A DNA stretch of 64,000 nucleotides from Qipengyuania soli. GTDB taxonomy: Bacteria > Pseudomonadota > Alphaproteobacteria > Sphingomonadales > Sphingomonadaceae. Each line of letters starts with the position of its first letter. The first letter of the stretch is position 1. The notes beneath the pieces are model-generated. The model was not told the origin of the DNA. It did no database searches and worked only from the letters and a program-made list of their open reading frames with translations. Below, one piece after another: positions 1 to 64,000 of the stretch. The translations under genes were made by a program, and so were the position numbers. Where the stretch lies: contig NZ_CP064654.1 of the NCBI RefSeq assembly GCF_015529805.1, positions 2,542,001 to 2,606,000 of the forward strand. The letters are read 5' to 3'.

Positions 1-297
1 ATTGAGCGCCTCCGCCCCGTCGTCGCTGCGACGGTCCGGTTGGGTGTTCGGAAACAAGGCGACGCAGGGAATGCCCAGATCGAGCGCTTCCTTCGCACGC
101 TTTGCGATGCCATCCACGGACCAGCGCGAAACCCCCGGCAGGCTTGCGATAGGCTCTTCGACGCCCGCGCCATCGGTCACGAACAGCGGCCAGATCAGGT
201 CTGCCGGGGTGAGCAGCGTCTCGCGATGCATGGCGCGGCTCCAGGCCGTGGCACGGGTGCGGCGCAGGCGGGTCGCAGGATAGGATGCACTTGTCAT
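1..297 (-). CDS. hemB: Porphobilinogen synthase (5'-partial, runs off the left edge)
   Basis: The reverse strand from an ATG at 295-297 encodes 99 residues open to the window edge, so only the N-terminal third is present. The reading includes RLRRTRATAWSRAM, LTPADLIWPLFV, EEPIASLPGVSRWSVD and GIPCVALFPNT, the typical N-terminal pattern of 5-aminolevulinate dehydratase. The enzyme condenses two 5-aminolevulinate molecules to porphobilinogen in cytosolic heme synthesis. hemE and hemJ of the same pathway lie about 24 kb away, so the heme genes are not one operon. The active-site lysines and metal-binding residues fall outside the window. Confidence 0.88.
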   Translation of the reverse strand, partial: MTSASYPATRLRRTRATAWSRAMHRETLLTPADLIWPLFVTDGAGVEEPIASLPGVSRWSVDGIAKRAKEALDLGIPCVALFPNTQPDRRSDDGAEALN

Positions 298-346
298 GCG
301 CACCGTCTGCCGGAAGGCGCGGCGCTGCGCAATCGCAGCAGATGCG

Positions 347-2029
347 TCAGCGCAGTTTCTTGGGCGTCTCGATGCGGTCGATCTCGCGTAGCGGTTCTTC
401 TGCCACGACCTCGTTGGGTGTTGGCTGAAGATCGCCGAGTGCAGCTCCCGGTTCGACCTTCTTGAGGGTCGAAAGAGTTTCGCGGAAGCGCAGCAGCTCC
501 GCGCCGCTCAGCTGTGCGCGGGTGACATACTTGACCGAAGCCGGATCGACCGCGCGGCCATTACGATACATCTCGTAGTGGAGATGCGCACCGGTGGATA
601 GGCCAGTGGAGCCCACGTAGCCGATTACCTGCCCCCGGCGCACTGACTGGCCGCGATCCACTGCCATGCGACTCATATGGCAGTATCGTGTGTCGATTCC
701 GCCTTCGTGGCGCAGCTTGACTGCATTGCCGCAGCCGCCAGCGCGACCGGCCGACAGCACGCGACCGTCGGTGACGGCGACGATGGGTGTGCCGTAGCTG
801 GCCTTGTAGTCGAGGCCCGAGTGCATGCGGGTATAGCCGAGGATCGGGTGGCGTCGCATGCCGAACCGCGAAGAAGTGCGGCCCGGCACGGGGGCCATGA
901 GTCCGCCACGCTGCTCGCCCACGCCGGAAGCCTCGTAGAACTGGCCGTCCTTGCCCCAGCGCATCAGCTGCACGCGCGACTTGTCGCCGCGATCGATGCC
1001 TGCATAGAGCAGCTGGCCCGCCTGACGCTCGCCAGTCGCTGCGCGACGATGGGCGATGATGAAATCGAAGGTGTCGCCCGCGCGGATATCGCGATCGAGA
1101 TTGATCTGCTGGCTCAGCGTCTTGAGATAGCTCTGCACCGCACTCGCCGGAGCGCCTGCAGCGCGGGCGGAGCGATAGAGGCTGTCACCCACGGTTCCGC
1201 GAATGCGCAACGGGGTTTCGTCGACGCGGATCGGCTTCTTGATCAGCGAGAGATCGCCGCCTTCGTCGAGGCGTGCCACCGAAAGTTCGAGATCGAACCG
1301 GGCGCGGAAGGCGAGTTTCTCGAGCGGGCGCGGCTCGCCCGGCGAGGGGCGGCGGCCAAGGACGATGTCGACCTGCGTGCCGGGCTGGATTTCCGCCAGA
1401 GCGATGGCGCGGCTGACCATGTCGGTGACCGATTGGGTGTCCGAAGAGCCCATCCCGGCGCGACGGAGCATGGTTTCGAATCCGTCGCCGCGGGCCAGTG
1501 TGGCTACCAGCTCGATCCTCGGCCGTTCGGGTGCCTCGGCCAGCGGTGCGACGAGCGAAGTTGCGCCCATGTGGCGCCCGCTGTCGCCACCGAGGGCAAG
1601 CGGCATGATCATCTGGCTGCGGTATTCATCGCGCACGGCATCGTTGAGGTCGACTGCCGGTGCGGCCTCCAGCGGTTCGAAACTCGGCCAGAAGCTGAGC
1701 GCGAAGGCGGAAAGGCCGACCAGCGTGCCAAGGCCCCGGAACCAGCGCTTGCTGCCGATTTCCGCACCGAGATCGGGCGCCATGTCCAGCGTGCCGATAC
1801 GCGACGACAGATTGTCGCGCAGTTCGGCCCATGAAAACCTGGGAATGCCGGGAGCGGCAACGATCTGGTCGTGCGCGAGCGCAACGGCCGGCCCGTTCAA
1901 GCCGCCGAGCGATGCCTGGGCATCTTTCTCGCTATCGTCCCCGTGGGACCAATACACGCCTGACCCTCCGTCCAAGGTCCAACCGGCGTGAACGGTAGGA
2001 CCTGACCCTTGCGGATCTGTTGCCCGCAT
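347..2029 (-). CDS. M23 family metallopeptidase, membrane-anchored (560 aa)
   Basis: Probable cell-wall endopeptidase cutting peptidoglycan cross-links. An N-terminal cytoplasmic stretch is followed by one hydrophobic segment (about residues 97-117), then a long periplasmic region. The C-terminal M23/LytM domain starts near residue 383 with GRTSSRFGMRRHP. The zinc motifs are intact: HSGLD (about residues 403-407) and HLH (about 482-484). An ATG at 2027-2029, preceded closely by AGGAA, is preferred. The frame stays open to 2143, but that extension would overlap the divergent helicase and is rich in shadow-type residues. The tail after the domain is charged and probably flexible. The exact substrate bond cannot be told from sequence. 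Confidence 0.87.
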   Translation of the reverse strand: MRATDPQGSGPTVHAGWTLDGGSGVYWSHGDDSEKDAQASLGGLNGPAVALAHDQIVAAPGIPRFSWAELRDNLSSRIGTLDMAPDLGAEIGSKRWFRGLGTLVGLSAFALSFWPSFEPLEAAPAVDLNDAVRDEYRSQMIMPLALGGDSGRHMGATSLVAPLAEAPERPRIELVATLARGDGFETMLRRAGMGSSDTQSVTDMVSRAIALAEIQPGTQVDIVLGRRPSPGEPRPLEKLAFRARFDLELSVARLDEGGDLSLIKKPIRVDETPLRIRGTVGDSLYRSARAAGAPASAVQSYLKTLSQQINLDRDIRAGDTFDFIIAHRRAATGERQAGQLLYAGIDRGDKSRVQLMRWGKDGQFYEASGVGEQRGGLMAPVPGRTSSRFGMRRHPILGYTRMHSGLDYKASYGTPIVAVTDGRVLSAGRAGGCGNAVKLRHEGGIDTRYCHMSRMAVDRGQSVRRGQVIGYVGSTGLSTGAHLHYEMYRNGRAVDPASVKYVTRAQLSGAELLRFRETLSTLKKVEPGAALGDLQPTPNEVVAEEPLREIDRIETPKKLR

Positions 2030-2122
2030 TTCCTGACGAAACAAAGTAAAGGTGCGATTAACATGCGTCCACCCGAGTCCGTATTGCGGTGAATCGAGGA
2101 TGATCTGCGCCCGGTGGTTGCG

Positions 2123-4651
2123 ATGCCCAACCGCCGCTGCCACTTAGGCTTGGTGCAGGACAGCGCGATCAAGGCGGTTCTCGGACCCACCAATACCGGC
2201 AAGACGCATCTGGCGATCGAACGCATGTGCGGCCATTCGAGCGGTTGCATGGGCTTCCCGCTGCGATTGCTGGCGCGTGAAGTCTATGACCGCGTCCGCG
2301 CAATCAAGGGCGACGCGCAGGTTGCCCTCATCACCGGCGAAGAACGGATCGAACCGAAGAATGCGCGCTACCTGTGTTGCACGGTCGAGGCGATGCCGCG
2401 GGACGGTGCGAACGCGGCCTTCGTCGCCCTGGACGAAGCGCAACTCGCCGCCGACCGCGAGCGTGGACACATCTTCACCGACCGCCTTCTGAATACGCGG
2501 GGTCGCGAAGAAACCATGCTGCTGGGCTCGGCAACCGTGGCGCCGCTGGTGCGCGAGCTGGTCCCCGAAGCCGAGATTTCCGATCGCCCTCGCTTTTCGA
2601 CCCTCACCCACATCGGACCGCGCAAGCTCTCGCGCCTGCCTCCGCGGAGCGCGATCGTCGCCTTCAGCGCAGACCAGGTTTATGCGGTGGCGGAGATGCT
2701 GCGGCGCTTCCGCGGCGGCGCGGCCGTGGTCATGGGCGCGCTGAGTCCCGAGACCAGGAACAAGCAGGTCGCGCTCTTCCAGTCGGGCGAGGTCGATTAC
2801 ATCGTCGCCACCGATGCCATCGGCATGGGTCTCAACCTCGATGTGAACCACGTCGCCTTTGCCGGCCTCACGAAGTTCGACGGCGTGCGCCAGCGCCGCC
2901 TGCTGCCCGCAGAAATGGCGCAGATTGCCGGTCGTGCCGGCCGTCACCAGCGCGACGGAACCTTCGGCACCCTTGCCGGACAACGCGGCCCTGCCCCCGA
3001 ATTCACCGAAGAAGAGATTTACGCGATCGAGGAACACCGCTTCGCGCCCCTGACCCATCTCTTCTGGCGCGAGCCCGAACCGCGCTACGACAATCTTGCG
3101 ACCCTCATCGCCGATCTCGAGGCACCGCCCCTGGATCCCGTCCTTCGCCTGGCGCCGGAGGCAATTGATCTTGCGACGGTGAAGCGGCTTGCCGAAGAAC
3201 CGGTCTCGGCAAACGTGCGTACTCCGGGGATGGTCAGGCGGTTCTGGGAAGCCTGCTCGCTGCCCGACTTCCGCCAGCGAGGCCCGGATGTCCACGCCCG
3301 CTTTGTCGCGCGTCTTTGGCAGGATCTTTCGGAAGGCTATCTCGGTGCGGATTACGTCGCTGCGCGCATCTCCGAACTCGACAACATGGCGGGCGACATC
3401 GATACGCTGCAGGGGCGGATCGCCGCGATTCGCAGCTGGGCCTACATCTGCCAGCGGCCCGACTGGGTGCTGGCGCGTGACGAAATGGCGTCGCGCTCGA
3501 GAGCGGTGGAGGCAAAACTGTCGGATGCGCTCCATGCGCGGCTGACCGAAAGATTCGTGAACCGGAGGACGGCAATCCTGATGAAGTCGCTGGGTGAAGA
3601 CGCCGGCATGTTGCCTATCGAACTGGGTGAGGACGGCAGCGTGACCGTCGATGGCGAGCATCTCGGCAAGGTCGAGGGGTTCCGCTTCGTCGTCGATTCG
3701 GGTGCGCGGCACGAAGATCGCCGGATGCTGCTGGCCGCGGCGGAAAAGTCGCTCCCGCGCATTCTGGGCGAGCAGGCCAAGGCACTTGCGGCGTCCGATA
3801 TGGCTGATGTCGAGATCGCACGCGGTGCCTTGCGTTGGAGAGGCGAGGAACTGGCCCGCCTGGAATTCCGCGACGGCACCGTGACGCCGATCCTGCAACC
3901 GACCCGCGAAGTCTCGGCGCTTCCGGAAGCGGCACGAACCACCTTGCTGGCAGCGCTGCAGGCCCTTGTTGCCGCGCGCCTTGCCCCCCTCGAAGCGCTG
4001 GAGAAGTTGCACGCCGCGGCGCGCGACCCGGAGGCCGGATCCCAGGCACGCGCGCTGTTGCTCAACATCATAGCCGGACACGGCTTCGTCTCTCGCGAAC
4101 GCGCGGGCATCGAACATCTGCCCAAGGAAATGCGCCCCTTCCTGCGCAAGATCGGCGTGACATTCGGTGCCCTCGACATCTTCGCGCCAGCCCTGCTCAA
4201 GCCTGCGCCGCGCCAGCTGCTCGCCTCGCTCGGGATTGATCGCCGCCCCCTGCAGGACGGCATGTTGCCGGTCATTGCCGGCGGGAAGCGTCTGCCAAGT
4301 GGTTACCGTCCGGCGGGCGATCAGGCGATCCGGGTGGACCTGGCGGAGAAAATCCTGCGCGCGGCGCACGAGGTCCGCGCCAAGGCCCAGGCCAAGGATC
4401 GCCGCCGCAAGTTCGTTCTCGACCTCTCGCTTCCAATCTCGATCGGACTCGAGGAGAAAAACGCCGTCCGCCTGCTCGGCAGCGCGGGGTTCCGTGTACA
4501 GCATGCCCGCAAGCTCCCCGAAGGCGCTTTCGGCCCTGCGCGACCCGACCTTTGGGAATGGCGCCCCGCACGGCGCAAGCAGGAACGCCAGGCTCCCGCC
4601 GCACCCCGCGAGGGAAGCGCCTTTGCCGCCCTTGCCGATCTCATGCGGTAA
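2123..4651 (+). CDS. SUV3/MgpS-like helicase-related protein (842 aa)
   Basis: Superfamily 2 helicase. A Walker A motif GPTNTGKT lies near the N-terminus, a DEAQ box follows in FVALDEAQ, and the second RecA-like half carries IVATDAIGMGLNL and QIAGRAGRH. This order matches the mitochondrial Suv3 RNA helicase and its alphaproteobacterial homologues. The long C-terminal half has no motif I recognise and probably contains the family-specific domain. An ATG at 2123 is preferred; an in-frame GTG at 2114 would add three residues. The S4-domain RNA-binding protein begins 10 nt after the stop, so the two are probably co-transcribed and suggest an RNA-related role. A role in RNA decay or ribosome maintenance is inference. 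Confidence 0.82.
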   Translation: MPNRRCHLGLVQDSAIKAVLGPTNTGKTHLAIERMCGHSSGCMGFPLRLLAREVYDRVRAIKGDAQVALITGEERIEPKNARYLCCTVEAMPRDGANAAFVALDEAQLAADRERGHIFTDRLLNTRGREETMLLGSATVAPLVRELVPEAEISDRPRFSTLTHIGPRKLSRLPPRSAIVAFSADQVYAVAEMLRRFRGGAAVVMGALSPETRNKQVALFQSGEVDYIVATDAIGMGLNLDVNHVAFAGLTKFDGVRQRRLLPAEMAQIAGRAGRHQRDGTFGTLAGQRGPAPEFTEEEIYAIEEHRFAPLTHLFWREPEPRYDNLATLIADLEAPPLDPVLRLAPEAIDLATVKRLAEEPVSANVRTPGMVRRFWEACSLPDFRQRGPDVHARFVARLWQDLSEGYLGADYVAARISELDNMAGDIDTLQGRIAAIRSWAYICQRPDWVLARDEMASRSRAVEAKLSDALHARLTERFVNRRTAILMKSLGEDAGMLPIELGEDGSVTVDGEHLGKVEGFRFVVDSGARHEDRRMLLAAAEKSLPRILGEQAKALAASDMADVEIARGALRWRGEELARLEFRDGTVTPILQPTREVSALPEAARTTLLAALQALVAARLAPLEALEKLHAAARDPEAGSQARALLLNIIAGHGFVSRERAGIEHLPKEMRPFLRKIGVTFGALDIFAPALLKPAPRQLLASLGIDRRPLQDGMLPVIAGGKRLPSGYRPAGDQAIRVDLAEKILRAAHEVRAKAQAKDRRRKFVLDLSLPISIGLEEKNAVRLLGSAGFRVQHARKLPEGAFGPARPDLWEWRPARRKQERQAPAAPREGSAFAALADLMR

Positions 4652-4660
4652 GGGGCCCGG

Positions 4661-4918
4661 ATGCGGATCGACCGCCTGCTCTGCCATTTGCGCTTCGTGC
4701 GAACGCGCAGCGCGGCGCAAAAGCTGGTCGAGCAGGGTTATATCCGCCGGAACGGAGAGCGTGTCGTGCGTGGCTCGCACGAAGTACGCGTGGGCGATGT
4801 ACTGACGATTCCGCTGGGCAATCTGGTGCGCCTTGTCGAGATTCTCGAGCTTCCCGAACGTCGCGGACCGCCGCGTGAAGCACAGGCATGCTATCGGGAG
4901 CTTGACCCCAAAGGATAA
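4661..4918 (+). CDS. RNA-binding S4 domain protein (85 aa)
   Basis: A small basic protein that is almost entirely an S4 fold: MRIDRLLCHLRFVRTRSAAQ, then LVEQGYIRRNG and SHEVRVGDVLTIP. It resembles heat-shock protein 15 (HslR), which in Escherichia coli recognises 50S subunits still carrying a nascent peptidyl-tRNA. It is shorter than HslR and lacks the extended C-terminal tail. It lies 10 nt behind the helicase and shares its strand, so it is likely in the same transcript. The family call is firm; equivalence to HslR is inference. Confidence 0.85.
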   Translation: MRIDRLLCHLRFVRTRSAAQKLVEQGYIRRNGERVVRGSHEVRVGDVLTIPLGNLVRLVEILELPERRGPPREAQACYRELDPKG

Positions 4919-4969
4919 TCGGCCCTAGCAGCGGTTTTCAGGGAAACACTTCAAGGGACCAGACTACCC

Positions 4970-5308
4970 ATGACCTATGTCGTCACCGACGCCTGCATCA
5001 AGTGCAAGTACACCGACTGCGTCGAGGTCTGCCCGGTCGACTGTTTCTACGAGGGCGAGAACATGCTCGTCATCAACCCCAGCGAGTGCATCGACTGCGG
5101 CGTGTGCGAGCCCGAGTGCCCGGCCGAAGCGATTCTCCCGGATACCGAGGACGGTCTCGAGAAGTGGCTCGAGCTCAACACGAAGTTCTCCGCCGAGTGG
5201 CCGAACATTACGCAGAGCAAGGAACCGCCGGCCGACGCCGACGAGCACAAGGGCGAAGAAGACAAGTACGACAAGTACTTCTCCGCCGAACCCGGCGAAG
5301 GCGACTGA
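4970..5308 (+). CDS. fdxA: Seven-iron ferredoxin FdxA (112 aa)
   Basis: A low-potential electron carrier with one [3Fe-4S] and one [4Fe-4S] cluster. Cysteines at 9, 17 and 21 (C-x7-C-x3-CP) suit the three-iron cluster. C40-x2-C-x2-C-x3-CP ([13 protein letters not shown]) supplies the four-iron cluster. The length and the acidic C-terminal tail match the FdxA family found across alphaproteobacteria. It sits 51 bp behind the S4 gene and upstream of carD, and may be the end of the helicase transcript. Its redox partner is not identifiable here. Confidence 0.93.
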
Positions 5309-5355
5309 TCCCGCGCGCCGCCCGGCGCGATTCCATCCCCCGGAAGCCAGCATTC

Positions 5356-5372
5356 AATTGCGATTCGCAATT
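5356..5372. promoter_or_regulatory. Perfect 8-1-8 palindrome, operator candidate upstream of carD
   Basis: AATTGCGA-T-TCGCAATT is an uninterrupted inverted repeat with one central base. It sits 17 bp before the -10-like hexamer at 5390-5395, so a bound protein would cover the -35 region. The half-site TTGCGA occurs again at 5376-5381. The A/T-flanked TTGCGA halves are reminiscent of Fur/Mur-type boxes of alphaproteobacteria, but the spacing differs, so the regulator is not assigned. Confidence 0.5.
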
Positions 5373-5384
5373 TTGTTGCGAGTG

Positions 5385-5395
5385 TGCTATATAAT
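5385..5395 (+). promoter_or_regulatory. carD: Extended -10 promoter element upstream of carD
   Basis: TGCTATATAAT contains an extended -10 (TG-n-TATATA) and overlaps a perfect TATAAT at 5390-5395, unusual in such GC-rich DNA. No good -35 hexamer lies at 16-18 bp; the palindrome at 5356-5372 takes that place. Transcription would start near 5402 and give a leader of about 160 nt before carD. Confidence 0.5.
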
Positions 5396-5401
5396 GCAAC
5401 A

Positions 5402-5565
5402 ACTGCACCGGTTTGCTCCCGGTCAGGTGTTAAGACTGAAAGGGCAGGCCACCCCGTAACGCCATCCAAGGAGTTCACCCGCGCACCCTGATACGGGGCG
5501 CGGCCCGACCTCTTCGTGACGCTGCGGCCCCCAACAGGACCTGCCCTGACGAAAGGATGGAATGC
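5402..5565 (+). other. Long structured leader of carD
   Basis: The leader contains nested complementary segments: AGGGCAGG (5441-5448) with CCTGCCCT (5540-5547), and inside it CCCCGTA (5452-5458) with TACGGGG (5492-5498). A small separate hairpin is possible at 5407-5411 with 5419-5423 (ACCGG/CCGGT). The outer stem would close just before the ribosome-binding site AAGGA (5553-5557). I do not recognise a known riboswitch. A free-standing small RNA is an alternative. Confidence 0.4.
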
Positions 5566-6099
5566 ATGGCTAGCCAGGCGAATGCCTTCGATGTCGGCGA
5601 TTATGTTGTTTATCCCAAGCACGGTGTCGGCCGTGTGATCGAGCTCCAGAGCGAGGAAATCGCCGGTATGCAGCTCGAACTCTATGTCCTGCGTTTCGAG
5701 AAGGAGCGCATGACGCTCCGCGTTCCGACCAACAAGGTCGAATCGATCGGCATGCGCAAGCTGTCGAGCGACAAGACGCTCAAGGAAGCGATGGAAACCC
5801 TCAAGGGCAAGCCCAAGGTGAAGCGCACCATGTGGTCGCGCCGCGCCCAGGAATACGAGGCCAAGATCAATTCGGGCGAAATCGTGCTGATTGCCGAGGT
5901 GACCCGCGACCTGTTCCGCCCCGACGACCAGCCGGAGCAGAGCTATTCGGAGCGCCAGATCTTCGAAGCGGCCTCGAGCCGACTCGCCCGCGAACTCGCG
6001 GCGATGGAGAAGACCGACGAGCCAACCGCACTCGAAAAGATCCTCGAGGTCCTGCGCGAACACGCGCCACAGTATTACGACAACACCGAAGACGCCTGA
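5566..6099 (+). CDS. carD: CarD family transcriptional regulator (177 aa)
   Basis: The N-terminal CarD_CdnL/TRCF-type domain begins FDVGDYVVYPKHGVGRVI, the Tudor-like fold that contacts the RNA polymerase beta subunit. A basic helical C-terminal half follows that in CarD proteins grips promoter DNA and stabilises the open complex. The ATG at 5566 is chosen because AAGGA lies 8 nt upstream; an in-frame ATG at 5557 has no such site and would add MEC. The length fits alphaproteobacterial CdnL/CarD proteins. The gene has its own promoter candidate, a long leader and a strong terminator, so it is probably a single-gene unit. Confidence 0.92.
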   Translation: MASQANAFDVGDYVVYPKHGVGRVIELQSEEIAGMQLELYVLRFEKERMTLRVPTNKVESIGMRKLSSDKTLKEAMETLKGKPKVKRTMWSRRAQEYEAKINSGEIVLIAEVTRDLFRPDDQPEQSYSERQIFEAASSRLARELAAMEKTDEPTALEKILEVLREHAPQYYDNTEDA

Positions 6100-6127
6100 T
6101 CGACAGGCGACATTCGGAACTCGACGA

Positions 6128-6157
6128 GGGGCCGCTCCGCAAGGGGCGGCCCCTTTC
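6128..6157 (+). terminator. Intrinsic terminator after carD
   Basis: An 11-bp stem (6128-6138 with 6143-6153, one G-U pair) capped by a GCAA tetraloop is followed by TTTCGCTT. It lies 28 bp after the carD stop. Confidence 0.8.
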
Positions 6158-6233
6158 GCTTGCCTTGCCCTCGCTCTCTCACCGTATTATATCGGCAATA
6201 CGGACAGTCGGAAACGAAGGGAAGAATTCCGCT

Positions 6234-7052
6234 ATGATCCACAAGATACTCAAGGGCCTCGCGCCGCTGGCCGCTCTCGCAGGAGCGGCAATGGTTTCCG
6301 GTTGCGATGGCGTGAACATCCAGATCGGCGATAGCGACGCGGTCCCGCTGGCCGAACTCGACATGAGCGGTCCCGCGCCCAAGGAACTCGTGGTCGCCGG
6401 CCCGGACAAGGTTGTCGTGCGCGACGGCGACAAGCTCGACATCGACGTGTCCGGCGATGCCGACGCGGTCGACGCGCTGCGCTTCTCGATCGACGACGGT
6501 ACGCTCGCCATCTCGCGCGAGAAGAACAGCTGGAAGGACAAGGGCTCGGCCACCGTCACCGTCACCCTGCCCGAGCTCAATGGCCTGGTGGTCGCCGGAT
6601 CCGGCGACATCGACGTCGAGAAGATGACCAACAAGGCCGAAGTCACCATTGCCGGTTCGGGCCGCGCCAAGGTTGCCGATCTCACTGCCGAGAAATTCGA
6701 CATGACCATCGCCGGATCGGGCGACTTCGAGGCAGCAGGCGCAGTCGACAATCTCGACATGACCATTGCCGGATCGGGCCGCGCCAGAATGGCCGGGCTG
6801 AAGGTCGAAAAGGCCGACATATCGGTTGCCGGATCGGGCGAGGCGGAATTCTCGTCCGATGGCAAGGTCGATGCCTCGATCGTGGGTTCGGGTCGCGTGA
6901 CCGTCCTTGGTCGCGCAAACTGCACCGTGAGCGCGGTCGGCTCGGGCAAGCTCAATTGCAAGCCCGCCAAGAGCAGTGAGGAAGCTGCGCCTGCACCGGA
7001 AGCGCCCGAGGCGCCCAAGGCACCGAAGGCTCCCAAGCCCCCCAAGGGCTAA
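6234..7052 (+). CDS. GIN-domain (DUF2807) lipoprotein (272 aa)
   Basis: The signal peptide ends in a lipobox (LAALAGAAMVSGC), so a lipid-anchored envelope protein is expected. The body is a DUF2807 putative auto-transporter adhesin head domain made of repeated strands on the pattern VAGSGDID, IAGSGRAKV, IAGSGDFEA, IAGSGRARM, VAGSGEAEF and VGSGRVTV, as expected for a right-handed beta-helix. The C-terminus is a proline/alanine/lysine-rich tail of APEAPKAPK type, probably unstructured. The ATG at 6234 is the only start that gives the signal peptide. The function is unknown; adhesion is only the family name, not shown. Confidence 0.82.
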   Translation: MIHKILKGLAPLAALAGAAMVSGCDGVNIQIGDSDAVPLAELDMSGPAPKELVVAGPDKVVVRDGDKLDIDVSGDADAVDALRFSIDDGTLAISREKNSWKDKGSATVTVTLPELNGLVVAGSGDIDVEKMTNKAEVTIAGSGRAKVADLTAEKFDMTIAGSGDFEAAGAVDNLDMTIAGSGRARMAGLKVEKADISVAGSGEAEFSSDGKVDASIVGSGRVTVLGRANCTVSAVGSGKLNCKPAKSSEEAAPAPEAPEAPKAPKAPKPPKG

Positions 7053-7106
7053 GTTCATCGAAGGCTAAACATTCAAGGGCTAGGCGAGGCGGCGAAAGGT
7101 ATTCGC

Positions 7107-7436
7107 ATGCGTCGCCTAGCCCTCCTGATTCTACCTCTTGCCAGCCTCGCCCTTCAGGGGTGCCTGGCCAAGACCGCTCTCGACGTCGCGACGGCGCCAG
7201 TGAGGATCGCGAGCAAGGGCGTGGACCTTGCGACCACCAGCCAGTCCGAAGCCGATGAGAAGCGGGGCCGCGAGATTCGGCGGCGCGAGGAGCGGCTCGG
7301 CAAGCTGCAGCGCCAATATGAAAGGCAATTAGACGATTGCCAGGAAGGCAATCGCGGCGCGTGCGACGACGCCACGCGTACTTATGCCGAAATGCAGCAG
7401 ATCATCCCGACAATCCCGGTCGAACCGGAAGACTAG
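7107..7436 (+). CDS. Small lipoprotein of unknown function (109 aa)
   Basis: The N-terminal signal ends with a lipobox, LASLALQGC, predicting a lipid anchor. The rest is short and strongly charged, with a likely helical segment rich in Arg and Glu (about residues 47-75). Two further cysteines lie in DDCQEGNRGACDD. It is 54 bp behind the GIN-domain gene on the same strand and may share its transcript. The last 4 nt overlap the convergent Sua5 gene. I do not recognise a named family. Confidence 0.7.
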   Translation: MRRLALLILPLASLALQGCLAKTALDVATAPVRIASKGVDLATTSQSEADEKRGREIRRREERLGKLQRQYERQLDDCQEGNRGACDDATRTYAEMQQIIPTIPVEPED

Positions 7437-8359
7437 TCCGGCGGCGTTGCGGCGCGGCGCAGTCGGTCGTTGATCGCGATACCGATCCCGGTCTCGGGGA
7501 CGGGCGCGACGGCGATCTGCTTCTTGTCCGACAGCGCTCCTTCGTGAAGGCAGGCATAGAGGCGGGACGCCGCTTCGGTGACATCGCCGCTCTCGGAAAG
7601 TGAGCAGTCCCCGCCGACATCTCCAAAACCGATCATAAAGTCGTCTGGCGCAACTTCCGTGGCGTTCAGGCGTACAGGCTTGCCCGGAGCATAATGGCTC
7701 GCGAGCTGACCGGGGGCCTCGATCCCCGTCCCGTTGCTGGATTCGCCAAAGTCGAGAGGTCCCGGCCGCAGAACTTCAATAGTCCCGTCCGCGCGCACCG
7801 CGACAATGGTCGATTCGACTCCCGCAAGGCAGGCGCCCGCCTCGATCAGCGCATCGATGCGCCCGTCCAGCGATACTCGGACATGCTCTGGAGTGGTCGG
7901 GCTGATGAACCCGCTCCGATTCGCAGACGGAGCGGCGATCGGAAGATCCAGTTCCGAAAGCAGCGCCTGCATGACCGGATGATCGGGCATGCGAAGTGCA
8001 ACAGTATCGAGCCCTGCACTCACGGCAGCTGCGATTTGCGCTTCTGGCAGCCGGGGAAGCACAAGTGTCAGGGGCCCTGGCCAGTAGCGGTCCATCAAGG
8101 CACGGGCGGTTTGGTCGATGACTGCCAGTCGTGCTGCCTGTTCGACCGAGTGAACATGTACGATCAACGGATTGAAGCTCGGTCGCCCTTTCGCTTCGTA
8201 AATCCGCGCCACCGCCTCGTCACTGTCGGCGCGGGCGGCAAGGCCGTAGACCGTCTCGGTCGGCACGGCGACAAGCCCGCCGTCACGCAGGATTTGCGCC
8301 GCACGCGCGATTCCCTCCGCGTCCGCCAGTATCGTTTCCGTAGCGTATTTGCCGACCAT
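7433..8359 (-). CDS. L-threonylcarbamoyladenylate synthase, Sua5 type (308 aa)
   Basis: Makes threonylcarbamoyl-AMP from threonine, bicarbonate and ATP, the first step of t6A37 modification of ANN-decoding tRNAs. The N-terminal YrdC domain is clear: GGLVAVPTETVYGLAA, KGRPSFNPLIVHV, PGPLTLVL and APSANRSG. The protein is about 100 residues longer than TsaC and carries the C-terminal Sua5 domain (from about SHYAPGKPVRLN). The start ATG at 8357-8359 is divergent from the acyl-CoA dehydrogenase start, with 48 bp between them. No other t6A gene is in the window. Confidence 0.93.
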   Translation of the reverse strand: MVGKYATETILADAEGIARAAQILRDGGLVAVPTETVYGLAARADSDEAVARIYEAKGRPSFNPLIVHVHSVEQAARLAVIDQTARALMDRYWPGPLTLVLPRLPEAQIAAAVSAGLDTVALRMPDHPVMQALLSELDLPIAAPSANRSGFISPTTPEHVRVSLDGRIDALIEAGACLAGVESTIVAVRADGTIEVLRPGPLDFGESSNGTGIEAPGQLASHYAPGKPVRLNATEVAPDDFMIGFGDVGGDCSLSESGDVTEAASRLYACLHEGALSDKKQIAVAPVPETGIGIAINDRLRRAATPPD

Positions 8360-8407
8360 GCCCGCGCGCTATATCTGCAGGGCGACAAAGCCAAGAGGAA
8401 TGCCGAC

Positions 8408-10147
8408 GTGCCCTACACCGCCGCCACCCAGGACCAGCTGCTCGCCATCCGCGTGAATGCCGGAATCGAGGAGCTTGCGCAGAGCGAGAAGTTTGCCGCC
8501 GCAGAGCCTGACATGGTCGAGGCAATCGTCGAAGGCATCGGCCAGTTCGCCGCCGGGGAATGGGCGCCGCTCAACCGGCAGGGTGATCTCGAAGGCGCCA
8601 AGCTCGAAAACGGCGTTGTCCGCCTGCCGGACGGATTTGCGCAAGGCTACCATGCCTATGTCGAGCAGGGCTGGAACGCGATTTCGGGGCCGACCGAGTT
8701 CGGGGGCCAGGGCCTGCCCTTCACGCTCTCGTGCAACGTGCTTGAAAACCTCGGAACGGCAAACATGGCGTTCAACCTGCTGCCGATGCTCAGCGTCGGC
8801 GCGATCGAGGCGCTGGAGCACCACGGATCCAAAGAGCTTCAGGACAAATACCTGCCGAAGCTCGTCAGCGGCGAATGGTCGGGAACGATGAACCTGACCG
8901 AGCCGCAAGCCGGCTCCGATGTCGGCGCGCTCCGTTCGACCGCAGTGCCGATCGAGGACGGCGAACATGCGGGCAAGTATCGGATCAAGGGTCAGAAAAT
9001 CTACATCACCTGGGGCGAGCACGAGCTTTCGGGGAACATCATCCACCTCGTCCTCGCACGATTGCCCGATGCACCCGAGGGGACCCGCGGAATCTCGCTC
9101 TTCATCGTGCCCAAGTATCACGTGAAAGCTGACGGTTCGCTGGGCTCCAGGAACGACCTGCGCTGCGTCAGCATCGAGCACAAGCTCGGCATCAACGCCT
9201 CGCCCACATGCGTCATGAGCTATGGCGACAATGACGATTGCATCGGCGAACTGGTCGGCGCTCCCAACCGCGGCCTGGCGGCCATGTTCACGATGATGAA
9301 CAATGCCCGCATCAATGTCGGCAACCAGGGCGTGCAGATCGGCGAGCGCGCGACGCAGCAAGCGCTGGAATACGCGCGCGACCGCGTCCAGTCGGCCCGG
9401 GCCGGTTCGCCTGATCGAGCTCCGGTGGCGATTATCGAGCATCCCGACGTGCGCCGCATGCTGCTGCGTATGAAGGCGCTTACCGAGGGCGCCCGCGCCC
9501 TGCTCTACTACACTGCAGGGCAGGTCGACCGCGGTACGCTGGGCAACGCCGAAGCGGCCGCTCGGGGCGAGGTTCTGACACCGCTGATCAAGGCATGGGG
9601 CACAGATGCCGGCATCGAGGTCGCAAGCCTCGGCGTGCAGATCCATGGCGGTATGGGCTTCATCGAAGAAACCGGCGCCGCCCAGCACTGGCGCGATTCG
9701 CGCATTGCGCCGATCTACGAAGGCACCAACGGTATCCAGGCGGCCGATCTCGTAACGCGCAAACTGGGCATGGAAGATGGCCAGGCCATGATGGCGCTGA
9801 TTGCAGACATCGCCTCGGGGGCCGCGAAGGAACCGGCACTGCACGCCCTTGCCGGCGAATGCGCAACCATCGCCGAGTGGATGCGCAGTGAGGCGAGCCT
9901 CGACGACCGGCTTGCCGGCTCGGTGCCCTTCTGCACCATGCTGGCGGTAGCAACGGCCGGTTGGCAGTTGGCTCTGCAACTTCGCGCGATCGAAGCCGGA
10001 GCGGCGCCCGCGCTCGCCACCGCCAAAAAGGCCAGCGTGCGCTTCTTCCTCGACCGCATCGTGCCAGAGGCGATCGGCCTCAGGGCAGGCGCTATGGCTG
10101 GTGGTTCAGGCCTCTACGAGATCAGCACCGAACAGCTCCTCGGCTGA
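8408..10147 (+). CDS. Acyl-CoA dehydrogenase, long C-terminal subfamily (579 aa)
   Basis: FAD-dependent alpha,beta-dehydrogenation of an acyl-CoA. Visible signatures are GPTEFGGQGLP, GTMNLTEPQAGSDVG (FAD and substrate loop), ITWGEHE, IHGGMGFIEETGAAQHWRDS and IAPIYEGTNGIQA. At about 580 residues it belongs to the longer group that includes 3-methylmercaptopropionyl-CoA dehydrogenase (DmdC), not the 380-residue classical enzymes. The substrate cannot be decided. The start is a GTG at 8408 giving MPYTAATQDQ, with AGAGGAA about 8 nt upstream. Upstream in-frame codons run antisense through Sua5 and are rejected. Confidence 0.88.
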   Translation: MPYTAATQDQLLAIRVNAGIEELAQSEKFAAAEPDMVEAIVEGIGQFAAGEWAPLNRQGDLEGAKLENGVVRLPDGFAQGYHAYVEQGWNAISGPTEFGGQGLPFTLSCNVLENLGTANMAFNLLPMLSVGAIEALEHHGSKELQDKYLPKLVSGEWSGTMNLTEPQAGSDVGALRSTAVPIEDGEHAGKYRIKGQKIYITWGEHELSGNIIHLVLARLPDAPEGTRGISLFIVPKYHVKADGSLGSRNDLRCVSIEHKLGINASPTCVMSYGDNDDCIGELVGAPNRGLAAMFTMMNNARINVGNQGVQIGERATQQALEYARDRVQSARAGSPDRAPVAIIEHPDVRRMLLRMKALTEGARALLYYTAGQVDRGTLGNAEAAARGEVLTPLIKAWGTDAGIEVASLGVQIHGGMGFIEETGAAQHWRDSRIAPIYEGTNGIQAADLVTRKLGMEDGQAMMALIADIASGAAKEPALHALAGECATIAEWMRSEASLDDRLAGSVPFCTMLAVATAGWQLALQLRAIEAGAAPALATAKKASVRFFLDRIVPEAIGLRAGAMAGGSGLYEISTEQLLG

Positions 10148-10148
10148 G

Positions 10149-10167
10149 AAGTCGCGCCGCGCGACTT
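10149..10167. terminator. Palindrome between convergent genes, family copy 1
   Basis: AAGTCGCG-CCG-CGCGACTT is an 8-bp perfect stem with a 3-nt loop, between the convergent stops of the acyl-CoA dehydrogenase and the sugar-dehydrogenase-like gene. There is no T-run on either side. A near-identical element with compensating changes lies at 13161-13181. Confidence 0.6.
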
Positions 10168-11617
10168 ACTCGGCCGTGACAGTGCGCGCGTAATCGTCCT
10201 TGCCGAAGGTCGCCTCCTGCCCGCGCAGCTCGCGCCGGGCAGGCAGGCGGTTTCCGCTCACGCGCGCGATCCCCTTCTGGGCCTCGGCGCCCGGCGCCAC
10301 GACGCGCCAGATGATGCCCGCCGTATCGTCGCTGACCAGCAGCGCACCGTCTCCGGCCCATTCAACCCAGGTCGGGCGTCCGCGCGTCGTGCCGTCACCG
10401 GTCAGAAAGCCTGTCAGCACCGGTACCGGCTTGCCTGTTGGATTGCCGCGCTCGTCGAAGGCGACATAGACAACGTCGTAACCAGAAGGAGGCTTGCGGT
10501 TCCACGAGCCATGGCGGGCGATGAAAGCGCCACTGGCGAACTTGTCGCCCATTTTCGCGCCCTCCCGACTGAACACGAAGCCCAATGCCGCAACGTGCGG
10601 ACCAAGGGCGTATTCGGGCTTTCGAACATAATTGATGAATGCCGGGATCGGATATTTGACCCGACGATCGAAATTGTCGCCCCAGTAAACCCACGGCCAG
10701 CCGTAGTGCGCCCCGACAGGGACATTGGTCAGGTAGTCGGGCACCAGGTCGCTGCCGAGCATGTCGCGTTCATTGACCGTGGTCCACAACTCGCCCGACC
10801 AGGGACTGAAATCGAGGCCGTTGGCATTGCGGAGTCCTGCGCCGAAGATGCGCTGCCTGCCGGTTGCCGTGTCGATTTCCCAGATGAGGGCGCGGCCCTC
10901 CTCGGCTTCCATGCCCTTGTCGGCAATGTTCGTGTCCGAGCCGACTGCTGCGTAGAGTTTCGAGCCATCTTCGTTGATGGCGAGGTTGCGCATCCAGTGA
11001 CCGCCGCCGCTCGCGAGGTCGATGACCTTGCGCGCAGGCCCAGAGACTTTCGCGTCACCGAGCTTGTAAGGATAGGCCATCACGGCGTCATTGTTGGCCA
11101 CGTAGAGCGTGTCATTGGCCCATGCGAGACCCGAAGGCGAATTAAGGCCTTCGAGGAGCACCTGCCTCACCTCTGCGCTCCCATTGCCGTCCGCATCGCG
11201 AAGCAGGACGACCTTGTTGGGCGACTTTCCGGTGGCGCCTGCGCGACTCATCAGCAGGTCGGCGATCCAGGCTTGCAAACCTCCGCCCTTGCTCTCGGGA
11301 GCACGGGTGAGGGACACGAGAATGTCGCCATTAGGAAGTGCCTGCAGCGTGCGCGGATGCTCGAGGCCATCGGCGAAGCGCGTAACGGCCAAGCCTTCGG
11401 CGGCCGCGGGAACTTCGTCGGCCTTCCAGCCGACCGGCTCGGCGATGGCCACGGTCGGAAACGTCTCGGCCGCGGGCTCCTCGAGCTTGGGGTCTGCGCC
11501 GACGACCTCGTCCCACGGGACAGTCGCGGTATCGCCTCGCGAAATGAACCAGAACGCCACCGCCAGGACCAGCAGCAGGACGAGAAGGGCGATGCCCAGC
11601 TTCTTGAGAATGCTCAT
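10166..11617 (-). CDS. Sorbosone dehydrogenase / PQQ-type sugar dehydrogenase family protein (483 aa)
   Basis: One N-terminal membrane anchor (LGIALLVLLLVLAVAFWF) is followed by a six-bladed beta-propeller of the glucose/sorbosone dehydrogenase family. Typical pieces are FADGLEHPRTLQALPNGDILV, LNSPSGLAW, RNANGLDFSP, NVPVGAHYGWPW, FIARHGSWNRKPPSGY and SDDTAGIIWRV. Enzymes of this family oxidise aldoses or sorbosone in the periplasm with pyrroloquinoline quinone. No PQQ synthesis genes are in the window, so cofactor and substrate are open. ATG at 11615-11617. Confidence 0.83.
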   Translation of the reverse strand: MSILKKLGIALLVLLLVLAVAFWFISRGDTATVPWDEVVGADPKLEEPAAETFPTVAIAEPVGWKADEVPAAAEGLAVTRFADGLEHPRTLQALPNGDILVSLTRAPESKGGGLQAWIADLLMSRAGATGKSPNKVVLLRDADGNGSAEVRQVLLEGLNSPSGLAWANDTLYVANNDAVMAYPYKLGDAKVSGPARKVIDLASGGGHWMRNLAINEDGSKLYAAVGSDTNIADKGMEAEEGRALIWEIDTATGRQRIFGAGLRNANGLDFSPWSGELWTTVNERDMLGSDLVPDYLTNVPVGAHYGWPWVYWGDNFDRRVKYPIPAFINYVRKPEYALGPHVAALGFVFSREGAKMGDKFASGAFIARHGSWNRKPPSGYDVVYVAFDERGNPTGKPVPVLTGFLTGDGTTRGRPTWVEWAGDGALLVSDDTAGIIWRVVAPGAEAQKGIARVSGNRLPARRELRGQEATFGKDDYARTVTAE

Positions 11618-11700
11618 GCCTTGCGGGATAGGCGAGCACGCTTTTCACGGCAATGACGATTGCCACTTGCCCGTGGGGCCCTGCACACTAGATCACCGCC

Positions 11701-12183
11701 ATGTTCGATTTTCGCCCTGCGGACGACTGTCCCAAGCCCGAAGCCTATCGCCAGCTCGTCGATGCGGCGGACGCTTTGACGTCGGGAGAGCGCGACGCCG
11801 TGGCAAACATGGCCAACATCGCCGCGCTGCTGTGGGACTTCCTGCCTGACCTCAACTGGGCGGGCTTCTACCGGGTAGTCGAGGGCGAACTGGTTCTCGG
11901 GCCCTTCATCGGGCGTCCTGCTTGCATCCGCATCGCGATGGGCTCTGGTGTGTGCGGCGCAGCGGCAGCAACTGGAGAGTCCCAGCTGGTCGAGGACGTC
12001 CACGCATTCCCCGGGCACATCGCCTGCGACGCCGTGACCAATTCCGAACTGGTCGTCCCTGTCCTGCGCGACGGGAAGGTCACGGCCGTGATCGACCTCG
12101 ACAGCCCCATTCCGGCTCGTTTCGATCTCGAGGACCAAGCCGGGATCGAACGTCTTGCGTCCGTCATCGCAACCCGCATTTAG
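11701..12183 (+). CDS. msrC: Free methionine-(R)-sulfoxide reductase, GAF domain (160 aa)
   Basis: A single-GAF-domain enzyme that reduces free Met-R-sulfoxide. The three family cysteines are present, in RPACIRIAMGSGVCGAA and in GHIACDAVTNSELVVPV, and DVHAFPGHIACD matches the catalytic loop of E. coli fRMsr. The length is typical. It is divergent from the sugar-dehydrogenase-like gene, with 83 bp between starts. The thioredoxin partner is not encoded nearby. Confidence 0.88.
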   Translation: MFDFRPADDCPKPEAYRQLVDAADALTSGERDAVANMANIAALLWDFLPDLNWAGFYRVVEGELVLGPFIGRPACIRIAMGSGVCGAAAATGESQLVEDVHAFPGHIACDAVTNSELVVPVLRDGKVTAVIDLDSPIPARFDLEDQAGIERLASVIATRI

Positions 12184-12207
12184 TCTCGTTTTCCCGAATT
12201 GGCACAC

Positions 12208-12235
12208 GGAAGGCGCCGCTTTTGGCGCAACTTCC
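12208..12235 (+). terminator. Hairpin after msrC
   Basis: GGAAG-GCGCC (12208-12217) pairs with GGCGC-AA-CTTCC (12224-12235), leaving a 2-nt bulge. It follows the msrC stop by 24 bp. There is no strong T-run, so termination is only likely. Read on the other strand, the right arm resembles half of the palindrome family at 10149 and 13161. Confidence 0.45.
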
Positions 12236-12305
12236 CACGCGTGTTAGAAATGCGGAAACCATGATCAGCCCGCTCCTCGCCCGGAGTCGCGGCAGGGAGA
12301 ACTGA

Positions 12306-13157
12306 ATGTCTGCGCTGCGCACCCTTGCCCTGTGTTCCGCCCCGATCGCGCTAGCTGGAGGCGCTGCCTCCGCGCAGGAGGCCATCTCGTATGAGACCGG
12401 AGAGTACACCTACGCACAGGAAGGCCAGCCGAACGCCGACCCGGCACCTGTGGTATTCCGCGAGCGGGAGGTGATCCAGTCGATTCCTTCCATTGATCCG
12501 GACGAGGAATTGGAGGTCGTCGCGGTCGATTCCACTCCCGAGCCCAACGTGGTGAATCCTGTTGGCCATACGGCACCGAGGATACTCTACGCCTATCCGG
12601 CGGTTTACGCGCAGCCGCCTGCGCCGGGGAGCGCGTCTCGCGTGATCTACCGCGAAGGAGATCCGCGAGCTTCTCGGACATATTCCTACGTTTACGAGGG
12701 TTCGGCTCCCATGGTGCCCCCGGGCGGGCGGATCGTCCATTTCGACAGTGACGCCTGGCTTGCCGAATGTCGCCGCCGCATCGCCCCGGTCACCTACTAC
12801 GAAGAGGACGGCAATGGCGAAGTGGCGGGCGCACTGATCGGCGCTGCTGCAGGGGGCCTTATCGGGAATCGGGTCGCCGGGCACGGTCATCGTGCGACCG
12901 GCACGCTCCTTGGCGCAGGGATTGGAGCGCTTGCAGGCGCTGCAATCGGCGACGCGGTCGACGATCGCACAGTCGCCGGCGAGGGCGAGGATCGATCGGG
13001 GCAGTGCGAAGCCTATCTTGACGGTTACATGGAGAGTGCCCGCACCGGGGGCTTCCACGGCCATACCTCCGCCTCCGGTGAATACATGCTTGTCCCGGTC
13101 ACCGTCATGGTGCCCCAGCGTGCCATCTACGCTGACGGCACCCCGTTCGAGCGATAG
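12306..13157 (+). CDS. Glycine-zipper 2TM domain envelope protein (283 aa)
   Basis: An N-terminal signal peptide ending near GGAASAQ is followed by a long, Pro/Glu/Tyr-rich region, probably disordered. A glycine-zipper segment then appears at about residues 175-220: GEVAGALIGAAAGGLIGNRV followed by LLGAGIGALAGAAIGDAV, the pattern of RcnB/17-kDa-antigen-like proteins. The C-terminal part ends GEYMLVPVTVMVPQ. Such proteins are usually in or near the outer membrane; the function is unknown. It ends 52 bp before the convergent parB stop. Confidence 0.68.
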   Translation: MSALRTLALCSAPIALAGGAASAQEAISYETGEYTYAQEGQPNADPAPVVFREREVIQSIPSIDPDEELEVVAVDSTPEPNVVNPVGHTAPRILYAYPAVYAQPPAPGSASRVIYREGDPRASRTYSYVYEGSAPMVPPGGRIVHFDSDAWLAECRRRIAPVTYYEEDGNGEVAGALIGAAAGGLIGNRVAGHGHRATGTLLGAGIGALAGAAIGDAVDDRTVAGEGEDRSGQCEAYLDGYMESARTGGFHGHTSASGEYMLVPVTVMVPQRAIYADGTPFER

Positions 13158-13160
13158 GCC

Positions 13161-13181
13161 GAAGTTGCGCCACGCAACTTC
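13161..13181. terminator. Palindrome between convergent genes, family copy 2
   Basis: GAAGTTGCG-CCA-CGCAACTTC is a 9-bp perfect stem with a 3-nt loop, between the glycine-zipper stop and the parB stop. It differs from the copy at 10149 by a C-G to T-A change within the stem and a G to A change in the loop. It has no T-run. Confidence 0.6.
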
Positions 13182-13208
13182 ATGCCGAGCAACATATTGA
13201 TATTTATA

Positions 13209-14174
13209 TCAAATATCGCCGCCGGTCAGGCGTTGACAGATGAGGTCAAGCTGGTCGAGGGTGCGATAGCGAATGGTGACCGTGCCCGTGTTGGGCGAAT
13301 CCTCGGTTTTGATGCGGACCTGCATCCCGAGGAACTCCTCGAGGTGGCCCTGCACAGCCGAGATATCAGCATCGTTCTCGCCTGATCGCGAGGGAGCCGG
13401 TTTGCGGGGTGCCACAGGCTCCCTGCCGACCGCCCGCGCCAGCTTTTCGATCTCCCGCACCGACAGTTTCTGTTCGACGGCGCGACGGGCGAGCGATGAG
13501 GCTTCCTCGTTCCCGATCAGCGCGCGCGCGTGCCCCATGGACAATGCGCCATCTGCAAGCAGGGCAAGCACGTCGTCCGGCAGGGCGAGAAGGCGCTGGA
13601 AGTTCGCCACATGGCTGCGCGACTTGTCGACAAGCTTGGCGATCTCCGCCTGGGTCATGCCCTCATCATCGGCAAGCTTTTGATAAGCCCGCGCTTCTTC
13701 GAGCGGATTGAGGTCTTCGCGCTGGAGGTTCTCGATCAGCGCCAGGGCCATGACCTCGCGCTGGTCGAGGTCACGCACGACAGCCGGGATCTCGTGCAGG
13801 CGCGCCCGCTGTGCCGCGCGCCAGCGACGCTCGCCGGCTACCAGCTGGTAGCGACCAGCACCCATGGGGCGGACAATAATGGGCTGGATGACGCCCCGAG
13901 CCGCGATCGAGGAGGCCAGTTCGTCCAAGGCTTCCTCGCGGAAATGCGTGCGCGGCTGACCTGGGAGCGGCGAAATGTCGGCCACCGGGATGGACGCAAG
14001 GCCAGTGGTGACAATCTTCGGACCACTCGCTGCAGATAGGGACTGGCCGACCTCGGTTGCGTCCTGGCGAACCAGCGGCTCCTCGCGACGTGTCTCGCCA
14101 AGGAGCGCACCCAGGCCCTTGCCGAGCTTCTTCTTGCGATCGATCATTCGTGCGGGACTCGTTGCGTCGCTCAT
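13209..14174 (-). CDS. parB: Chromosome partitioning protein ParB (321 aa)
   Basis: Binds parS, spreads along DNA as a CTP-dependent clamp and stimulates ParA. The N-terminus KKKLGKGLGALLG is the usual ParA-contact peptide. The CTPase domain shows PLPGQPRTHF, IQPIIVRP and GERRWRAAQRA. A helix-turn-helix follows in MTQAEIAKLVDKSRSHVANF. The C-terminal dimerisation part is GTVTIRYRTLDQLDLICQRL. Its ATG overlaps the parA stop (ATGA), so translation is probably coupled. Three parS sites lie 0.8-3.3 kb upstream in the same operon. Confidence 0.97.
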   Translation of the reverse strand: MSDATSPARMIDRKKKLGKGLGALLGETRREEPLVRQDATEVGQSLSAASGPKIVTTGLASIPVADISPLPGQPRTHFREEALDELASSIAARGVIQPIIVRPMGAGRYQLVAGERRWRAAQRARLHEIPAVVRDLDQREVMALALIENLQREDLNPLEEARAYQKLADDEGMTQAEIAKLVDKSRSHVANFQRLLALPDDVLALLADGALSMGHARALIGNEEASSLARRAVEQKLSVREIEKLARAVGREPVAPRKPAPSRSGENDADISAVQGHLEEFLGMQVRIKTEDSPNTGTVTIRYRTLDQLDLICQRLTGGDI

Positions 14175-14962
14175 GCGGCCTTCCTCTTTTCTGACAACCT
14201 GCCGATCAATTCGCGCGCGAGTCCGATGTAGGCACGGCTACCAGGGCAATTGTGATCATAGACGAGCGCCGGCATCCCATGGCTCGGCGCTTCGGAAAGA
14301 CGCACATTTCGCGGAATGACGTTCTCGAACACGAGGTTGCCCAGGCAATCGCGCACATCGTCGGCCACCTGGTCGGTGAGGCGGTTGCGCCGGTCGAACA
14401 TCGTCAGGACTACGCCGACGATACCCAGATTTGCGTTGAATCCCTGCTGGATACGCTCGACGGTCTGGAGGAGCTGGCTCAGGCCCTCGAGGGCGAAGAA
14501 TTCGCACTGCAGCGGCACCAACAGCGTATCGGCAGCGCATAGGGCATTGAGTGTCAGCAGCCCGAGTGAAGGTGGGCAGTCGATGAAACATACATCGTAG
14601 CCGGCGAAACCATCCTTGCCTTGTTGCGCAAGAGCCGAGGTGAGACGCGAGGTGCGGTCATCAACCGAAACAAGCTCGACCTCGGCACCGGAAAGGTCCT
14701 GCGTGGCCGTAACGATATCCAATCCGGGAATATCAGTGGGTTGGACACATTCGGCGAGCGTCGCCTGGTCGAGGAGCAAGTCGTAGCTGGTGTTCACCCG
14801 TGCAGCAGCTTCGATACCCAGTCCCGTCGACGCATTACCCTGAGGATCGAGGTCGATCAGGAGTGTTTTCCACCCCGTCGCCGCCATTGCTGTCGCAATA
14901 TTGATGGCCGTGGTGGTCTTGCCCACCCCACCCTTCTGATTCGCGATCGCAACGGTGATCAT
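14171..14962 (-). CDS. parA: Chromosome partitioning ATPase ParA (263 aa)
   Basis: A Walker-type ATPase that binds the nucleoid and draws ParB-parS complexes apart. The deviant Walker A is KGGVGKTT at residues 10-17, and the second lysine-side motif is LIDLDPQGN. Walker B-like FIDCPPSLG and the nucleoid-binding C-terminus follow. The ATG at 14960-14962 overlaps the rsmG stop by ATGA. A start 15 nt upstream (MERKV) is possible but breaks the coupling. Order mnmE-mnmG-rsmG-parA-parB is the common alphaproteobacterial arrangement. Confidence 0.97.
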   Translation of the reverse strand: MITVAIANQKGGVGKTTTAINIATAMAATGWKTLLIDLDPQGNASTGLGIEAAARVNTSYDLLLDQATLAECVQPTDIPGLDIVTATQDLSGAEVELVSVDDRTSRLTSALAQQGKDGFAGYDVCFIDCPPSLGLLTLNALCAADTLLVPLQCEFFALEGLSQLLQTVERIQQGFNANLGIVGVVLTMFDRRNRLTDQVADDVRDCLGNLVFENVIPRNVRLSEAPSHGMPALVYDHNCPGSRAYIGLARELIGRLSEKRKAA

Positions 14963-15591
14963 GACTTTTCGCTCCATTTGCCCGTTCCGACCACGATTCC
15001 GGCCTCGTTGTCGGTGAGCGATTGTTCCACGTGAAACATCTTGCGCCCGAATTTTGATAGCGCAGCCACTTCTTGGGCCGCGGACCGCCCTTTCGGCAAC
15101 ACCCAGCGGGTGCGACTTGTGGAGAAGCGTGCGGATAATGCGAGCAATCGATCCAGGGGAGCAAACGCGCGGGCTGTGATGACGCCCGCCTCGAATGTCT
15201 CGACCTGTTCGAGCCGCGCTCCCTCGATTCGACAGTTGTCCAACTGCATCTTGGACTTCATGCGCTCTAGCCAATCGATCCGGCGCTTGCGGGATTCTAC
15301 AAGAATTACAGGTATTTCCGGCCTCAGTGCCGCGATTACCAGCCCCGGGAAACCGGCGCCACTTCCCAAGTCCATCCACGGCCGCGTTGAGCGCTCGGCA
15401 TGGCCGATGAGTTGGGCGGAATCGGCAATGTGACGCTGCCAGACACACTCGAGCGAATTTTTCGCAACGAGGTTTTGCAGCACGTTCTCCTGCCGAAGTT
15501 CGTCCTCGAGCATCTGCAAAGGTTCGAGCGATTCTTTTCCGCCGATCTCCGCCACGTAGGCACGAGCGGATTCCTCGTCTCGGATCCTCAC
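14959..15591 (-). CDS. rsmG: 16S rRNA (guanine527-N7)-methyltransferase (210 aa)
   Basis: Uses S-adenosylmethionine to methylate G527 in the 530 loop of 16S rRNA. The SAM-binding motif is [12 protein letters not shown], and [14 protein letters not shown] and [10 protein letters not shown] are family blocks. The start is GTG at 15589-15591, overlapping the mnmG stop (GTGA). A perfect parS site (15023-15038) lies inside the 3' part of the coding sequence and encodes the residues FHVEQ. Confidence 0.95.
15023..15038. promoter_or_regulatory. parS: parS site 1 (inside rsmG)
   Basis: TGTTCCACGTGAAACA matches the bacterial parS consensus TGTTNCACGTGNAACA at every position. It lies in the rsmG coding region, 61 bp upstream of the parA start and 0.85 kb upstream of the parB start. 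Confidence 0.93.
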
Positions 15592-17441
15592 GACGCCGTG
15601 ACCTGTCCGCGGCGGACGTGTATCAAAACGGCGGCCAATGCGGCGGGAGTAATGCCCTGCACTCGGGAGGCAGCGGCGATCGTCCCGGGGCGAGCTCTCG
15701 ACAGCTTCTCGACCATTTCGTTAGAAAGGCCCGGAACCGATGAATAGGAAAAGTCGGAAGGAAGCCGCAGAAGTTCGCTGGCACGGAGTTCCGCCAACTC
15801 TGACTCCTGCCTCGCGAGGTAGGGTGCGTAGAAGGCGTCCTCAGCCAATTCGACCGTAAGCGCATCAAGCGGATCGAGCCCCGCAAGAACGCTCGCGATT
15901 TGTCCCACGTCGACATGGCCCCCGGAAAGCCATTCCCTCGCCGGCCGCTCACCCGCATCGCGTTTCACGTGAAACCCTGCGTCGATAAGCTCGCGGGCGT
16001 GTATCGGTGCACTAAGAAGCGCTTCGAGTTCATCGCGGCGCGCCGCCCGCTCGGTGAACCAGGCCTTCCTCTCCGCACCCGCCAATCCGGCATCGATCGC
16101 CGCTTGGGTAAGGCGGGTGTCGGCATTGCTGGCCCGCAATCGCAGGCGATACTCCGCGCGTGAAGTCAGCATTCGATAAGGCTCGGTGATCCCCTGTAGA
16201 GTCAAATCGTCCAGCATGACTGCAATATAGGAATTGGCGCGATCAAGAATCGGCGCCTCCTTGCCGATTACAGACGCCGCTGCCTGCATCCCAGCGACGA
16301 GTCCCTGCGCCGCCGCCTCTTCATAGCCAGTGGTGCCATTGATCTGTCCGGCACAGTACAGGCCCGGGACCGCATGAAGCTCGAGTGTCGCTTTCAGCGC
16401 TCGTGGATCGATATGATCGTATTCCACCGCATATCCAGGGACGACCATCTCGACCTGCTCCAGACCCCTCATCGCCCGAAGCATGCCGAGTTGTACGTCG
16501 ACCGGCAGCGAGGTGGAAATTCCGTTGGGATAGACCAGATGCGTGTCAAGTCCCTCGGGCTCGAGGAAAACCTGGTGGCCGTCGCGATCCCCGAACCGAT
16601 GGATCTTGTCTTCGATCGAGGGGCAATACCGCGGCCCCGCCGCCCCGATTGCGCCAGAGAAAAGAGGAGAACGGTCGAGATTGGCGCGAATGATGTCATG
16701 CGCCCGCTGGTTGGTGCGGGTGATCGCGCAGAAGACCTGCGGGTTATCCCTCCGCACGGTGAGGGAGGACATCGTCCAATTCCCATCGTCGGAAGGCTGC
16801 TCGTCGAGACCTGCCCAATCAATGGTCCTCCCATCCAGGCGGGGAGGCGTGCCCGTCTTCAGGCGACCCATGGGCAGGTCTGCGCCGCGCAATTGCCCGG
16901 CAAGACGATGTGCGGCATTTTCGCCGATGCGCCCGCCCTCGAAACGCTCTTCCCCGCGGAACAGTACGCCTCCAAGGAAGGTGCCCGTGCACAGGACGAC
17001 CGCTCGCGAAGTGAGGCGAGTTCCGTCGGCAAGTTCCAGACCGTTAACGCGATCGCCCGCGAAGACCATTGCCGCAGCTTCCCCCTCGATGATCGAAAGG
17101 TTACTTTGTCGCGCCACCTGGGCCTGCACCGAAGCCTTGAACAGTCTGCGGTCCGCCTGCACCCTTGGGCCCCAGACCGCACTGCCCTTCGATTGGTTGA
17201 GCATGCGGTAATGGATCGCTCCGGCATCGGCTGCACGAGCGATGATCCCGTCGAGCGCGTCGACCTCGCGAACGAGGTGTCCCTTGCCAAGCCCACCGAT
17301 TGCCGGGTTGCAGCTCATCGCGCCTATTGCCGACGCGTCGAAAGTCACAAGCGCGGTACTCGCACCCATCCTGGCCGCAGCACAGGCAGCCTCGACCCCG
17401 GCATGTCCGCCGCCGACTATGATCACGTCGAATTCGTGCAT
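15588..17441 (-). CDS. mnmG: tRNA uridine-5-carboxymethylaminomethyl modification enzyme MnmG (617 aa)
   Basis: The FAD-dependent half of the MnmE-MnmG complex that installs (carboxymethyl)aminomethyl groups on wobble U34. The dinucleotide fold is at the N-terminus, [15 protein letters not shown]. Further family blocks are [52 protein letters not shown] and [20 protein letters not shown]. The ATG at 17439-17441 gives the canonical N-terminus; longer in-frame starts are unlikely. mnmE, its partner, lies directly upstream. A second parS-like palindrome lies within the gene. Confidence 0.97.
15961..15976. promoter_or_regulatory. parS: parS site 2 (inside mnmG, 14 of 16)
   Basis: CGTTTCACGTGAAACC keeps the 14-bp palindrome GTTTCACGTGAAAC but has C instead of T/A at the two outer positions. 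On the reverse strand it encodes the MnmG residues FHVKR. Confidence 0.8.
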
Positions 17442-17485
17442 GGACGGGCGATTACCTCCGTCGCAAGCCGAGGTCAAAAGCGATG

Positions 17486-17501
17486 TGTTCCACGTGGAAC
17501 A
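17486..17501. promoter_or_regulatory. parS: parS site 3 (between mnmE and mnmG)
   Basis: TGTTCCACGTGGAACA is a perfect 16-bp palindrome matching the parS consensus. It lies in the short gap between mnmE and mnmG and abuts the mnmE stop codon at 17502-17504. Confidence 0.95.
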
Positions 17502-18776
17502 TCACTTGCCGATGCAGAACCGGCCGAAGAGCACATCGAGCATCTCCTCGGTCGAGTTCCTCCCGGTGATTTCATCGAACGAGACGCGTGCGCGACGCAG
17601 GTTCTCTGCCGCGATCAACCAGTCACCTTGCCCCCGACACGCCAGGAGCGCTTCGCACGCCTCCCGAACAATCAACTTCTGTCGCCGGGTTAGGGTTATC
17701 CGATCAGGCGGAGGTAGGCTCCGCTTTGCCCGTGCGATGATCTCCGCAACCAGAGCGTCCACGCCCTCACCGGTAAGAGCAGAGACCCTGAAACCCGAGC
17801 TGGCCGCAGCGGTGTCGGCGAGATCTATCTTGGGCCAAACCTGGATCGCCCCTTCGGGCCTGTCTTCATCACCACCCAGCCAAAGCACGATTTCGGCCCG
17901 GCGCAACTGATCGTGTGCCCGCTCAATACCGATGGCCTCGATCTCCCCGACATCTTCGGCACGCAAACCTGCCGTATCGACAAAGACTAGGGGCACACTA
18001 CCAAGAGCGACTGCCCTCTCGATCACATCACGCGTGGTGCCTGCCTCGGCCGATACAATCGCGGCTCCATCCTCAATTATAGCATTGAAAAGAGACGATT
18101 TTCCAGCATTCGGCGGCCCACCGAAGACGACCCGGACACCCTCGCGCAAGCGGTCGGCGGATGGTCGCTCCAGAACCCGCTCGATGTCGCGCCGCAATTC
18201 CTCCAACCCGGCAGCAAATGACGGGGGCAGATCGCCCACATCGTCCTCGTCCGAGAAATCGATGACGGCTTCGAGTTGGGCCGAAAGCTGAAGCACCCTG
18301 TCGCGCCAACCCTCCACTCGCCGGGACAACTCGCCTCCCGCAGCGTGAAGCGCGCCGCGACGCTGCCATTCGGTCTCTGCGGAAAGGAGGTCAGCCAGCC
18401 CCTCTGCCTCGGCAAGGTCGATCCGGCCGTTGGCCAAGGCACGTCGGGTGAATTCGCCCGGATTGGCCTCGCGAAGTCCGGTGAGCTGTCCCAGCGTGTC
18501 GAGAACAGCGGCCACAACCGCCCTGCCCCCGTGACAATGAAGCTCGGCCAGATCCTCGCCTGTGGCAGTGCCGGGGCCGGGGATCCACAGGACAAGGGCT
18601 TCGTCGAGGATATCCCCCTGCCGATCGACCAGTCTGCGCAGTACCGGCCGTCGCGCAGGCATCTCGCCACAGCCGAGAATGTCGAGCGCGCCGCGTGCAC
18701 CCGTGCCACTGATACGAATGACCGCGATCCCGGCCGGCGGCGCGCCGCTCGACAGGGCGAAGATGGTGTCAGTCAT
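17502..18776 (-). CDS. mnmE: tRNA modification GTPase MnmE (424 aa)
   Basis: A GTP- and folate-binding partner of MnmG in U34 modification. The N-terminal domain opens TIFALSSGAPPAGIAVIRIS. The G domain has GPPNAGKSSLFN (G1), GTTRDVIE (G2) and DTAGLR (G3). The protein ends in the diagnostic C-terminal CIGK. At 424 residues it is slightly shorter than E. coli MnmE (454). It is the first gene of the leftward operon to parB; 18 bp separate it from the DUF6489 gene on the same strand. Confidence 0.96.
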   Translation of the reverse strand: MTDTIFALSSGAPPAGIAVIRISGTGARGALDILGCGEMPARRPVLRRLVDRQGDILDEALVLWIPGPGTATGEDLAELHCHGGRAVVAAVLDTLGQLTGLREANPGEFTRRALANGRIDLAEAEGLADLLSAETEWQRRGALHAAGGELSRRVEGWRDRVLQLSAQLEAVIDFSDEDDVGDLPPSFAAGLEELRRDIERVLERPSADRLREGVRVVFGGPPNAGKSSLFNAIIEDGAAIVSAEAGTTRDVIERAVALGSVPLVFVDTAGLRAEDVGEIEAIGIERAHDQLRRAEIVLWLGGDEDRPEGAIQVWPKIDLADTAAASSGFRVSALTGEGVDALVAEIIARAKRSLPPPDRITLTRRQKLIVREACEALLACRGQGDWLIAAENLRRARVSFDEITGRNSTEEMLDVLFGRFCIGK

Positions 18777-18794
18777 CGGCTAGTCGGAAGATTC

Positions 18795-19058
18795 TCAGTC
18801 CTCGTCAGACTTTTTCTTGTCCGACTGGCTGCGCGCCGCATTGGCGCCTTCCATGAAGCTCTGGAAAAGCTTGAAGCCTGCTTGGCCCATAGGTGCGAGC
18901 TGCTTGGCGTATTCCTGCAGCTGATCAGTGTTGGTAACACCCTTCATCGCTTTGGACATCATATCGACGTAGATGTCGTTGGCCTTGCCCACGTCGGGAA
19001 GCCCCATGAAGCTGCGTGCCTCTTCGGGCGTGCAGTCGATTTCGATATGGACCTTCAT
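18795..19058 (-). CDS. DUF6489 family protein (87 aa)
   Basis: A small acidic protein starting MKVHIEIDCTPEEARSFMGL, then DVGKANDIYVDMMSKAM and a C-terminal helix ending in a lysine/aspartate-rich tail. GGAGGAAG precedes the ATG at 19056-19058. It lies just upstream of mnmE on the same strand, and this position supports co-transcription. The N-terminal PEEAR-FMGLPD pattern and helical middle resemble small phasin-like proteins, but I cannot assign a function. Confidence 0.72.
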   Translation of the reverse strand: MKVHIEIDCTPEEARSFMGLPDVGKANDIYVDMMSKAMKGVTNTDQLQEYAKQLAPMGQAGFKLFQSFMEGANAARSQSDKKKSDED

Positions 19059-19173
19059 GCAGCTTCCTCCGTTGTGACCCTGTGCGCCATGTCTGCACCC
19101 TATCTGGGTTTGCCAAGCATTCGCTGCAAGCGCTAGGCCGCATGAAGACCAATTGCGAGGGAGAACCGCGCCG

Positions 19174-19872
19174 ATGACCGAAACAGCCCAGATCGCCACC
19201 CTGAGCGGCAATGACCACTTCACCGCTTATGTCGCGCGCCCCGCAGGCACGCCGCGCGCTGCGATCATCGTGATCCAGGAAATCTTCGGCGTGAATGCGG
19301 GCATCCGCCGCAAGTGCGACCGACTAGCCGAGGATGGCTATCTCGCCGTGGCGCCGGACCTGTTCTGGCGGCTGCAGCCCGGCATCGAGCTGGATCCGGA
19401 CGTCGAGCCCGAATTCAAGCAGGCGCTCGACTGGATGGGCAAGTTCAACCAGGACCAGGGCATCCGCGATATCGAGGCGACGATCCATCATATCCGCCGA
19501 GAAGAAGGCGTCGCGAAGATTGGTTGCGTCGGATACTGCCTCGGTGGCCGGCTGGCCTACATGACTGCGGCGCGCACCGACGTGAATGCCTCCGTCGGCT
19601 ATTACGGTGTCGGCATCGACGGACTGCTGGGCGAGAAACACGCGATCGCACACCCGGTCATGCTCCATATCCCGACCGAGGACGGCTTCGTCGATAAGGC
19701 GACGCAACAGGCGATGCACGAGGGCTTGGACGATCACCCCAAGGTCACGCTCCACGACTACGAAGGGCTCGACCACGGCTTTGCCACCGAGTTCGGCAAG
19801 CGCCGCAGCGAGGATGCCGCGAACCTTGCCGACAGCCGCACCAGCGCCTTCTTCGCCGAGCACCTTGCCTGA
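19174..19872 (+). CDS. Dienelactone hydrolase family protein (232 aa)
   Basis: An alpha/beta hydrolase with the dienelactone hydrolase triad: Cys in VGYCLGGRLAYM, Asp in the IPTEDGFVD region and His in LDHGFATEF. The N-terminus AAIIVIQEIFGVNAGIR contains the conserved glutamate of the family. Classical members open dienelactones in chloroaromatic breakdown; many chromosomal homologues have unknown substrates, and no degradation genes are nearby. The ATG at 19174 is preferred. The stop overlaps the next start by one base (TGATG), so the genes are probably coupled. Confidence 0.83.
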   Translation: MTETAQIATLSGNDHFTAYVARPAGTPRAAIIVIQEIFGVNAGIRRKCDRLAEDGYLAVAPDLFWRLQPGIELDPDVEPEFKQALDWMGKFNQDQGIRDIEATIHHIRREEGVAKIGCVGYCLGGRLAYMTAARTDVNASVGYYGVGIDGLLGEKHAIAHPVMLHIPTEDGFVDKATQQAMHEGLDDHPKVTLHDYEGLDHGFATEFGKRRSEDAANLADSRTSAFFAEHLA

Positions 19873-21500
19873 TGCGCAATCGCGCGCAAATGCGCGAATC
19901 GTCCGAGCTGTTCATGCGCTTCGGACCGACGCTGGTTGTGGTGCTGCTCGCCGCGATCTGTGCGCTGGTGGAGAACCTGCGCTGGGGCCTGGTGGTCACC
20001 CTCCCGCTGCTGGCGCTGGCGATCTACGACTTCTTCCAGCGGCGCCATACGCTGTGGCGCAACTATCCTCTGCTCGCGCACATCCGCTGGATCATGGAGG
20101 ACCTGCGTCCCTATGCCCGGGCCTATTTCGTAGAGGGCGACCTGGAAGGCCGCCCGTTCAACCACGACGAGCGCGCGCTGGTCTACGCGCGGGCCAAGGG
20201 CGAGCTCGATTCGCATCCCTTCGGCACCGAGCTCGACGTCTATTCGGACGAGTACGAATGGCTGGGCCATTCGATCGTGCCCAAGGAGGATGCCCCAAAG
20301 GAATGGCGCGTCACCGTCGGCACAGACCAGTGTGCCAAGCCCTACTCCTCCTCGCTCCTGAATATCTCCGCGATGAGCTTCGGTTCGCTGTCGGCGAACG
20401 CGATCATGGCGCTGAACAAGGGCGCCGCACTTGGCGGGTTCTACCATGACACAGGCGAAGGTGGCCTTTCGCGCTACCATCGCTCGCACGTGGGTGATCT
20501 CGTGTGGGAGATCGGCAGCGGCTATTTCGGTTGCCGCACCAAGGACGGCGCATTCGACCCCGGCATGTTCGCAGAGACTGCCAGCGAAGAGCAGGTCCGC
20601 ATGGTCGAGATCAAGCTCAGCCAGGGGGCCAAGCCGGGCCATGGCGGGGTCCTGCCAGCGGCCAAGGTCACTGCTGAAATCGCCGAGGCACGCGGCGTAT
20701 CCGAAGGTGAAGCCTGCGTTTCGCCTGCCGCGCACTCGAGCTTCTCCACCCCGGTTGAATTGCTCGAATGGGCTGCCAGCCTGCGCGAGCTTTCCGGTGG
20801 CAAGCCCGTCGGCATCAAGCTGTGCGTCGGCCAGCCGCACGAAGTCTTCGCCCTGATGAAGGCGATGCTCGAGACCGGCATCAGGCTCGACTACATCGTC
20901 GTCGATGGGGCTGAAGGTGGGACCGGTGCAGCGCCGGTCGAATTCTCCAACCGTCTCGGCATGCCCCTGCGCGAAGGACTAATCCTGGTGCGCAACGCGC
21001 TCGTCGGCACGGGGCTCAAGAAGGAGATCAAGCTTGGTGCCGCAGGCAAGGTCCATTCGGGCGCCGGTCTCGCAATGAATCTCGGGCTGGGTGCCGACTG
21101 GTGCAATTCGGCCCGCGCCTTCATGTTCGCGCTGGGCTGCGTGCAGTCGATGAAATGCCATACCGATGCCTGCCCGACCGGCGTGGCGACACAGGATGCA
21201 ACCCGCCAGCGCGGCCTCGTGGTCGAGGACAAGGGCGAGCGTGTCGCCCGTTTCCAGCGCCAGACTCTCGCATCGCTGAGGGAAATGGTCGTCGCCATGG
21301 GGCTCGAGAACCCGTGGCAAATCGCGCCGTGCCATATTTCCGAGCGACTCAATTCGGCCAAGTCGGACCGGATCGACAATATCTACGGCTTCCTCAAGGA
21401 GAACCAGTTGCTCGACGATCCGGGTTCGACGCAATATGCCGAGGATTGGGAAAAGGCCCAGGCACACACATTCGGGGAGGCGACATGTCGGCCAAGGTAG
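19872..21500 (+). CDS. FMN-binding glutamate synthase family protein (542 aa)
   Basis: The N-terminus holds one or two membrane segments (LVVVLLAAICALVENL and LLALAIYDFF). The large soluble part is the glutamate-synthase alpha-type (beta/alpha)8 domain: ISAMSFGSLSANAIMALNKGA, DTGEGGLSRYH, KPGHGGVLPAAKV, DGAEGGTGAAPVEF and the cysteine-containing CHTDACPTGVATQD. It lacks the glutaminase domain, so it is not a full GltB. Similar stand-alone proteins are common, but their reaction is mostly untested. It begins on the hydrolase stop and overlaps the next gene by 16 nt. Confidence 0.83.
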   Translation: MRNRAQMRESSELFMRFGPTLVVVLLAAICALVENLRWGLVVTLPLLALAIYDFFQRRHTLWRNYPLLAHIRWIMEDLRPYARAYFVEGDLEGRPFNHDERALVYARAKGELDSHPFGTELDVYSDEYEWLGHSIVPKEDAPKEWRVTVGTDQCAKPYSSSLLNISAMSFGSLSANAIMALNKGAALGGFYHDTGEGGLSRYHRSHVGDLVWEIGSGYFGCRTKDGAFDPGMFAETASEEQVRMVEIKLSQGAKPGHGGVLPAAKVTAEIAEARGVSEGEACVSPAAHSSFSTPVELLEWAASLRELSGGKPVGIKLCVGQPHEVFALMKAMLETGIRLDYIVVDGAEGGTGAAPVEFSNRLGMPLREGLILVRNALVGTGLKKEIKLGAAGKVHSGAGLAMNLGLGADWCNSARAFMFALGCVQSMKCHTDACPTGVATQDATRQRGLVVEDKGERVARFQRQTLASLREMVVAMGLENPWQIAPCHISERLNSAKSDRIDNIYGFLKENQLLDDPGSTQYAEDWEKAQAHTFGEATCRPR

Positions 21501-21886
21501 GATTGAAGCGCTGGCACGAGGTTATCGAGGGCGGCAGTTCGCCCGAGGCACTCTCGGCCATCATCCGCGAAGACGCAGTATTCCACTCACCCGTGGTGCA
21601 CACGCCGCAGGTAGGTCGACCAATTGTGGTGGCCTATCTCTCGGCTGCAGGACAGACGCTTGGCAACGAGAGCTTCGAATACGTCCGCGAGCTGGTCGAT
21701 GGCGAGAACGCCATGATCGAGTTCCAGACCACGATGGACGGCATCCACGTCAATGGTATCGACCTCATCCGCTTCGACGAGGACGGCAATATCGTCGATT
21801 TCAAGGTCATGGTCAGGCCGTTGAAGGCGGTGAACAAGGTCTGGGAAAAGATGGCCGCTCAGCTGGAACGCCAGAAGGCCTCATAA
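21485..21886 (+). CDS. SnoaL-like / nuclear transport factor 2 family protein (133 aa)
   Basis: A small alpha+beta barrel protein: an early helical part (LKRWHEVIEGG), then AIIREDAVFHSPVVHTPQVGR, ENAMIEFQTTMDGIHVNGIDLIRFDEDGNIVDFKVMVRP. This is the usual SnoaL-like order of a conical pocket. No catalytic role can be read from it. Its start at 21485 lies inside the end of the glutamate-synthase-like gene, and its stop overlaps the convergent ATPase gene by 6 nt. Confidence 0.8.
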   Translation: MSAKVGLKRWHEVIEGGSSPEALSAIIREDAVFHSPVVHTPQVGRPIVVAYLSAAGQTLGNESFEYVRELVDGENAMIEFQTTMDGIHVNGIDLIRFDEDGNIVDFKVMVRPLKAVNKVWEKMAAQLERQKAS

Positions 21887-22402
21887 ACGCCCGAGAACGA
21901 ACTCTGCGCGCTCTGCGGGGGTGGCGAAGGGCAAGATGACCAGATCGTAGCCATAGTGCCTCCAGGCGCGTTCTACGGCATCATCGCTGGCAAGGGCAGC
22001 ATCCCAGTCCTGGATGCGCTCGTCATCGGGCGTGTAGATCTCGCGCCAGGGCCTGGCATGGAACACGGGCCCATCGAAACGAAGGTCACGACAGGCACGA
22101 TCGATTTCGGCCGGAACCTCGAGGCCTTCCAGCCAGAGGAAGCCGACGATATCCGCGAAACCGCGGTCGAAGATTGAGGGCGATGCGTCGGCCGCCCGCC
22201 ATTCCGACATCTGCTCGATGAACATGGCATCGGCGAAGCCGCGCGGGTCGCGCTCGCGCAGTTCCATGCCGCCCTCCCCCTGAAGGATGCGGCGGGCAAC
22301 CTCGCGCACGACGGGGACGCCGCGCTGTGCGAGTTCGTCGAGCAAAGTGGACTTGCCCGCGCCGGGAGCGCCGGTGACAGCCACTCTCCGGATCGCGGGC
22401 AT
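21881..22402 (-). CDS. AAA family ATPase / nucleotide kinase-like protein (173 aa)
   Basis: A P-loop protein of the AAA_28 type. Walker A is VTGAPGAGKSTLL at the N-terminus, followed by VVREVARRIL and a Walker B-like SIFDRGFADIVGFL. The C-terminal YGYDLVILPFATPAERAEFVL is the typical ending. Members are predicted nucleoside or small-molecule kinases with little experimental support. It lies 13 bp downstream of rho on the same strand and may be read from the hemE-hemJ-rho transcript. Confidence 0.78.
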   Translation of the reverse strand: MPAIRRVAVTGAPGAGKSTLLDELAQRGVPVVREVARRILQGEGGMELRERDPRGFADAMFIEQMSEWRAADASPSIFDRGFADIVGFLWLEGLEVPAEIDRACRDLRFDGPVFHARPWREIYTPDDERIQDWDAALASDDAVERAWRHYGYDLVILPFATPAERAEFVLGRL

Positions 22403-22415
22403 GCGCGCCGAACCC

Positions 22416-23681
<1,266 letters not shown>

Positions 23682-23792
23682 TTGTTTTCTCGAGAGTATT
23701 CTGTTGGGATGGCCGGCAGGTCGATATGGGCTTGGAGAAAGCGGACCCGGCCCCGTCTTGGATGCGGGACCTATAGCCGGTCGGTGGAGATG

Positions 23793-23821
23793 CAATTACG
23801 GGCGCGCCGCAAATGCGTCAA
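23793..23821 (-). promoter_or_regulatory. rho: Promoter candidate for rho
   Basis: On the reverse strand TTGACG (-35) and TAATTG (-10) are separated by 17 bp. Transcription would begin near 23786, giving a leader of about 105 nt, in line with the long leaders often seen for rho. Confidence 0.45.
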
Positions 23822-23845
23822 TTCATAAAGCGATAGGCGGATGCG

Positions 23846-24289
23846 TCAGAAGGGTTTGACGACGACCAGCACCACGATGAGCGCGAGTGCGATGCCGGGA
23901 AACTCACCCCACATGCGCAACTGCTTCTCGCTCAGCGGTCGCTCGCCCGCGACCATGGCCTTGGACTTGGCGACCATGAAGCCGTGAAAGCCGGTCAGGG
24001 CAACGACCACCAGCAGCTTGGCGTGGAACCAACCCTGGTCCCAGGCACCGATGGACGAGGCCAGCGCAAGGCCGAGAACCCACACCACGACGAGGCTCGG
24101 CGTCAGGATGATCTTGCGCAGGAGGCCCATGCGCTTGCCCCACAACGCCGCTTCTTCCGATCCCGGCGCAGTGCCGTGAAGATAGATCATCTGCCGGGGG
24201 AGCATGAACAGTCCCGCCATCCAGAACACCATGAAGATGATGTGTCCGGCCTTGAGCCAGAGGTAGGTCATGGCAAGCACGTCCTGCAT
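23846..24289 (-). CDS. hemJ: Protoporphyrinogen oxidase HemJ (147 aa)
   Basis: A small four-helix membrane enzyme that oxidises protoporphyrinogen IX in bacteria lacking HemG/HemY. The conserved N-terminal helix reads YLWLKAGHIIFMVFWMAGL with the family histidine, and RMGLLRKI, AKLLVVVALTGFH and the final GEFPGIALALIVVLVVVKPF follow. The start is ATG at 24289; a second ATG at 24271 (MTYLWLKAG) has a better-spaced AGGA and is possible. It lies 33 bp downstream of hemE, consistent with a heme-synthesis pair. Confidence 0.93.
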   Translation of the reverse strand: MQDVLAMTYLWLKAGHIIFMVFWMAGLFMLPRQMIYLHGTAPGSEEAALWGKRMGLLRKIILTPSLVVVWVLGLALASSIGAWDQGWFHAKLLVVVALTGFHGFMVAKSKAMVAGERPLSEKQLRMWGEFPGIALALIVVLVVVKPF

Positions 24290-24322
24290 CGCGAAGCTAT
24301 GTAGGTATTGCGCACGAGTGCG

Positions 24323-25348
24323 TCACCCCTCGAAACCGCGGACAGTCGAAATCAGCCGCTCGACGTGTTCGATGGGCGTGCGCCGGTCGATGCCGTGACC
24401 GAGGTTGAAGACATGCGGCCGGCCGGCAAAGGCACGCAGGATCGTCGCCACGCGCTTTTCGAGCTCGGGGCTTCCTGAAAGCAGCAGCAACGGATCGAGA
24501 TTGCCCTGTACCGGCATGTCCGCAGGCAGTTCGCGGGCAACCCAGTCCGGATCGAGCGTCTCGTCCACCCCCACGGCATGCACCCCGGTGTCGCGCGCAT
24601 AGGCGGGTAGCTTCTCGCCCGAGCCCTTTGGAAAGCCGATGACCGGAGTATCCGGGTGGCGCTCGCGCAGTGCCGCTACGATGGCAGCATTGGGTGCGAT
24701 GACCCAGCGTTCGAACTGATCGGGAGCCAGGCTGCCGGCCCAACTGTCGAACAGTTGCACCGCTTCCGCACCGGCTTCGATCTGGCCGGAGAGATAGGTG
24801 ATGGTCTGCTCGACGATGGCGTCGATGATCGCTTTAAAGGCGCCGGGATCGCGATAGGCCATGGCTCGCGCGTCGTGTTGGTCGCGGCTGCCCTCGCCCG
24901 CCACCATATAGGTAGCGACGGTCCAGGGGCTGCCCGCAAAGCCAAGCATAGTTACGCCTTCGGGCAGACGTTGGCGGCACAGGCGGACCGTCTGGTAGAT
25001 CGGCTCGTAGCGCTTGGTCGCCGAACACAGCGTTTCGAGCGCTTCATCGACAAGCTTGGGAGCAAGCTTGGGCCCCTCGCCCGCCTCGAACCACAGGTCC
25101 TGGCCCATCGCATGCGGCACGATCAGGATGTCGGAAAACAGGATCGCCCCGTCAAAGCCGAAGCGGTCGATCGGCTGCAACGTGATCTCGCACGCCGCCT
25201 CACTGTCGTAAGCCATCTCAAGGAATCCGCCCTTCTGCTCCCTCAGGGCACGGTATTCGGGGAGGTAACGCCCGGCCTGGCGCATGAGCCACATGGGCAC
25301 CCGCGAGGAGCGCTTTCCGTTCAGCGTATCGAGAAGGAGACCGGGCAT
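24323..25348 (-). CDS. hemE: Uroporphyrinogen decarboxylase (341 aa)
   Basis: Removes the four acetate carboxyls of uroporphyrinogen III to give coproporphyrinogen III. The signature RVPMWLMRQAGRYLPEYR is at the N-terminus; FSDILIVPHAMG, GFAGSPWTVATYM, LFDSWAG and FNLGHGIDRRTPIEHV follow. The ATG at 25346-25348 is chosen; the frame continues upstream, but that stretch is the origin region. It reads away from the origin candidate. Confidence 0.97.
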   Translation of the reverse strand: MPGLLLDTLNGKRSSRVPMWLMRQAGRYLPEYRALREQKGGFLEMAYDSEAACEITLQPIDRFGFDGAILFSDILIVPHAMGQDLWFEAGEGPKLAPKLVDEALETLCSATKRYEPIYQTVRLCRQRLPEGVTMLGFAGSPWTVATYMVAGEGSRDQHDARAMAYRDPGAFKAIIDAIVEQTITYLSGQIEAGAEAVQLFDSWAGSLAPDQFERWVIAPNAAIVAALRERHPDTPVIGFPKGSGEKLPAYARDTGVHAVGVDETLDPDWVARELPADMPVQGNLDPLLLLSGSPELEKRVATILRAFAGRPHVFNLGHGIDRRTPIEHVERLISTVRGFEG

Positions 25349-25630
25349 ACGGGAAGAGTCCAATCCAATATATTTATTTAGATAAGAGTTGATGGAGTCT
25401 GTTGGCCCTGTGGATTTCAGGGATAACCAGCCCCTGCCCGAATTCTCCCGCAAAGCAAAGGGTCGAGCGGATATGCGACTCGCGGCTTGGCTTGAGTCGA
25501 GTCAAACTTATCCCTGTTGTCCCCAGCCTGTCCAAAACCCGGCCGACCTGTGCGGGAATCGCCTGCTGAAAGACTCGTTGTGGGGAGGGAAGTTCCTCCC
25601 GAACTTGTCGGCAGGCCTATCCCGTGGTTT
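25349..25630. other. oriC: Probable chromosomal replication origin (oriC), hemE-ppsR intergenic region
   Basis: A 282-bp non-coding gap between divergent hemE and ppsR, the position of the mapped origins of Caulobacter and several other alphaproteobacteria. It holds a 19-bp A/T tract (25367-25385) usable for unwinding. DnaA-box relatives are AAATCCACA (reverse strand, 25409-25417), inverted copies of TTATCCCTG (25418-25426 reverse, 25508-25516 forward) and, at the edge, TTCTCCACA (25641-25649). Two TCCCCA hexamers in opposite orientation (25520-25525 and 25581-25586) resemble the weak W-box described for Caulobacter. No perfect TTATCCACA is present. Confidence 0.8.
25367..25385. other. A/T-rich tract, candidate DNA unwinding element
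   Basis: AATATATTTATTTAGATAA has a single G in 19 bp, while the surroundings are near 60 % GC or higher. It lies 19 bp upstream of the hemE start and to the left of all DnaA-box-like sequences. Confidence 0.6.
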
Positions 25631-26509
25631 ATGCCGGTGCTTCTCCACAGGGTGCCGGAGCCTCTTATTTCCAACCGCGTCCATCTCCACCTGTTGTCAG
25701 ACTCCACCGGCGAAACGCTCGAGATGCTGGCCAAGGCCGCGCTCGCGCAATTCGAGGATGCGGACGTCATGCGCCATTTCTGGCCGATGGTTCGAAGCCG
25801 CCAGCATCTCGAACGTATTGCCCCGGAGCTCAAGGCCAACCCGGGCCTTGTCCTCTTCACGTTGGTCAATCCCGAAACGCGCGACCGGCTGGAAGAGATC
25901 TGCCGCCAGCTTGGACTGCCCGCAGTCCCCATACTCGATCGCGTGACCGAGGCACTCGAAAAGGCGCTGGGGCAGGAAGCGCATGGCAAGCCCGGTCGCC
26001 AGCATGCGATGGACCAGGCCTATTTCAAGCGTGTCGAGGCGATCCAGTTCACCATCGCCCATGATGACGGCGTCGGGTGGGAGAACTGGGAGGAGGCGGA
26101 TATCGTCCTCGCAGGCGTGTCGCGCAGCTCGAAGACGCCGACCAGCATTTACCTGGCCAATCGCGGCTACAAGGTCGCCAACATCCCGTTGGTGGTCGAA
26201 AGCCCGCCACCGCCCAAGCTGTTCGAGCTCAAGAACCCGATGGTGGTCGGCCTGACCACCGCGCCGGAGCGGTTGGTACAAGTGCGCCGCAACCGCCTCC
26301 TGAGCCTCAACGAGGAGCGCACCACCGACTATGCCGACCAGGAAAAGGTCAAGGCCGAGGTTGCCTTCGCTCGGCGCATGTTTGCCGACAACGGCTGGGC
26401 GGTGATCGATGTCACTCGCCGCTCGATCGAGGAAACCGCCGCTGCGGTGATCCGACTCTACAACGAGCGCGAGACGCGCGGGACGACACAAGGGGCGAAG
26501 CCGATATGA
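25631..26509 (+). CDS. ppsR: Pyruvate, phosphate dikinase/PEP synthase regulatory protein, DUF299 (292 aa)
   Basis: A bifunctional kinase/pyrophosphorylase that switches PEP synthase or PPDK off and on using ADP and phosphate. The family start [16 protein letters not shown] is followed by the P-loop-like [23 protein letters not shown] and NIPLVVE. This is the RP001-type gene flanking alphaproteobacterial origins. The start is uncertain: ATG 25631 gives [11 protein letters not shown] before the conserved region, and GTG 25652 would be shorter and leave the DnaA-box-like TTCTCCACA outside the gene. Its stop overlaps the maf start (ATGA). Confidence 0.92.
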
Positions 26510-27111
26510 CCGCCATCGCCGGAAATGGACTGGTGCTGGCGTCCAACAGCGCCTCACGTAATGCGATGCTGGAAGCGGCCGGGATCACCTTCCGTGCAAT
26601 GTCCGCGGATGTCGACGAGCGAGCGCTTGAAGCGGAGATGGATGACGCGGACCCCGCCGAAATTGCGCAGGCTCTTGCCGCTGCCAAGGCTGGTGCCGTT
26701 TCCACGCAATGCGGTGGAGAACTTGTGCTCGGCTCGGATTCCCTCGTGGAGGTCGAAGGACGCCGCTTCGACAAGCCGAAGACGCGCGAGGACGCCGCGG
26801 AACACCTCCGCTTCTTTTCCGGCAAGGTGATGACGCTGCACAGCGCCGCTGCGCTGGCCCGCGGTGGGCGGATCACCTGGCTCGACAGCGACTTTGCCCG
26901 CCTCAAGGTTCGCGACCTCAGCGATGAATTCATCGAAGCCTATCTCGACACCGAATGGCCAGCAGTCTCCTATTGCGTGGGGGTCTTCCGCATCGAGGGT
27001 CCGGGCGTGCAATTGTTCGAAACGATCATGGGCGACCAGTTCACCGTGCTCGGCATGCCGCTGCTTAAGGTGCTCGATGCCCTGCGCGAGGACGGGGTGC
27101 TGCCGGCATGA
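26506..27111 (+). CDS. maf: Maf family nucleoside triphosphate pyrophosphatase (201 aa)
   Basis: Hydrolyses nucleoside triphosphates, including modified pyrimidines, to monophosphates. [18 protein letters not shown] is the signature N-terminus. [38 protein letters not shown] and [20 protein letters not shown] follow. The conserved residues of the NTP-binding cleft are present. Which Maf subclass it is (YhdE, YceF) is not settled; the variant active-site segments suggest YceF-like. It is coupled to both neighbours by ATGA overlaps. Confidence 0.93.
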
Positions 27112-27962
27112 AGCCCTATGCCGAAGTGATCGGCGATCCGATCGCACAGTCGAAATCGCCCACGATCCATGGTTTCTGGATCGCGAAACTCGGCCTTGAT
27201 GCGGATTATAGCGCAGCTCATGTGACGAGCGAAGGGCTGGCTGACTACGTCGCCAGCCGACGCGAGAATCCGGAATGGCGCGGCTGCAATGTCACCATGC
27301 CGCACAAGCAGGCCGTCCAACCCTTCCTGGACGGGATCGACGAAATCGCGAGTGCCATCGGCGCCGTCAACACGATCTACAGGGATGCGAGTGGGCGGCT
27401 CGTCGGGACCAACACCGACATGTCAGGCTTCCTCGAACCGCTCGCCGGCGATCTCGCGAAATCCCATTATTTCCGCATGGCACGAATACTCGGAACGGGA
27501 GGCGCGGCGCGTGCAATCGTGACTGGCCTTGCGGGCCAAGGGTTCACCCTGGTTCTCGCTGGCCGTAACCCGGACAAGGCCCGCGCAATGCTCGACCAAC
27601 TCGACCCGGGCGGCGAACATCATACCACCTTGCTGGACCATTTTGCTGAGGCGACGGACTTTGCATTCGACGATCGAGAAGGTTGCTGCGACCTCGTCGT
27701 CAATGCGTCCCCCCTGGGCATGCGCGGGCAACCCGCCCTCGCCTTCGCTTGGAGTCATGCGCCACCGGGATCGATTGCCTATGACATCGTGACTGACCCG
27801 GTCGAGACCGAATTCCTCAAGGGTGCACGCGCGGCCGGCTTCAAGACTATCGACGGCCTCTCCATGCTCATCGGTCAGGCGGCGGCAGCCTTCACTCGTT
27901 TCTTCGGCGTCGAGCCGCCGCGCGAACATGATGCCGAACTGCGCAAAAGGCTGAGCGCATGA
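27108..27962 (+). CDS. aroE: Shikimate dehydrogenase (284 aa)
   Basis: NADPH-dependent reduction of 3-dehydroshikimate in the chorismate pathway. The shikimate-binding N-terminus reads [19 protein letters not shown], and the catalytic lysine lies in [21 protein letters not shown] and the nucleotide-binding [15 protein letters not shown] are present, with [11 protein letters not shown] and [15 protein letters not shown] near the end. Start and stop overlap maf and coaE by ATGA, so the whole block is probably one transcript from the origin side. Confidence 0.95.
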
Positions 27963-28564
27963 CCCGCCCCCTGATAGTTGGTCTCACCGGCTCGATCGGA
28001 ATGGGAAAGTCGACCGTTGCGACGATGTTCGAGGCCGCAGGGGTACCCGTGTTCGATGCCGATGCGGAAGTGCGCGCCATGCAGTGCGCAAATGGAGAAT
28101 TGATCCCGGCGATTGAAGCAGCCTTCCCTGGCACAACTGGGCCTGCGGGCGTGTTGCGCGACGAGCTTGGCCAGAAGGTTTTCGGCGACAAGGAGGCGCT
28201 GGCCCGATTGGAGGCGATCGTCCATCCGGCAGTGGCGAGGAAGCGCGAGGCGTTTCTGATCGAACACGCCGGTGCACCAGTTGTCGTGTTCGACATACCC
28301 CTGTTGTTCGAAAAGGGTGGGGCGGCGGCGGTCGACAAGGTCGTGGTGGTTTCTGCCCCTGCGGAGGCTCAACGCGCACGCGTGCTGGCTCGACCAGGCA
28401 TGACGCAGGAGAAATTCGCTCATATTCTTTCGTTGCAGGTTCCCGATGCCGAAAAGCGGGAACGGGCGGACTACATCGTCGACACAGGGACATCGGTGGA
28501 GGAAACCGAGACTGAGGTCATCGACCTCATCGCCCATCTGCGCGCCGAACGAGCAAAGAAATAG
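27959..28564 (+). CDS. coaE: Dephospho-CoA kinase (201 aa)
   Basis: Phosphorylates the 3'-hydroxyl of dephospho-CoA, the last step of coenzyme A synthesis. Walker A is LTGSIGMGKSTVA. The family blocks VFDADAEVRAMQ, IVHPAVARKREAFL and VVFDIPLLFEKGG follow. The length is typical, and its ATG overlaps the aroE stop. Confidence 0.95.
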   Translation: MTRPLIVGLTGSIGMGKSTVATMFEAAGVPVFDADAEVRAMQCANGELIPAIEAAFPGTTGPAGVLRDELGQKVFGDKEALARLEAIVHPAVARKREAFLIEHAGAPVVVFDIPLLFEKGGAAAVDKVVVVSAPAEAQRARVLARPGMTQEKFAHILSLQVPDAEKRERADYIVDTGTSVEETETEVIDLIAHLRAERAKK

Positions 28565-28611
28565 GTGATCCGCAGCACTTGAAATCCGCCCGAGAGAGGC
28601 CGATAGATTGC

Positions 28612-29310
28612 ATGATGCGCGAAATCGTATTCGATACCGAGACCACCGGCCTAGACCCCAGAAGCGGGGACCGAATGGTCGAAATCGGCTGCATCGAAAT
28701 GTTCAATCTCGTACCGACAGGCGCTACCTTTCACGCCTATTTCAATCCCGAGCGTGACATGCCCGCAGGGGCAGAGGCAGTGCACGGGCTTTCTGCCGCC
28801 TTCCTGTCGGACAAACCGTTGTTCAAGGACATGGCGAGCGAGCTCATCGATTTCCTTGGCGATGCACCTTTGGTCGCGCACAATGCCGGCTTCGACTTCG
28901 GCTTCCTCAATGCCGAGCTGGAATTCTGCGGGCGCGAAGCCGTTTGCATGAGTCGTATGGTCGACACCGTTGCCATCGCCAAGAAGCGCCATCCCGGTGC
29001 GAAGCTCTCGCTCGACGCACTGTGTTCGCGCTACGGCATCGATCGCAGCCATCGAGTCAAGCACGGGGCGCTGCTCGATGCCGAACTGCTGGCGCAGGTC
29101 TATGTCGAGCTGAAGGGCGGTCGGCAGATCGGATTGGAACTGGCAGCGGAGATCGCGGCGCGCGAAACTGTCGTTGCAAGTGAGGTTATCGCTGTGCGCA
29201 AGGCACCTGACGGACCGCGCCGCGATCCGCGGCCGCATGCGGCCAGCCAGGCTGAACTGGCACGACACAGGGAATTCATGTCCGGGATCGAGAACCCTCT
29301 CTGGGGCTAG
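28612..29310 (+). CDS. dnaQ: DNA polymerase III subunit epsilon (232 aa)
   Basis: The 3'-5' proofreading exonuclease of the replicase. ExoI is FDTETTG right after the start, ExoII is VAHNAGFDFGFLN and ExoIII is HRVKHGALLDAELLA, so all DEDDh residues are present. The start is the doublet ATG at 28612/28615 (MMREIV); a further upstream start is less likely. It is the last gene of the conserved ppsR-maf-aroE-coaE-dnaQ block. Confidence 0.95.
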   Translation: MMREIVFDTETTGLDPRSGDRMVEIGCIEMFNLVPTGATFHAYFNPERDMPAGAEAVHGLSAAFLSDKPLFKDMASELIDFLGDAPLVAHNAGFDFGFLNAELEFCGREAVCMSRMVDTVAIAKKRHPGAKLSLDALCSRYGIDRSHRVKHGALLDAELLAQVYVELKGGRQIGLELAAEIAARETVVASEVIAVRKAPDGPRRDPRPHAASQAELARHREFMSGIENPLWG

Positions 29311-29379
29311 GTTGCGGAGATGCCGGCGGACGGGGTCGGAAGCGGGATCGGCGGGTAGGACAAAGGAGAAAACGATAAG

Positions 29380-29949
29380 ATGGATATTCGCGTCTCTGGC
29401 CACCAGATCGATACCGGCGCCGCTCTTCAGGAGCATGTGGGTGATCGACTGAACTCCATCGTCGACAAGTATTTCAACCGCGCGATTTCCTCGCACGTCA
29501 CCTTTGGCAAGGGACCGGGCGGTTCCTTCACATCCGATATCGTCACCCATGTCATGCAAGGCCTGATCCTTAAGGGTCACGCCGAAGCCCACGACGTGCA
29601 CCAGGCATTCGATTCCGCAGCGGGCAAGATCGAAAAGCAGCTGCGCCGCTACAAGCGACGGATCCAGGATCGTCACGAGCAGGCCAGCCACGCCATCCGC
29701 GAAGAAGAGGCGGCCTACACGATTCTTGGCGCTCCCGACACGGACGACGAGGAAGAGGTTACCGCCGACAGCCCGCCGATCATCGCCGAAACACGTGCGA
29801 TCATCCCCGAATGCAGCGTGGCTGATGCAGTGATGATGCTCGACCTGCAGAACGCCAATGCACTGCTGTTCAAGAACGCGGGGAGCGAACAGCACAATAT
29901 GGTCTATCGCCGTCACGACGGATCGATCGGCTGGGTCGAGCCGCGCTAG
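29380..29949 (+). CDS. hpf: Long ribosome hibernation promoting factor / RaiA (189 aa)
   Basis: Binds the 30S decoding region and promotes 100S ribosome dimers in stationary phase. The N-terminal domain (about residues 1-105) starts MDIRVSGHQIDTGAALQEHV and contains IEKQLRRYKRRIQ. An acidic linker is followed by the C-terminal dimerisation domain (ECSVADAVMMLDLQNANALL and NMVYRRHDGSIGWVEP), so this is the long type. It lies 69 bp behind dnaQ. Confidence 0.94.
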   Translation: MDIRVSGHQIDTGAALQEHVGDRLNSIVDKYFNRAISSHVTFGKGPGGSFTSDIVTHVMQGLILKGHAEAHDVHQAFDSAAGKIEKQLRRYKRRIQDRHEQASHAIREEEAAYTILGAPDTDDEEEVTADSPPIIAETRAIIPECSVADAVMMLDLQNANALLFKNAGSEQHNMVYRRHDGSIGWVEPR

Positions 29950-29965
29950 ATAAGCGGAGGACAAT

Positions 29966-30436
29966 ATGACCAGGGCCGCAACCACCGGGGCGGCGCGGCA
30001 TTACCGCGCGCTCGAAAATCTCTATGCGTCGGCCCCGGTCAATGCGCTGTTCCGTTCAACCATCGCGATTCCCGGGGATGGCCTGTCGAGCATCACTTTC
30101 GACGTGTCCGAGGAATTCTACCACGCTGCCGGTGCCGCGCATGGCACGATCTATTTCAAGATGCTCGACGATGCAGCTTTCTATGCTGCCAACAGCCTCG
30201 TCACCGATCGCTTCCTCCTGACAACCTCGTTCAACCTCCATTTCACCAAGCCAGTGCGTGGAGGAAAGGTGGTTGCGGAGGGGAAATGGATCAGCGGTCG
30301 GAAGCGGGTCTATGTCGCGGAAGCGCGGCTCATCGATGCCGAAGGTGACGAGATCGGCCGCGGCACGGGCACCTTCATGCGCTCCCACATCGCCCTTTCG
30401 GGGCTACCGGGCTACGCACTGGAAGCTGCAGCATGA
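29966..30436 (+). CDS. PaaI-type hotdog thioesterase family protein (156 aa)
   Basis: A single hotdog fold: a long central helix region with HAAGAAHGTIYFKMLDDAAFYAANSL, then the strands FNLHFTKPVRGGKVVAEGKW and RVYVAEARLIDAEGDEIGRGTGTFM. This matches acyl-CoA thioesterases of the PaaI/YiiD group. The usual catalytic asparagine/aspartate positions are not certain by eye. It lies 16 bp after hpf and overlaps the next gene by 4 nt (ATGA). Confidence 0.82.
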   Translation: MTRAATTGAARHYRALENLYASAPVNALFRSTIAIPGDGLSSITFDVSEEFYHAAGAAHGTIYFKMLDDAAFYAANSLVTDRFLLTTSFNLHFTKPVRGGKVVAEGKWISGRKRVYVAEARLIDAEGDEIGRGTGTFMRSHIALSGLPGYALEAAA

Positions 30437-30771
30437 GCGATGCCCGGCTCCCTGCCCATCTCGAAGTGAGCGCCCTCCTTCGCCTCGTGGAAAGCAACGG
30501 CGGCTTCGCGGCAGTGCTTCAACGCGGCGAACGCGATGCTGGGACGATCATGATATTAACGACTGAGCGTGGCAATAATACCATCTTGTGGGAACGGATG
30601 CCCCAGCTTGATAATTCGCGACCCTATACCCGCTCCCGTACACAAGGAGTTGAAAATAAAAAAGATTTTGACGAGTATATCCAGCGCAGGATGCGCCAAG
30701 ACCCGGATGCATGGGTGATTGAACTGGATATCGTTAACGCAGAACGCTTCATCTCAACCATGGTTACTTAG
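30433..30771 (+). CDS. DUF1491 family protein (112 aa)
   Basis: Begins LPAHLEVSALLRLVESNGGFAAV and continues with GERDAGTIMILTTERGNN and RMRQDPDAWVIELDI, the pattern of DUF1491, a short alphaproteobacterial family of unknown function. The second half uses many A/T-rich codons (a run of seven A near 30657), unlike the neighbours. It is coupled to the thioesterase gene by an ATGA overlap. Confidence 0.8.
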   Translation: MSDARLPAHLEVSALLRLVESNGGFAAVLQRGERDAGTIMILTTERGNNTILWERMPQLDNSRPYTRSRTQGVENKKDFDEYIQRRMRQDPDAWVIELDIVNAERFISTMVT

Positions 30772-30772
30772 G

Positions 30773-30800
30773 TTGACACGGTTTCAGTTGTGACTATGTG
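30773..30800 (+). promoter_or_regulatory. Promoter candidate upstream of the SleB-type hydrolase
   Basis: A perfect TTGACA (30773-30778) is followed after 16 bp by TATGTG (30795-30800). It starts just after the DUF1491 stop and points at the hydrolase gene, leaving a leader of about 160 nt. Confidence 0.4.
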
Positions 30801-30970
30801 GCGCCCCACTTCGATGCGGAGGCGGCGTCTGTTCGGCAATACGGCCGACGCGCTAGCACGCAGACGGGGGATGGCCGGCAGGCCCGCAACGGACCCGATT
30901 ACCACGACGCAATAAACGCGCGTGGGTCCCAGCCTGCGCCAGACCATCAACCGCCGAATGTTTCGGGATC

Positions 30971-31627
30971 ATGGTTCGCAAGACTACCGGCTTTACCGCG
31001 GCGATCGCGGCTGCCGTAACACTTACTTTTGTCGGGATGGATAGTTCCGGCGCAAACGCCCAAGTCGCAGCGAATGCGACTCCGACCACCGCCTCCGAGG
31101 CACCGCTGACCGAAGAGGTCGTGCCGGTCTTCGTGGAGAAGGAAGTGGTCCAGGAGCTTCCCGAGGAAGCTCGAAACGAGATTCAGGAAACCGCCGAGGA
31201 ACCGCGCGCTCAAAACTTGCGCCAGCTTGTCGCTGCCATGCCTGCGACCGGCGAGCTTTCGGCAGAACTCCAGTGCCTTGCTGGCGCGATCTACTTCGAA
31301 TCGCGCGGCGAACCCCTTTCCGGCCAGCTGGCCGTGGCACAGGTGATCATCAACCGCAGTCAGGACGGACGATTTCCCTCCAGCTATTGCGGCGTGGTCT
31401 ACCAGCGCTCGCAATTCTCCTTCGTGAAGGGTGGCCGTATGCCGCATATCCGCACGAGCTCGACCGCGTGGCGCAATGCCAAGGCGATCGCGCGCATTGC
31501 GCATCGCGGTCTGTGGGACAGCGAAGCCGGTGAAGCACTCTACTTCCATGCCAAGTACGTAAAGCCCAGCTGGAGCCGCAAGAAGGTTGCAACAGCGACC
31601 ATCGATACGCACGTCTTCTATCGCTGA
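30971..31627 (+). CDS. Cell wall hydrolase, SleB/Hydrolase_2 family (218 aa)
   Basis: An N-terminal signal peptide (FTAAIAAAVTLTFV...GANAQ) is followed by an acidic spacer. The hydrolase domain begins about residue 95: LQCLAGAIYFESRGEPLSGQLAVAQV contains the catalytic glutamate (YFESRGE). YCGVVYQRSQFSF and ALYFHAKYVKPSW follow. The family contains peptidoglycan amidases or lytic enzymes such as SleB of spores and CwlJ; in Gram-negatives the role is envelope remodelling. Exported to the periplasm. Confidence 0.87.
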   Translation: MVRKTTGFTAAIAAAVTLTFVGMDSSGANAQVAANATPTTASEAPLTEEVVPVFVEKEVVQELPEEARNEIQETAEEPRAQNLRQLVAAMPATGELSAELQCLAGAIYFESRGEPLSGQLAVAQVIINRSQDGRFPSSYCGVVYQRSQFSFVKGGRMPHIRTSSTAWRNAKAIARIAHRGLWDSEAGEALYFHAKYVKPSWSRKKVATATIDTHVFYR

Positions 31628-31652
31628 TTGCGGCCGACGCGTGCTTTGAGCG

Positions 31653-31677
31653 GGGCCGTCGCCAGGCGGGGCGGCCC
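31653..31677. terminator. G/C-rich hairpin between SleB-type gene and exonuclease III
   Basis: GGGCCG (31653-31658) pairs with CGGCCC (31672-31677); further pairing inside the loop is possible. It lies between two convergent stops. No T-run follows. Confidence 0.4.
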
Positions 31678-31682
31678 TCCTG

Positions 31683-32474
31683 CTACGAGTGATCCGCGAT
31701 CTCGACCCAGACGGGGGTATGGTCACTGGCCTTCTCGCGTCCGCGATATTCCTTGTCGACGCCCGCCGCCGCCATGCGATCGGCCAACTCGGGTGACAGG
31801 AGCAGGTGGTCGATCCGAAAGCCATGGTCGCGCTGCCATGCGCCCGCCTGGTAATCCCAATAGGTCCACACACCACCGCGCGGGTTGAGCGTGTTGATGG
31901 CATCGGTCCACCCGTGACCAAGCAGCCGGGCATAGGCGTCGCGCGACTCGGGCTGCATCAGCGCGTCGTCCTGCATTGCCTTGACCGACCAGACGTCCTT
32001 GTCTTCGGGGATTACATTGAAGTCGCCAAGCACGACGGCCGGGATTTCTTCGGCCCAGATCTCGTGCATTCGGGCGCGCAGCTTATCCATCCACGCAAGC
32101 TTGTAGTCGAATTTGGGCCCGGGATGCGGATTGCCGTTGGGCAGGTAGAGGTTGCAGATACGCACGCCGTTGACCTCGGCCTCGAGATAGCGTGCCTGTT
32201 CGCCCTCGCCGTCCTTGGGACCGTCGATCCCCAAGCCGCGCTTGATTTCGAGCGGCTCGACGCCATCGGCAAGGATGGCGACGCCGTTGAAACTCTTCTG
32301 GCCATGCCAGATCGCCTTGTAGCCGATGGCTTCGAACTCGTCGGCCGGGAAGCCGTCGTCCATCGTCTTGATTTCCTGCAAGCAGGCGACGGTGGGCCGG
32401 GTCTCCTCGAGCCATTCCTTCAGCCGCGGCAGGCGGGCCTTGATACCGTTGATGTTGAAGCTGGCGATTTTCAT
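31683..32474 (-). CDS. xth: Exodeoxyribonuclease III (263 aa)
   Basis: An AP endonuclease and 3'-5' exonuclease of base excision repair. The fold markers are MKIASFNINGIKARL, CLQEIKTMDDGFP (metal-binding Glu), YLPNGNPHPG, VVLGDFNVIPEDKDVW and the final ASDHTPVWVEI with catalytic Asp-His. The ATG at 32472-32474 is the canonical start. It lies 10 bp from the A-type Fe-S carrier gene on the same strand. Confidence 0.96.
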   Translation of the reverse strand: MKIASFNINGIKARLPRLKEWLEETRPTVACLQEIKTMDDGFPADEFEAIGYKAIWHGQKSFNGVAILADGVEPLEIKRGLGIDGPKDGEGEQARYLEAEVNGVRICNLYLPNGNPHPGPKFDYKLAWMDKLRARMHEIWAEEIPAVVLGDFNVIPEDKDVWSVKAMQDDALMQPESRDAYARLLGHGWTDAINTLNPRGGVWTYWDYQAGAWQRDHGFRIDHLLLSPELADRMAAAGVDKEYRGREKASDHTPVWVEIADHS

Positions 32475-32484
32475 CGCCCGGACA

Positions 32485-32814
32485 CTAGATGCCGAAACTC
32501 GATCCGCAACCGCAACCTGCAGCGGCTTGCGGATTTTCGACCCGGAACGCGGCGCCGCCAAGCGATTCGACGAAATCCACCGTGCTACCGGCGACGAGGT
32601 CCAGGCTGACGGGGTCGACGACGAGACGGACGCCCGCGGTTTCGCTCACCGCATCATCCCCTTCGGGAGCGGCGGCGAGGTCGAACTTGTACTGGAAGCC
32701 CGAACAGCCGCCTCCTTCAACCGACAGGCGCAGGATAGCGGGCTTGGCCTGTTTCTGCGCGATGGCGGAAACGCGCGCGGCTGCGGCCTCGGTCAAGGTG
32801 GGCGTGGTGTTCAT
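32485..32814 (-). CDS. erpA: A-type iron-sulfur carrier, ErpA/HesB family (109 aa)
   Basis: Receives and hands on Fe-S clusters to apoproteins. The three cysteines are present in VEGGGCSGFQY and in the C-terminal GCGCGSSF. RVSAIAQKQAKPAILRLSV and RLVVDPVSLDLVAGSTVDFV are typical. A second A-type carrier lies in the suf operon at 63356. The name erpA is likely because this copy lies outside the suf operon; IscA is the alternative. Confidence 0.86.
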   Translation of the reverse strand: MNTTPTLTEAAAARVSAIAQKQAKPAILRLSVEGGGCSGFQYKFDLAAAPEGDDAVSETAGVRLVVDPVSLDLVAGSTVDFVESLGGAAFRVENPQAAAGCGCGSSFGI

Positions 32815-32845
32815 CGTCTGGATGTAGGGTGCCTGGGGCTCCGCC

Positions 32846-33277
32846 TCAAGCGGTCTGGATATACTCGCGCATGGCCTCGGCTTCGCTCTGGATCTCGTCA
32901 AGGCGGGCCTTCACCAGATCGCCGATGGATATGAAGCCACACATCGCCTCGCCATCCACGACAGGCAAGTGACGGATGCGCCGGCGCGTCATCAGGGCCA
33001 GCGCGTCGAGAATGCCGGTGCGTCGCTCGACCGTAATCGGCGGCGAGGTCATGACCTCGCCCATCGACCGGGACAGGCATGCATCCCCCTCGCTTGCCAG
33101 CCTGTACACCACATCGCGTTCGGAAAAGATGCCGACGACCCGCCCATGTTCCATGACCGGCAGGGCACCGATGCGACGATCCGCCAGGATCGCTATGGCA
33201 TCGCGAACGGGTGTGTCGACTCCGCAGGATATGACCTCCGCGCTTGTCCGCCCCGCGATCATGGTACCGATGTCCAT
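32846..33277 (-). CDS. CBS-domain protein (143 aa)
   Basis: Two consecutive CBS motifs forming one Bateman module: CGVDTPVRDAIAILADRRIGALPV...VGIFSERDVV and MTSPPITVERRTGILDALALMTRRRIRHLPVVDG...GFISIGDLVKARL. Such stand-alone modules bind adenine nucleotides or NAD and regulate other proteins. The ATG at 33275-33277 is chosen because GGAGGAGG lies just upstream. Confidence 0.88.
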   Translation of the reverse strand: MDIGTMIAGRTSAEVISCGVDTPVRDAIAILADRRIGALPVMEHGRVVGIFSERDVVYRLASEGDACLSRSMGEVMTSPPITVERRTGILDALALMTRRRIRHLPVVDGEAMCGFISIGDLVKARLDEIQSEAEAMREYIQTA

Positions 33278-33390
33278 TGCCACCTCCTCCGCAAGCTATG
33301 TGGGGAGAATGCCATTTTCAGGGCCGAAAAGCGAATCGTGCACACATCAGCCATTGAATCCCTTCAGCCCAATGTCCAAACGCCTTGGAC

Positions 33391-33681
33391 ATGAGCAGGA
33401 AGTCCCCCCTCGATGATCCCCAGCAGGCAGCATTCGCCTGGGCGCGATTCCGGCGGATCATGCGCTTCATGTTCCTGCTTACCATCGGGGTGGTAGCCAT
33501 ATCGCTGGCGCTGCTGTGGAAGTTCGGGACCGAGGAGGTCTCGATCCACTACTACATCGCCGCGGCTCTAGGCATCGGTTTCACCATGCTGCTGGCGAGC
33601 GCGCTGATGGGCCTGATGTTCCTCTCGTCGGGCACCGGCCATGATGAGGCCATCGAGGATCCGCTGAACGACCGCGACTAG
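33391..33681 (+). CDS. Small two-helix membrane protein, unknown (96 aa)
   Basis: A short basic N-terminus (MSRKSPLDDPQQ) is followed by two hydrophobic segments, MFLLTIGVVAISLALLW and IAAALGIGFTMLLASALMGL, and a short acidic tail with HDEAIEDP. It is probably an inner-membrane protein. The ATG at 33391 is preferred over a TTG two codons earlier. Its stop overlaps the convergent ferredoxin-like gene by 4 nt. No family name is recognised beyond sphingomonad hypothetical membrane proteins. Confidence 0.66.
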   Translation: MSRKSPLDDPQQAAFAWARFRRIMRFMFLLTIGVVAISLALLWKFGTEEVSIHYYIAAALGIGFTMLLASALMGLMFLSSGTGHDEAIEDPLNDRD

Positions 33682-34055
33682 TCGGCTTCGGGACGCAAGC
33701 GGTACTCCTCAACAGGCACGCCGCCGATGAGGTGGCGCTGGATGATCGCCTCGAGCGATTCTTCGTTGCAGGAATGGTACCAGACGTTGTCCGGCCACAC
33801 GACCGCGATCGGCCCCGCCTCACAAATCTGGAGGCAGTCGGCCTTGGTCCGCTGGACCTTGCCGCCCGGCCCCACGAGGCCGAGCTCCTTGAGCCGCTTC
33901 TTGAGGAATTTCCACGCAGCCTCGCCCTCCTCGCGGCGACAGCACTTCTGCTTCTCGGAAATCGCGCAAAGGAAGATCTGCCGCTCGACTGTCGCCCCGC
34001 CAATCTTGGTGAGCGCGGCTTCGGCCTTGCGCAGATCCGTGGCCTTTGCAGTCAT
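33678..34055 (-). CDS. Thioredoxin-like [2Fe-2S] ferredoxin (125 aa)
   Basis: Cysteines in IFLCAISEKQKCCRREEG and KADCLQICEAGPIAVVWPD match the thioredoxin-fold [2Fe-2S] ferredoxin domain (C-x8-9-C and C-x3-C types). NVWYHSCNEESLEAIIQRHLIGG is the family ending. It probably carries electrons in the cytosol; no partner enzyme is adjacent. The ATG overlaps the S9 peptidase stop (ATGA), so translation is probably coupled. Confidence 0.83.
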   Translation of the reverse strand: MTAKATDLRKAEAALTKIGGATVERQIFLCAISEKQKCCRREEGEAAWKFLKKRLKELGLVGPGGKVQRTKADCLQICEAGPIAVVWPDNVWYHSCNEESLEAIIQRHLIGGVPVEEYRLRPEAD

Positions 34056-36172
34056 TCGGCGGGCTTCAGCCAACGGTCGAGCCACGCGAACACCGTGTTG
34101 TGCCATTGCAGCGAGTTCTTCGGCTTGAGCACCCAGTGGTTCTCGTCCGGGAAGACCAGCAGCTGGCTGGGAATCCCACGCATCTGCAGTGCCGTGAAGG
34201 AGGCGATGCCCTGCGTATAGGGAATGCGGAAATCCTTTTCGCCGGTGATGACCAGCATCGGCGTCTTCCACTTGTCCACGTGGTTCGCCGGATTCCAGCG
34301 TTCGTAGGCTGCGGGGTCCTCGTAATATTTCTTGCCGCCATGCTCCCAGATGTCGAACCACAGCTCCTCGGTCTCGTAGGCCATGGCCCGGGCATCGAAA
34401 ACGCCGTCATGCTGGACGAGGCAGTCGAAGCGGTCCGACCACTGCCCTGCGATCCAGTTCATCATGTAGCCGCCGTATGAGGCGCCCATGGCGCAGGCTC
34501 GCGTGCCGTCGATCTGCTTGTCGATCGAAAGCGCGTGGGCGAGGCCCTTCTGCAGGTCCTCGAGCGGTTTGCCGCCCCAGTCGTTCCGAATGCTGTCGGT
34601 GAAGGCCTGTCCGTAACCGGTGGACCCATGAAAATCGACCGAGATGACCGCATATCCCTGGCTCGCGACGACTCGAGGGTTCCAGCGGTTCGACCAACTG
34701 TCGTTGAACGATCCCTGCGGTCCGCCATGGACGTAGAGGATGGCGGGCAGCTTGCCCTGAATGCCGTCGGGCTTGGTGATCTGACCCCAGACCGTGTCGC
34801 CATTCGCGCCGGGGAAGCTGAAGCGTTCAACCGAAACCGGGGCGAGCGTGCCCATGCGGCTCATCGCGACATCGGTCAGCGGCTTCGCCTGACCCCACTT
34901 GCGCGAGAGGTACATTTCCGGCGGCGCGCCGATCGAATCGCGGGTGAACAGCAGGCCGCCAGCGCGCAGCGGGACGACATTGCCGATGTGGGCCTCATTC
35001 CCGGCCATAAGGTCCAGCTTTTCGACCGCGCCGCTGCGCGGATCGATTCGGAATGCAGGTGTGTCGAGTACGTCCTGAGCCGTTGCGACGATCCAGCGCG
35101 AATCCGGCGTCCACGCAAGCGAGCCGAACGAGAGGTCGGCCTTGGCCGTGAGTGCACTCAGCTTGCCGGTCTTCAGGTCGCGCAGCATGACGACTTGCCT
35201 GTCGGCCTCGTAGGTCGGACGTTCCATCGCAACGTATGCGAGGTACCGCCCGTCGGGAGAGGGTGCGGGCAGCATGTCCATCGCCTCGTTCGCAGCGGTC
35301 AGGTTCACCGGTGCGCTGCCGGAAAGATCCGACCACCAGATGTCGAGGTTGGTGGAATAGGGTTCTTTCGCATCCGCTTCGCGCGCAACGAAGTAGAGGC
35401 TTTTGCCGTCGGGTGCGAAGGCAATGTCCTCATTGCCGCCGAAGGGCATGGTTGGCGTATCGCCGCTGGGGCCACCGGCCCCATCCGGACCGTCCACGGC
35501 AGTACCATTGTCAGCGACTTCCCCGTTCTGGAGCTGGAAAACAAAAGTGCGGTTGTATGTGCCCGGCGTTTCCCAGTGATCCCAGTGCCGCACGAAACCG
35601 CCGTCACCTTGGTAGAGACGCCCCGTCCCCGGACCGGGCGTGAAGGGCTTTGCGCTGTCATCGCAATCGAGCGAGGCGCACGCGCGGGAAATCTCGGTGA
35701 AGACTGCGATCCGCTTGGCATCCTGCGAGAGGACGAAACCGTTGACCGCGCGTGGCAGGCGGGTGACCTGAGCTGCATCGCTAACCGTGCCATCTACCGC
35801 CACTCGGGCGCGCCAGACCTGGCTGGTCGCCGCGTCACCGCCATCGGCATCGTCGGCGAGGTAGTAAAGCCATCCGTCGCCGCCGAAGCGTGCATCCGAG
35901 GCTTCGAGGTCGAGCCTTATCGGCTTCGCGTCGAGCTGTTTCAGCGAGCGCAGGTAAAGAGCGCCCTTGCGCGCATAGGTCTCCGGATCGGTCTCGGTGA
36001 CCGGATAGACGGCAAGCGTATCCGTGGGATCCACTGCAGGCGCGCCAAGGCGCGGCATGGTGACGATGTCCTGCGCGCTCATCGGCTCGCGGCTCTCGGC
36101 AGCGAGCGGGTTGGCAGCGAGGAGCGCAAAGGCGCTGGCGAACGGGATTGCGACCCGGATGCTTCTTGTCAT
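34052..36172 (-). CDS. S9 family prolyl-oligopeptidase-like peptidase (706 aa)
   Basis: A signal peptide (VAIPFASAFALLAANPLAA) indicates export. The middle is a beta-propeller with WD40-like repeats (for example DIAFAPDGKSLYFVAR and GSLAWTPDSRWIV). The C-terminal alpha/beta hydrolase domain carries the catalytic Ser in GASYGGYMMNW, with Asp in ITGEKDFRIP and His in ENHWV. The length suits acylaminoacyl-peptidase/DPP-type exopeptidases. The ATG at 36170-36172 gives the signal peptide; the longer frame is rejected. It probably degrades peptides in the periplasm. Confidence 0.92.
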   Translation of the reverse strand: MTRSIRVAIPFASAFALLAANPLAAESREPMSAQDIVTMPRLGAPAVDPTDTLAVYPVTETDPETYARKGALYLRSLKQLDAKPIRLDLEASDARFGGDGWLYYLADDADGGDAATSQVWRARVAVDGTVSDAAQVTRLPRAVNGFVLSQDAKRIAVFTEISRACASLDCDDSAKPFTPGPGTGRLYQGDGGFVRHWDHWETPGTYNRTFVFQLQNGEVADNGTAVDGPDGAGGPSGDTPTMPFGGNEDIAFAPDGKSLYFVAREADAKEPYSTNLDIWWSDLSGSAPVNLTAANEAMDMLPAPSPDGRYLAYVAMERPTYEADRQVVMLRDLKTGKLSALTAKADLSFGSLAWTPDSRWIVATAQDVLDTPAFRIDPRSGAVEKLDLMAGNEAHIGNVVPLRAGGLLFTRDSIGAPPEMYLSRKWGQAKPLTDVAMSRMGTLAPVSVERFSFPGANGDTVWGQITKPDGIQGKLPAILYVHGGPQGSFNDSWSNRWNPRVVASQGYAVISVDFHGSTGYGQAFTDSIRNDWGGKPLEDLQKGLAHALSIDKQIDGTRACAMGASYGGYMMNWIAGQWSDRFDCLVQHDGVFDARAMAYETEELWFDIWEHGGKKYYEDPAAYERWNPANHVDKWKTPMLVITGEKDFRIPYTQGIASFTALQMRGIPSQLLVFPDENHWVLKPKNSLQWHNTVFAWLDRWLKPAE

Positions 36173-36218
36173 GTGCGCGGCTCTAGGCCCGCGCGACGGC
36201 AAAGTTAAGGGGGTGTCG

Positions 36219-36698
36219 TCAGGACTTCTTGCCGGCGATGCGGGCGATCTCGGCCTTGACCAGTTCCTCGACCATGGCGGGAAGATTGTCATCGAGCCAT
36301 TGCGCCAGCATCGGGCGAAGCATTTCGCGCACCAGTCCTTCGAGCGATGTTTCGCCGGAACGGACGATCTGCGGCGCCTTGCCGGGCTGCGCGAGCATGG
36401 CGAGGGCGGCAAAGTTCTGCCGCATCGCTTCGCGCGTGTCGCCGCGGGTGAGGGCGTCCTCGTCATCCGCCGCGTCGGCACATTCAGGTTCGGCGTGCGC
36501 GTGCTCCATCGCGTAGTCGGAATCGAGTTCCAGGACCTCGATGGCCTCCTCCTCGTCGGCAGGTTCGACGACGTCTTCGCGCTCCGCGGTTGCGCGACGA
36601 CGGCGTTCGGCGATCATGCCGTCGCGATTGTCGCGCGCAATGACCTTCTTGATCGAGTCAAGGATCTCTTCGACCGACGGTTCACCCGGTTGCTGCAT
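36219..36698 (-). CDS. popZ: DUF2497 protein, PopZ-type polar organiser (159 aa)
   Basis: The N-terminus PSVEEILDSIKKVIARDN and the C-terminal helix block LEGLVREMLRPMLAQWLDDNLPAMVEELV are the two conserved parts of DUF2497. The middle is acidic and low in order (DEEEAIEVLELDSD, PECADAADDEDA). In Caulobacter, PopZ forms a polar condensate that anchors ParB-parS. The order pcm-tolC-popZ here matches other alphaproteobacteria, where valS usually follows; here an S9 peptidase gene follows. Function in this organism is inferred. Confidence 0.8.
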   Translation of the reverse strand: MQQPGEPSVEEILDSIKKVIARDNRDGMIAERRRRATAEREDVVEPADEEEAIEVLELDSDYAMEHAHAEPECADAADDEDALTRGDTREAMRQNFAALAMLAQPGKAPQIVRSGETSLEGLVREMLRPMLAQWLDDNLPAMVEELVKAEIARIAGKKS

Positions 36699-36750
36699 CG
36701 TGCCTCACTGCCCCTGTCCCGAATCGGGACCACCGATTCGCCTGAAGCCC

Positions 36751-38232
36751 TCAATAACCGGTTTGCGAAGTGATTTCATCCTCTTCCGGGACGTCGGCAT
36801 TCGGTGCAGGCACGTCGACCGTGCGCGTGGACTGCACTTCGGGGTCGGATTCGCTCTCCCAATCGAACCACTTGCCCTTGACCCGGTCGTAGTTCGTGGC
36901 CGGATCGTAGAGGATGCCTTCGCCGACGAACCCGAGATCGCGAGCCTCTGCCCGGCCCATGGCTGCGAGCAGCGAGAAGCCGGCGACGTAGGCATTGCGG
37001 CGCGCGGTAACGAGCTGGACCTGCGAGCGCAGCAATTCCTGTTCTGCATTGAGCACGTCGAGGATGGTACGATTGCCGATCGAGTTCTCGGCCCGCACGC
37101 CTTCGAGGCTTAGCGATGCCGAATCGACGGCGACCTGGCTGCTTTCGATGATTGCGAGGGCTGCCTTCCAGCTCGACCATGCGGCCCGGACTTGCGCGAT
37201 GACATCACGTTCGGTGGCGACCACCTGCTCGAGAGCAGCGGCCGAGCGGGCCTGCGCCTGGCGTTCGAGCGCTGCGGGCAAGCCGCCCTGGAACAGCGGC
37301 AGGCGTAGCGAGACGCCGACCTGGCCGTCACGCCCCGATTGCGAAGGCGCTGCAGTACCATCGGCCAGGCGCAGCGAGTTGAGCGTATTCTGGTAATCGT
37401 AGCCCGCGAATACCGAAACGCGGGGCAGGCGGCCCGATCCGGCAACGTCGATATCGTATTCCGACGCCCGCGCACGCTCCTTGGCGGCAATGAGATCGGG
37501 GTTGTTTTCGAGCGCCACATCGACTGCCGAATCGACGTCTGACGGAAGGTTCGGCAGTGGCGGCGGCGGCTGGAGGTTGTCGGGAGCCTTGCCGACAAGC
37601 GCAATGTAGTTCTCGCGCGCGCTGATGAGGTTGGCCTGCGCGCTGCGCAGATCGCCCTGGGCGAGGGCGAGGCGTGACTGCGATTGCGCCACGTCGGTGC
37701 GCGTGAGGTCACCGATCTCGAACCGGTCGCTGGTCGCTTGCAGGTTTACACCCAGCACGTCGACCTGGTTGGACGAGAGCGCCACTACTGCCTGGCCTCG
37801 CAGCACATCCATGTAGGCGGCAACAACCTGGGTGAATATCGCGCTTTCCGTTCCTCGGAGGTCGGCCTGGCCCGACTCTACACGGTTCTCGGCGGCCTTG
37901 ATCGAATTGCGGACCGCGCCACCGGAATAGATCGGCACGCCAAGGTCGACGCCAGCGCTGAAGAGGCGGTCGGGACCGTTCGGCGAAGCGCCCTCGACAA
38001 TCTCCGTGTAAGTCGCAGTGCTCGAGACATTTGGTCGGCCCGCGCTCTTCTCGATGACGACGCTCTCATCGGTTGCGCGCTGCCCTGCGCGTGCTGCAAG
38101 CAGGAGAGGGTTATGCAGGTATGCTTCGGTGAGCGCTTCCTGCAGCGTGTCGGCGGATGCCGGCACGGCAAGAACGCATCCGGCAAGCGCAGTGGTTACT
38201 GCCAGCCGACGGGCGACGCCGTTCAATCGCAT
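36751..38232 (-). CDS. TolC family outer membrane protein (493 aa)
   Basis: An outer-membrane efflux or type I secretion channel. The signal peptide ends near VPASA; DTLQEALTEAYLHNPLLLAARA opens the first of the two internally repeated OEP domains. VVAAYMDVLRGQAVVALS and the second-half IAQVRAAWSSWKAAL mark the coiled-coil helices. The start ATG follows the upstream stop directly (TGAATG). No membrane-fusion or inner-membrane pump gene is adjacent. Confidence 0.9.
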   Translation of the reverse strand: MRLNGVARRLAVTTALAGCVLAVPASADTLQEALTEAYLHNPLLLAARAGQRATDESVVIEKSAGRPNVSSTATYTEIVEGASPNGPDRLFSAGVDLGVPIYSGGAVRNSIKAAENRVESGQADLRGTESAIFTQVVAAYMDVLRGQAVVALSSNQVDVLGVNLQATSDRFEIGDLTRTDVAQSQSRLALAQGDLRSAQANLISARENYIALVGKAPDNLQPPPPLPNLPSDVDSAVDVALENNPDLIAAKERARASEYDIDVAGSGRLPRVSVFAGYDYQNTLNSLRLADGTAAPSQSGRDGQVGVSLRLPLFQGGLPAALERQAQARSAAALEQVVATERDVIAQVRAAWSSWKAALAIIESSQVAVDSASLSLEGVRAENSIGNRTILDVLNAEQELLRSQVQLVTARRNAYVAGFSLLAAMGRAEARDLGFVGEGILYDPATNYDRVKGKWFDWESESDPEVQSTRTVDVPAPNADVPEEDEITSQTGY

Positions 38233-38832
38233 TCAGAAACTCCAGCTAGCGGGCCGGTCGAACTGGTGCAGCCGCGGCACGCCGATTTCGGCAAGAGGCA
38301 GCAGTGCCAGCGACCCTGCGGCCTTGCGGCCCGTGGCGAGGCGCGTGACACCGTTCTCAACCAGACCTGTCACGATGCGGCCGCCTTCGGCGACCAGTTT
38401 GGCAATGGCAGCGGGGAGGTGTTCAACCGCCCCGTCGATAAGGACAAGGCTGTAGGCCCCCTTCTTGCGGCCACCCAGCGCCTCTTCGGGATCCATGGAA
38501 CGCAGCGAACCGACCAGTGGCTCCACAAGCGCAGCGAGGTAACCGCTGCCACCGACGATAACGAGCACATCGTCACCGGAATTGGGCTGGGCTTCCGCAA
38601 GCATCATCCCGTGGAACAGCGGGGACGGCAGCGCCTTGCCTTTGCCAAGCCGGATTGCGCGGTCGGTATAGGCGGTGCTTCGCAGCGCTTCGGGCACGAA
38701 GTCCTCGCGGGCGACGGTGCCCATGCGTTCGAGAACGAAGGCTTCGTTGACTCCGCTGGTGCGAAGCTGGCTATCGATCATCGCGCGGCGTGCGGCGGCA
38801 AAATCGGACGTGGGGGCGAGGGTCGTGGTCAT
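38233..38832 (-). CDS. Protein-L-isoaspartate O-methyltransferase-like protein, divergent (199 aa)
   Basis: ARRAMIDSQLRTSGV, VAREDFVPEALRSTAYTD and DVLVIVGGSGYLAALVEPL align with PIMT proteins. The SAM loop reads VLVIVGGSGY where active enzymes have VLEIGTGSGY, and the substrate loop TISQP is replaced by ALPSP. Catalytic activity is therefore doubtful. ATG 38832 (MTTTLAP) is chosen; a GTG at 38844 is possible. It is directly fused by position to tolC, as in many alphaproteobacteria. An envelope or regulatory role is inference. Confidence 0.75.
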   Translation of the reverse strand: MTTTLAPTSDFAAARRAMIDSQLRTSGVNEAFVLERMGTVAREDFVPEALRSTAYTDRAIRLGKGKALPSPLFHGMMLAEAQPNSGDDVLVIVGGSGYLAALVEPLVGSLRSMDPEEALGGRKKGAYSLVLIDGAVEHLPAAIAKLVAEGGRIVTGLVENGVTRLATGRKAAGSLALLPLAEIGVPRLHQFDRPASWSF

Positions 38833-38873
38833 GGTCTCTTGCACTGTATTATTCTAATAACACGCTAGGTCAA

Positions 38874-38897
38874 GCTTGCGTTGCTTTAAGCGCAAGC
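38874..38897. promoter_or_regulatory. Dyad symmetry between the PIMT-like gene and fumA
   Basis: GCTTGCG (38874-38880) and CGCAAGC (38891-38897) are perfect inverted arms 10 bp apart, and the smaller palindrome GCTTTAAGC (38883-38891) starts between them and shares the first base of the right arm. TTGACC boxes lie on both sides (38870-38875 reverse, 38917-38922 forward), so a regulator here could control both divergent genes. Confidence 0.4.
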
Positions 38898-38980
38898 GCC
38901 CTTGTGTCCAAGCGCTTTGACCAATGGCGGCAATCGTGACTAGGGAGGAGCGCAAATCTGCAACAAGGGAATGCGCCGCG

Positions 38981-40507
38981 ATGAGCGACATGGTGACCAT
39001 CAGCGAAGACGACCTGATCGAGAGCGTCGCCGACGCACTGCAATACATCTCCTATTACCATCCGATGGATTACATCCGCGCCTTGGGCGAGGCCTATGAG
39101 GCGGAGAAAGGCCCGGCGGCGAAGGATGCGATCGCGCAGATCCTCACCAACAGCCGCATGTGCGCAGAGGGGCATCGGCCGATTTGCCAGGACACGGGCA
39201 TCGTCAACGTCTTCGTGAAGTGGGGCCAGAATTGCCGACTGGGTTCGGACAAGTCGCTGCAGGAGGTTGTCGATGAGGGTGTACGCCGCGCCTACAACCA
39301 TCCGGACAACAAGCTGCGCGCCTCGATCCTTGCAGATCCCGCCTTTACCCGCCGCAACACGCGCGACAACACACCGAGCGTTCTTTCTGTTGAGATGGTC
39401 CCGGGCAACACCGTCAGCATCGACGTTGCGGCCAAGGGCGGCGGCAGCGAGAACAAGTCGAAATTCAAGATGATGAACCCCAGCGACAATATCGTCGAAT
39501 GGGTGGTCGAGCAGATTCCCTCGATGGGCGCCGGCTGGTGCCCGCCGGGCATGCTCGGCATCGGCATCGGCGGGACGGCCGAACACTGCATGAAGCTCGC
39601 CAAGCTCTCGCTGATGGACCCGATCGACATGGGCCAGTTGAAGGCACGTGGTGCAGAGACCGATATCGAGCAGTTGCGCATCGACATCTTCGATGCCGTC
39701 AATGCCATGGGTGTCGGCGCACAGGGGCTGGGCGGCTTGTCCACTGTGCTCGACGTCAAGATCCTCGACGCACCCTGCCATGCGGCGGGCAAGCCGATCG
39801 CGATGATTCCCAATTGCGCGGCGACGCGCCATGCGCATTTCACGCTGGACGGAAGTGGTCCGGCCTATCTCGACCCGCCCAACATCGCCGAATATCCGCA
39901 GGTCACCTGGCAACCTGATGCGGCTGCGAAGCGGGTCGACCTCGACAACCTTACTCCGGAAGAAGTGGCCAGTTGGCAGGACGGTGACCGCTTGCTGCTG
40001 TCGGGCAAGATGCTCACCGGGCGCGATGCGGCGCACAAGCGCATCAAGGACATGCTCGATGCGGGAGAGCAGCTGCCGGTCGATTTCAAGGGGCGTGCGA
40101 TCTACTATGTCGGCCCGGTCGACCCCGTGATGGGTGAAGTTGTCGGCCCTGCCGGACCGACTACGGCCACCCGCATGGACAAGTTCACCGAGATGATGCT
40201 CGACCTCGGGCTGCTTGCGATGATCGGCAAGGCCGAGCGCGGCCACAATGCGGTCGAGGTGATCAGTCGTTTCAAGGTCGCCTACCTGATGGCGACCGGT
40301 GGTGCGGCTTATCTCGTCAGCAGAGCGATCAAGGGTGCGCGGGTCGTGGCCTTCGAGGATCTCGGCATGGAAGCCATCTATGAGTTTGAGGTGCAAGACA
40401 TGCCGGTGACGGTGGCGGTCGATGCGCGGGGCAACAACGTCCACACGCTTGCGCCCGCCGAATGGCGCCGTCGTATCGCCGAAGGGGACTTCGAGCCCGC
40501 CGAATGA
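38981..40507 (+). CDS. fumA: Class I fumarate hydratase, [4Fe-4S] type (508 aa)
   Basis: Interconverts fumarate and malate in the TCA cycle. RPICQDTGIVNVFVKWG, KGGGSENKSKFKMMNP, GAGWCPPGMLGIGIGGT and the C-terminal domain GPVDPVMGEVVGPAGPTTATRMD identify the single-chain class I enzyme. Three conserved cysteines that bind the oxygen-sensitive cluster are present, in ICQDTG, AGWCPP and PCHAAG or nearby. The ATG at 38981 has AAGGGA upstream. Fe-S dependence ties it to the suf system at the right end. Confidence 0.94.
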   Translation: MSDMVTISEDDLIESVADALQYISYYHPMDYIRALGEAYEAEKGPAAKDAIAQILTNSRMCAEGHRPICQDTGIVNVFVKWGQNCRLGSDKSLQEVVDEGVRRAYNHPDNKLRASILADPAFTRRNTRDNTPSVLSVEMVPGNTVSIDVAAKGGGSENKSKFKMMNPSDNIVEWVVEQIPSMGAGWCPPGMLGIGIGGTAEHCMKLAKLSLMDPIDMGQLKARGAETDIEQLRIDIFDAVNAMGVGAQGLGGLSTVLDVKILDAPCHAAGKPIAMIPNCAATRHAHFTLDGSGPAYLDPPNIAEYPQVTWQPDAAAKRVDLDNLTPEEVASWQDGDRLLLSGKMLTGRDAAHKRIKDMLDAGEQLPVDFKGRAIYYVGPVDPVMGEVVGPAGPTTATRMDKFTEMMLDLGLLAMIGKAERGHNAVEVISRFKVAYLMATGGAAYLVSRAIKGARVVAFEDLGMEAIYEFEVQDMPVTVAVDARGNNVHTLAPAEWRRRIAEGDFEPAE

Positions 40508-40587
40508 CGTTGCGCTCGACCAACCGCACAGGAATGTCGACCGCGGCTCTGGCAATCGGCGGGCACGAAGGGCAGAGCTAGGCTGTT

Positions 40588-41817
40588 TTGACGTTCGACC
40601 ACTCTCTTGCGGATTCTCCGGCGCGACTGACCCTTCGCACGGTTCTGATGTCGATCATCGGGCTGTGGCTGGCGTATTTCGTCATATTCACCTTGCGCGG
40701 GTTCATTGTCGGCCTCGACATCCAGCCCGACTTGCTGATGCGCCGTGGCCTCGTGGTTGCTGGCGGTGTGGTTGCGACCGTGCTGTTATGGATGGTCCTG
40801 CGGCTCTTCGATCATCGCTCGCTGGCGCTCCAGATCAGTGCGGCGGTGCTCTTGGCCCTGCCGACATCCATGCTGATCGCGCAGATCAACAAGGCGGTTT
40901 TCGCCGACGTGCAGGACAAGCTGGAAAGCAAGATTGCGGCCGAACGCGGCTTCTCGCTCAAGCGTGACGAAGCGGGCAATATCATCATCGAGGCGCCGAC
41001 ACCGGGCAGCGGAGAGTTCGACGATTCGCTCAGGCCGACCTCCCCTGTCCTCGGCAAGGTGGTCCTGCCGGGCGAAACCACACGCGATCAATGGCTGAGG
41101 CTGATCGAGCTGGCGTTGAGCCAGTACTTCCTGCTGCTGGCATGGGCGGCGATCTACTTTGCATTGCTTGCCGGCGCGCGGGCGCGCGAGGCCGAGCGGC
41201 GTGGCGAGCGATTCCGTTCGGCCGCCAAGGCCGCAGAGCTGCGTTCGCTGCGCTACCAGGTCAATCCGCACTTCCTCTTCAACACGCTCAATTCGCTGAG
41301 CGCCTTGGTGATGACGGGCAGGGCCGACCGCGCGGAGCAGATGATCCAGACCATCTCGCGCTTCTATCGCCACAGCCTGGCCGATGATTCGACCGGAGAA
41401 GTGACGCTTGCCGATGAGATCGACCTGCAGGAACACTACCTCGAGATCGAAGCAGTGCGTTTTCCCGAGCGCCTGCGCGTAAGGGTCGATCTTCCGCCGG
41501 AACTTGCGAATTACAAGGTGCCGGGCATGATCCTGCAACCGCTGGTCGAGAACTCGGTCAAATACGGCGTTTCGGCCAGCGCGAAGCCGGTTACCGTTTC
41601 GATCGTTGCTCGCGAGGAATACGGAAGGCTCGTGCTGCGGGTCAGCGATGACGGCCCCGGAGTGCCAGCTGGCCAGTCGGGCGGCTTCGGCATCGGGCTA
41701 GCGAACGTGCGCGACCGGCTCGAGGCGCGTTTCGGCAACGAGGCGACCGTCACTTCCGGCCCGGCTTTGCAGGGTTACGAAACCGAACTGAGATTGCCTT
41801 TGGTGAAACATGGCTGA
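40588..41817 (+). CDS. LytS-type sensor histidine kinase (409 aa)
   Basis: Four hydrophobic segments lie in the first 200 residues (for example MSIIGLWLAYFVIFTLRGF and LILALSQYFLLLAWAAIYFALLA-like stretches). The His_kinase domain has the phospho-acceptor in LRYQVNPHFLFNTLNSLSAL. The HATPase part shows LVENSVKYGVS, SDDGPGVPAG and GIGLANVRDRLEARFG. The start is probably TTG at 40588, since no ATG upstream of the first helix is in frame; ATG 40648 would cut into it. The stop overlaps the response regulator start by 8 nt. The signal is unknown. Confidence 0.87.
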   Translation: MTFDHSLADSPARLTLRTVLMSIIGLWLAYFVIFTLRGFIVGLDIQPDLLMRRGLVVAGGVVATVLLWMVLRLFDHRSLALQISAAVLLALPTSMLIAQINKAVFADVQDKLESKIAAERGFSLKRDEAGNIIIEAPTPGSGEFDDSLRPTSPVLGKVVLPGETTRDQWLRLIELALSQYFLLLAWAAIYFALLAGARAREAERRGERFRSAAKAAELRSLRYQVNPHFLFNTLNSLSALVMTGRADRAEQMIQTISRFYRHSLADDSTGEVTLADEIDLQEHYLEIEAVRFPERLRVRVDLPPELANYKVPGMILQPLVENSVKYGVSASAKPVTVSIVAREEYGRLVLRVSDDGPGVPAGQSGGFGIGLANVRDRLEARFGNEATVTSGPALQGYETELRLPLVKHG

Positions 41818-42559
41818 GGAAACTGCCGAAAAACTGCGCACCCTTATCGTCGACGACGAACCGCTTGCGGTTGAGCGCATGCAAGTCATTTGCTCGAAAC
41901 TGGACGACCTTGCCGTCGTCGGTACTGCAAGTGACGGAGCGCAGGCGTTGCGCCTCATCGAGGCGCTGACGCCCGATCTTGTCCTGCTCGACATGACCAT
42001 GCCCGAGGTCGATGGTCTGTCGGTCGCCCGCAAGCTCGCCTCGCAAGCTGAGAGGCCTGCCGTCGTGTTCGTGACAGCGCACGATAACTACGCGGTCGAG
42101 GCCTTCGATCTCGATGCGGTCGACTATGTGTTGAAGCCCGTAAAGCCCGAACGCCTGGAACGCGCTATCAAAAGGGCCCTCGCACGGCGCGGCGAAGAGG
42201 GTCGCGAGGACAGCCGCTGGCTTGAGGAGCTGTGGATCCCGCATCGTTCGGAATTGATCCGAATTGCCACCTCCGAAGTCGGCCGCATCGATGCAGAGCG
42301 GGATTATGTCCGCCTTCATGTCGGTGATGGCGATGATGCGCGCACGTACCTCCTGCTCCAGACAATTGCAGGCCTGGAGAAGCGTCTCGATCCTGCAAAG
42401 TTCATCCGCATCCACCGCTCCACTATCCTTCGGCGTGATCGCATTACCGGTCTCAGGCATGATGGTCTTGGGGTATGGTCGGTCGAGATGGAGGATGGCG
42501 AGGCATTGCGCATCGGCCGTACTTACCTTCCCAAGGTGAAGGCGATGGCCGGGCGCTAG
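41810..42559 (+). CDS. LytTR family response regulator (249 aa)
   Basis: The receiver domain has the acidic pocket in LIVDDEP, the phosphorylated Asp in LVLLDMTMPEVDG and the Lys in DYVLKPVKPERLE. The C-terminal LytTR DNA-binding domain reads IDAERDYVRLHVGD and FIRIHRSTILRRDRITGL. It is the partner of the overlapping histidine kinase. Target genes are unknown, but the downstream urcA genes read the other way. Confidence 0.92.
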   Translation: MAEETAEKLRTLIVDDEPLAVERMQVICSKLDDLAVVGTASDGAQALRLIEALTPDLVLLDMTMPEVDGLSVARKLASQAERPAVVFVTAHDNYAVEAFDLDAVDYVLKPVKPERLERAIKRALARRGEEGREDSRWLEELWIPHRSELIRIATSEVGRIDAERDYVRLHVGDGDDARTYLLLQTIAGLEKRLDPAKFIRIHRSTILRRDRITGLRHDGLGVWSVEMEDGEALRIGRTYLPKVKAMAGR

Positions 42560-42601
42560 GTTCGCGCCGTCATCTTTTCTCACGACAATTCCAAAAAGAA
42601 T

Positions 42602-42635
42602 GGCCCCGGCCGGGGGACTGCGTCCGGCCGGGGCC
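42602..42635 (-). terminator. Terminator after the first urcA gene
   Basis: A 12-bp perfect stem (42602-42613 with 42624-42635) is followed, in the leftward direction, by ATTCTTTTT. It ends leftward transcription and lies between the convergent response regulator and urcA stops. Confidence 0.82.
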
Positions 42636-42659
42636 AAGGCCCTAAGCGGGGACTGGGGG

Positions 42660-42953
42660 TCAACCGCCCGAGGTGCGCTGCTCTGTGACAGCTGCGATGT
42701 TGGACCGTGCGCGCTCCATGGCCGCGCGGTAGCAGCGGTGCTTGTCGGCGCGTGAAGAGATGGAACGCATGTTCGAAGTGCCATAGCCACACACGACCCG
42801 CGCCGCCGAGCGGACCCTTGTGTCGAGCGCGGCCTGACCTTCAACGTGGGAAAGGTCGAGGTCCCTGTAGGCGACGCGCATTTCGCGGGCGGCGGAGGGA
42901 GATGCCGAGATGGCGAGGCTGGCTGCGGCAAGTGCAATGATGGGGGATTTCAT
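42660..42953 (-). CDS. UrcA family protein 1 (97 aa)
   Basis: The signal peptide ends near SPSAA. The mature part starts REMRVAYRDLDLSHVEGQAAL and carries the UrcA pattern RVRSAARVVCGYG...RADKHRCYRAAMERA with two conserved cysteines likely forming a disulfide. UrcA proteins are small periplasmic proteins of sphingomonads with unknown function. A paralogue of identical length lies 143 bp upstream on the same strand. Confidence 0.82.
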   Translation of the reverse strand: MKSPIIALAAASLAISASPSAAREMRVAYRDLDLSHVEGQAALDTRVRSAARVVCGYGTSNMRSISSRADKHRCYRAAMERARSNIAAVTEQRTSGG

Positions 42954-43096
42954 TTCTTGTCCTTCCTATTTGCTCGACAGCCCCAATGGTGAGTTAGTGT
43001 AGTAATACACAAAAGTGGAGGGCGCCTCGACCAACTGCTTGGATTGGCCGACGAAAATTGCCGCCCCGACGACACCGCCGAGGCGACTTCTGGCGA

Positions 43097-43390
43097 TCAG
43101 CCGCCCTTTTCGTTCTGCGCCGCTGCCGCGGCAAACTGCGCATGGGCTTTTGCCTTGGCCGCCTCGAAGCACTTTGCGGCCTGTTTGTCGCGAATGCGCG
43201 TCCCTACACGCGCTTCGTTGACGCCACACACTGAGCGGGCAGCGGCGTCGACGCGCTGGGCCAGCCGTGCCTGGCCTTCCGGGGTGGCAAGATTGAGGTC
43301 GGCAAAGGGGACGACCATAGTTTCGGCCTGGGAACTGGTAGCCGAAAGTGCGAGGCCTATCGCGGCGAGTGAGACAAGGGTCTTGGTCAT
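43097..43390 (-). CDS. UrcA family protein 2 (97 aa)
   Basis: The signal peptide ends near SSQA. VVPFADLNLATPEGQARLAQRVDAAARSVCGV...DKQAAKCFEAAKAKA carries the same two-cysteine pattern as the neighbour at 42660. GGAGGAAT precedes the ATG at 43388-43390. The leader contains a long perfect stem (43406-43456). The two genes look like an old tandem duplication. Confidence 0.82.
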   Translation of the reverse strand: MTKTLVSLAAIGLALSATSSQAETMVVPFADLNLATPEGQARLAQRVDAAARSVCGVNEARVGTRIRDKQAAKCFEAAKAKAHAQFAAAAAQNEKGG

Positions 43391-43405
43391 GGGATTCCTC
43401 CGGGT

Positions 43406-43456
43406 CTGCGGAGGGCCCGGTTTCGGGGGACTGGGTTCGTTAAGGACCCTCCGCAG
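43406..43456 (-). promoter_or_regulatory. Perfect 10-bp stem in the urcA-2 leader
   Basis: CTGCGGAGGG (43406-43415) and CCCTCCGCAG (43447-43456) are complementary and enclose 31 nt with a smaller CCCG/CGGG hairpin. On the reverse strand the stem lies immediately upstream of the GGAGGAAT ribosome-binding site. It may act in mRNA stability or translation control. Confidence 0.45.
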
Positions 43457-43590
43457 CACCAATATTGATTGGCTACACTTGTAGTCGCACGCTGGAATCG
43501 ACGGACGACACGTGCATTGGACGGGCCGCCGGGTTTGGCCGACGAAGCGTCATTGGCAATCGGCGGACGACGGGCCTATGCCACCGGTCG

Positions 43591-43857
43591 ATGGTCCTTG
43601 CGCTGCTCTTTGCTCTGGGCGTTGCCAATTTCGCGGTTCACAAGGCCGTGCTCGAAAGCGAACACCCCATGCTCGACGTTTTGCCGGGTCTTTTCCGACG
43701 CGGGGGCGGACGCATGTCTCTGCTCTTCGAGTTCGTCGTCTTGTTGTCGGCAATGATCATGACGGAGAATGGCTGGCCGGGAGCCGCTGTGCTGTACGCA
43801 TTCTACAGCCTGTTCAACCTGGTCGCGGGCTGGCTGGTTCTCGACGAGAGAATCTAA
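43591..43857 (+). CDS. Small membrane protein, unknown (88 aa)
   Basis: Three hydrophobic segments: VLALLFALGVANFAVHKAVL, SLLFEFVVLLSAMIM and AAVLYAFYSLFNLVAGWLVL. An inner-membrane location is likely. The ATG at 43591 is chosen; upstream codons look non-coding. It lies 38 bp before the lipid-kinase-like gene and may share its transcript. I do not recognise a named family. Confidence 0.68.
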   Translation: MVLALLFALGVANFAVHKAVLESEHPMLDVLPGLFRRGGGRMSLLFEFVVLLSAMIMTENGWPGAAVLYAFYSLFNLVAGWLVLDERI

Positions 43858-43895
43858 AGCGGGAACCGGTCACGTTCCTGCGTGCTTTTGGCAGC

Positions 43896-44750
43896 ATGGA
43901 AAACACGACGAACTGGCTGATCGTGAATGCGAAGAGCGGCAGCAACAGCGATGCTGCCGTAAAGGCCCTTTACGATGCCTGCGCCGAACGCGGTCTCTCG
44001 ATTGCGAAGCAGATCAGCTTCCCCGACGAAGATCTCCCCGATGCGAGAGCGCTGGAGTCGGCGAATGTCGCACGCCTATTCATCTTTACCGGCGACGGAA
44101 CCCTGAATGCCGCCATCACGAAGGTCGCGGGTTGGGGCGGCGAGGTCCTGGTTTTGCCCGGCGGGACCATGAATCTCCTGAGCGTGCGCCTGCATGGAGA
44201 GGACACCCCGCTCGAGGAAATTCTTGACCGTGTTGCTTGCGGAGCCGTCAAGCCGGTGCGCCCATTGATGGCGACTTGTGAGCAAGGGGAGGCGTTGGCG
44301 GGGCTGCTCGTCGGACCCGGCACGGCTTGGGTCAATGTTCGCGAGGCCATGCGCGACCTGGATGTCGCGGGGGTGGCCCAAGGCACTAGCGCGGCGGTTG
44401 CCGAAACCACGACCGGCCCGAAGGTTCGCCTGATCGAACCGGCGCGCGGCCATGAGGAAGGTTACCCTCTGATCGAAATAACCCCCAGCGATCGCGGCAT
44501 GCAGGTCGACGGCTATCGCTCTGACGGTGCCGGTGACTTGCTCCAGCAAGGATGGGCCCTCTTGCGTCGGCGCTTTCGCGAAGGTCCGCACGAGCGCTTG
44601 GGCATGCTCGACACGATGACGATAGAGAGCTGCGCGGGTGATCCGATCGAAGTCTTGATCGACGGCGAGCCCGCAACGCTCGGCCCGCGCGCAGAATTCT
44701 CGGTGGCACCATGCAAGGTCGATCTGCTAGCGACCGACCATGGCTTCTGA
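43896..44750 (+). CDS. Diacylglycerol kinase catalytic-domain protein (284 aa)
   Basis: WLIVNAKSGSN and the ATP-binding FTGDGTLNAAITKVAGW with VLVLPGGTMNLL are the DAGK/YegS/sphingosine-kinase catalytic signature. The C-terminal half with DGEPATLGPRAEFSV fits the family. It probably phosphorylates a lipid. The usual GGDGT appears as TGDGT, a small change. The ATG is at 43896. The stop overlaps the phosphoesterase gene by 11 nt. Confidence 0.84.
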   Translation: MENTTNWLIVNAKSGSNSDAAVKALYDACAERGLSIAKQISFPDEDLPDARALESANVARLFIFTGDGTLNAAITKVAGWGGEVLVLPGGTMNLLSVRLHGEDTPLEEILDRVACGAVKPVRPLMATCEQGEALAGLLVGPGTAWVNVREAMRDLDVAGVAQGTSAAVAETTTGPKVRLIEPARGHEEGYPLIEITPSDRGMQVDGYRSDGAGDLLQQGWALLRRRFREGPHERLGMLDTMTIESCAGDPIEVLIDGEPATLGPRAEFSVAPCKVDLLATDHGF

Positions 44751-45600
44751 CCACCGGCGCATCTTTCACCTCTCCGACATTCACTTCGGCCTAGAGAACA
44801 ATCGCGCGCTCGACTGGGTGAAGCAGGAGATTGCCGAAAAGCGCCCGGATGCTGTCGCCATCACGGGCGACCTGACAATGCGCGCGCGCCATCGCGAGTT
44901 CGCTGCCGCCACCCAATGGATCAATTCACTCGACGCCCCGGTAACGGTCGAGGTTGGCAACCACGACATGCCCTACTTCAACCCTGTCGAGCGCTTTATG
45001 ACGCCCTATAAGCGGTTCCGCGGAATGGAAGAGAAGGTCGAACGCGAGCTCGATCTCGGTAGCCTCGCCATCGTGCCGCTGAAGACCGCGGTTCGCGCGC
45101 AACCGCGGCTGGACTGGTCAAAGGGCTGGATCAGCACATCCGCTCTCGCAAAATGCCTCGGTGCCATCGATGCCCTGCCGCCCGGTACCAAGGTGCTCGT
45201 CGCGGCGCACCACCCGTTACGCGAAGTCGGCACCAAGGGAACGGCGCTGACCAAGCATGGCGAACGGGCCCTGCGCGAACTGGCACGTCGCGGCGTGATT
45301 GGCGTTCTCTCCGGCCATGTCCACGATGCCTTCGACATCATGGAGCAGACGCCCGAGGGCCCGGTCCGCATGATCGGCGCGGGCACGCTGTCCCAACGCA
45401 CTCGCTCCACCCCGCCGAGCTTCAACGAGCTCGAATGGGATGGTGAGACGGTGAGCGTCTGTGTCCGCAACCTGCAGGACGTCGACACAGCCGACATGCA
45501 GATTGACGATGTGCCCGAGAATGCCATGCCGCCGCGTGAGCCGGGAGAACCCGTGGCCCCCGTGCGGCAGATCCCTCGCGTCGATCCGCCGGTCCATTAA
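44740..45600 (+). CDS. Metallophosphoesterase (286 aa)
   Basis: A calcineurin-like phosphoesterase with the five metal motifs: LSDIHFG, ITGDLT, VGNHDMP, AAHHPL and SGHVHDAF. Similar enzymes hydrolyse cAMP, UDP-diacylglucosamine or phospholipids; the substrate is unknown. Its overlap with the lipid-kinase-like gene suggests a shared lipid-phosphate role, which is inference. Confidence 0.88.
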   Translation: MASDHRRIFHLSDIHFGLENNRALDWVKQEIAEKRPDAVAITGDLTMRARHREFAAATQWINSLDAPVTVEVGNHDMPYFNPVERFMTPYKRFRGMEEKVERELDLGSLAIVPLKTAVRAQPRLDWSKGWISTSALAKCLGAIDALPPGTKVLVAAHHPLREVGTKGTALTKHGERALRELARRGVIGVLSGHVHDAFDIMEQTPEGPVRMIGAGTLSQRTRSTPPSFNELEWDGETVSVCVRNLQDVDTADMQIDDVPENAMPPREPGEPVAPVRQIPRVDPPVH

Positions 45601-45664
45601 CCAGCTTCGCTAGGGCGACCTCAACCAGCATTGGCGATGATCCAGCCCACCAAAGCTGGAGGCA

Positions 45665-45865
45665 ATGATGGAATTCGTGAAAGCGGTACCCCTCGGCGCG
45701 ATCCTGTCCGGCGTGGTCTCGCTGGTGATCGGTTCGCAGGGCGCAAAGGGCGGGCAAATGGCCATCCACCTCGCCGAGGTCTCCCACTATTCGTTCTACT
45801 GGTCGTGGCCGCTGTTCTTCGCAGGGGCGGGCCTGGCCTGGGGCATCATGCTGCTCCAGCGCTGA
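45665..45865 (+). CDS. Small membrane protein, unknown (66 aa)
   Basis: Two hydrophobic segments, AVPLGAILSGVVSLVIGS and FYWSWPLFFAGAGLAWGIMLL, flank a short loop with GGQMAIHLAEV. Found between the phosphoesterase and the convergent rpsI terminator. The start is one of two consecutive ATGs at 45665/45668. There is no recognised family. Confidence 0.66.
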   Translation: MMEFVKAVPLGAILSGVVSLVIGSQGAKGGQMAIHLAEVSHYSFYWSWPLFFAGAGLAWGIMLLQR

Positions 45866-45899
45866 GGCGCTGCCAGGCTAATCCATTGCCGCAAACGAA

Positions 45900-45927
45900 A
45901 AGGGCGACCCCTCGCGGGATCGCCCTT
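45900..45927 (-). terminator. Terminator of the rplM-rpsI operon
   Basis: A 12-bp stem (45900-45911 with 45916-45927, one G-U pair) with a 4-nt GCGA loop is followed leftward by TTCGTTT. It lies 30 bp after the rpsI stop. Confidence 0.82.
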
Positions 45928-45957
45928 CCTCGGTGACCGAGAATTCGGTTTCGAAAC

Positions 45958-46476
45958 TTAGCGTTTCGAGAACTGGAAGCTGCGGCGTGCCTTGGCGCGA
46001 CCGTACTTCTTACGCTCGACGACGCGGCTGTCGCGGGTCAGGAAGCCGGCAGCCTTGACGGTGCTGCGCAGCGCCGGCTCGTACTTCGACAGCGCCTGGG
46101 CGATGCCGTGCTTCACGGCGCCAGCCTGGCCCGACAGACCGCCGCCCTTGACGGTGGCGACGACGTCGTACTGACCCTGACGCTCGGTGATCGCGAAAGG
46201 CTGATCGATGACGAGGCGCAGCGTCGGACGTGCGAAGTACACTTCCTGGTCACGGCCGTTGACGGTGACCTTGCCGGTGCCGGGCTTCAGCCACACGCGA
46301 GCGGTGGCGTCCTTGCGTCGACCGGTGGCGTAGGCGCGGCCCTGCTTGTCGAGTTCCTGCTCGCGCAGGGGTACGTCGGCGGTCTTGGCGATTTCAGCCG
46401 AATCGCCCTGGGGGGCGTCGCCGGCGATGTCCTTCAGATCGGCGAGATCGGTGACGGTTTCGTTGGTGTCGGCCAT
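45958..46476 (-). CDS. rpsI: 30S ribosomal protein S9 (172 aa)
   Basis: The S9 core starts about residue 46 with [49 protein letters not shown] and the P-site tail [14 protein letters not shown] are conserved. An acidic N-terminal extension of about 45 residues ([13 protein letters not shown]...) is absent from E. coli S9 but usual in sphingomonads. The ATG overlaps the rplM stop by one base (TAATG). Confidence 0.97.
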
Positions 46477-46955
46477 TATGCGGCAACCTTGTTCTTGCGG
46501 TTCATCGAGGCAACGTCGAGCGTTTCGGGCTTCTGGCCGTCATGCGGGTGCTCGGTGCCGGCATAGATGTGCAGCGCACGCATCTGCGCACGGCCGAGCG
46601 GGCCGCGCGGGATCATGCGCTCGACAGCCTTCTCGAGCACGCGCTCGGGGAAGCGGCCGCCCAGCACCTTGGCGGGGGTCGTTTCCTTGATGCCGCCCGG
46701 ATGGCCGGTGTGCTTGTAGTAGACCTTGTCGGTCATCTTGCGGCCGGTGAACTTCACCTTGTCGGCGTTGATGATGATGACGTGGTCACCACAATCGACG
46801 TGCGGGGTGTAGCTCGGCTTGTGCTTGCCGCGCAGGTGGTTGGCGACGATCGCGGCCAGACGTCCGACGACGAGGCCGTCGGCATCGACGATGTGCCACT
46901 TCTTTTCGACCTCGGCCGGCTTGATCGACCGGGTCACCTTGGTGAGAGCCTTCAT
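46476..46955 (-). CDS. rplM: 50S ribosomal protein L13 (159 aa)
   Basis: An early-assembly protein of the large subunit. [52 protein letters not shown] and [16 protein letters not shown] are all conserved. The ATG at 46953-46955 gives the standard start. It is first in the rplM-rpsI operon, with a promoter candidate at 47052-47080. Confidence 0.97.
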
Positions 46956-47051
46956 GGCTGGTGTTCCGTTTCTAGTGTTCGTGCCGCGCGCGGTGAGCGG
47001 CGGCGTCCATTCGGCGAATCCGGTGCATGCCCAAACCCGCGAAGCGCGCGC

Positions 47052-47080
47052 CAAATGGCGTCAGGGGTGCTCCAAGTCAA
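47052..47080 (-). promoter_or_regulatory. rplM: Promoter candidate for rplM-rpsI
   Basis: Reverse-strand TTGACT (-35) and CATTTG (-10) are separated by 17 bp. The strong -35 and weak -10 are a common pattern for ribosomal protein promoters in this group. The leader would be about 90 nt. Confidence 0.5.
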
Positions 47081-47129
47081 GCGATTCCGCGGTTCTTGAG
47101 TGCGGTAAAATAGAACCCCACAACATCAG

Positions 47130-47861
47130 CTAGAGCCGCGAGAGGCTCCAGACTTCGCGGGCGAGCCTTTCATCTTCACCGATCCTGGTCATGATGCGCC
47201 GCTCGGTCGTGACGAGCAATCCGGTTGCGGGATCCGCGCTCGAACGGGTCTCGACATCGATGCGACCTTCGGTCCCGGGCGCGATCTCAATCTCGCGCTG
47301 TAGCGTTCGGGTCTCCTCGAGCGGGAAGAAGAGGTCGGCGGGAACCTCGCTGAGCGATTGCTGTGCCGCCGCTGTCAACTGCGACAAGGCGCGGCGGGCA
47401 TCAATCAGTTCAGCACCCTTGGCACCCTTGTGTGAGAGGACCGCAAGGGCGGCATCGATCACCTTGGTGGCGTCGACCATGGGTTCGCTGGCAGAATCGG
47501 CGATCCGCCCGGAAGCATCGAGAAGCGCCGGAAAAGGACCGGTTCCCTTCCGGTTCCGTTCCATTTCGGCCAGCGCCCCAAGAGCGGGCGGTGCGGACAC
47601 GAGGCAATCGAGATCGGCACCTTCGACGAGCATTCCCCTGCCGGCGACGGAGAAACGGCACGACCAGCTGCGCTCCACCCGCAGGCTTGCACCATCGAAC
47701 AGTTCACGTTCGAGAAGCCGCGTCAGCCGGAAACCGCCGTTCGGGACACTGCGAACCGCCGTTGTGGCGCGTAACGGCATTGGCAATGCCAACCCGGCAA
47801 GCATGAGTATGCCGCCCGCGCCGAGAACACGCAGGCTCTCCCTGCGATTCCAATTGTCCAT
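47130..47861 (-). CDS. Exported protein of unknown function with twin-arginine-like signal (243 aa)
   Basis: The N-terminus NRRESLRVLGAGGILMLAGLALPMPLRA resembles a Tat signal (RRxSLR followed by a hydrophobic stretch). The mature part shows strands such as FRLTRLLERELFDGASLRVERSW and ends with EIAPGTEGRIDVETRSSADPATGLLV. There is no catalytic motif or known domain. It lies 12 bp downstream of cutA on the same strand. Export is inferred from the signal only. Confidence 0.66.
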   Translation of the reverse strand: MDNWNRRESLRVLGAGGILMLAGLALPMPLRATTAVRSVPNGGFRLTRLLERELFDGASLRVERSWSCRFSVAGRGMLVEGADLDCLVSAPPALGALAEMERNRKGTGPFPALLDASGRIADSASEPMVDATKVIDAALAVLSHKGAKGAELIDARRALSQLTAAAQQSLSEVPADLFFPLEETRTLQREIEIAPGTEGRIDVETRSSADPATGLLVTTERRIMTRIGEDERLAREVWSLSRL

Positions 47862-47873
47862 TCCTGTCGACCC

Positions 47874-48191
47874 CTAGTCTGCCGGGCGCAGTCCACCCAA
47901 CCAGGCTTGCGTCGCGCTTCCGGCTGCGTCGCAATGCCAGCCCAATATTGCTGGCGATTCATAGGGATGCAAGTGCTCTAGCCGCGCAATCGCCGCATCG
48001 ATCAGCTTGGCGTTCGTCTTCAGGATTGCTGCGACTTCGCTCCCCTCGTCGATGCGGTCCTGCCACTTGAACAAGGAGCGGATGCCTCCGCCCACATTGA
48101 TGCAGGCAACAAGGCCTTCCTCGATCAGCTCGCGCCCAATTTCGAACGCGCATTCCTCATTCGGAAATGGGCAATAGATCAGCGCAGTCAT
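47874..48191 (-). CDS. cutA: Divalent cation tolerance protein CutA (105 aa)
   Basis: A small trimeric ferredoxin-like protein. ALIYCPFPNEECAFEIGRELIEEGLVACINV, RSLFKWQDRIDEGSEVAAILKT and LHPYESPAILGW match CutA1. It has been linked to copper tolerance, but its biochemical role is unsettled. The ATG overlaps the ctaA stop (ATGA). Confidence 0.93.
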   Translation of the reverse strand: MTALIYCPFPNEECAFEIGRELIEEGLVACINVGGGIRSLFKWQDRIDEGSEVAAILKTNAKLIDAAIARLEHLHPYESPAILGWHCDAAGSATQAWLGGLRPAD

Positions 48192-49213
48192 GCCCGCCGG
48201 CCTAGGGCGTGTGCGCCCCAGGCGAAGCTTGCGACCAGCAGCGCACCGACCACCTGGTGGGCGACGGCAACCCACAGGGCAACGCCTGTCATCACGGTCG
48301 CGATGCCCAGCAGGATCTGCGTTCCGAAGGCGCTGTGGATGGCGACGGATGCCTTGCGTTCGATGGGTTTCACCTTGCGTGCCATGACGACGAGCGCAGC
48401 AACCGCGACCCAGGCCCACCAGCGGTGGAGGAAATGGATCAGGAAGGGATCGTGCGTGGTGGCATGGAACAGGCCCTTACCGTCATTGAATTCCGGGACC
48501 AGGCGGCCCTGCATCAGCGGCCAGGTATCGGAGGCCAATCCGGCATTGAGGCCGGCGACCCAGGCGCCAAGGAGCAACTGGATGAACAGGATTGCTCCGA
48601 CCCCGCTCGCCATTTTCGTCCAGCGGGCAGGCACGACGTTTCCTGCCGCAAGCTGGCGCAAGTCGAGCGCAGTCCAGATGAGGCCCGCGAGTGTGATCAG
48701 CGCGGTCAGCAAATGGATCGAAAGCCAGAAGTGGCTTACGTCGGTCATGGTCCCGGCAAGTCCGCTGCGCACCATGAACCAGCCGAACACCCCCTGCAGC
48801 CCTCCCAGCGCGAGGAGGGCGAGGAGGCGCGGCTTGTATCCCTGAGGGATCGCCTTGCGGATCCAGAACCATGCCAGCGGCAGTGCGAAGGCCATGCCGA
48901 TGAGGCGGCCAAGCAGACGGTGAAACCATTCCCAGAAGAAAATGAACTTGAACGCTTCAAGGTCCATGCCCGCCGGACCCGAAACGTTCCGATATTCGCC
49001 GGTGGCCTTGTAGAGATCGAACTGGGCTTGCCAGTCGGCTTGGGTCAGCGGCGGGATCGCTCCGGTGATGGGCTTCCACTGGGTGATCGACAGGCCGCTT
49101 TCGGTGAGGCGCGTGATGCCTCCGACAGAAACCATCAGGACCACCATTGAAGCAACGACGAACAGCCACGTTGCTATGGCCCGCGGGCGGGATTGGGAAA
49201 TGCTCGAATCCAT
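48188..49213 (-). CDS. ctaA: Heme A synthase CtaA/Cox15 (341 aa)
   Basis: Oxidises the C8 methyl of heme O to a formyl group for cytochrome aa3 oxidase. Eight hydrophobic segments are visible, with conserved heme-ligating histidines in FFWEWFHRLLGRLIG, HFWLSIHLLTALI, LIHFLHRWWAWVAV and VAHQVVGALLVASF. GGITRLTESGLSITQWKPITG is the family signature. The ATG at 49211-49213 is the standard start. It overlaps cutA by 4 nt. Confidence 0.95.
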   Translation of the reverse strand: MDSSISQSRPRAIATWLFVVASMVVLMVSVGGITRLTESGLSITQWKPITGAIPPLTQADWQAQFDLYKATGEYRNVSGPAGMDLEAFKFIFFWEWFHRLLGRLIGMAFALPLAWFWIRKAIPQGYKPRLLALLALGGLQGVFGWFMVRSGLAGTMTDVSHFWLSIHLLTALITLAGLIWTALDLRQLAAGNVVPARWTKMASGVGAILFIQLLLGAWVAGLNAGLASDTWPLMQGRLVPEFNDGKGLFHATTHDPFLIHFLHRWWAWVAVAALVVMARKVKPIERKASVAIHSAFGTQILLGIATVMTGVALWVAVAHQVVGALLVASFAWGAHALGRRA

Positions 49214-49356
49214 GCCGCCCCTCTGCTGGCGACCGGTGCATTTCGCAAGGGGGAATAGGGTGCGCGACAGGTTGGCCACTGAGGGCGACAAACTGACACG
49301 CCAGGCCCTCCTGTGTCTTGAAATATGTTACATCGTCACATAAGTGGCAATTCGCA

Positions 49357-49761
49357 ATGCTTGATCGCGCCATCTCGCCGATTCGCCGTCGCCTCGACCG
49401 GGCAGGAATCCTGCTGTCGGGGGCCTGCGCCGTGCATTGCCTGCTGTCGATCGTGCTCGTGTCCGGACTCGGCATCGGGGGCGAATTCTTCCTGTCCCCG
49501 GACATCCATCGCATCGGCCTCGTCTTCGCCACCCTTATCGCCGCCGTCGCCATCGGTTGGGGAGCTTTGCGCCATCGGATGGCGGCACCTTTCGTCGTTG
49601 CCATGACCGGTCTGACTTTCATGGGCGGTGCTCTGGCGGTCCCGCATGGTTACAAGGAAGCGATCCTGACCATCATCGGCGTGGCGCTGGTGTCGCTTGG
49701 TCACATCCTCAACCTGCGTCATTCGCATTCCGCCGCTTGCATGGAGCGCTGCGGAGACTAA
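49357..49761 (+). CDS. MerC-domain membrane protein (134 aa)
   Basis: Four hydrophobic segments of the MerC type: [24 protein letters not shown] with the Cys pair (C-x3-C) usually linked to metal transport. A His/Cys-rich end follows, [15 protein letters not shown]. The typical mer operon partners are absent, so mercury resistance is not implied; a zinc-related or unknown transport role is possible. ATG 49357 is chosen over an upstream TTG. Confidence 0.82.
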
Positions 49762-49771
49762 GTCGGGCCGC

Positions 49772-50740
49772 ATGATTGCCCTGACCGTCAATGGCGAGAC
49801 CCGCCGCACTGCCGCTACCACCATCGCCGATCTCGTGCGCGAGCTGGAACTCGACCCTACCAAGGTCGCTGTCGAGCATAACGGGATCATCGCACCGCGC
49901 AGCGAACTTGCCTCGCATCCCATAGCGGAAGGCGACGTACTGGAGATCGTGCATTTCGTGGGCGGCGGTCAGGACGATACGTGGACCGTCGCCGGGCGGA
50001 CGTTCAAGTCCCGCCTCATCGTCGGGACAGGCAAGTACAAGGACTTTGCCCAGAATGCCGCCGCGCTGGAAGCGTCGGGGGCGGAGATCGTCACCGTCGC
50101 CGTACGCCGGGTCAATGTCAGCGACCCCAAGGCGCCGATCCTGACCGACTATATCGACCCGAAGAAGGTCACCTACCTGCCCAATACCGCAGGCTGCTTC
50201 ACGGCCGACGAGGCTATCCGCACCCTGCGCCTGGCGCGCGAGGCGGGGGGCTGGGACCTGGTAAAGCTGGAGGTATTGGGGGAGGCGCGCACGCTCTATC
50301 CCGACATGCGCGAGACGCTGAAGGCGACCGAGGTTCTCGCGAAGGAGGGGTTCCACCCCATGGTCTATTGCGTCGATGATCCGATTGCGGCGAAGCAACT
50401 CGAAGAGGCAGGCGCAGTCGCGGTCATGCCACTGGGCGCGCCGATCGGTTCCGGTCTTGGGATCCAGAACCGGGTCACGATCAGACTGATTGTCGAAGGC
50501 GCCAAGGTGCCGGTGCTGGTCGATGCCGGCGTCGGCACGGCGTCGGACGCGGCTGTCGCCATGGAGCTGGGTTGCGACGGCGTGCTGATGAACACCGCGA
50601 TCGCAGAAGCGAAGGACCCGATCCGAATGGCGCGCGCAATGAAGCTCGCGGTCGAGGCCGGGCGAGACGCCTATCTTTCGGGCCGCATGGGCACGCGCAA
50701 GTATGCCGATCCGTCGAGTCCGCTCGCCGGTTTGATCTGA
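49772..50740 (+). CDS. thiG: ThiS-ThiG fusion: sulfur carrier plus thiazole synthase (322 aa)
   Basis: Residues 1-66 are a complete ThiS ubiquitin-like carrier ([44 protein letters not shown]) ending in the Gly run at 64-66. Residues from about 68 form ThiG ([21 protein letters not shown]-like [14 protein letters not shown], the Schiff-base Lys in LVKLEVLG, and [23 protein letters not shown]). ThiG builds the thiazole phosphate of thiamine from DXP, dehydroglycine and ThiS thiocarboxylate. The fusion leaves the carrier glycine internal. It starts 10 bp after merC. No other thiamine gene is in the window. Confidence 0.93.
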
Positions 50741-50756
50741 TTCCTCAAACGAAAAA

Positions 50757-50764
50757 TTAACCAT
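50757..50764 (+). promoter_or_regulatory. CtrA half-site-like octamer
   Basis: TTAACCAT exactly matches the half-site form reported for the alphaproteobacterial cell-cycle regulator CtrA. It lies 40 bp upstream of the unknown gene at 50805. There is no second TTAA at the full-site spacing, and an octamer can occur by chance. Confidence 0.35.
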
Positions 50765-50775
50765 CTTCGGTGACA

Positions 50776-50798
50776 TTGCCCCTGTTGAACGGGGGCAA
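50776..50798 (+). promoter_or_regulatory. Hairpin covering the start region of the gene at 50805
   Basis: TTGCCCC (50776-50782) pairs with GGGGCAA (50792-50798), loop 9 nt. The right arm ends 6 nt before the ATG and includes the only G-rich run that could be a ribosome-binding site. Termination is less likely because no T-run follows. Confidence 0.45.
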
Positions 50799-50804
50799 CC
50801 GATC

Positions 50805-51332
50805 ATGGCCGTTACGAATACCGCTACGCTGACCATCGCCGAAATGCGCGAGTTCGCAGGGTTCACTGCCGCAGAGCAGCGCTACATCCGCCGCAGTCTC
50901 GACATCGGCCTCGGCCGCTGCGACGCCTTCCGCATCTGGGGCCGCAATGCTGGCGAGAATGCCGCGATCCGCAGCCAGTACGTCGCCTACCAGGAGCTCA
51001 AGGCGCTGCGGCAGTCGATCCCGCAATCATCGGGCTTCGACATGATCGAAGGCTTCGTCGGCAAGCTCACCCGTGTCGCTGCCTTCGACCTTGCACAGGA
51101 GCGCATCGAGACCTTCTCCGCATTCCGCTTTCTCTACGAGCGCCTGATTTCCGCGGAGGCGCGCCCTTGGCTCCCGAGCGCCTTCTGCGCCGCCGCCGCC
51201 TTGCCGCAAATCCGCCCGGACCGGCGCAAGACCCTGCTCCAGAGCCTCAGCGAAGCCGCTGCGACCGCGCCCGGCTGGTCAGACCGCGCACCGAGCTTCT
51301 ATCCCGAATTCATCGAGAGCGAAGCGGCCTAG
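50805..51332 (+). CDS. Protein of unknown function (175 aa)
   Basis: A helical soluble protein without signal or membrane segments. Recognisable stretches are TIAEMREFAGFTAAEQRYIRR, LGRCDAFRIWGRNAGENAAI and RIETFSAFRFLYERLISAEA. No known domain is seen. A hairpin and a CtrA-like half-site lie just upstream, suggesting its own regulation. Its stop overlaps the convergent cupin gene by 4 nt. Confidence 0.62.
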   Translation: MAVTNTATLTIAEMREFAGFTAAEQRYIRRSLDIGLGRCDAFRIWGRNAGENAAIRSQYVAYQELKALRQSIPQSSGFDMIEGFVGKLTRVAAFDLAQERIETFSAFRFLYERLISAEARPWLPSAFCAAAALPQIRPDRRKTLLQSLSEAAATAPGWSDRAPSFYPEFIESEAA

Positions 51333-51718
51333 AGTTCCTCGACGATCAGGTAGGTCACTGTGGTATCGCCGACATTGACCACCTGGTGCCAGGCCACCCC
51401 GTCACTCGAATAACTCGATCCGGTCGCGATCCTCGCGATCCGGTCGCCATTGGCGTCGGTCAACTTCATCGTTCCGCCACTCAGCGCGTAGCCGAAATGG
51501 GCGGGGTGGAAATGCCTTTCATGCCCCACGCCCGGCGCAAAGCTGCATTTCAGGACGCGGTGGATGTCGGACCGGTGCAGCAGTTCGCAAACGGGCTTCC
51601 CCTTCCAGCCCGCCTCGAGTGCGGACGGCAAGGGATTGTCGCCCGCGTTCGCAGTGACACAGGCACCCAGTGCCGCAAGGCCGATTGCAGCGCCAATGGT
51701 TCGTCCCGGGGCGATCAC
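51329..51718 (-). CDS. Cupin-domain lipoprotein (129 aa)
   Basis: A GTG start at 51716-51718 gives a signal with lipobox IGLAALGAC. The rest is a small cupin barrel: FAPGVGHERHFHPAHFGYALSGGTMKLTD contains three histidines of the metal site, and VAWHQVVNVGDTTVTYLIVEEL closes it. A lipid-anchored periplasmic cupin is predicted; the function is unknown. It begins just after the fatty acyl-CoA ligase stop, with AAGG upstream of the GTG. Confidence 0.76.
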   Translation of the reverse strand: MIAPGRTIGAAIGLAALGACVTANAGDNPLPSALEAGWKGKPVCELLHRSDIHRVLKCSFAPGVGHERHFHPAHFGYALSGGTMKLTDANGDRIARIATGSSYSSDGVAWHQVVNVGDTTVTYLIVEEL

Positions 51719-51720
51719 GC

Positions 51721-53523
51721 TCAGGCCTTGTAAAGCCCGTCCAGCCGGTCGGCGTAGCGTTCCTTGATCTTGTGGCGGCGGATCGACTGCTTGGGCGTCA
51801 GCTCCTCGTTGTCGATGCTGAATGCCTCGTCGGCGAAGGCGAACTGGCGGATTTTCTCGATGACTGAGAGGTCCTTGTTCACGCGGTCGATCCCGGCGCG
51901 CACGGCGCCGCGGAACTCGGGATCGTCCTGCAATGACTTGAGGTCGAACTTCTTGCCATTGGCCTTTGCCCACTCGACCGCCCATTCGGCGTCGGGAACG
52001 ATGAGGCCAACGATGTAGGGCCGCTTGTCGCCGCTCACCATCGCCTGCGCGATTTCGGGCTGAAGAGTAAGCATGCCCTCCAGCTTCTGCGGCGCGACAT
52101 TGTCGCCCTTGTCGTTGACGATCATGTCCTTCTTGCGGTCGGTAATGACGATCCGGCCTTTCTCGTCGAGATGGCCGATATCGCCCGTGTGCAGCCAGCC
52201 GTCCCTGATCGTGCGCGCGGTTTCCGCATCGTTGCGCCAGTAGCCGTGCATGACAAGCTCGCCCCTGCACAGGATCTCGCCATCTTCGGCGATCCTGATT
52301 TCGACCCCGCGCATCGGCGGGCCGACCGTGTCCATCTTGAGGCCCGCGCGGGGGCGGTTGCAGCTTATCACCGGCCCGGCCTCGGTCTGGCCGTAACCTT
52401 GGAGCATGGTGAGACCCATCGAGTCGAAGAAGACGCCGACTTCCGGATTAAGCGGCGCCCCGCCAGACACCATTGCCTTGATGCGTCCGCCGAACTTCTG
52501 GCGGATCTTGGGCTTGAGCAATCGACTGACGACCATGTCCTTGGTCCCGTCGCCAAACTTGCGCACGCCAGCGGCCTTGCGTTCGCCGACACCGAGCGCA
52601 GTGTTCATCAGCTTCTCTGCAAGTCCCCCTTGCTTCTCGATCTGCTTCATGATGCGGCTGCGCAGCACTTCGAACAGGCGCGGGACAACGACCATGATCG
52701 TCGGGCGCGTCTCCTCGATATTGCTGGCGAGCTTCTCCAGCCCTTCGGCATAATAGATTTGCGCACCCACGCTGATCGGCAGGAATTGTCCGCCGGTGTG
52801 CTCGTAAGCGTGGCTCAGCGGCAGGAAAGAAAGAAAGCGCTCGTCGTCGGCAATCCCGAAATCCTCGATCAGGATTTCCGCTGCACCCGCCGCATTGCAG
52901 AGGATTGCGCCATGATGCTGCAGGACTCCGCGCGGTGCGCCACCGGTGCCGCTGGTATAGATGATGCAGGCGGTGTCGCCGCGGCCGATGTGGGCGATGC
53001 GTTCCTCGACCGCCTTGCGCGTCGCTGCCGGGTCCCCCTGGAGCATCGAGGCCCAACTATGGAACTCGAAGCTTCCAGATTGCTGACGGTTGAGGTCTTC
53101 GATCCCGATGACATGTTCCGCCACGCCCGATGCCTGAAGGGCAGTGTGGAGCGGCTTGAGCAGTTTCTCGTTGGAGACGATCACCGCCTTCGCGCCCGAG
53201 TTGTCGAGGATGTGAAGGTGGTCGCGTTCGGTATTGGTGATGTACGCCGGCACGGTGATGCAGCCGGCGGCCATGATCGCAAGATCCGCTATGCACCATT
53301 CGGGCCGGTTCTCCGATACGAGGCACACGCGGTCACCGCTGTTCAAGCCGAGCTTTCGCAGGTTTTCCGCCAGAAGGCATACCTGGTCGACCGCTTCGCC
53401 CCAGCTGATCGTCTGCCAGGACCCATCGCGTTTGGCGCCGAGGAAGGGCTTGGCAGCCCTCGGATCGGCGCGCGTCAGGAAAAGTTCGACGAGATTGTTG
53501 GCCGAATCGATCTCGGACAGCAC
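51721..53523 (-). CDS. fadD: Long-chain fatty acid-CoA ligase, AMP-binding family (600 aa)
   Basis: Activates fatty acids with ATP and CoA. The AMP-binding signature is CIIYTSGTGGAPRGV (usual form YTSGTTGxPKG), then the A5 motif GYGQTEAGP, A7-A8 LHTGDIGHLDEKGRIVITDRKKD and a C-terminal part with the A10-type Lys in LTPKQSIRRHKI. A GTG start at 53521-53523 with GAGGAG upstream is chosen. The altered signature (TGGAPR) is unusual but the catalytic region is otherwise intact. Whether it is strictly FadD or a related ligase is open. Confidence 0.86.
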   Translation of the reverse strand: MLSEIDSANNLVELFLTRADPRAAKPFLGAKRDGSWQTISWGEAVDQVCLLAENLRKLGLNSGDRVCLVSENRPEWCIADLAIMAAGCITVPAYITNTERDHLHILDNSGAKAVIVSNEKLLKPLHTALQASGVAEHVIGIEDLNRQQSGSFEFHSWASMLQGDPAATRKAVEERIAHIGRGDTACIIYTSGTGGAPRGVLQHHGAILCNAAGAAEILIEDFGIADDERFLSFLPLSHAYEHTGGQFLPISVGAQIYYAEGLEKLASNIEETRPTIMVVVPRLFEVLRSRIMKQIEKQGGLAEKLMNTALGVGERKAAGVRKFGDGTKDMVVSRLLKPKIRQKFGGRIKAMVSGGAPLNPEVGVFFDSMGLTMLQGYGQTEAGPVISCNRPRAGLKMDTVGPPMRGVEIRIAEDGEILCRGELVMHGYWRNDAETARTIRDGWLHTGDIGHLDEKGRIVITDRKKDMIVNDKGDNVAPQKLEGMLTLQPEIAQAMVSGDKRPYIVGLIVPDAEWAVEWAKANGKKFDLKSLQDDPEFRGAVRAGIDRVNKDLSVIEKIRQFAFADEAFSIDNEELTPKQSIRRHKIKERYADRLDGLYKA

Positions 53524-53620
53524 GGCAGGCTCCTCAACTTGGTTCTTATCTTGTGTGACCCAACGGTGCGCCTTGGCTTAGGCTCCCGCCAGCGCGAGGG
53601 CAAGCTGCCGGCGCTTTGCC

Positions 53621-55330
53621 TCAGGGCATGTCAAGATGGCCCTCTAGGCGCGGATCGCGCGCACTTTCCCACGAGCCGTTGCGATAGAGAACCGCCCCAC
53701 CCTTGATGGGTGCCGCGCCGATGATCAGCTGGCCATGTCCCAGCGCCTTGAAGGCATCGGCACTGGTTTCCAGCCAGGTCCCCTGCTCGAGCAGAACGCG
53801 GTCACCGAAGGCCATGATGAACGGCAGGCGCAGCGATTCGTGGGCATCGAGTCCGAAGTCGATCGCGCCGATGATGGCGCGCGCCGTGGTGATGGGAATG
53901 GTGCTGCCACCTGCGGCACCCACGGCCATGAAGGGATGCCCCTGCGGGTCGTAGATGATGGTCGGCGACATCGAACTGCGCGGGCGTTTCCCGCCTTCGA
54001 CCCGGTTCGCCACCAGTCGGTCGCCGACCGTGGGTGAACGGCTGAAGTCGGTCAGCTCGTTGTTGAGGTAGTATCCCCCGACCATCAGACCGGATCCGAA
54101 AGCACTCTCGATCGTGCTGGTGTAGCTGACCATGGTGCCTTCGCTGTCGACAGCGGCGAGATGAGAGGTGCCGTGTTCGACCGGCTCATCACCGTCGGCG
54201 AGCGCCAAGGGAGCGCCGGCCGGGCGACCTGCCTCGACCGTCGCGAGCGAGGTTTGCGGCGAGATCAGCGCACTGCGCGAAGCGATATAGGATTTGTCCA
54301 GCAGTCCGGCGACCGGCACGCTGACGAAATCGCTGTCGCCGAGGTAGAGTTCGCGATCGGCGTAGGCGAGGCGCTGGGACTCGACGAAGAGGTGCCAGGT
54401 GACCGGATTGTCCTTGCCCAGCGCGGTGAGGTCGAACCGCTCGAGCTGGCCGAGGATTTGCTGGACCGCGATGCCGCCCGAAGTCGGTGGCCCCATCGAA
54501 CAGATCCGGTAGGAGCGGTAGCTCGAACAGACCTCCTCGCGTTCCTTCGCCTCGTAGGCCTGGACGTCGGCATAGGTCATCGCGCCCGGCTTGGGTGTGT
54601 CGGCTGCCACTGTTGCCGCCAGCGCGATGGCATTGGCTCCGCTGTAGAAGGCCTTCGGGCCTTCCTTCGCGATGGCCTCGAAGGTCCGGGCCAGCTCTTC
54701 ATTGCGTACGAGCGTACCGGCGGGAAGGGCCTCTCCCGAGGGTGCGTAGAAAATTGCCCGTGCCGTATCGCTGAATGCCCCCGTCTCGCGAGAGCGGGTC
54801 AGGGCATCGTTCATCCGCGGGTTGATCTGGAATCCTTCGCGGGCCAGGCGGATGGCCGGGTTGAACAGCTCTGACCATGCGAGCTTGCCGTGCTCGGCAT
54901 GTGCCTTGGCTGCGAGAGCGATGTTGCCGGGGACCCCGACCGACAGCCCGCTGCGGACGGATTTCTCGAACGAGGGCAGCTTGCCGTCGGCGTCGAGGAA
55001 CCATTCGGGTGTAGCGCCGGCGGGGGCCTTTTCGCGCCCGTCGTAGGTTGTCACCTCCCCGCCCTCGGTACCGCGCACCAGGAAGCCGCCGCCGCCGATG
55101 CCCGAGCTCTGGGGTTCGACAACGGTAAGGGCAAGCATGGTGGCGATTGCCGCGTCGGTGGCGTTGCCGCCCTTGCGCAACACCTCTTCACCAGCGGCCT
55201 GCGCGCGGGGATCCGCTGCGCTTACGGCGCCGATGAAGGCAGTGGTTTCGGTGGGCGCCGCTGCTTGCGGCAGAGTCGCGCAGCCAGCGAGGGCAAGGGC
55301 GACGAGCGAGACTAATGGTAAGCGGCTCAT
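53621..55330 (-). CDS. ggt: Gamma-glutamyltransferase lipoprotein (569 aa)
   Basis: The signal ends in lipobox LVALALAGC, so the enzyme is probably lipid-anchored in the periplasm. The precursor is autocleaved before the catalytic Thr in EHGTSHLAAVD. RSGLSVGVPGNIALAA, MGPPTSGGIAVQQIL and SSMSPTIIY are family blocks. It cleaves glutathione and other gamma-glutamyl compounds. The ATG at 55328-55330 is preferred. It lies 10 bp downstream of pyrD on the same strand. Confidence 0.92.
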   Translation of the reverse strand: MSRLPLVSLVALALAGCATLPQAAAPTETTAFIGAVSAADPRAQAAGEEVLRKGGNATDAAIATMLALTVVEPQSSGIGGGGFLVRGTEGGEVTTYDGREKAPAGATPEWFLDADGKLPSFEKSVRSGLSVGVPGNIALAAKAHAEHGKLAWSELFNPAIRLAREGFQINPRMNDALTRSRETGAFSDTARAIFYAPSGEALPAGTLVRNEELARTFEAIAKEGPKAFYSGANAIALAATVAADTPKPGAMTYADVQAYEAKEREEVCSSYRSYRICSMGPPTSGGIAVQQILGQLERFDLTALGKDNPVTWHLFVESQRLAYADRELYLGDSDFVSVPVAGLLDKSYIASRSALISPQTSLATVEAGRPAGAPLALADGDEPVEHGTSHLAAVDSEGTMVSYTSTIESAFGSGLMVGGYYLNNELTDFSRSPTVGDRLVANRVEGGKRPRSSMSPTIIYDPQGHPFMAVGAAGGSTIPITTARAIIGAIDFGLDAHESLRLPFIMAFGDRVLLEQGTWLETSADAFKALGHGQLIIGAAPIKGGAVLYRNGSWESARDPRLEGHLDMP

Positions 55331-55340
55331 GCCGCGGGTG

Positions 55341-56369
55341 CTATTCGCTTCCGACCGCTTCGGCAATCGAAGAGAATCCATCGCGCTTCATCAACCCTTC
55401 GAGCCCCCGGATTATCTTTCGCGGTAGTCCCGGCCCTTCGAAGACCATGGCGCTGTAAAGCTGCACCAGGCTGGCCCCGGCCCGGATTCGCGCCCAGGCA
55501 TCCTCGGCACTGGAAATCCCGCCGACGCCCACCAGGGGGATTGCCCCGCCGGTAGCTTTGCGGAAGTCGCGCATGCGTTGCTGGGCGAGGTCGCGCAGGG
55601 GTTCGCCTGAAAGTCCCCCGGTCTCGCCGCGATGGTGCGAGCGCAGCTCCGGCCGGGAAATAGTGGTGTTCGAGACGATCAATGCGCCCAGCTTCTTGTC
55701 CAGCGCGATACGTGCGATCGCGTCGATGTCGGCGGGTTCGAGATCTGGCGCGACCTTGAGGAAGACCGGGGGCCCCTTGTCACTTCTCATTTCGAGTACG
55801 GCATCAATCAGGCCTGTCAGTGCCGATTCATCCTGCAATGCGCGCAAGCCAGGCGTATTCGGGCTGGAGATGTTGACCGCAAGATAGCTAGCCAGTGGAG
55901 CCATGACGCGGGTCATCGCCACATAGTCGGCTATCCGGTCCAGGCTGTCCTTGTTTGCCCCGATATTGATACCAACGATGCCGGGACGGTGGCGCCGCCT
56001 CTCGAGGCGGCGCCTCGCGACATCGGCACCAGCATTGTTGAACCCCATGCGATTGATGACCCCCCGGTCCTCGACCAGCCGGAACAGGCGCGGCCTGGGA
56101 TTGCCGGCTTGGGGGAGCGGGGTGATTGATCCGACCTCGGCGAAACCGAAGCCCAGGCCAAGCAGTTCGTCGGGAACTTCGGCATCCTTGTCGAATCCCG
56201 CAGCCATGCCGAGCGGGTTGGGGAACTCGATGCCCGCGACACCGATGGCGAGCGGTCCCGGTCGCGGCGGAGTGCGCAGGGGGGAGGCGGCAAGTGCGCG
56301 GACTGTAAGGCGGTGGGCGCGCTCCGGATCGAGTGCGAAAAGGACGGGGCGGGCGAGATCGAAGAACAT
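55341..56369 (-). CDS. pyrD: Dihydroorotate dehydrogenase (quinone), class 2 (342 aa)
   Basis: Membrane-associated FMN enzyme of pyrimidine synthesis. FPNPLGMAAGFDKDAEVPDELLGLGFGFAEVGSIT, VINRMGFNNAGADVA, VNISSPNTPGL with the class 2 serine, KVAPDLEPADI and VGVGGISSAEDAW are all present. The N-terminal amphipathic helix (MFFDLARPVLFALDPE) is typical of the quinone-linked class. Confidence 0.95.
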   Translation of the reverse strand: MFFDLARPVLFALDPERAHRLTVRALAASPLRTPPRPGPLAIGVAGIEFPNPLGMAAGFDKDAEVPDELLGLGFGFAEVGSITPLPQAGNPRPRLFRLVEDRGVINRMGFNNAGADVARRRLERRRHRPGIVGINIGANKDSLDRIADYVAMTRVMAPLASYLAVNISSPNTPGLRALQDESALTGLIDAVLEMRSDKGPPVFLKVAPDLEPADIDAIARIALDKKLGALIVSNTTISRPELRSHHRGETGGLSGEPLRDLAQQRMRDFRKATGGAIPLVGVGGISSAEDAWARIRAGASLVQLYSAMVFEGPGLPRKIIRGLEGLMKRDGFSSIAEAVGSE

Positions 56370-56483
56370 GGCGGCGCGCTATGACGCACCGGGTGATTCG
56401 TGTCGACTATGGCGCATATCGCCTCTCCCACGCACCTGTCTTGCGGAGGGACAGTCTCGATTTTTCCGAAAGTGTCGCTTGCA

Positions 56484-56489
56484 TACAAT
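56484..56489 (+). promoter_or_regulatory. -10-like hexamer for the candidate small RNA
   Basis: TACAAT matches 5 of 6 bases of the -10 consensus. The -35 region at 17 bp (TTTTTC) is poor. Transcription would start near 56496. Confidence 0.3.
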
Positions 56490-56495
56490 CAAGCG

Positions 56496-56601
56496 CGACC
56501 GATTCTGCCTATCTAGGGCTTGCGACCCGAAGGGCTCGGAGCAGCTTTGCAACGAGTTCTCGACTTCAAGGGGCGGCTCCTAACAGGGCCGCCCTTTTTT
56601 T
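56496..56601 (+). ncRNA. Candidate small RNA between pyrD and the AraC regulator
   Basis: About 105 nt with no reading frame, ending in a strong intrinsic terminator on the plus strand. pyrD reads away, so nothing else on this strand needs that terminator. An alternative is an attenuator in the leader of the AraC gene 60 nt further on. The rest of the 292-bp gap (56370-56661) shows no other gene. Confidence 0.4.
56568..56601 (+). terminator. Strong intrinsic terminator
   Basis: AAGGGGCGGC-type left arm pairs with GCCGCCC and following T residues; the core is GGGCGGC (56571-56577) with GCCGCCC (56588-56594), then seven T (56595-56601). It works only in the plus direction. Confidence 0.82.
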
Positions 56602-56661
56602 CGCACTTGATTTATTTCTGACTTTCGGTGCGAATCCATTCGTTGTCGGCTGCTATTGCCG

Positions 56662-57633
56662 ATGGCGAATTTATACAATATCGAATCGCAACTTACTTCG
56701 GGAGCGATAGTCTTGTCCGGTTCGCCAGGGGGCAACGAACCTCACCAGTTCCATTTTGTGCCAGCGCCTGCCGACTTGGCGCCGTACCTCAATTCGCTCT
56801 ACATCTGGCAGACCGAATTCCCCACTCTCGACGAAGTCCTGCCAGCCTACTCGGCGCAAATGACTGCGTTCGTCACGGGCAAAGCGCGAATGGCGTTCGA
56901 TGACGGCATCGTCGGCGAGACCAGCGATGCCTTTTTCCTCGCCCCGCTTTGCCAGGCACGGCATTTCAGCGTCCGTGGTCCGGCCAAGCTCTTCGGGGTC
57001 TCCCTCAACTTTCGTGGCTGGGCGGCGCTGTCCGGTCTGTCGGTCCACGATCACCATGACAGTTTCCTCCCTTCTGAGATGGTGATTGGTGAAGCCCTCG
57101 CGGACGAATTCGCCACCCTGGCGCCGCGCTGGCGCAAGGGGGATCTGGACGACGACGCTTTCCTTGATGCCATGGCCGACATCGTCAGGCGCGGCATAAG
57201 CGAGCTGCCGAAGACCCATTTGCAGGTGATCGACCGCACGCTCGAATGGCTGTCGAGTTCGTTTCGTCCCGATCTCGAGTCGCTCTATTCGACCCTGCCT
57301 TATTCGAAACGCCAGGTGCAGCGGCTCGTCGCGCAGTTCTTCGGGCAGTCGCCCGTGCGACTCGTCCGACGCTATCGTGCGGTCCGCGCGGCGACGCTCT
57401 TGTCGCTTCCCGCACTGCCCGACGAGGTGGAAGCCGATATTCACGCGGCCTTCTACGACCAGGCGCACCTCATCAAGGAACTGCGTTTCTTTACCGGCCG
57501 CACGCCCAAGCGCCTGCTGCCCGAGGGCGAGTCGGCGATCAACGAAATGCTTGGACCCGAAGGATACAGCTCGGTCGACCTCTTCGGCTCGAGCGAGGCA
57601 CGCCAGTTGGGCCAGGACCCGCTGGACTGCTAA
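56662..57633 (+). CDS. AraC family transcriptional regulator (323 aa)
   Basis: The N-terminal sensor part contains LAPYLNSLYIWQTEFP and ARHFSVRGPAKLFGVSLNF, like cupin-type AraC_N. The C-terminal DNA-binding domain has two helix-turn-helix parts: LESLYSTLPYSKRQVQRLVAQFFGQSPVRLVRRYRAVRAA and the ending DQAHLIKELRFFTGRTPKRLL. The ligand and targets are unknown. ATG 56662 has only a weak ribosome-binding site. Confidence 0.85.
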   Translation: MANLYNIESQLTSGAIVLSGSPGGNEPHQFHFVPAPADLAPYLNSLYIWQTEFPTLDEVLPAYSAQMTAFVTGKARMAFDDGIVGETSDAFFLAPLCQARHFSVRGPAKLFGVSLNFRGWAALSGLSVHDHHDSFLPSEMVIGEALADEFATLAPRWRKGDLDDDAFLDAMADIVRRGISELPKTHLQVIDRTLEWLSSSFRPDLESLYSTLPYSKRQVQRLVAQFFGQSPVRLVRRYRAVRAATLLSLPALPDEVEADIHAAFYDQAHLIKELRFFTGRTPKRLLPEGESAINEMLGPEGYSSVDLFGSSEARQLGQDPLDC

Positions 57634-57689
57634 CGACTCGCAATAAGCGGAAATGCGTTGAATTAGCCTTCGCTCATGCATAGGTCGCC

Positions 57690-57712
57690 AATCGGAACGA
57701 ATTGGTCCGATT
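57690..57712. promoter_or_regulatory. Operator candidate upstream of the suf operon
   Basis: AATCGGAAC (57690-57698) and GGTCCGATT (57704-57712) are inverted arms with one mismatch, 5 bp apart. They end 5 bp before the Rrf2 gene ATG. A promoter of the form TTGAAT (57658-57663)-16 bp-ATAGGT (57680-57685) would start inside the repeat, so binding of the Rrf2 protein itself would block it. No Shine-Dalgarno sequence precedes the ATG. Confidence 0.45.
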
Positions 57713-57717
57713 AAAAC

Positions 57718-58128
57718 ATGCGCCTGTCAAACCTTGCCGATTACGCTGTCGTTACGATGAGCGCTGCGGCCCGCCACTGCGGCGGGGGGCGGACCAGTGC
57801 GGCAGAGCTGGCGGCGGAAACCGGCCTTCCGGTGCCGACGGTGCAGAAGCTGGTCAGCAAGCTGTCCTCAGCGGGATTGCTCAGGTCGACTCGCGGGACC
57901 GGTGGTGGCCTGCAACTCGCTCGACCCGCTGCCGCCATTACGGTCGCGGACATTGTCGAGGCGGTCGAAGGGCCGATCGCGCTGACGGCTTGCGTCGAAG
58001 GCGCGGAGTGTTCGGTCGAGCACGAATGCTCGGTGCGACCTCACTGGCCGGTCGTGAACGAAGCACTGCGCGGTGCGCTGGCGGCCATCCCGCTGACGCA
58101 ACTGGCGCGAATCGAAGAAGTAGCATGA
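57718..58128 (+). CDS. Rrf2 family regulator of the suf operon (136 aa)
   Basis: The helix-turn-helix N-terminus reads [19 protein letters not shown] and [23 protein letters not shown]; the wing is GGGLQLARP. Three cysteines in [16 protein letters not shown] (C-x5-C-x5-C) are likely Fe-S cluster ligands, as in IscR/SufR-type sensors. It is the first gene of the suf operon and probably represses it when clusters are sufficient. Its stop overlaps the sufB start (ATGA). Confidence 0.9.
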
Positions 58129-59606
58129 GCGAAGAGCTAGAAATCCAGGATCGCGAGGCTCGTGAAGCCGCCGCCAAGGCTGCCGAGTACGAGCACGGCT
58201 GGTCGGCCGACATCGAAACCGAATTCGCCGAGAAGGGCCTAAGCGAAGACACCGTCCGCTTCATCAGCGCCAAGAAGGGCGAACCCGAGTGGATGCTCGA
58301 ATGGCGCCTCAAGGCCTTCCGCCTGTGGCAGGAGATGGAAGAGCCCGACTGGGCCAAGCTCGGCTATCCTGCGATCGATTACCAGGACGCCTACTACTAC
58401 GCCGCGCCGAAGAAGAAGCCGACGCTGGCCTCGCTCGACGAGCTCGATCCCGAGATCAAGGCGGTCTACGACAAGCTCGGCATTCCCGTGGCAGAGCAGG
58501 AAGTGCTCGCCGGGGTCGAAGGCGCGCGCAAGGTCGCGGTCGATGCGGTGTTCGACAGCGTCAGCGTCGCCACCACCTTCCGTGAAGAGCTCAAGCGCGC
58601 AGGCGTGATCTTTCTCTCGATCAGCGAGGCGGTGAAGGAATATCCTGACCTTGTGAAGAAGTGGCTCGGCAAGGTCGTGCCGCAGCACGACAACTTCTTC
58701 GCGACGCTCAATTGCGCGGTCTTTTCCGACGGCACGTTTGTCTACGTGCCTGAAGGCGTGCGCTGTCCGATGGAGCTTTCCACCTATTTCCGCATCAATG
58801 CGGAGAACACCGGACAGTTCGAACGCACGCTGATCATCGCCGAGAAGGGCGCCTACGTCAGCTATCTCGAGGGCTGCACCGCGCCGATGCGCGACGAGAA
58901 CCAGCTCCACGCCGCAGTGGTCGAGCTGGTCGCGCTCGAGGATGCCGAAATCAAGTATTCGACGGTGCAGAACTGGTACCCCGGCAATGCCGAGGGCGTG
59001 GGCGGGATCTACAATTTCGTCACCAAGCGCGGCCTGTGCCAGGGCGCGCGCAGCAAGATCAGCTGGACCCAGGTCGAAACCGGCAGTGCGGTGACGTGGA
59101 AATATCCGTCGTGCGTGCTCAACGGGGAGGATAGCGTCGGCGAGTTCTACTCGGTCGCGGTGACCAACAATTTCCAGCAGGCCGACACTGGCACCAAGAT
59201 GATCCACAACGGCAAGGGCAGCCGCTCGACGATCATCTCCAAGGGCATTTCGGCGGGCAAGTCGAACAACACCTATCGCGGGCTGGTCCGCGTGGCGGCC
59301 AATGCCGATGGCGTGCGTAACTTCACCCAGTGCGACAGCCTGTTGCTAGGCGACAAATGCGGCGCGCACACCGTGCCCTATATCGAGGTCAAGAATCCCA
59401 GCGCGCAGATCGAGCACGAGGCGACCACCAGCAAGATTTCCGACGACCAGCTGTTCTACGCCATGCAGCGCGGGCTGGACGAGGAAGAGGCTGTGGCGCT
59501 GATCGTCAACGGCTTCGCCAAGGACGTATTGAAAGAACTGCCAATGGAATTCGCCGTCGAGGCTCAGAAGCTTCTTGCCATCAGCCTGGAAGGATCGGTC
59601 GGATGA
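58125..59606 (+). CDS. sufB: Fe-S cluster assembly scaffold SufB (493 aa)
   Basis: The main scaffold subunit of the SufBCD complex. [74 protein letters not shown] and [16 protein letters not shown] are conserved. The last block carries the cysteine equivalent to E. coli C405, the cluster-assembly site. The length is the usual about 495. ATG 58125 overlaps the regulator stop and the sufB stop overlaps the next start, both by ATGA. Confidence 0.97.
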
Positions 59607-60142
59607 GCGAAAAGAAGACTCTCAAGCTCAAGTCCCCCTCCGAAACCGCCGAAGACACCCCCGCGCTCAAGAAGAAGGGTCGTGGGTGGGAGATTTCGGA
59701 GAAGCGGCTCGATGCGCTGCACGAGCGTGCGCGCGACATGCGCCGGCATTCTTCTCCGGCACACAAGTCGCTGGCGAAGAAGTTCGCCGAGGCCGACATG
59801 GGCCGCTACAAGTTCACCCGCCACGCGGTGGTCGGTAGCGCAATCGTCGACCTAAATTGCCACAACCTCGGCCTTGCGATCATGATCGACGAGGACGGGC
59901 AGGACGAAGCACTGGCCAAGCGCCGCGACAAGAGCCTCGAGGCGGTCGGCATCCGGGTCGAGCGCGTCGCGGCTTCCGATATCCTGGAGAACATGGACGA
60001 GGTGCTCCAGCGCCTCACCGTCGCGATGCGCGAATGCATTGCCGACAAGAAGGAAAAGGCACGCGCCCACGCCGCGGCCAATCCCAACCAGCACTATTCG
60101 CGGCCGAACCGTAAACCGGCGCCGCGCAGGAACGACTACTGA
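59603..60142 (+). CDS. DUF559 (Vsr-like) protein inserted in the suf operon (179 aa)
   Basis: A lysine-rich N-terminus ([11 protein letters not shown]...KKKGRGWE) is followed by a DUF559 domain from about residue 41: [53 protein letters not shown] and [14 protein letters not shown]. The fold is that of very-short-patch/PD-(D/E)xK nucleases. Asp83 (VDLNC) is kept, but the catalytic acid of the usual VIELDG is Met94, and the following DGxxH is altered, so nuclease activity is unlikely. Overlaps of 4 nt with sufB and 1 nt with sufC make it a true operon member. Function unknown. Confidence 0.82.
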
Positions 60143-60891
60143 TGCTCGAAATTACCGACCTTCACGCCACCGTTGCCGACAAACCCATCCTCAAGGGCCT
60201 CTCGCTCACCGTCGCCGCGGGCGAGGTGCATGCGATCATGGGTCCCAACGGTGCGGGCAAGTCGACGCTCGCCTATGTGCTGGGCGGTCGCCCCGGCTAT
60301 GAGGTGACCGGGGGCAGCGTGCGCTTCAACGGCGAGGACCTGTTTGCCATGGACCCGCACGAGCGCGCGGCCGCGGGCCTGTTTCTTGGCTTCCAGTACC
60401 CGGTCGAAATTCCCGGCGTGTCGAACCTCCAGTTCCTGCGCGAAGCTCTCAATTCGCAGCGCAAGCAGCGCGGAGAGGAACCGCTGTCGGGCGGTGACTT
60501 CCTCAGGCTCGCGCGCGAAAAGGCCGCGCTGCTCAAGCTTGATCCCGAGATGCTCAAGCGCCACGTCAACGTCGGCTTTTCCGGGGGCGAGAAGAAGCGC
60601 GCCGAAATGGTCCAGATGGGTATCCTCGACCCGAAATTCGCGGTGCTCGACGAGACCGACAGCGGCCTCGACATCGACGCGCTGCGGATCGTCGGCGAAG
60701 GGATCAATGCGATCATGCGCAGCCCCGAAAAGGGCGTGCTGCTGATCACCCACTACCAGCGTCTGCTCGACGTCGTGAAGCCCGACCGCGTGTCTATCCT
60801 TTCGGCGGGCCGCATCGTCCAGACCGGCGGCCCCGACCTCGCCCTGCGTCTCGAAAACGAGGGCTACGACGCGGTGATGGCAGATGCCTGA
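60142..60891 (+). CDS. sufC: Fe-S cluster assembly ATPase SufC (249 aa)
   Basis: An ABC-type ATPase that drives SufBD conformational change. Walker A is GPNGAGKSTLAY, the Q-loop region GLFLGFQYPVEIPGV is SufC-specific, the ABC signature is VGFSGGEKKRAEM and Walker B is FAVLDETDSGLDIDAL. LLITHYQRLLD contains the H-loop. It begins on the last base of the DUF559 stop (TGATG). Confidence 0.97.
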   Translation: MLEITDLHATVADKPILKGLSLTVAAGEVHAIMGPNGAGKSTLAYVLGGRPGYEVTGGSVRFNGEDLFAMDPHERAAAGLFLGFQYPVEIPGVSNLQFLREALNSQRKQRGEEPLSGGDFLRLAREKAALLKLDPEMLKRHVNVGFSGGEKKRAEMVQMGILDPKFAVLDETDSGLDIDALRIVGEGINAIMRSPEKGVLLITHYQRLLDVVKPDRVSILSAGRIVQTGGPDLALRLENEGYDAVMADA

Positions 60892-61642
60892 GGCGGCGAC
60901 CCTCCCTACGCGACGCGAGGAGGCATGGCGCTATTCTGCGGTCGACCGGCTGCAGGGCGTGGCGCTCGACGACTGGCGCGTGATCGATGTTCCGGCGGGC
61001 GAGAGCTTCCGCGACACGCTGGTCATCGCCGACGGCGCGGCGACGAAGCCGACCGAACTCCACCGCTGGCGCGTCACCGTGGGCGAGGGTGCGACCTGCG
61101 AACTTTTCGCGGTGCTCTCCTCCGCCGAATATGCGCGGCTCGAGATTGAGGTGACGCTGGCCAGGGGCGCGCATTTCGAACTGGGTGGCATCACTGTCGG
61201 CGGGCGCGAGACCGTGCGCGAGTTTGTCACTCGCGTGGTCCATGCCTCGCCGCAAGCGACCAGCAACCAGGTCGTTCGCGCGGTCCACTGGGGCCATGGC
61301 ACGGGCAATTTCCTCGGCAATATCGACGTCTTGCGCGATGCGCAGAAGACCGACGCGGCGCAGGACTTCAAGGGCCTGCTGCTCGAAAAGGGCGCGAGCG
61401 TGAACGCGGTACCGCAGCTCGAGATTTTCGCCGACGACGTGAAGTGCGCGCACGGCGCCAGCATCGGACAGCTCGACGAGACGGCGCGCTTCTACATGGC
61501 CGCGCGCGGGCTTTCTCCCGACCTTGCCCGGCGACTGCTGGTGCAGGCTTTCCTCGGCGATGCACTGGTCGCGCTCGACGACGACGACCTGCGCGATGCA
61601 ATGATGCAAGTCGCGCTCGACAAGGTGGACCGGGCGCTGTGA
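60884..61642 (+). CDS. sufD: Fe-S cluster assembly protein SufD, short form (252 aa)
   Basis: The beta-helix core is present: LEIEVTLARGAHFELGGITVGG, NFLGNIDVLRDAQKTDAAQDFKGLLL and the C-terminal DDVKCAHGASIGQLDETARFYMAARGLS with the conserved His of the SufB-D interface. At 252 residues it lacks much of the N-terminal helical part of E. coli SufD (423). Short SufD forms are usual in sphingomonads. It overlaps sufC by 8 nt and sufS by 4 nt. Confidence 0.92.
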   Translation: MPEAATLPTRREEAWRYSAVDRLQGVALDDWRVIDVPAGESFRDTLVIADGAATKPTELHRWRVTVGEGATCELFAVLSSAEYARLEIEVTLARGAHFELGGITVGGRETVREFVTRVVHASPQATSNQVVRAVHWGHGTGNFLGNIDVLRDAQKTDAAQDFKGLLLEKGASVNAVPQLEIFADDVKCAHGASIGQLDETARFYMAARGLSPDLARRLLVQAFLGDALVALDDDDLRDAMMQVALDKVDRAL

Positions 61643-62856
61643 GCGACGCCGCCACCCTCACCCGGAAAGCGGACTTCCCCGGCCTCGTCACCGCCGACGG
61701 GCAGCCGTGGCATTACCTCGACACCGCCGCGACGGCGCAGAAGCCTCAAGTCGTGATCGACGCGATGACCCGTGCGCTCGGCCGCGACTATGCGACCGTC
61801 CATCGCGGCGTCTATTCGCGCTCGGCCAACATGACGCTGGCCTATGAGGCGGCGCGCAAGCGGGTGGCAGATTTCATCGGCGCGAAGAGCGAAAACGAGG
61901 TCGTCTTCGTGCGCGGCGCGACCGAGGCGATCAATCTCGTCGCGCAGAGCTGGGGCATGGTCCACATCGGCGAAGGCGACCGGATCGTGTTGTCGACGCT
62001 CGAGCACCATTCCAACATCGTCCCGTGGCAGATGGTGGCCGAGCGGACCGGCGCGCAGATCGACGTCTGCCCGTTGACCGAGGACCACCGGATCGATCTC
62101 GGCGCGCTCGAGGCGCTGCTGACGCCGCGCACGAAACTGGTCGCGCTGGCCCATGTTTCCAACGTCCTGGGAAGCGTGCTCGACGCGCGGGCGGCGGCGG
62201 ACCTGGCGCATTCGGTGGGGGCGAAAATCCTTCTCGACGGGTGCCAGGCGGCCCCACGCATGGCGCTCGACATGGTCGCGCTCGATTGCGACTTCTATGC
62301 CTTCTCGGCGCACAAGCTGTATGGTCCGACAGGCATCGGCGTGTTGTGGGCGCGCGAGGACATCCTCGATGCCATGCCTCCCTGGCAGGGCGGCGGTGCG
62401 ATGATCGAGCGGGTGACCTTCGACAAGACCACCTACGCCCCGCCGCCGCAGCGCTTCGAGGCTGGAACGCCGATGATCACCGAGGCGATCGCGCTCCATG
62501 CGGCAATCGATTATGTCGCGGCGCTCGGCCCCGATGCCCTGTTCACCCATGAGGCGGCGCTGGCGCGGACCCTGCGCGAGGAACTGCGCAACTTGAACTC
62601 GATCACCTTGTTCGGGCCGGAGGACAGCGCGGGCATCGTCAGCTTCGCGATGGAGGGGGTGCATCCGCACGACCTCGGCACCATATTGGATGAAGAGAAC
62701 GTTGCGATCCGCGCCGGACACCATTGCGCGCAGCCGCTGATGGACCACCTCGGCGTACCTGCGACCGCCCGGGCCAGCTTCGGCCTCTATTCGGACGAAA
62801 CCGACATTGCTGCGCTGCTGCGCGGCATCGAACGCACCCAGAGGATCTTCGGATGA
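61639..62856 (+). CDS. sufS: Cysteine desulfurase SufS (405 aa)
   Basis: A PLP enzyme that takes sulfur from cysteine as a persulfide. WHYLDTAATAQKPQVVIDAM, VHRGVYSRSA, STLEHHSNIVPWQ, the PLP Lys in FSAHKLYGPTGIGVLW and the active Cys in AGHHCAQP are all present. The start is a GTG at 61639 overlapping the sufD stop (GTGA). The usual partner SufE or SufU is not in the operon. Confidence 0.96.
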   Translation: MSDAATLTRKADFPGLVTADGQPWHYLDTAATAQKPQVVIDAMTRALGRDYATVHRGVYSRSANMTLAYEAARKRVADFIGAKSENEVVFVRGATEAINLVAQSWGMVHIGEGDRIVLSTLEHHSNIVPWQMVAERTGAQIDVCPLTEDHRIDLGALEALLTPRTKLVALAHVSNVLGSVLDARAAADLAHSVGAKILLDGCQAAPRMALDMVALDCDFYAFSAHKLYGPTGIGVLWAREDILDAMPPWQGGGAMIERVTFDKTTYAPPPQRFEAGTPMITEAIALHAAIDYVAALGPDALFTHEAALARTLREELRNLNSITLFGPEDSAGIVSFAMEGVHPHDLGTILDEENVAIRAGHHCAQPLMDHLGVPATARASFGLYSDETDIAALLRGIERTQRIFG

Positions 62857-63356
62857 GCGAGGACATGGACGACAAGGATTTCATCGCCGCCCCGGCTTCG
62901 ATCGAGGACGTGCTCAGCAAGCCGCCCCGCGCCCGGGTTGAGGACGCCGTCGATCCCGACGAGACCGCGGGCGAGAAGCTCGAGCGCAAGCGCGACTACC
63001 TTGAGGGGTTCCTGCAGAAGAAGCCGGAAAACCTGCCCGCAGGCGCGCCGGGCGGCGAGCTGTACGAGGCGGTCGTCGCAGCGATGAAGGAAATCTACGA
63101 CCCGGAAATCCCGGTCAACATCTACGATCTCGGACTCATCTACGGGATCGATGTGACCGCTGATGCCGATGTCGCGATCACCATGACGCTGACTACGCCG
63201 CATTGCCCGGTTGCCGAATCGATGCCGGGCGAGGTCGAACTGCGCGCCGCTTCGGTGCCTGGCGTGCGCGATGCCGAGGTCAATCTCGTGTGGGATCCGC
63301 CATGGGGCCCGGACAAGATGACCGACGAGGCGCGCCTCGAACTGGGGATGTTGTGA
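62853..63356 (+). CDS. sufT: SUF system MIP18/DUF59 family protein, SufT-like (167 aa)
   Basis: The DUF59/MIP18 domain occupies the C-terminal two thirds: LYEAVVAAMKEIYDPEIPVNIYDLGLIYGID, MTLTTPHCPVAESMPGEV and VNLVWDPPWGPDKMTDEARLELGM. An acidic N-terminal extension of about 55 residues precedes it. SufT-type proteins help Fe-S cluster maturation, mostly under high demand. It overlaps sufS by ATGA and abuts sufA by TGATG. Confidence 0.9.
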   Translation: MSEDMDDKDFIAAPASIEDVLSKPPRARVEDAVDPDETAGEKLERKRDYLEGFLQKKPENLPAGAPGGELYEAVVAAMKEIYDPEIPVNIYDLGLIYGIDVTADADVAITMTLTTPHCPVAESMPGEVELRAASVPGVRDAEVNLVWDPPWGPDKMTDEARLELGML

Positions 63357-63715
63357 TGACCGAAACCCGCACCCGTCCCGCCCCCAAGGCTGCCGTCATC
63401 CTGACGCCGCGCGCCGAGGAGCGTATCGCCGAACTCATGGCCAAGGCGCCTGACGATGCCATCGGCGTGAAGCTGTCGACCCCGCGCCGCGGCTGTTCGG
63501 GCCTTGCCTATTCGGTCGACTACGTCAGCGAGGAAACGAAATTCGACGAGAAGATCGCCACCCCCGGCGGCATTTTCTATATCGATGGCGCCAGCGTGCT
63601 CTACCTCGTCGGCAGCACGATGGATTGGGTCGAGGACGATTTCACCGCCGGCTTTGTGTTCGACAACCCCAATGCCAAGGGCGCGTGCGGCTGCGGCGAG
63701 AGTTTCATGGTCTGA
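63356..63715 (+). CDS. sufA: A-type Fe-S carrier SufA (119 aa)
   Basis: HesB/IscA fold with the three cluster cysteines in TPRRGCSGLAY and in the C-terminal GACGCGESF. AVILTPRAEERIAELMA and YIDGASVLYLVGSTMDWV are family blocks. It is the last gene of the suf operon and probably receives clusters from SufBCD. The second A-type carrier of this window lies at 32485. Confidence 0.93.
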   Translation: MTETRTRPAPKAAVILTPRAEERIAELMAKAPDDAIGVKLSTPRRGCSGLAYSVDYVSEETKFDEKIATPGGIFYIDGASVLYLVGSTMDWVEDDFTAGFVFDNPNAKGACGCGESFMV

Positions 63716-63833
63716 ATTTCTCCAGCTTCGGCTGCAAACCGCGCCGTCCTGCGCTTCCGGTGCTCACGGGCCGTATGCCCGCTCCGCTCCGGTTCTCGGT
63801 CGTCACGACTTTCGCTCGAACCTGAAGAAATTC
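63714..63833. repeat. Intergenic element with inverted ends and a G/C-rich core
   Basis: GAATTTCTCCAGCTTCG (63714-63730) and CGAACCTGAAGAAATTC (63817-63833) are inverted, 15 of 17 matching. Between them lies a short stem CGGGC-CGTAT-GCCCG. The whole 120-bp unit could fold as one long imperfect hairpin between the convergent sufA and the last gene. I suspect a dispersed intergenic repeat, but only one copy is in the window. Confidence 0.5.
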
Positions 63834-63840
63834 CCGTGTC

Positions 63841-64000
63841 TCAGCGCCTGAGCGCCCGTACGCAGGCGGCACGGTCGACGTCGAGCCCGTCGCTCGCGCG
63901 GCGCGCATCTACGTAGGTCGCGCTGGGTTCGGCGCGCGGCTGCAGCGGGTAGAGGTAGACATCGAGCACGCAGGCATCGCCGACGAACTGCAGCTTGCGC
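63841..64000 (-). CDS. C-terminal end of a protein of unknown function (cut by the window edge)
   Basis: The reverse strand reads 53 codons into a TGA at 63841-63843. The peptide includes LQFVGDACVLDVYLYPLQPR, PSATYVDARRASDG and LDVDRAACVRALRR. The two cysteines and the ending resemble small exported sphingomonad proteins of unknown function. The start lies beyond the window. Confidence 0.6.
   Translation of the reverse strand, partial: RKLQFVGDACVLDVYLYPLQPRAEPSATYVDARRASDGLDVDRAACVRALRR

Follow-up and report, generated by a model that had tools for sequence, protein, structure and literature searches.

The region between the divergently transcribed hemE and ppsR genes (positions 25349-25666; Table 1) is almost certainly the chromosomal origin of replication (oriC). 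This reading follows from the agreement of a strand switch, a dif-like site opposite, adjacent parS-like sites, the least stable DNA segment, conserved DnaA boxes and class-wide synteny, and the same lines support an earlier sequence-only reading, which had placed oriC between these two genes. The window, that is, the whole 64-kb stretch of DNA analysed here, covers positions 2542001-2606000 of a closed chromosome of 2,910,044 bp, and among the best 80 of 583 confirmed relatives the named ones closest to it are Qipengyuania and Erythrobacter, with ppsR at most 90% identical. Positions are those of the window unless the chromosome is named.

Table 1. Predicted features of the hemE-ppsR region and its surroundings (window positions)
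Feature	Position	Strand	Basis
predicted oriC, hemE-ppsR intergenic region	25349..25666		synteny and footprint in 79 relatives; strand switch
hemE (uroporphyrinogen decarboxylase)	24323..25348	-	PF01208, E=1e-112
ppsR / DUF299 (PEP synthase regulatory protein)	25667..26509	+	PF03618, E=1.2e-95; likely AUU start
AT-rich segment of lowest stability, candidate duplex unwinding element	25354..25405		nearest-neighbour energies
left arm: TTATCCCTG + AAATCCACA, head-to-tail DnaA-type 9-mers	25409..25426	-	sequence match and 80-row alignment
right arm: TTATCCCTG + TTGTCCCCA, with W-box-type TCCCCA at 25520	25508..25525	+	sequence match and alignment
TCCCCA hexamer	25581..25586	-	sequence match
candidate DnaA box TTCTCCACA, 1 mismatch	25641..25649	+	commonest form, 26 of 80 aligned rows
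seven GANTC sites	25356..25576		starts 25356, 25395, 25477, 25494, 25499, 25556, 25572
parS-like site	15023..15038		1 mismatch
parS-like site	15961..15976		2 mismatches
parS-like site	17486..17501		2 mismatches
parB (presumed)	13209..14174	-	ORF translation
parA (presumed), 5' end approximate	14171..14956	-	ORF with ANQKGGVGKTTT motif

Chromosomal setting of the hemE-ppsR gap

The 282-bp non-coding gap described earlier at 25349-25630, between divergent hemE and the DUF299 gene, is real. The gene order around it had been taken from open reading frames, and Pfam bears out the names ppsR, hemE, hemJ (UPF0093), rho and mnmE, with maf, aroE, coaE and dnaQ standing as ORF readings. A tRNA-Ser call by ARAGORN at 25721-25811 was taken as false: it falls within ppsR, and nowhere in the window did an Rfam family reach its gathering score. 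The divergent arrangement was found in 79 of the 80 named loci, with the exception (L094) near a contig end, in all 70 loci of the order, own genome included, and in 63 of 68 loci of the class, and the gap has the location of hemE-type alphaproteobacterial origins, with divergent hemE on one side and the RP001/DUF299 (ppsR) gene on the other. The order set held 70 of 113 matching genomes (the 30 best, own genome among them, and 40 from other families) and the class set 68 of 134 (28 of the 30 best and 40 picked, the other two best being already in the order set). In the same family, the four genomes sampled from genus g12 (G083, G087, G091 and G097), nearly complete, all gave no ppsR match.

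Strand composition was sampled over 37% of the chromosome (1.064 Mb). Cumulative GC skew, which had been proposed as a check, could be computed but is shallow: the sampled curve has a broad minimum whose lowest point on this flank is ~2.41 Mb of the chromosome, 157 kb from the gap, and within the 304 kb around the gap it is lowest between -1 and +7 kb, a value almost reached at -105 kb as well. It was therefore rejected as sole locator of the origin. For the polar octamer GGGNAGGG, a switch placed in the gap accounts for the strand of 195 of 226 sites from a finer sampling, and a switch at +5 to +16 kb fits equally well. Across 40 spaced stretches of the chromosome (800 kb), plus-strand copies of the octamer predominate from ~2.6 Mb through zero to 1.10 Mb and minus-strand copies from 1.17 to ~2.56 Mb, although between 1.97 and 2.5 Mb sites are few and hardly biased; the bias is weak, too, in the 304 kb around the gap (36 of 53 on the expected strand). 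Its switch at the terminus is perfect, with 14 of 14 sites on the plus strand followed by 15 of 15 on the minus strand, between chromosome positions 1134639 and 1137164. A dif-like site lies at 1135942, 49% of the chromosome from the gap, and an origin in the gap with this terminus gives replichores of 1.43 and 1.48 Mb. Among the 17 single-contig genomes of the order, 11 have a dif-like match, at 47-50% of the rounded genome length from ppsR in nine and off-centre in two (G068, 31%; G053, 20%).

Octamers trained more than 150 kb away place their minimum at +7.6 to +10.9 kb from the gap, where the score is about 11 log units below its value in the gap itself, these units being inflated by overlapping octamers. 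An origin at the corresponding +8.5-kb place (window ~33-36.4 kb), which composition allows, was put aside because this place is mostly coding; it has no comparable box cluster, and a GANTC cluster near it (~36520-36735) lies in ORFs too. Composition therefore gives a strand switch with dif opposite and a resolution of about 10-16 kb, and it is other lines that single out the gap. The dnaA gene lies at chromosome position 2140753, 426 kb from the gap, in agreement with the statement in PMC8116508 that dnaA is not conserved near the origin in the order of the window. An origin at dnaA was rejected in view of this distance and the lack of a strand switch there.

Partition sites lie beside the gap. 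Five places match parS with at most three mismatches; the three with at most two sit 8-10 kb left of the gap, and the other two (three mismatches) lie elsewhere. Next to these parS-like sites are two ORFs which we take to be parA and parB. Every one of the 17 single-contig genomes of the order has at least one parS match within ~14 kb of ppsR, the distance in G015 spanning the contig end, if circular, and several of them also have parS matches elsewhere. A parABS system thus appears near the predicted origin, parS by pattern and parAB by ORF reading alone. Close to a parS-like site, two DnaA-type boxes 12 bp apart (TTCTCCACA and TTATCCGCA, minus strand) occupy 15118-15138 inside an rsmG-type ORF.

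Architecture of the gap and the start of ppsR

By nearest-neighbour energies, no 40-bp stretch of the window is less stable than the one from 25354 and no 60-bp stretch less stable than the one from 25346, and the 25-bp stretch from 25362 is the second least stable; 24 A/T in 30 positions of this AT-rich segment ties for the window maximum. The segment, at the hemE end of the gap, is a candidate duplex unwinding element as judged by predicted stability alone. A 19-bp A/T tract, AATATATTTATTTAGATAA, had been reported in the gap and is there, although it contains one G.

All sequences named in the sequence-only reading occur in the window, and weak DnaA boxes lie on both strands as it had claimed; we amend their layout to two inverted two-box arms with a third site, TTCTCCACA, downstream. 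AAATCCACA is at 25409-25417 (minus), TTATCCCTG occurs twice, at 25418-25426 (minus) and 25508-25516 (plus), and TCCCCA hexamers begin at 25520 (plus) and 25581 (minus). Taken alone, TTATCCCTG is three mismatches from TTATCCACA; it matters because each copy pairs head-to-tail with a second box (AAATCCACA or TTGTCCCCA). The proposed box TTCTCCACA is present as well, but beyond the end of the gap at 25630: with a ppsR start at ATG 25631 it belongs to the ppsR ORF, and with a start at 25667 it belongs to the gap (25349-25666).

In the window alone, boxes are only modestly dense, with four of at most two mismatches in ~320 bp at the gap, which ties with 13603 as the densest place among the 63 such boxes of the 64 kb; near the gap a single box has at most one mismatch and none has zero. 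The cluster is weak here and strong over the 79 relatives, where the density per kb in the gap (with 40 bp added) exceeds that of the flanks 44-fold for boxes with at most one mismatch (94 boxes in gaps, 54 in flanks) and 7.5-fold for those with at most two, and where 65 of 79 have at least one gap box of at most one mismatch. Near-perfect-pattern box pairs within 300 bp were absent from the 1.064 Mb sampled, gap included. In the alignment of 80 gaps, the conserved blocks are the AT-rich stretch, GTTGGCCCTGTGGA, GACTC at 25477, the TTATCCC arm, CTTGTCGG, CCCGTGGTTTAT and TCCACA. Within the arms TGTGGA (25409-25414) is invariant across the 80 rows, the remainder is variable among relatives and TTATCCC is not universal. 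Covariation of the two arms was dropped, as the commonest pairs show no clear co-change. Before ppsR, CTTGTCGG and CCCGTGGTTTAT (25601-25635, conserved over the 80 aligned rows) may be a ppsR promoter or a protein site.

These features bear on whether the gap is only a divergent promoter shared by hemE and ppsR, with the origin nearby, for example 5-16 kb to the right or at parS. Composition alone suits the gap and the +5 to +16 kb interval alike, and by eye the conserved TTGTC ... GTTTAT pair ahead of ppsR resembles a promoter, but the enrichment of DnaA boxes in the gap across relatives, the presence there of the least stable DNA of the window, the mostly coding nature of the +8.5-kb place and published predictions that put the sphingomonad origin here (PMC4741004) make this explanation highly improbable. 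Taking the gap as oriC, we propose that DnaA would load on the two inverted arms and on TTCTCCACA, that the resulting complex would melt the AT-rich stretch, and that two forks would then leave bidirectionally; the weak boxes may tie firing to the level of DnaA-ATP.

The predicted oriC ends at 25630 instead of 25666 if ppsR starts at ATG 25631. In the closest relatives, ppsR appears to start at AUU, AUC or AUA, and its start in the window is likely the AUU at 25667, with the ORF open upstream through ATG 25631. With this start, the non-coding region would be 318 bp long and would include TTCTCCACA. The start analysis kept 31 close and 123 other loci, 23 of 177 having been dropped without an anchor match; the close group comprised the 25 best-matching named loci, five of six same-genus genomes and the window, and one of the 123 others (L156) is the window's own locus again. 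At the codon five before an 11-residue stretch, all 31 close loci have ATC (19), ATT (11) or ATA (1), the codons preceding it vary freely, and in 76 of the 123 other loci the codon after this position is ATG, GTG or TTG. The mean pairing energy with the 16S tail is -6.4 at the ATC/ATT/ATA codon versus -3.1 at the closest standard start upstream of it (n=30), -3.6 for ATG-start relatives (n=66) and -3.0 for random places; the Shine-Dalgarno match at the non-AUG codon is stronger than in AUG-using relatives. One close locus (L069) has an in-frame stop and no ATG, GTG or TTG ahead of the conserved part. Among the loci that rank next, Q. vulgaris (L073) has ATT and L074 has ATA at the same position, with no standard codon next, and Q. 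marisflavi (L072) has GTG one codon later; the non-AUG pattern therefore does not hold throughout the species that bear the name Qipengyuania.

Alternatively, these codons could encode an isoleucine that is conserved within a variable N-terminal extension; the excess of codons other than ATC (12 of 31 versus 22%, P=0.027) separates the two readings only weakly. Publicly predicted PpsR proteins have scattered lengths: the 20 closest hits span 261 to 351 residues, and some of them come from short contigs. The loci with a putative non-AUG ppsR start are L047-L071, L073, L074, L146, L148, L157, L162 and L164, together with the window (25631-25670).

GANTC sites in the gap

The gap holds seven sites for GANTC, the methylation target of CcrM, in 282 bp (24.8 per kb), which the sequence-only reading had overlooked. 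A plain 282-bp scan, which replaced a between-gene density because the gene caller swallowed the gap, ranks it as the second densest of six places with at least five GANTC per 282 bp in the 1.064 Mb sampled. Other dense clusters off the origin lie at chromosome positions 1981984 (eight per 282 bp), 2521933 (six) and 1232 (six), in loci L035 (from 17734), L131 (at its end) and L002. Each of the seven sites is kept in 24-25 of 25 close relatives, against a mean of 37% for the other 218 5-mers of the gap (P=1e-4, merely a guide as relatives are not independent). In the 54 more distant relatives the sites are kept, in order, in 9, 32, 54, 25, 12, 2 and 15, and the one at 25477 alone is kept in 79 of 79. 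Over the 79 relatives GANTC reaches 17.7 per kb in the gap versus 1.8 around it, with at least three sites in 68, and the cluster is conserved at the origin mainly in close relatives. We propose, with lower confidence than for the steps above, that the seven sites would turn hemimethylated once the origin has fired, and that they may in this way influence either the following round or the promoters of hemE and ppsR.

In E. coli, methylation by Dam, read by SeqA, gates re-initiation. CcrM methylation of the GANTC cluster might gate re-initiation at oriC in the same manner, as the density and retention of the sites would suggest, together with a CcrM-type ORF with a RAMA domain at C1:550888 and the lack of a CtrA site in the gap; TTAA-N7-TTAA is found in none of 70 order loci, the window's included, and in eight of 63 class loci. 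CtrA is dispensable in Sphingomonas melonis (PMC8116508), and overexpression of CcrM leads to extra chromosomes in Caulobacter (PMC3973325). We nevertheless consider such a gate unlikely. Dependence of the origin GANTC on CcrM was rejected after a test on 63 class loci, in which the cluster does not follow the enzyme: gap GANTC is no lower in the seven without a RAMA match than in the 56 with one (7.2 versus 5.9 per kb; P=0.46 on the GANTC excess over the flank). One of these seven genomes (G252) has no CcrM-like match, another (G210) matches the methylase part well and the other five give weak partial matches. Family f8 of the same order has a RAMA match in 16 of 16 genomes examined yet few gap GANTC (1.2 per kb), and among the 54 more distant relatives all but one of the seven sites persist in no more than 2-32. 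Deletion of ccrM leaves initiation unchanged in Caulobacter (PMC3973325), depletion or excess of CcrM in Agrobacterium altered ori2 but not the DnaA-dependent ori1 (PMC11514494), and GANTC is generally richer between genes. We regard as decidedly unlikely the broader proposal that, in a Qipengyuania-type oriC without a CtrA site, CcrM methylation of the dense, conserved GANTC array took over the re-initiation brake, as a counterpart of Dam/SeqA that alphaproteobacteria evolved independently at a DnaA-dependent origin.

The sites may instead serve transcription, through methylation-dependent control of the GcrA type at the hemE promoter, the ppsR promoter or both, a reading we hold to be possible though doubtful. 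GcrA binds methylated GANTC promoters in Caulobacter (PMC8116508), and divergent intergenic regions of this genome are GANTC-rich, with 3.4 per kb over 39 regions (each 150-600 bp long) against an overall density of 1.4 per kb, a rough comparison as the crude gene caller behind it over-extended ORFs and merged this gap. However, the density in the gap far exceeds this equally rough divergent-promoter mean, and the sites occur throughout the gap, both between the arms and on either side of them.

Judged by titles and the beginnings of abstracts, GANTC clusters at sphingomonad origins were not the subject of any publication listed. GANTC in the Caulobacter origin (PMC3973325) and in repABC origins (PMC6090056) is already published, and hemimethylation has been proposed to stop over-initiation at repABC origins (PMC11514494, PMC6090056), ori2 among them (PMC11514494). 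A conserved GANTC array without CtrA sites makes the re-initiation brake of sphingomonads directly testable.

Comparison with known origins

An origin of the Erythrobacteraceae type, fixed by several independent lines, can be used for copy-number, gene-dosage and cell-cycle work, and its location is useful as dnaA is not near the origin in this group. Cori, the origin of Caulobacter crescentus, reportedly lies between hemE and an RP001-type gene. The analogy with Cori, drawn in the sequence-only reading, holds in location, in weak boxes, in the TCCCCA hexamers (W-box, PMC4285127) and, we add, in the presence of several GANTC (PMC3973325). It fails in that the gap has neither a TTAA-N7-TTAA CtrA site nor the G-box TGATCCACA, copies of which occur in the window only at 6235 and 59200.

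As in the origin clusters of methyltransferase motifs (Dam GATC and others; Blow 2016), the motif of a presumed solitary-type enzyme clusters here at a conserved origin; unlike them, the cluster shows no dependence on the enzyme. The part of PMC4752239 on such clusters names GATC, TTAA, CTCGAG and CATG/CTAG, and not GANTC. Agrobacterium ori2 (repABC) likewise has GANTC in the origin but is RepC-dependent and not DnaA-dependent, unlike what we propose for the hemE-ppsR gap, and ori1 is described as having no CcrM response (PMC11514494).

Among sphingomonads, oriC has been predicted near hemE for Sphingopyxis granuli TFA and for most Sphingomonadaceae in DoriC (PMC4741004), and Ori-Finder places the origin of Novosphingobium PP1Y at hemE (PMC4059872). 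The passages of PMC4741004 on these predictions do not mention a GANTC cluster; they describe the TFA origin, as here, beside hemE, with DnaA boxes and a putative unwinding element. The hemE location of the origin has thus already been predicted for sphingomonads, and what is new is better support for it: to the TFA prediction, our analysis adds the strand switch, dif, parS and a footprint in 79 relatives.
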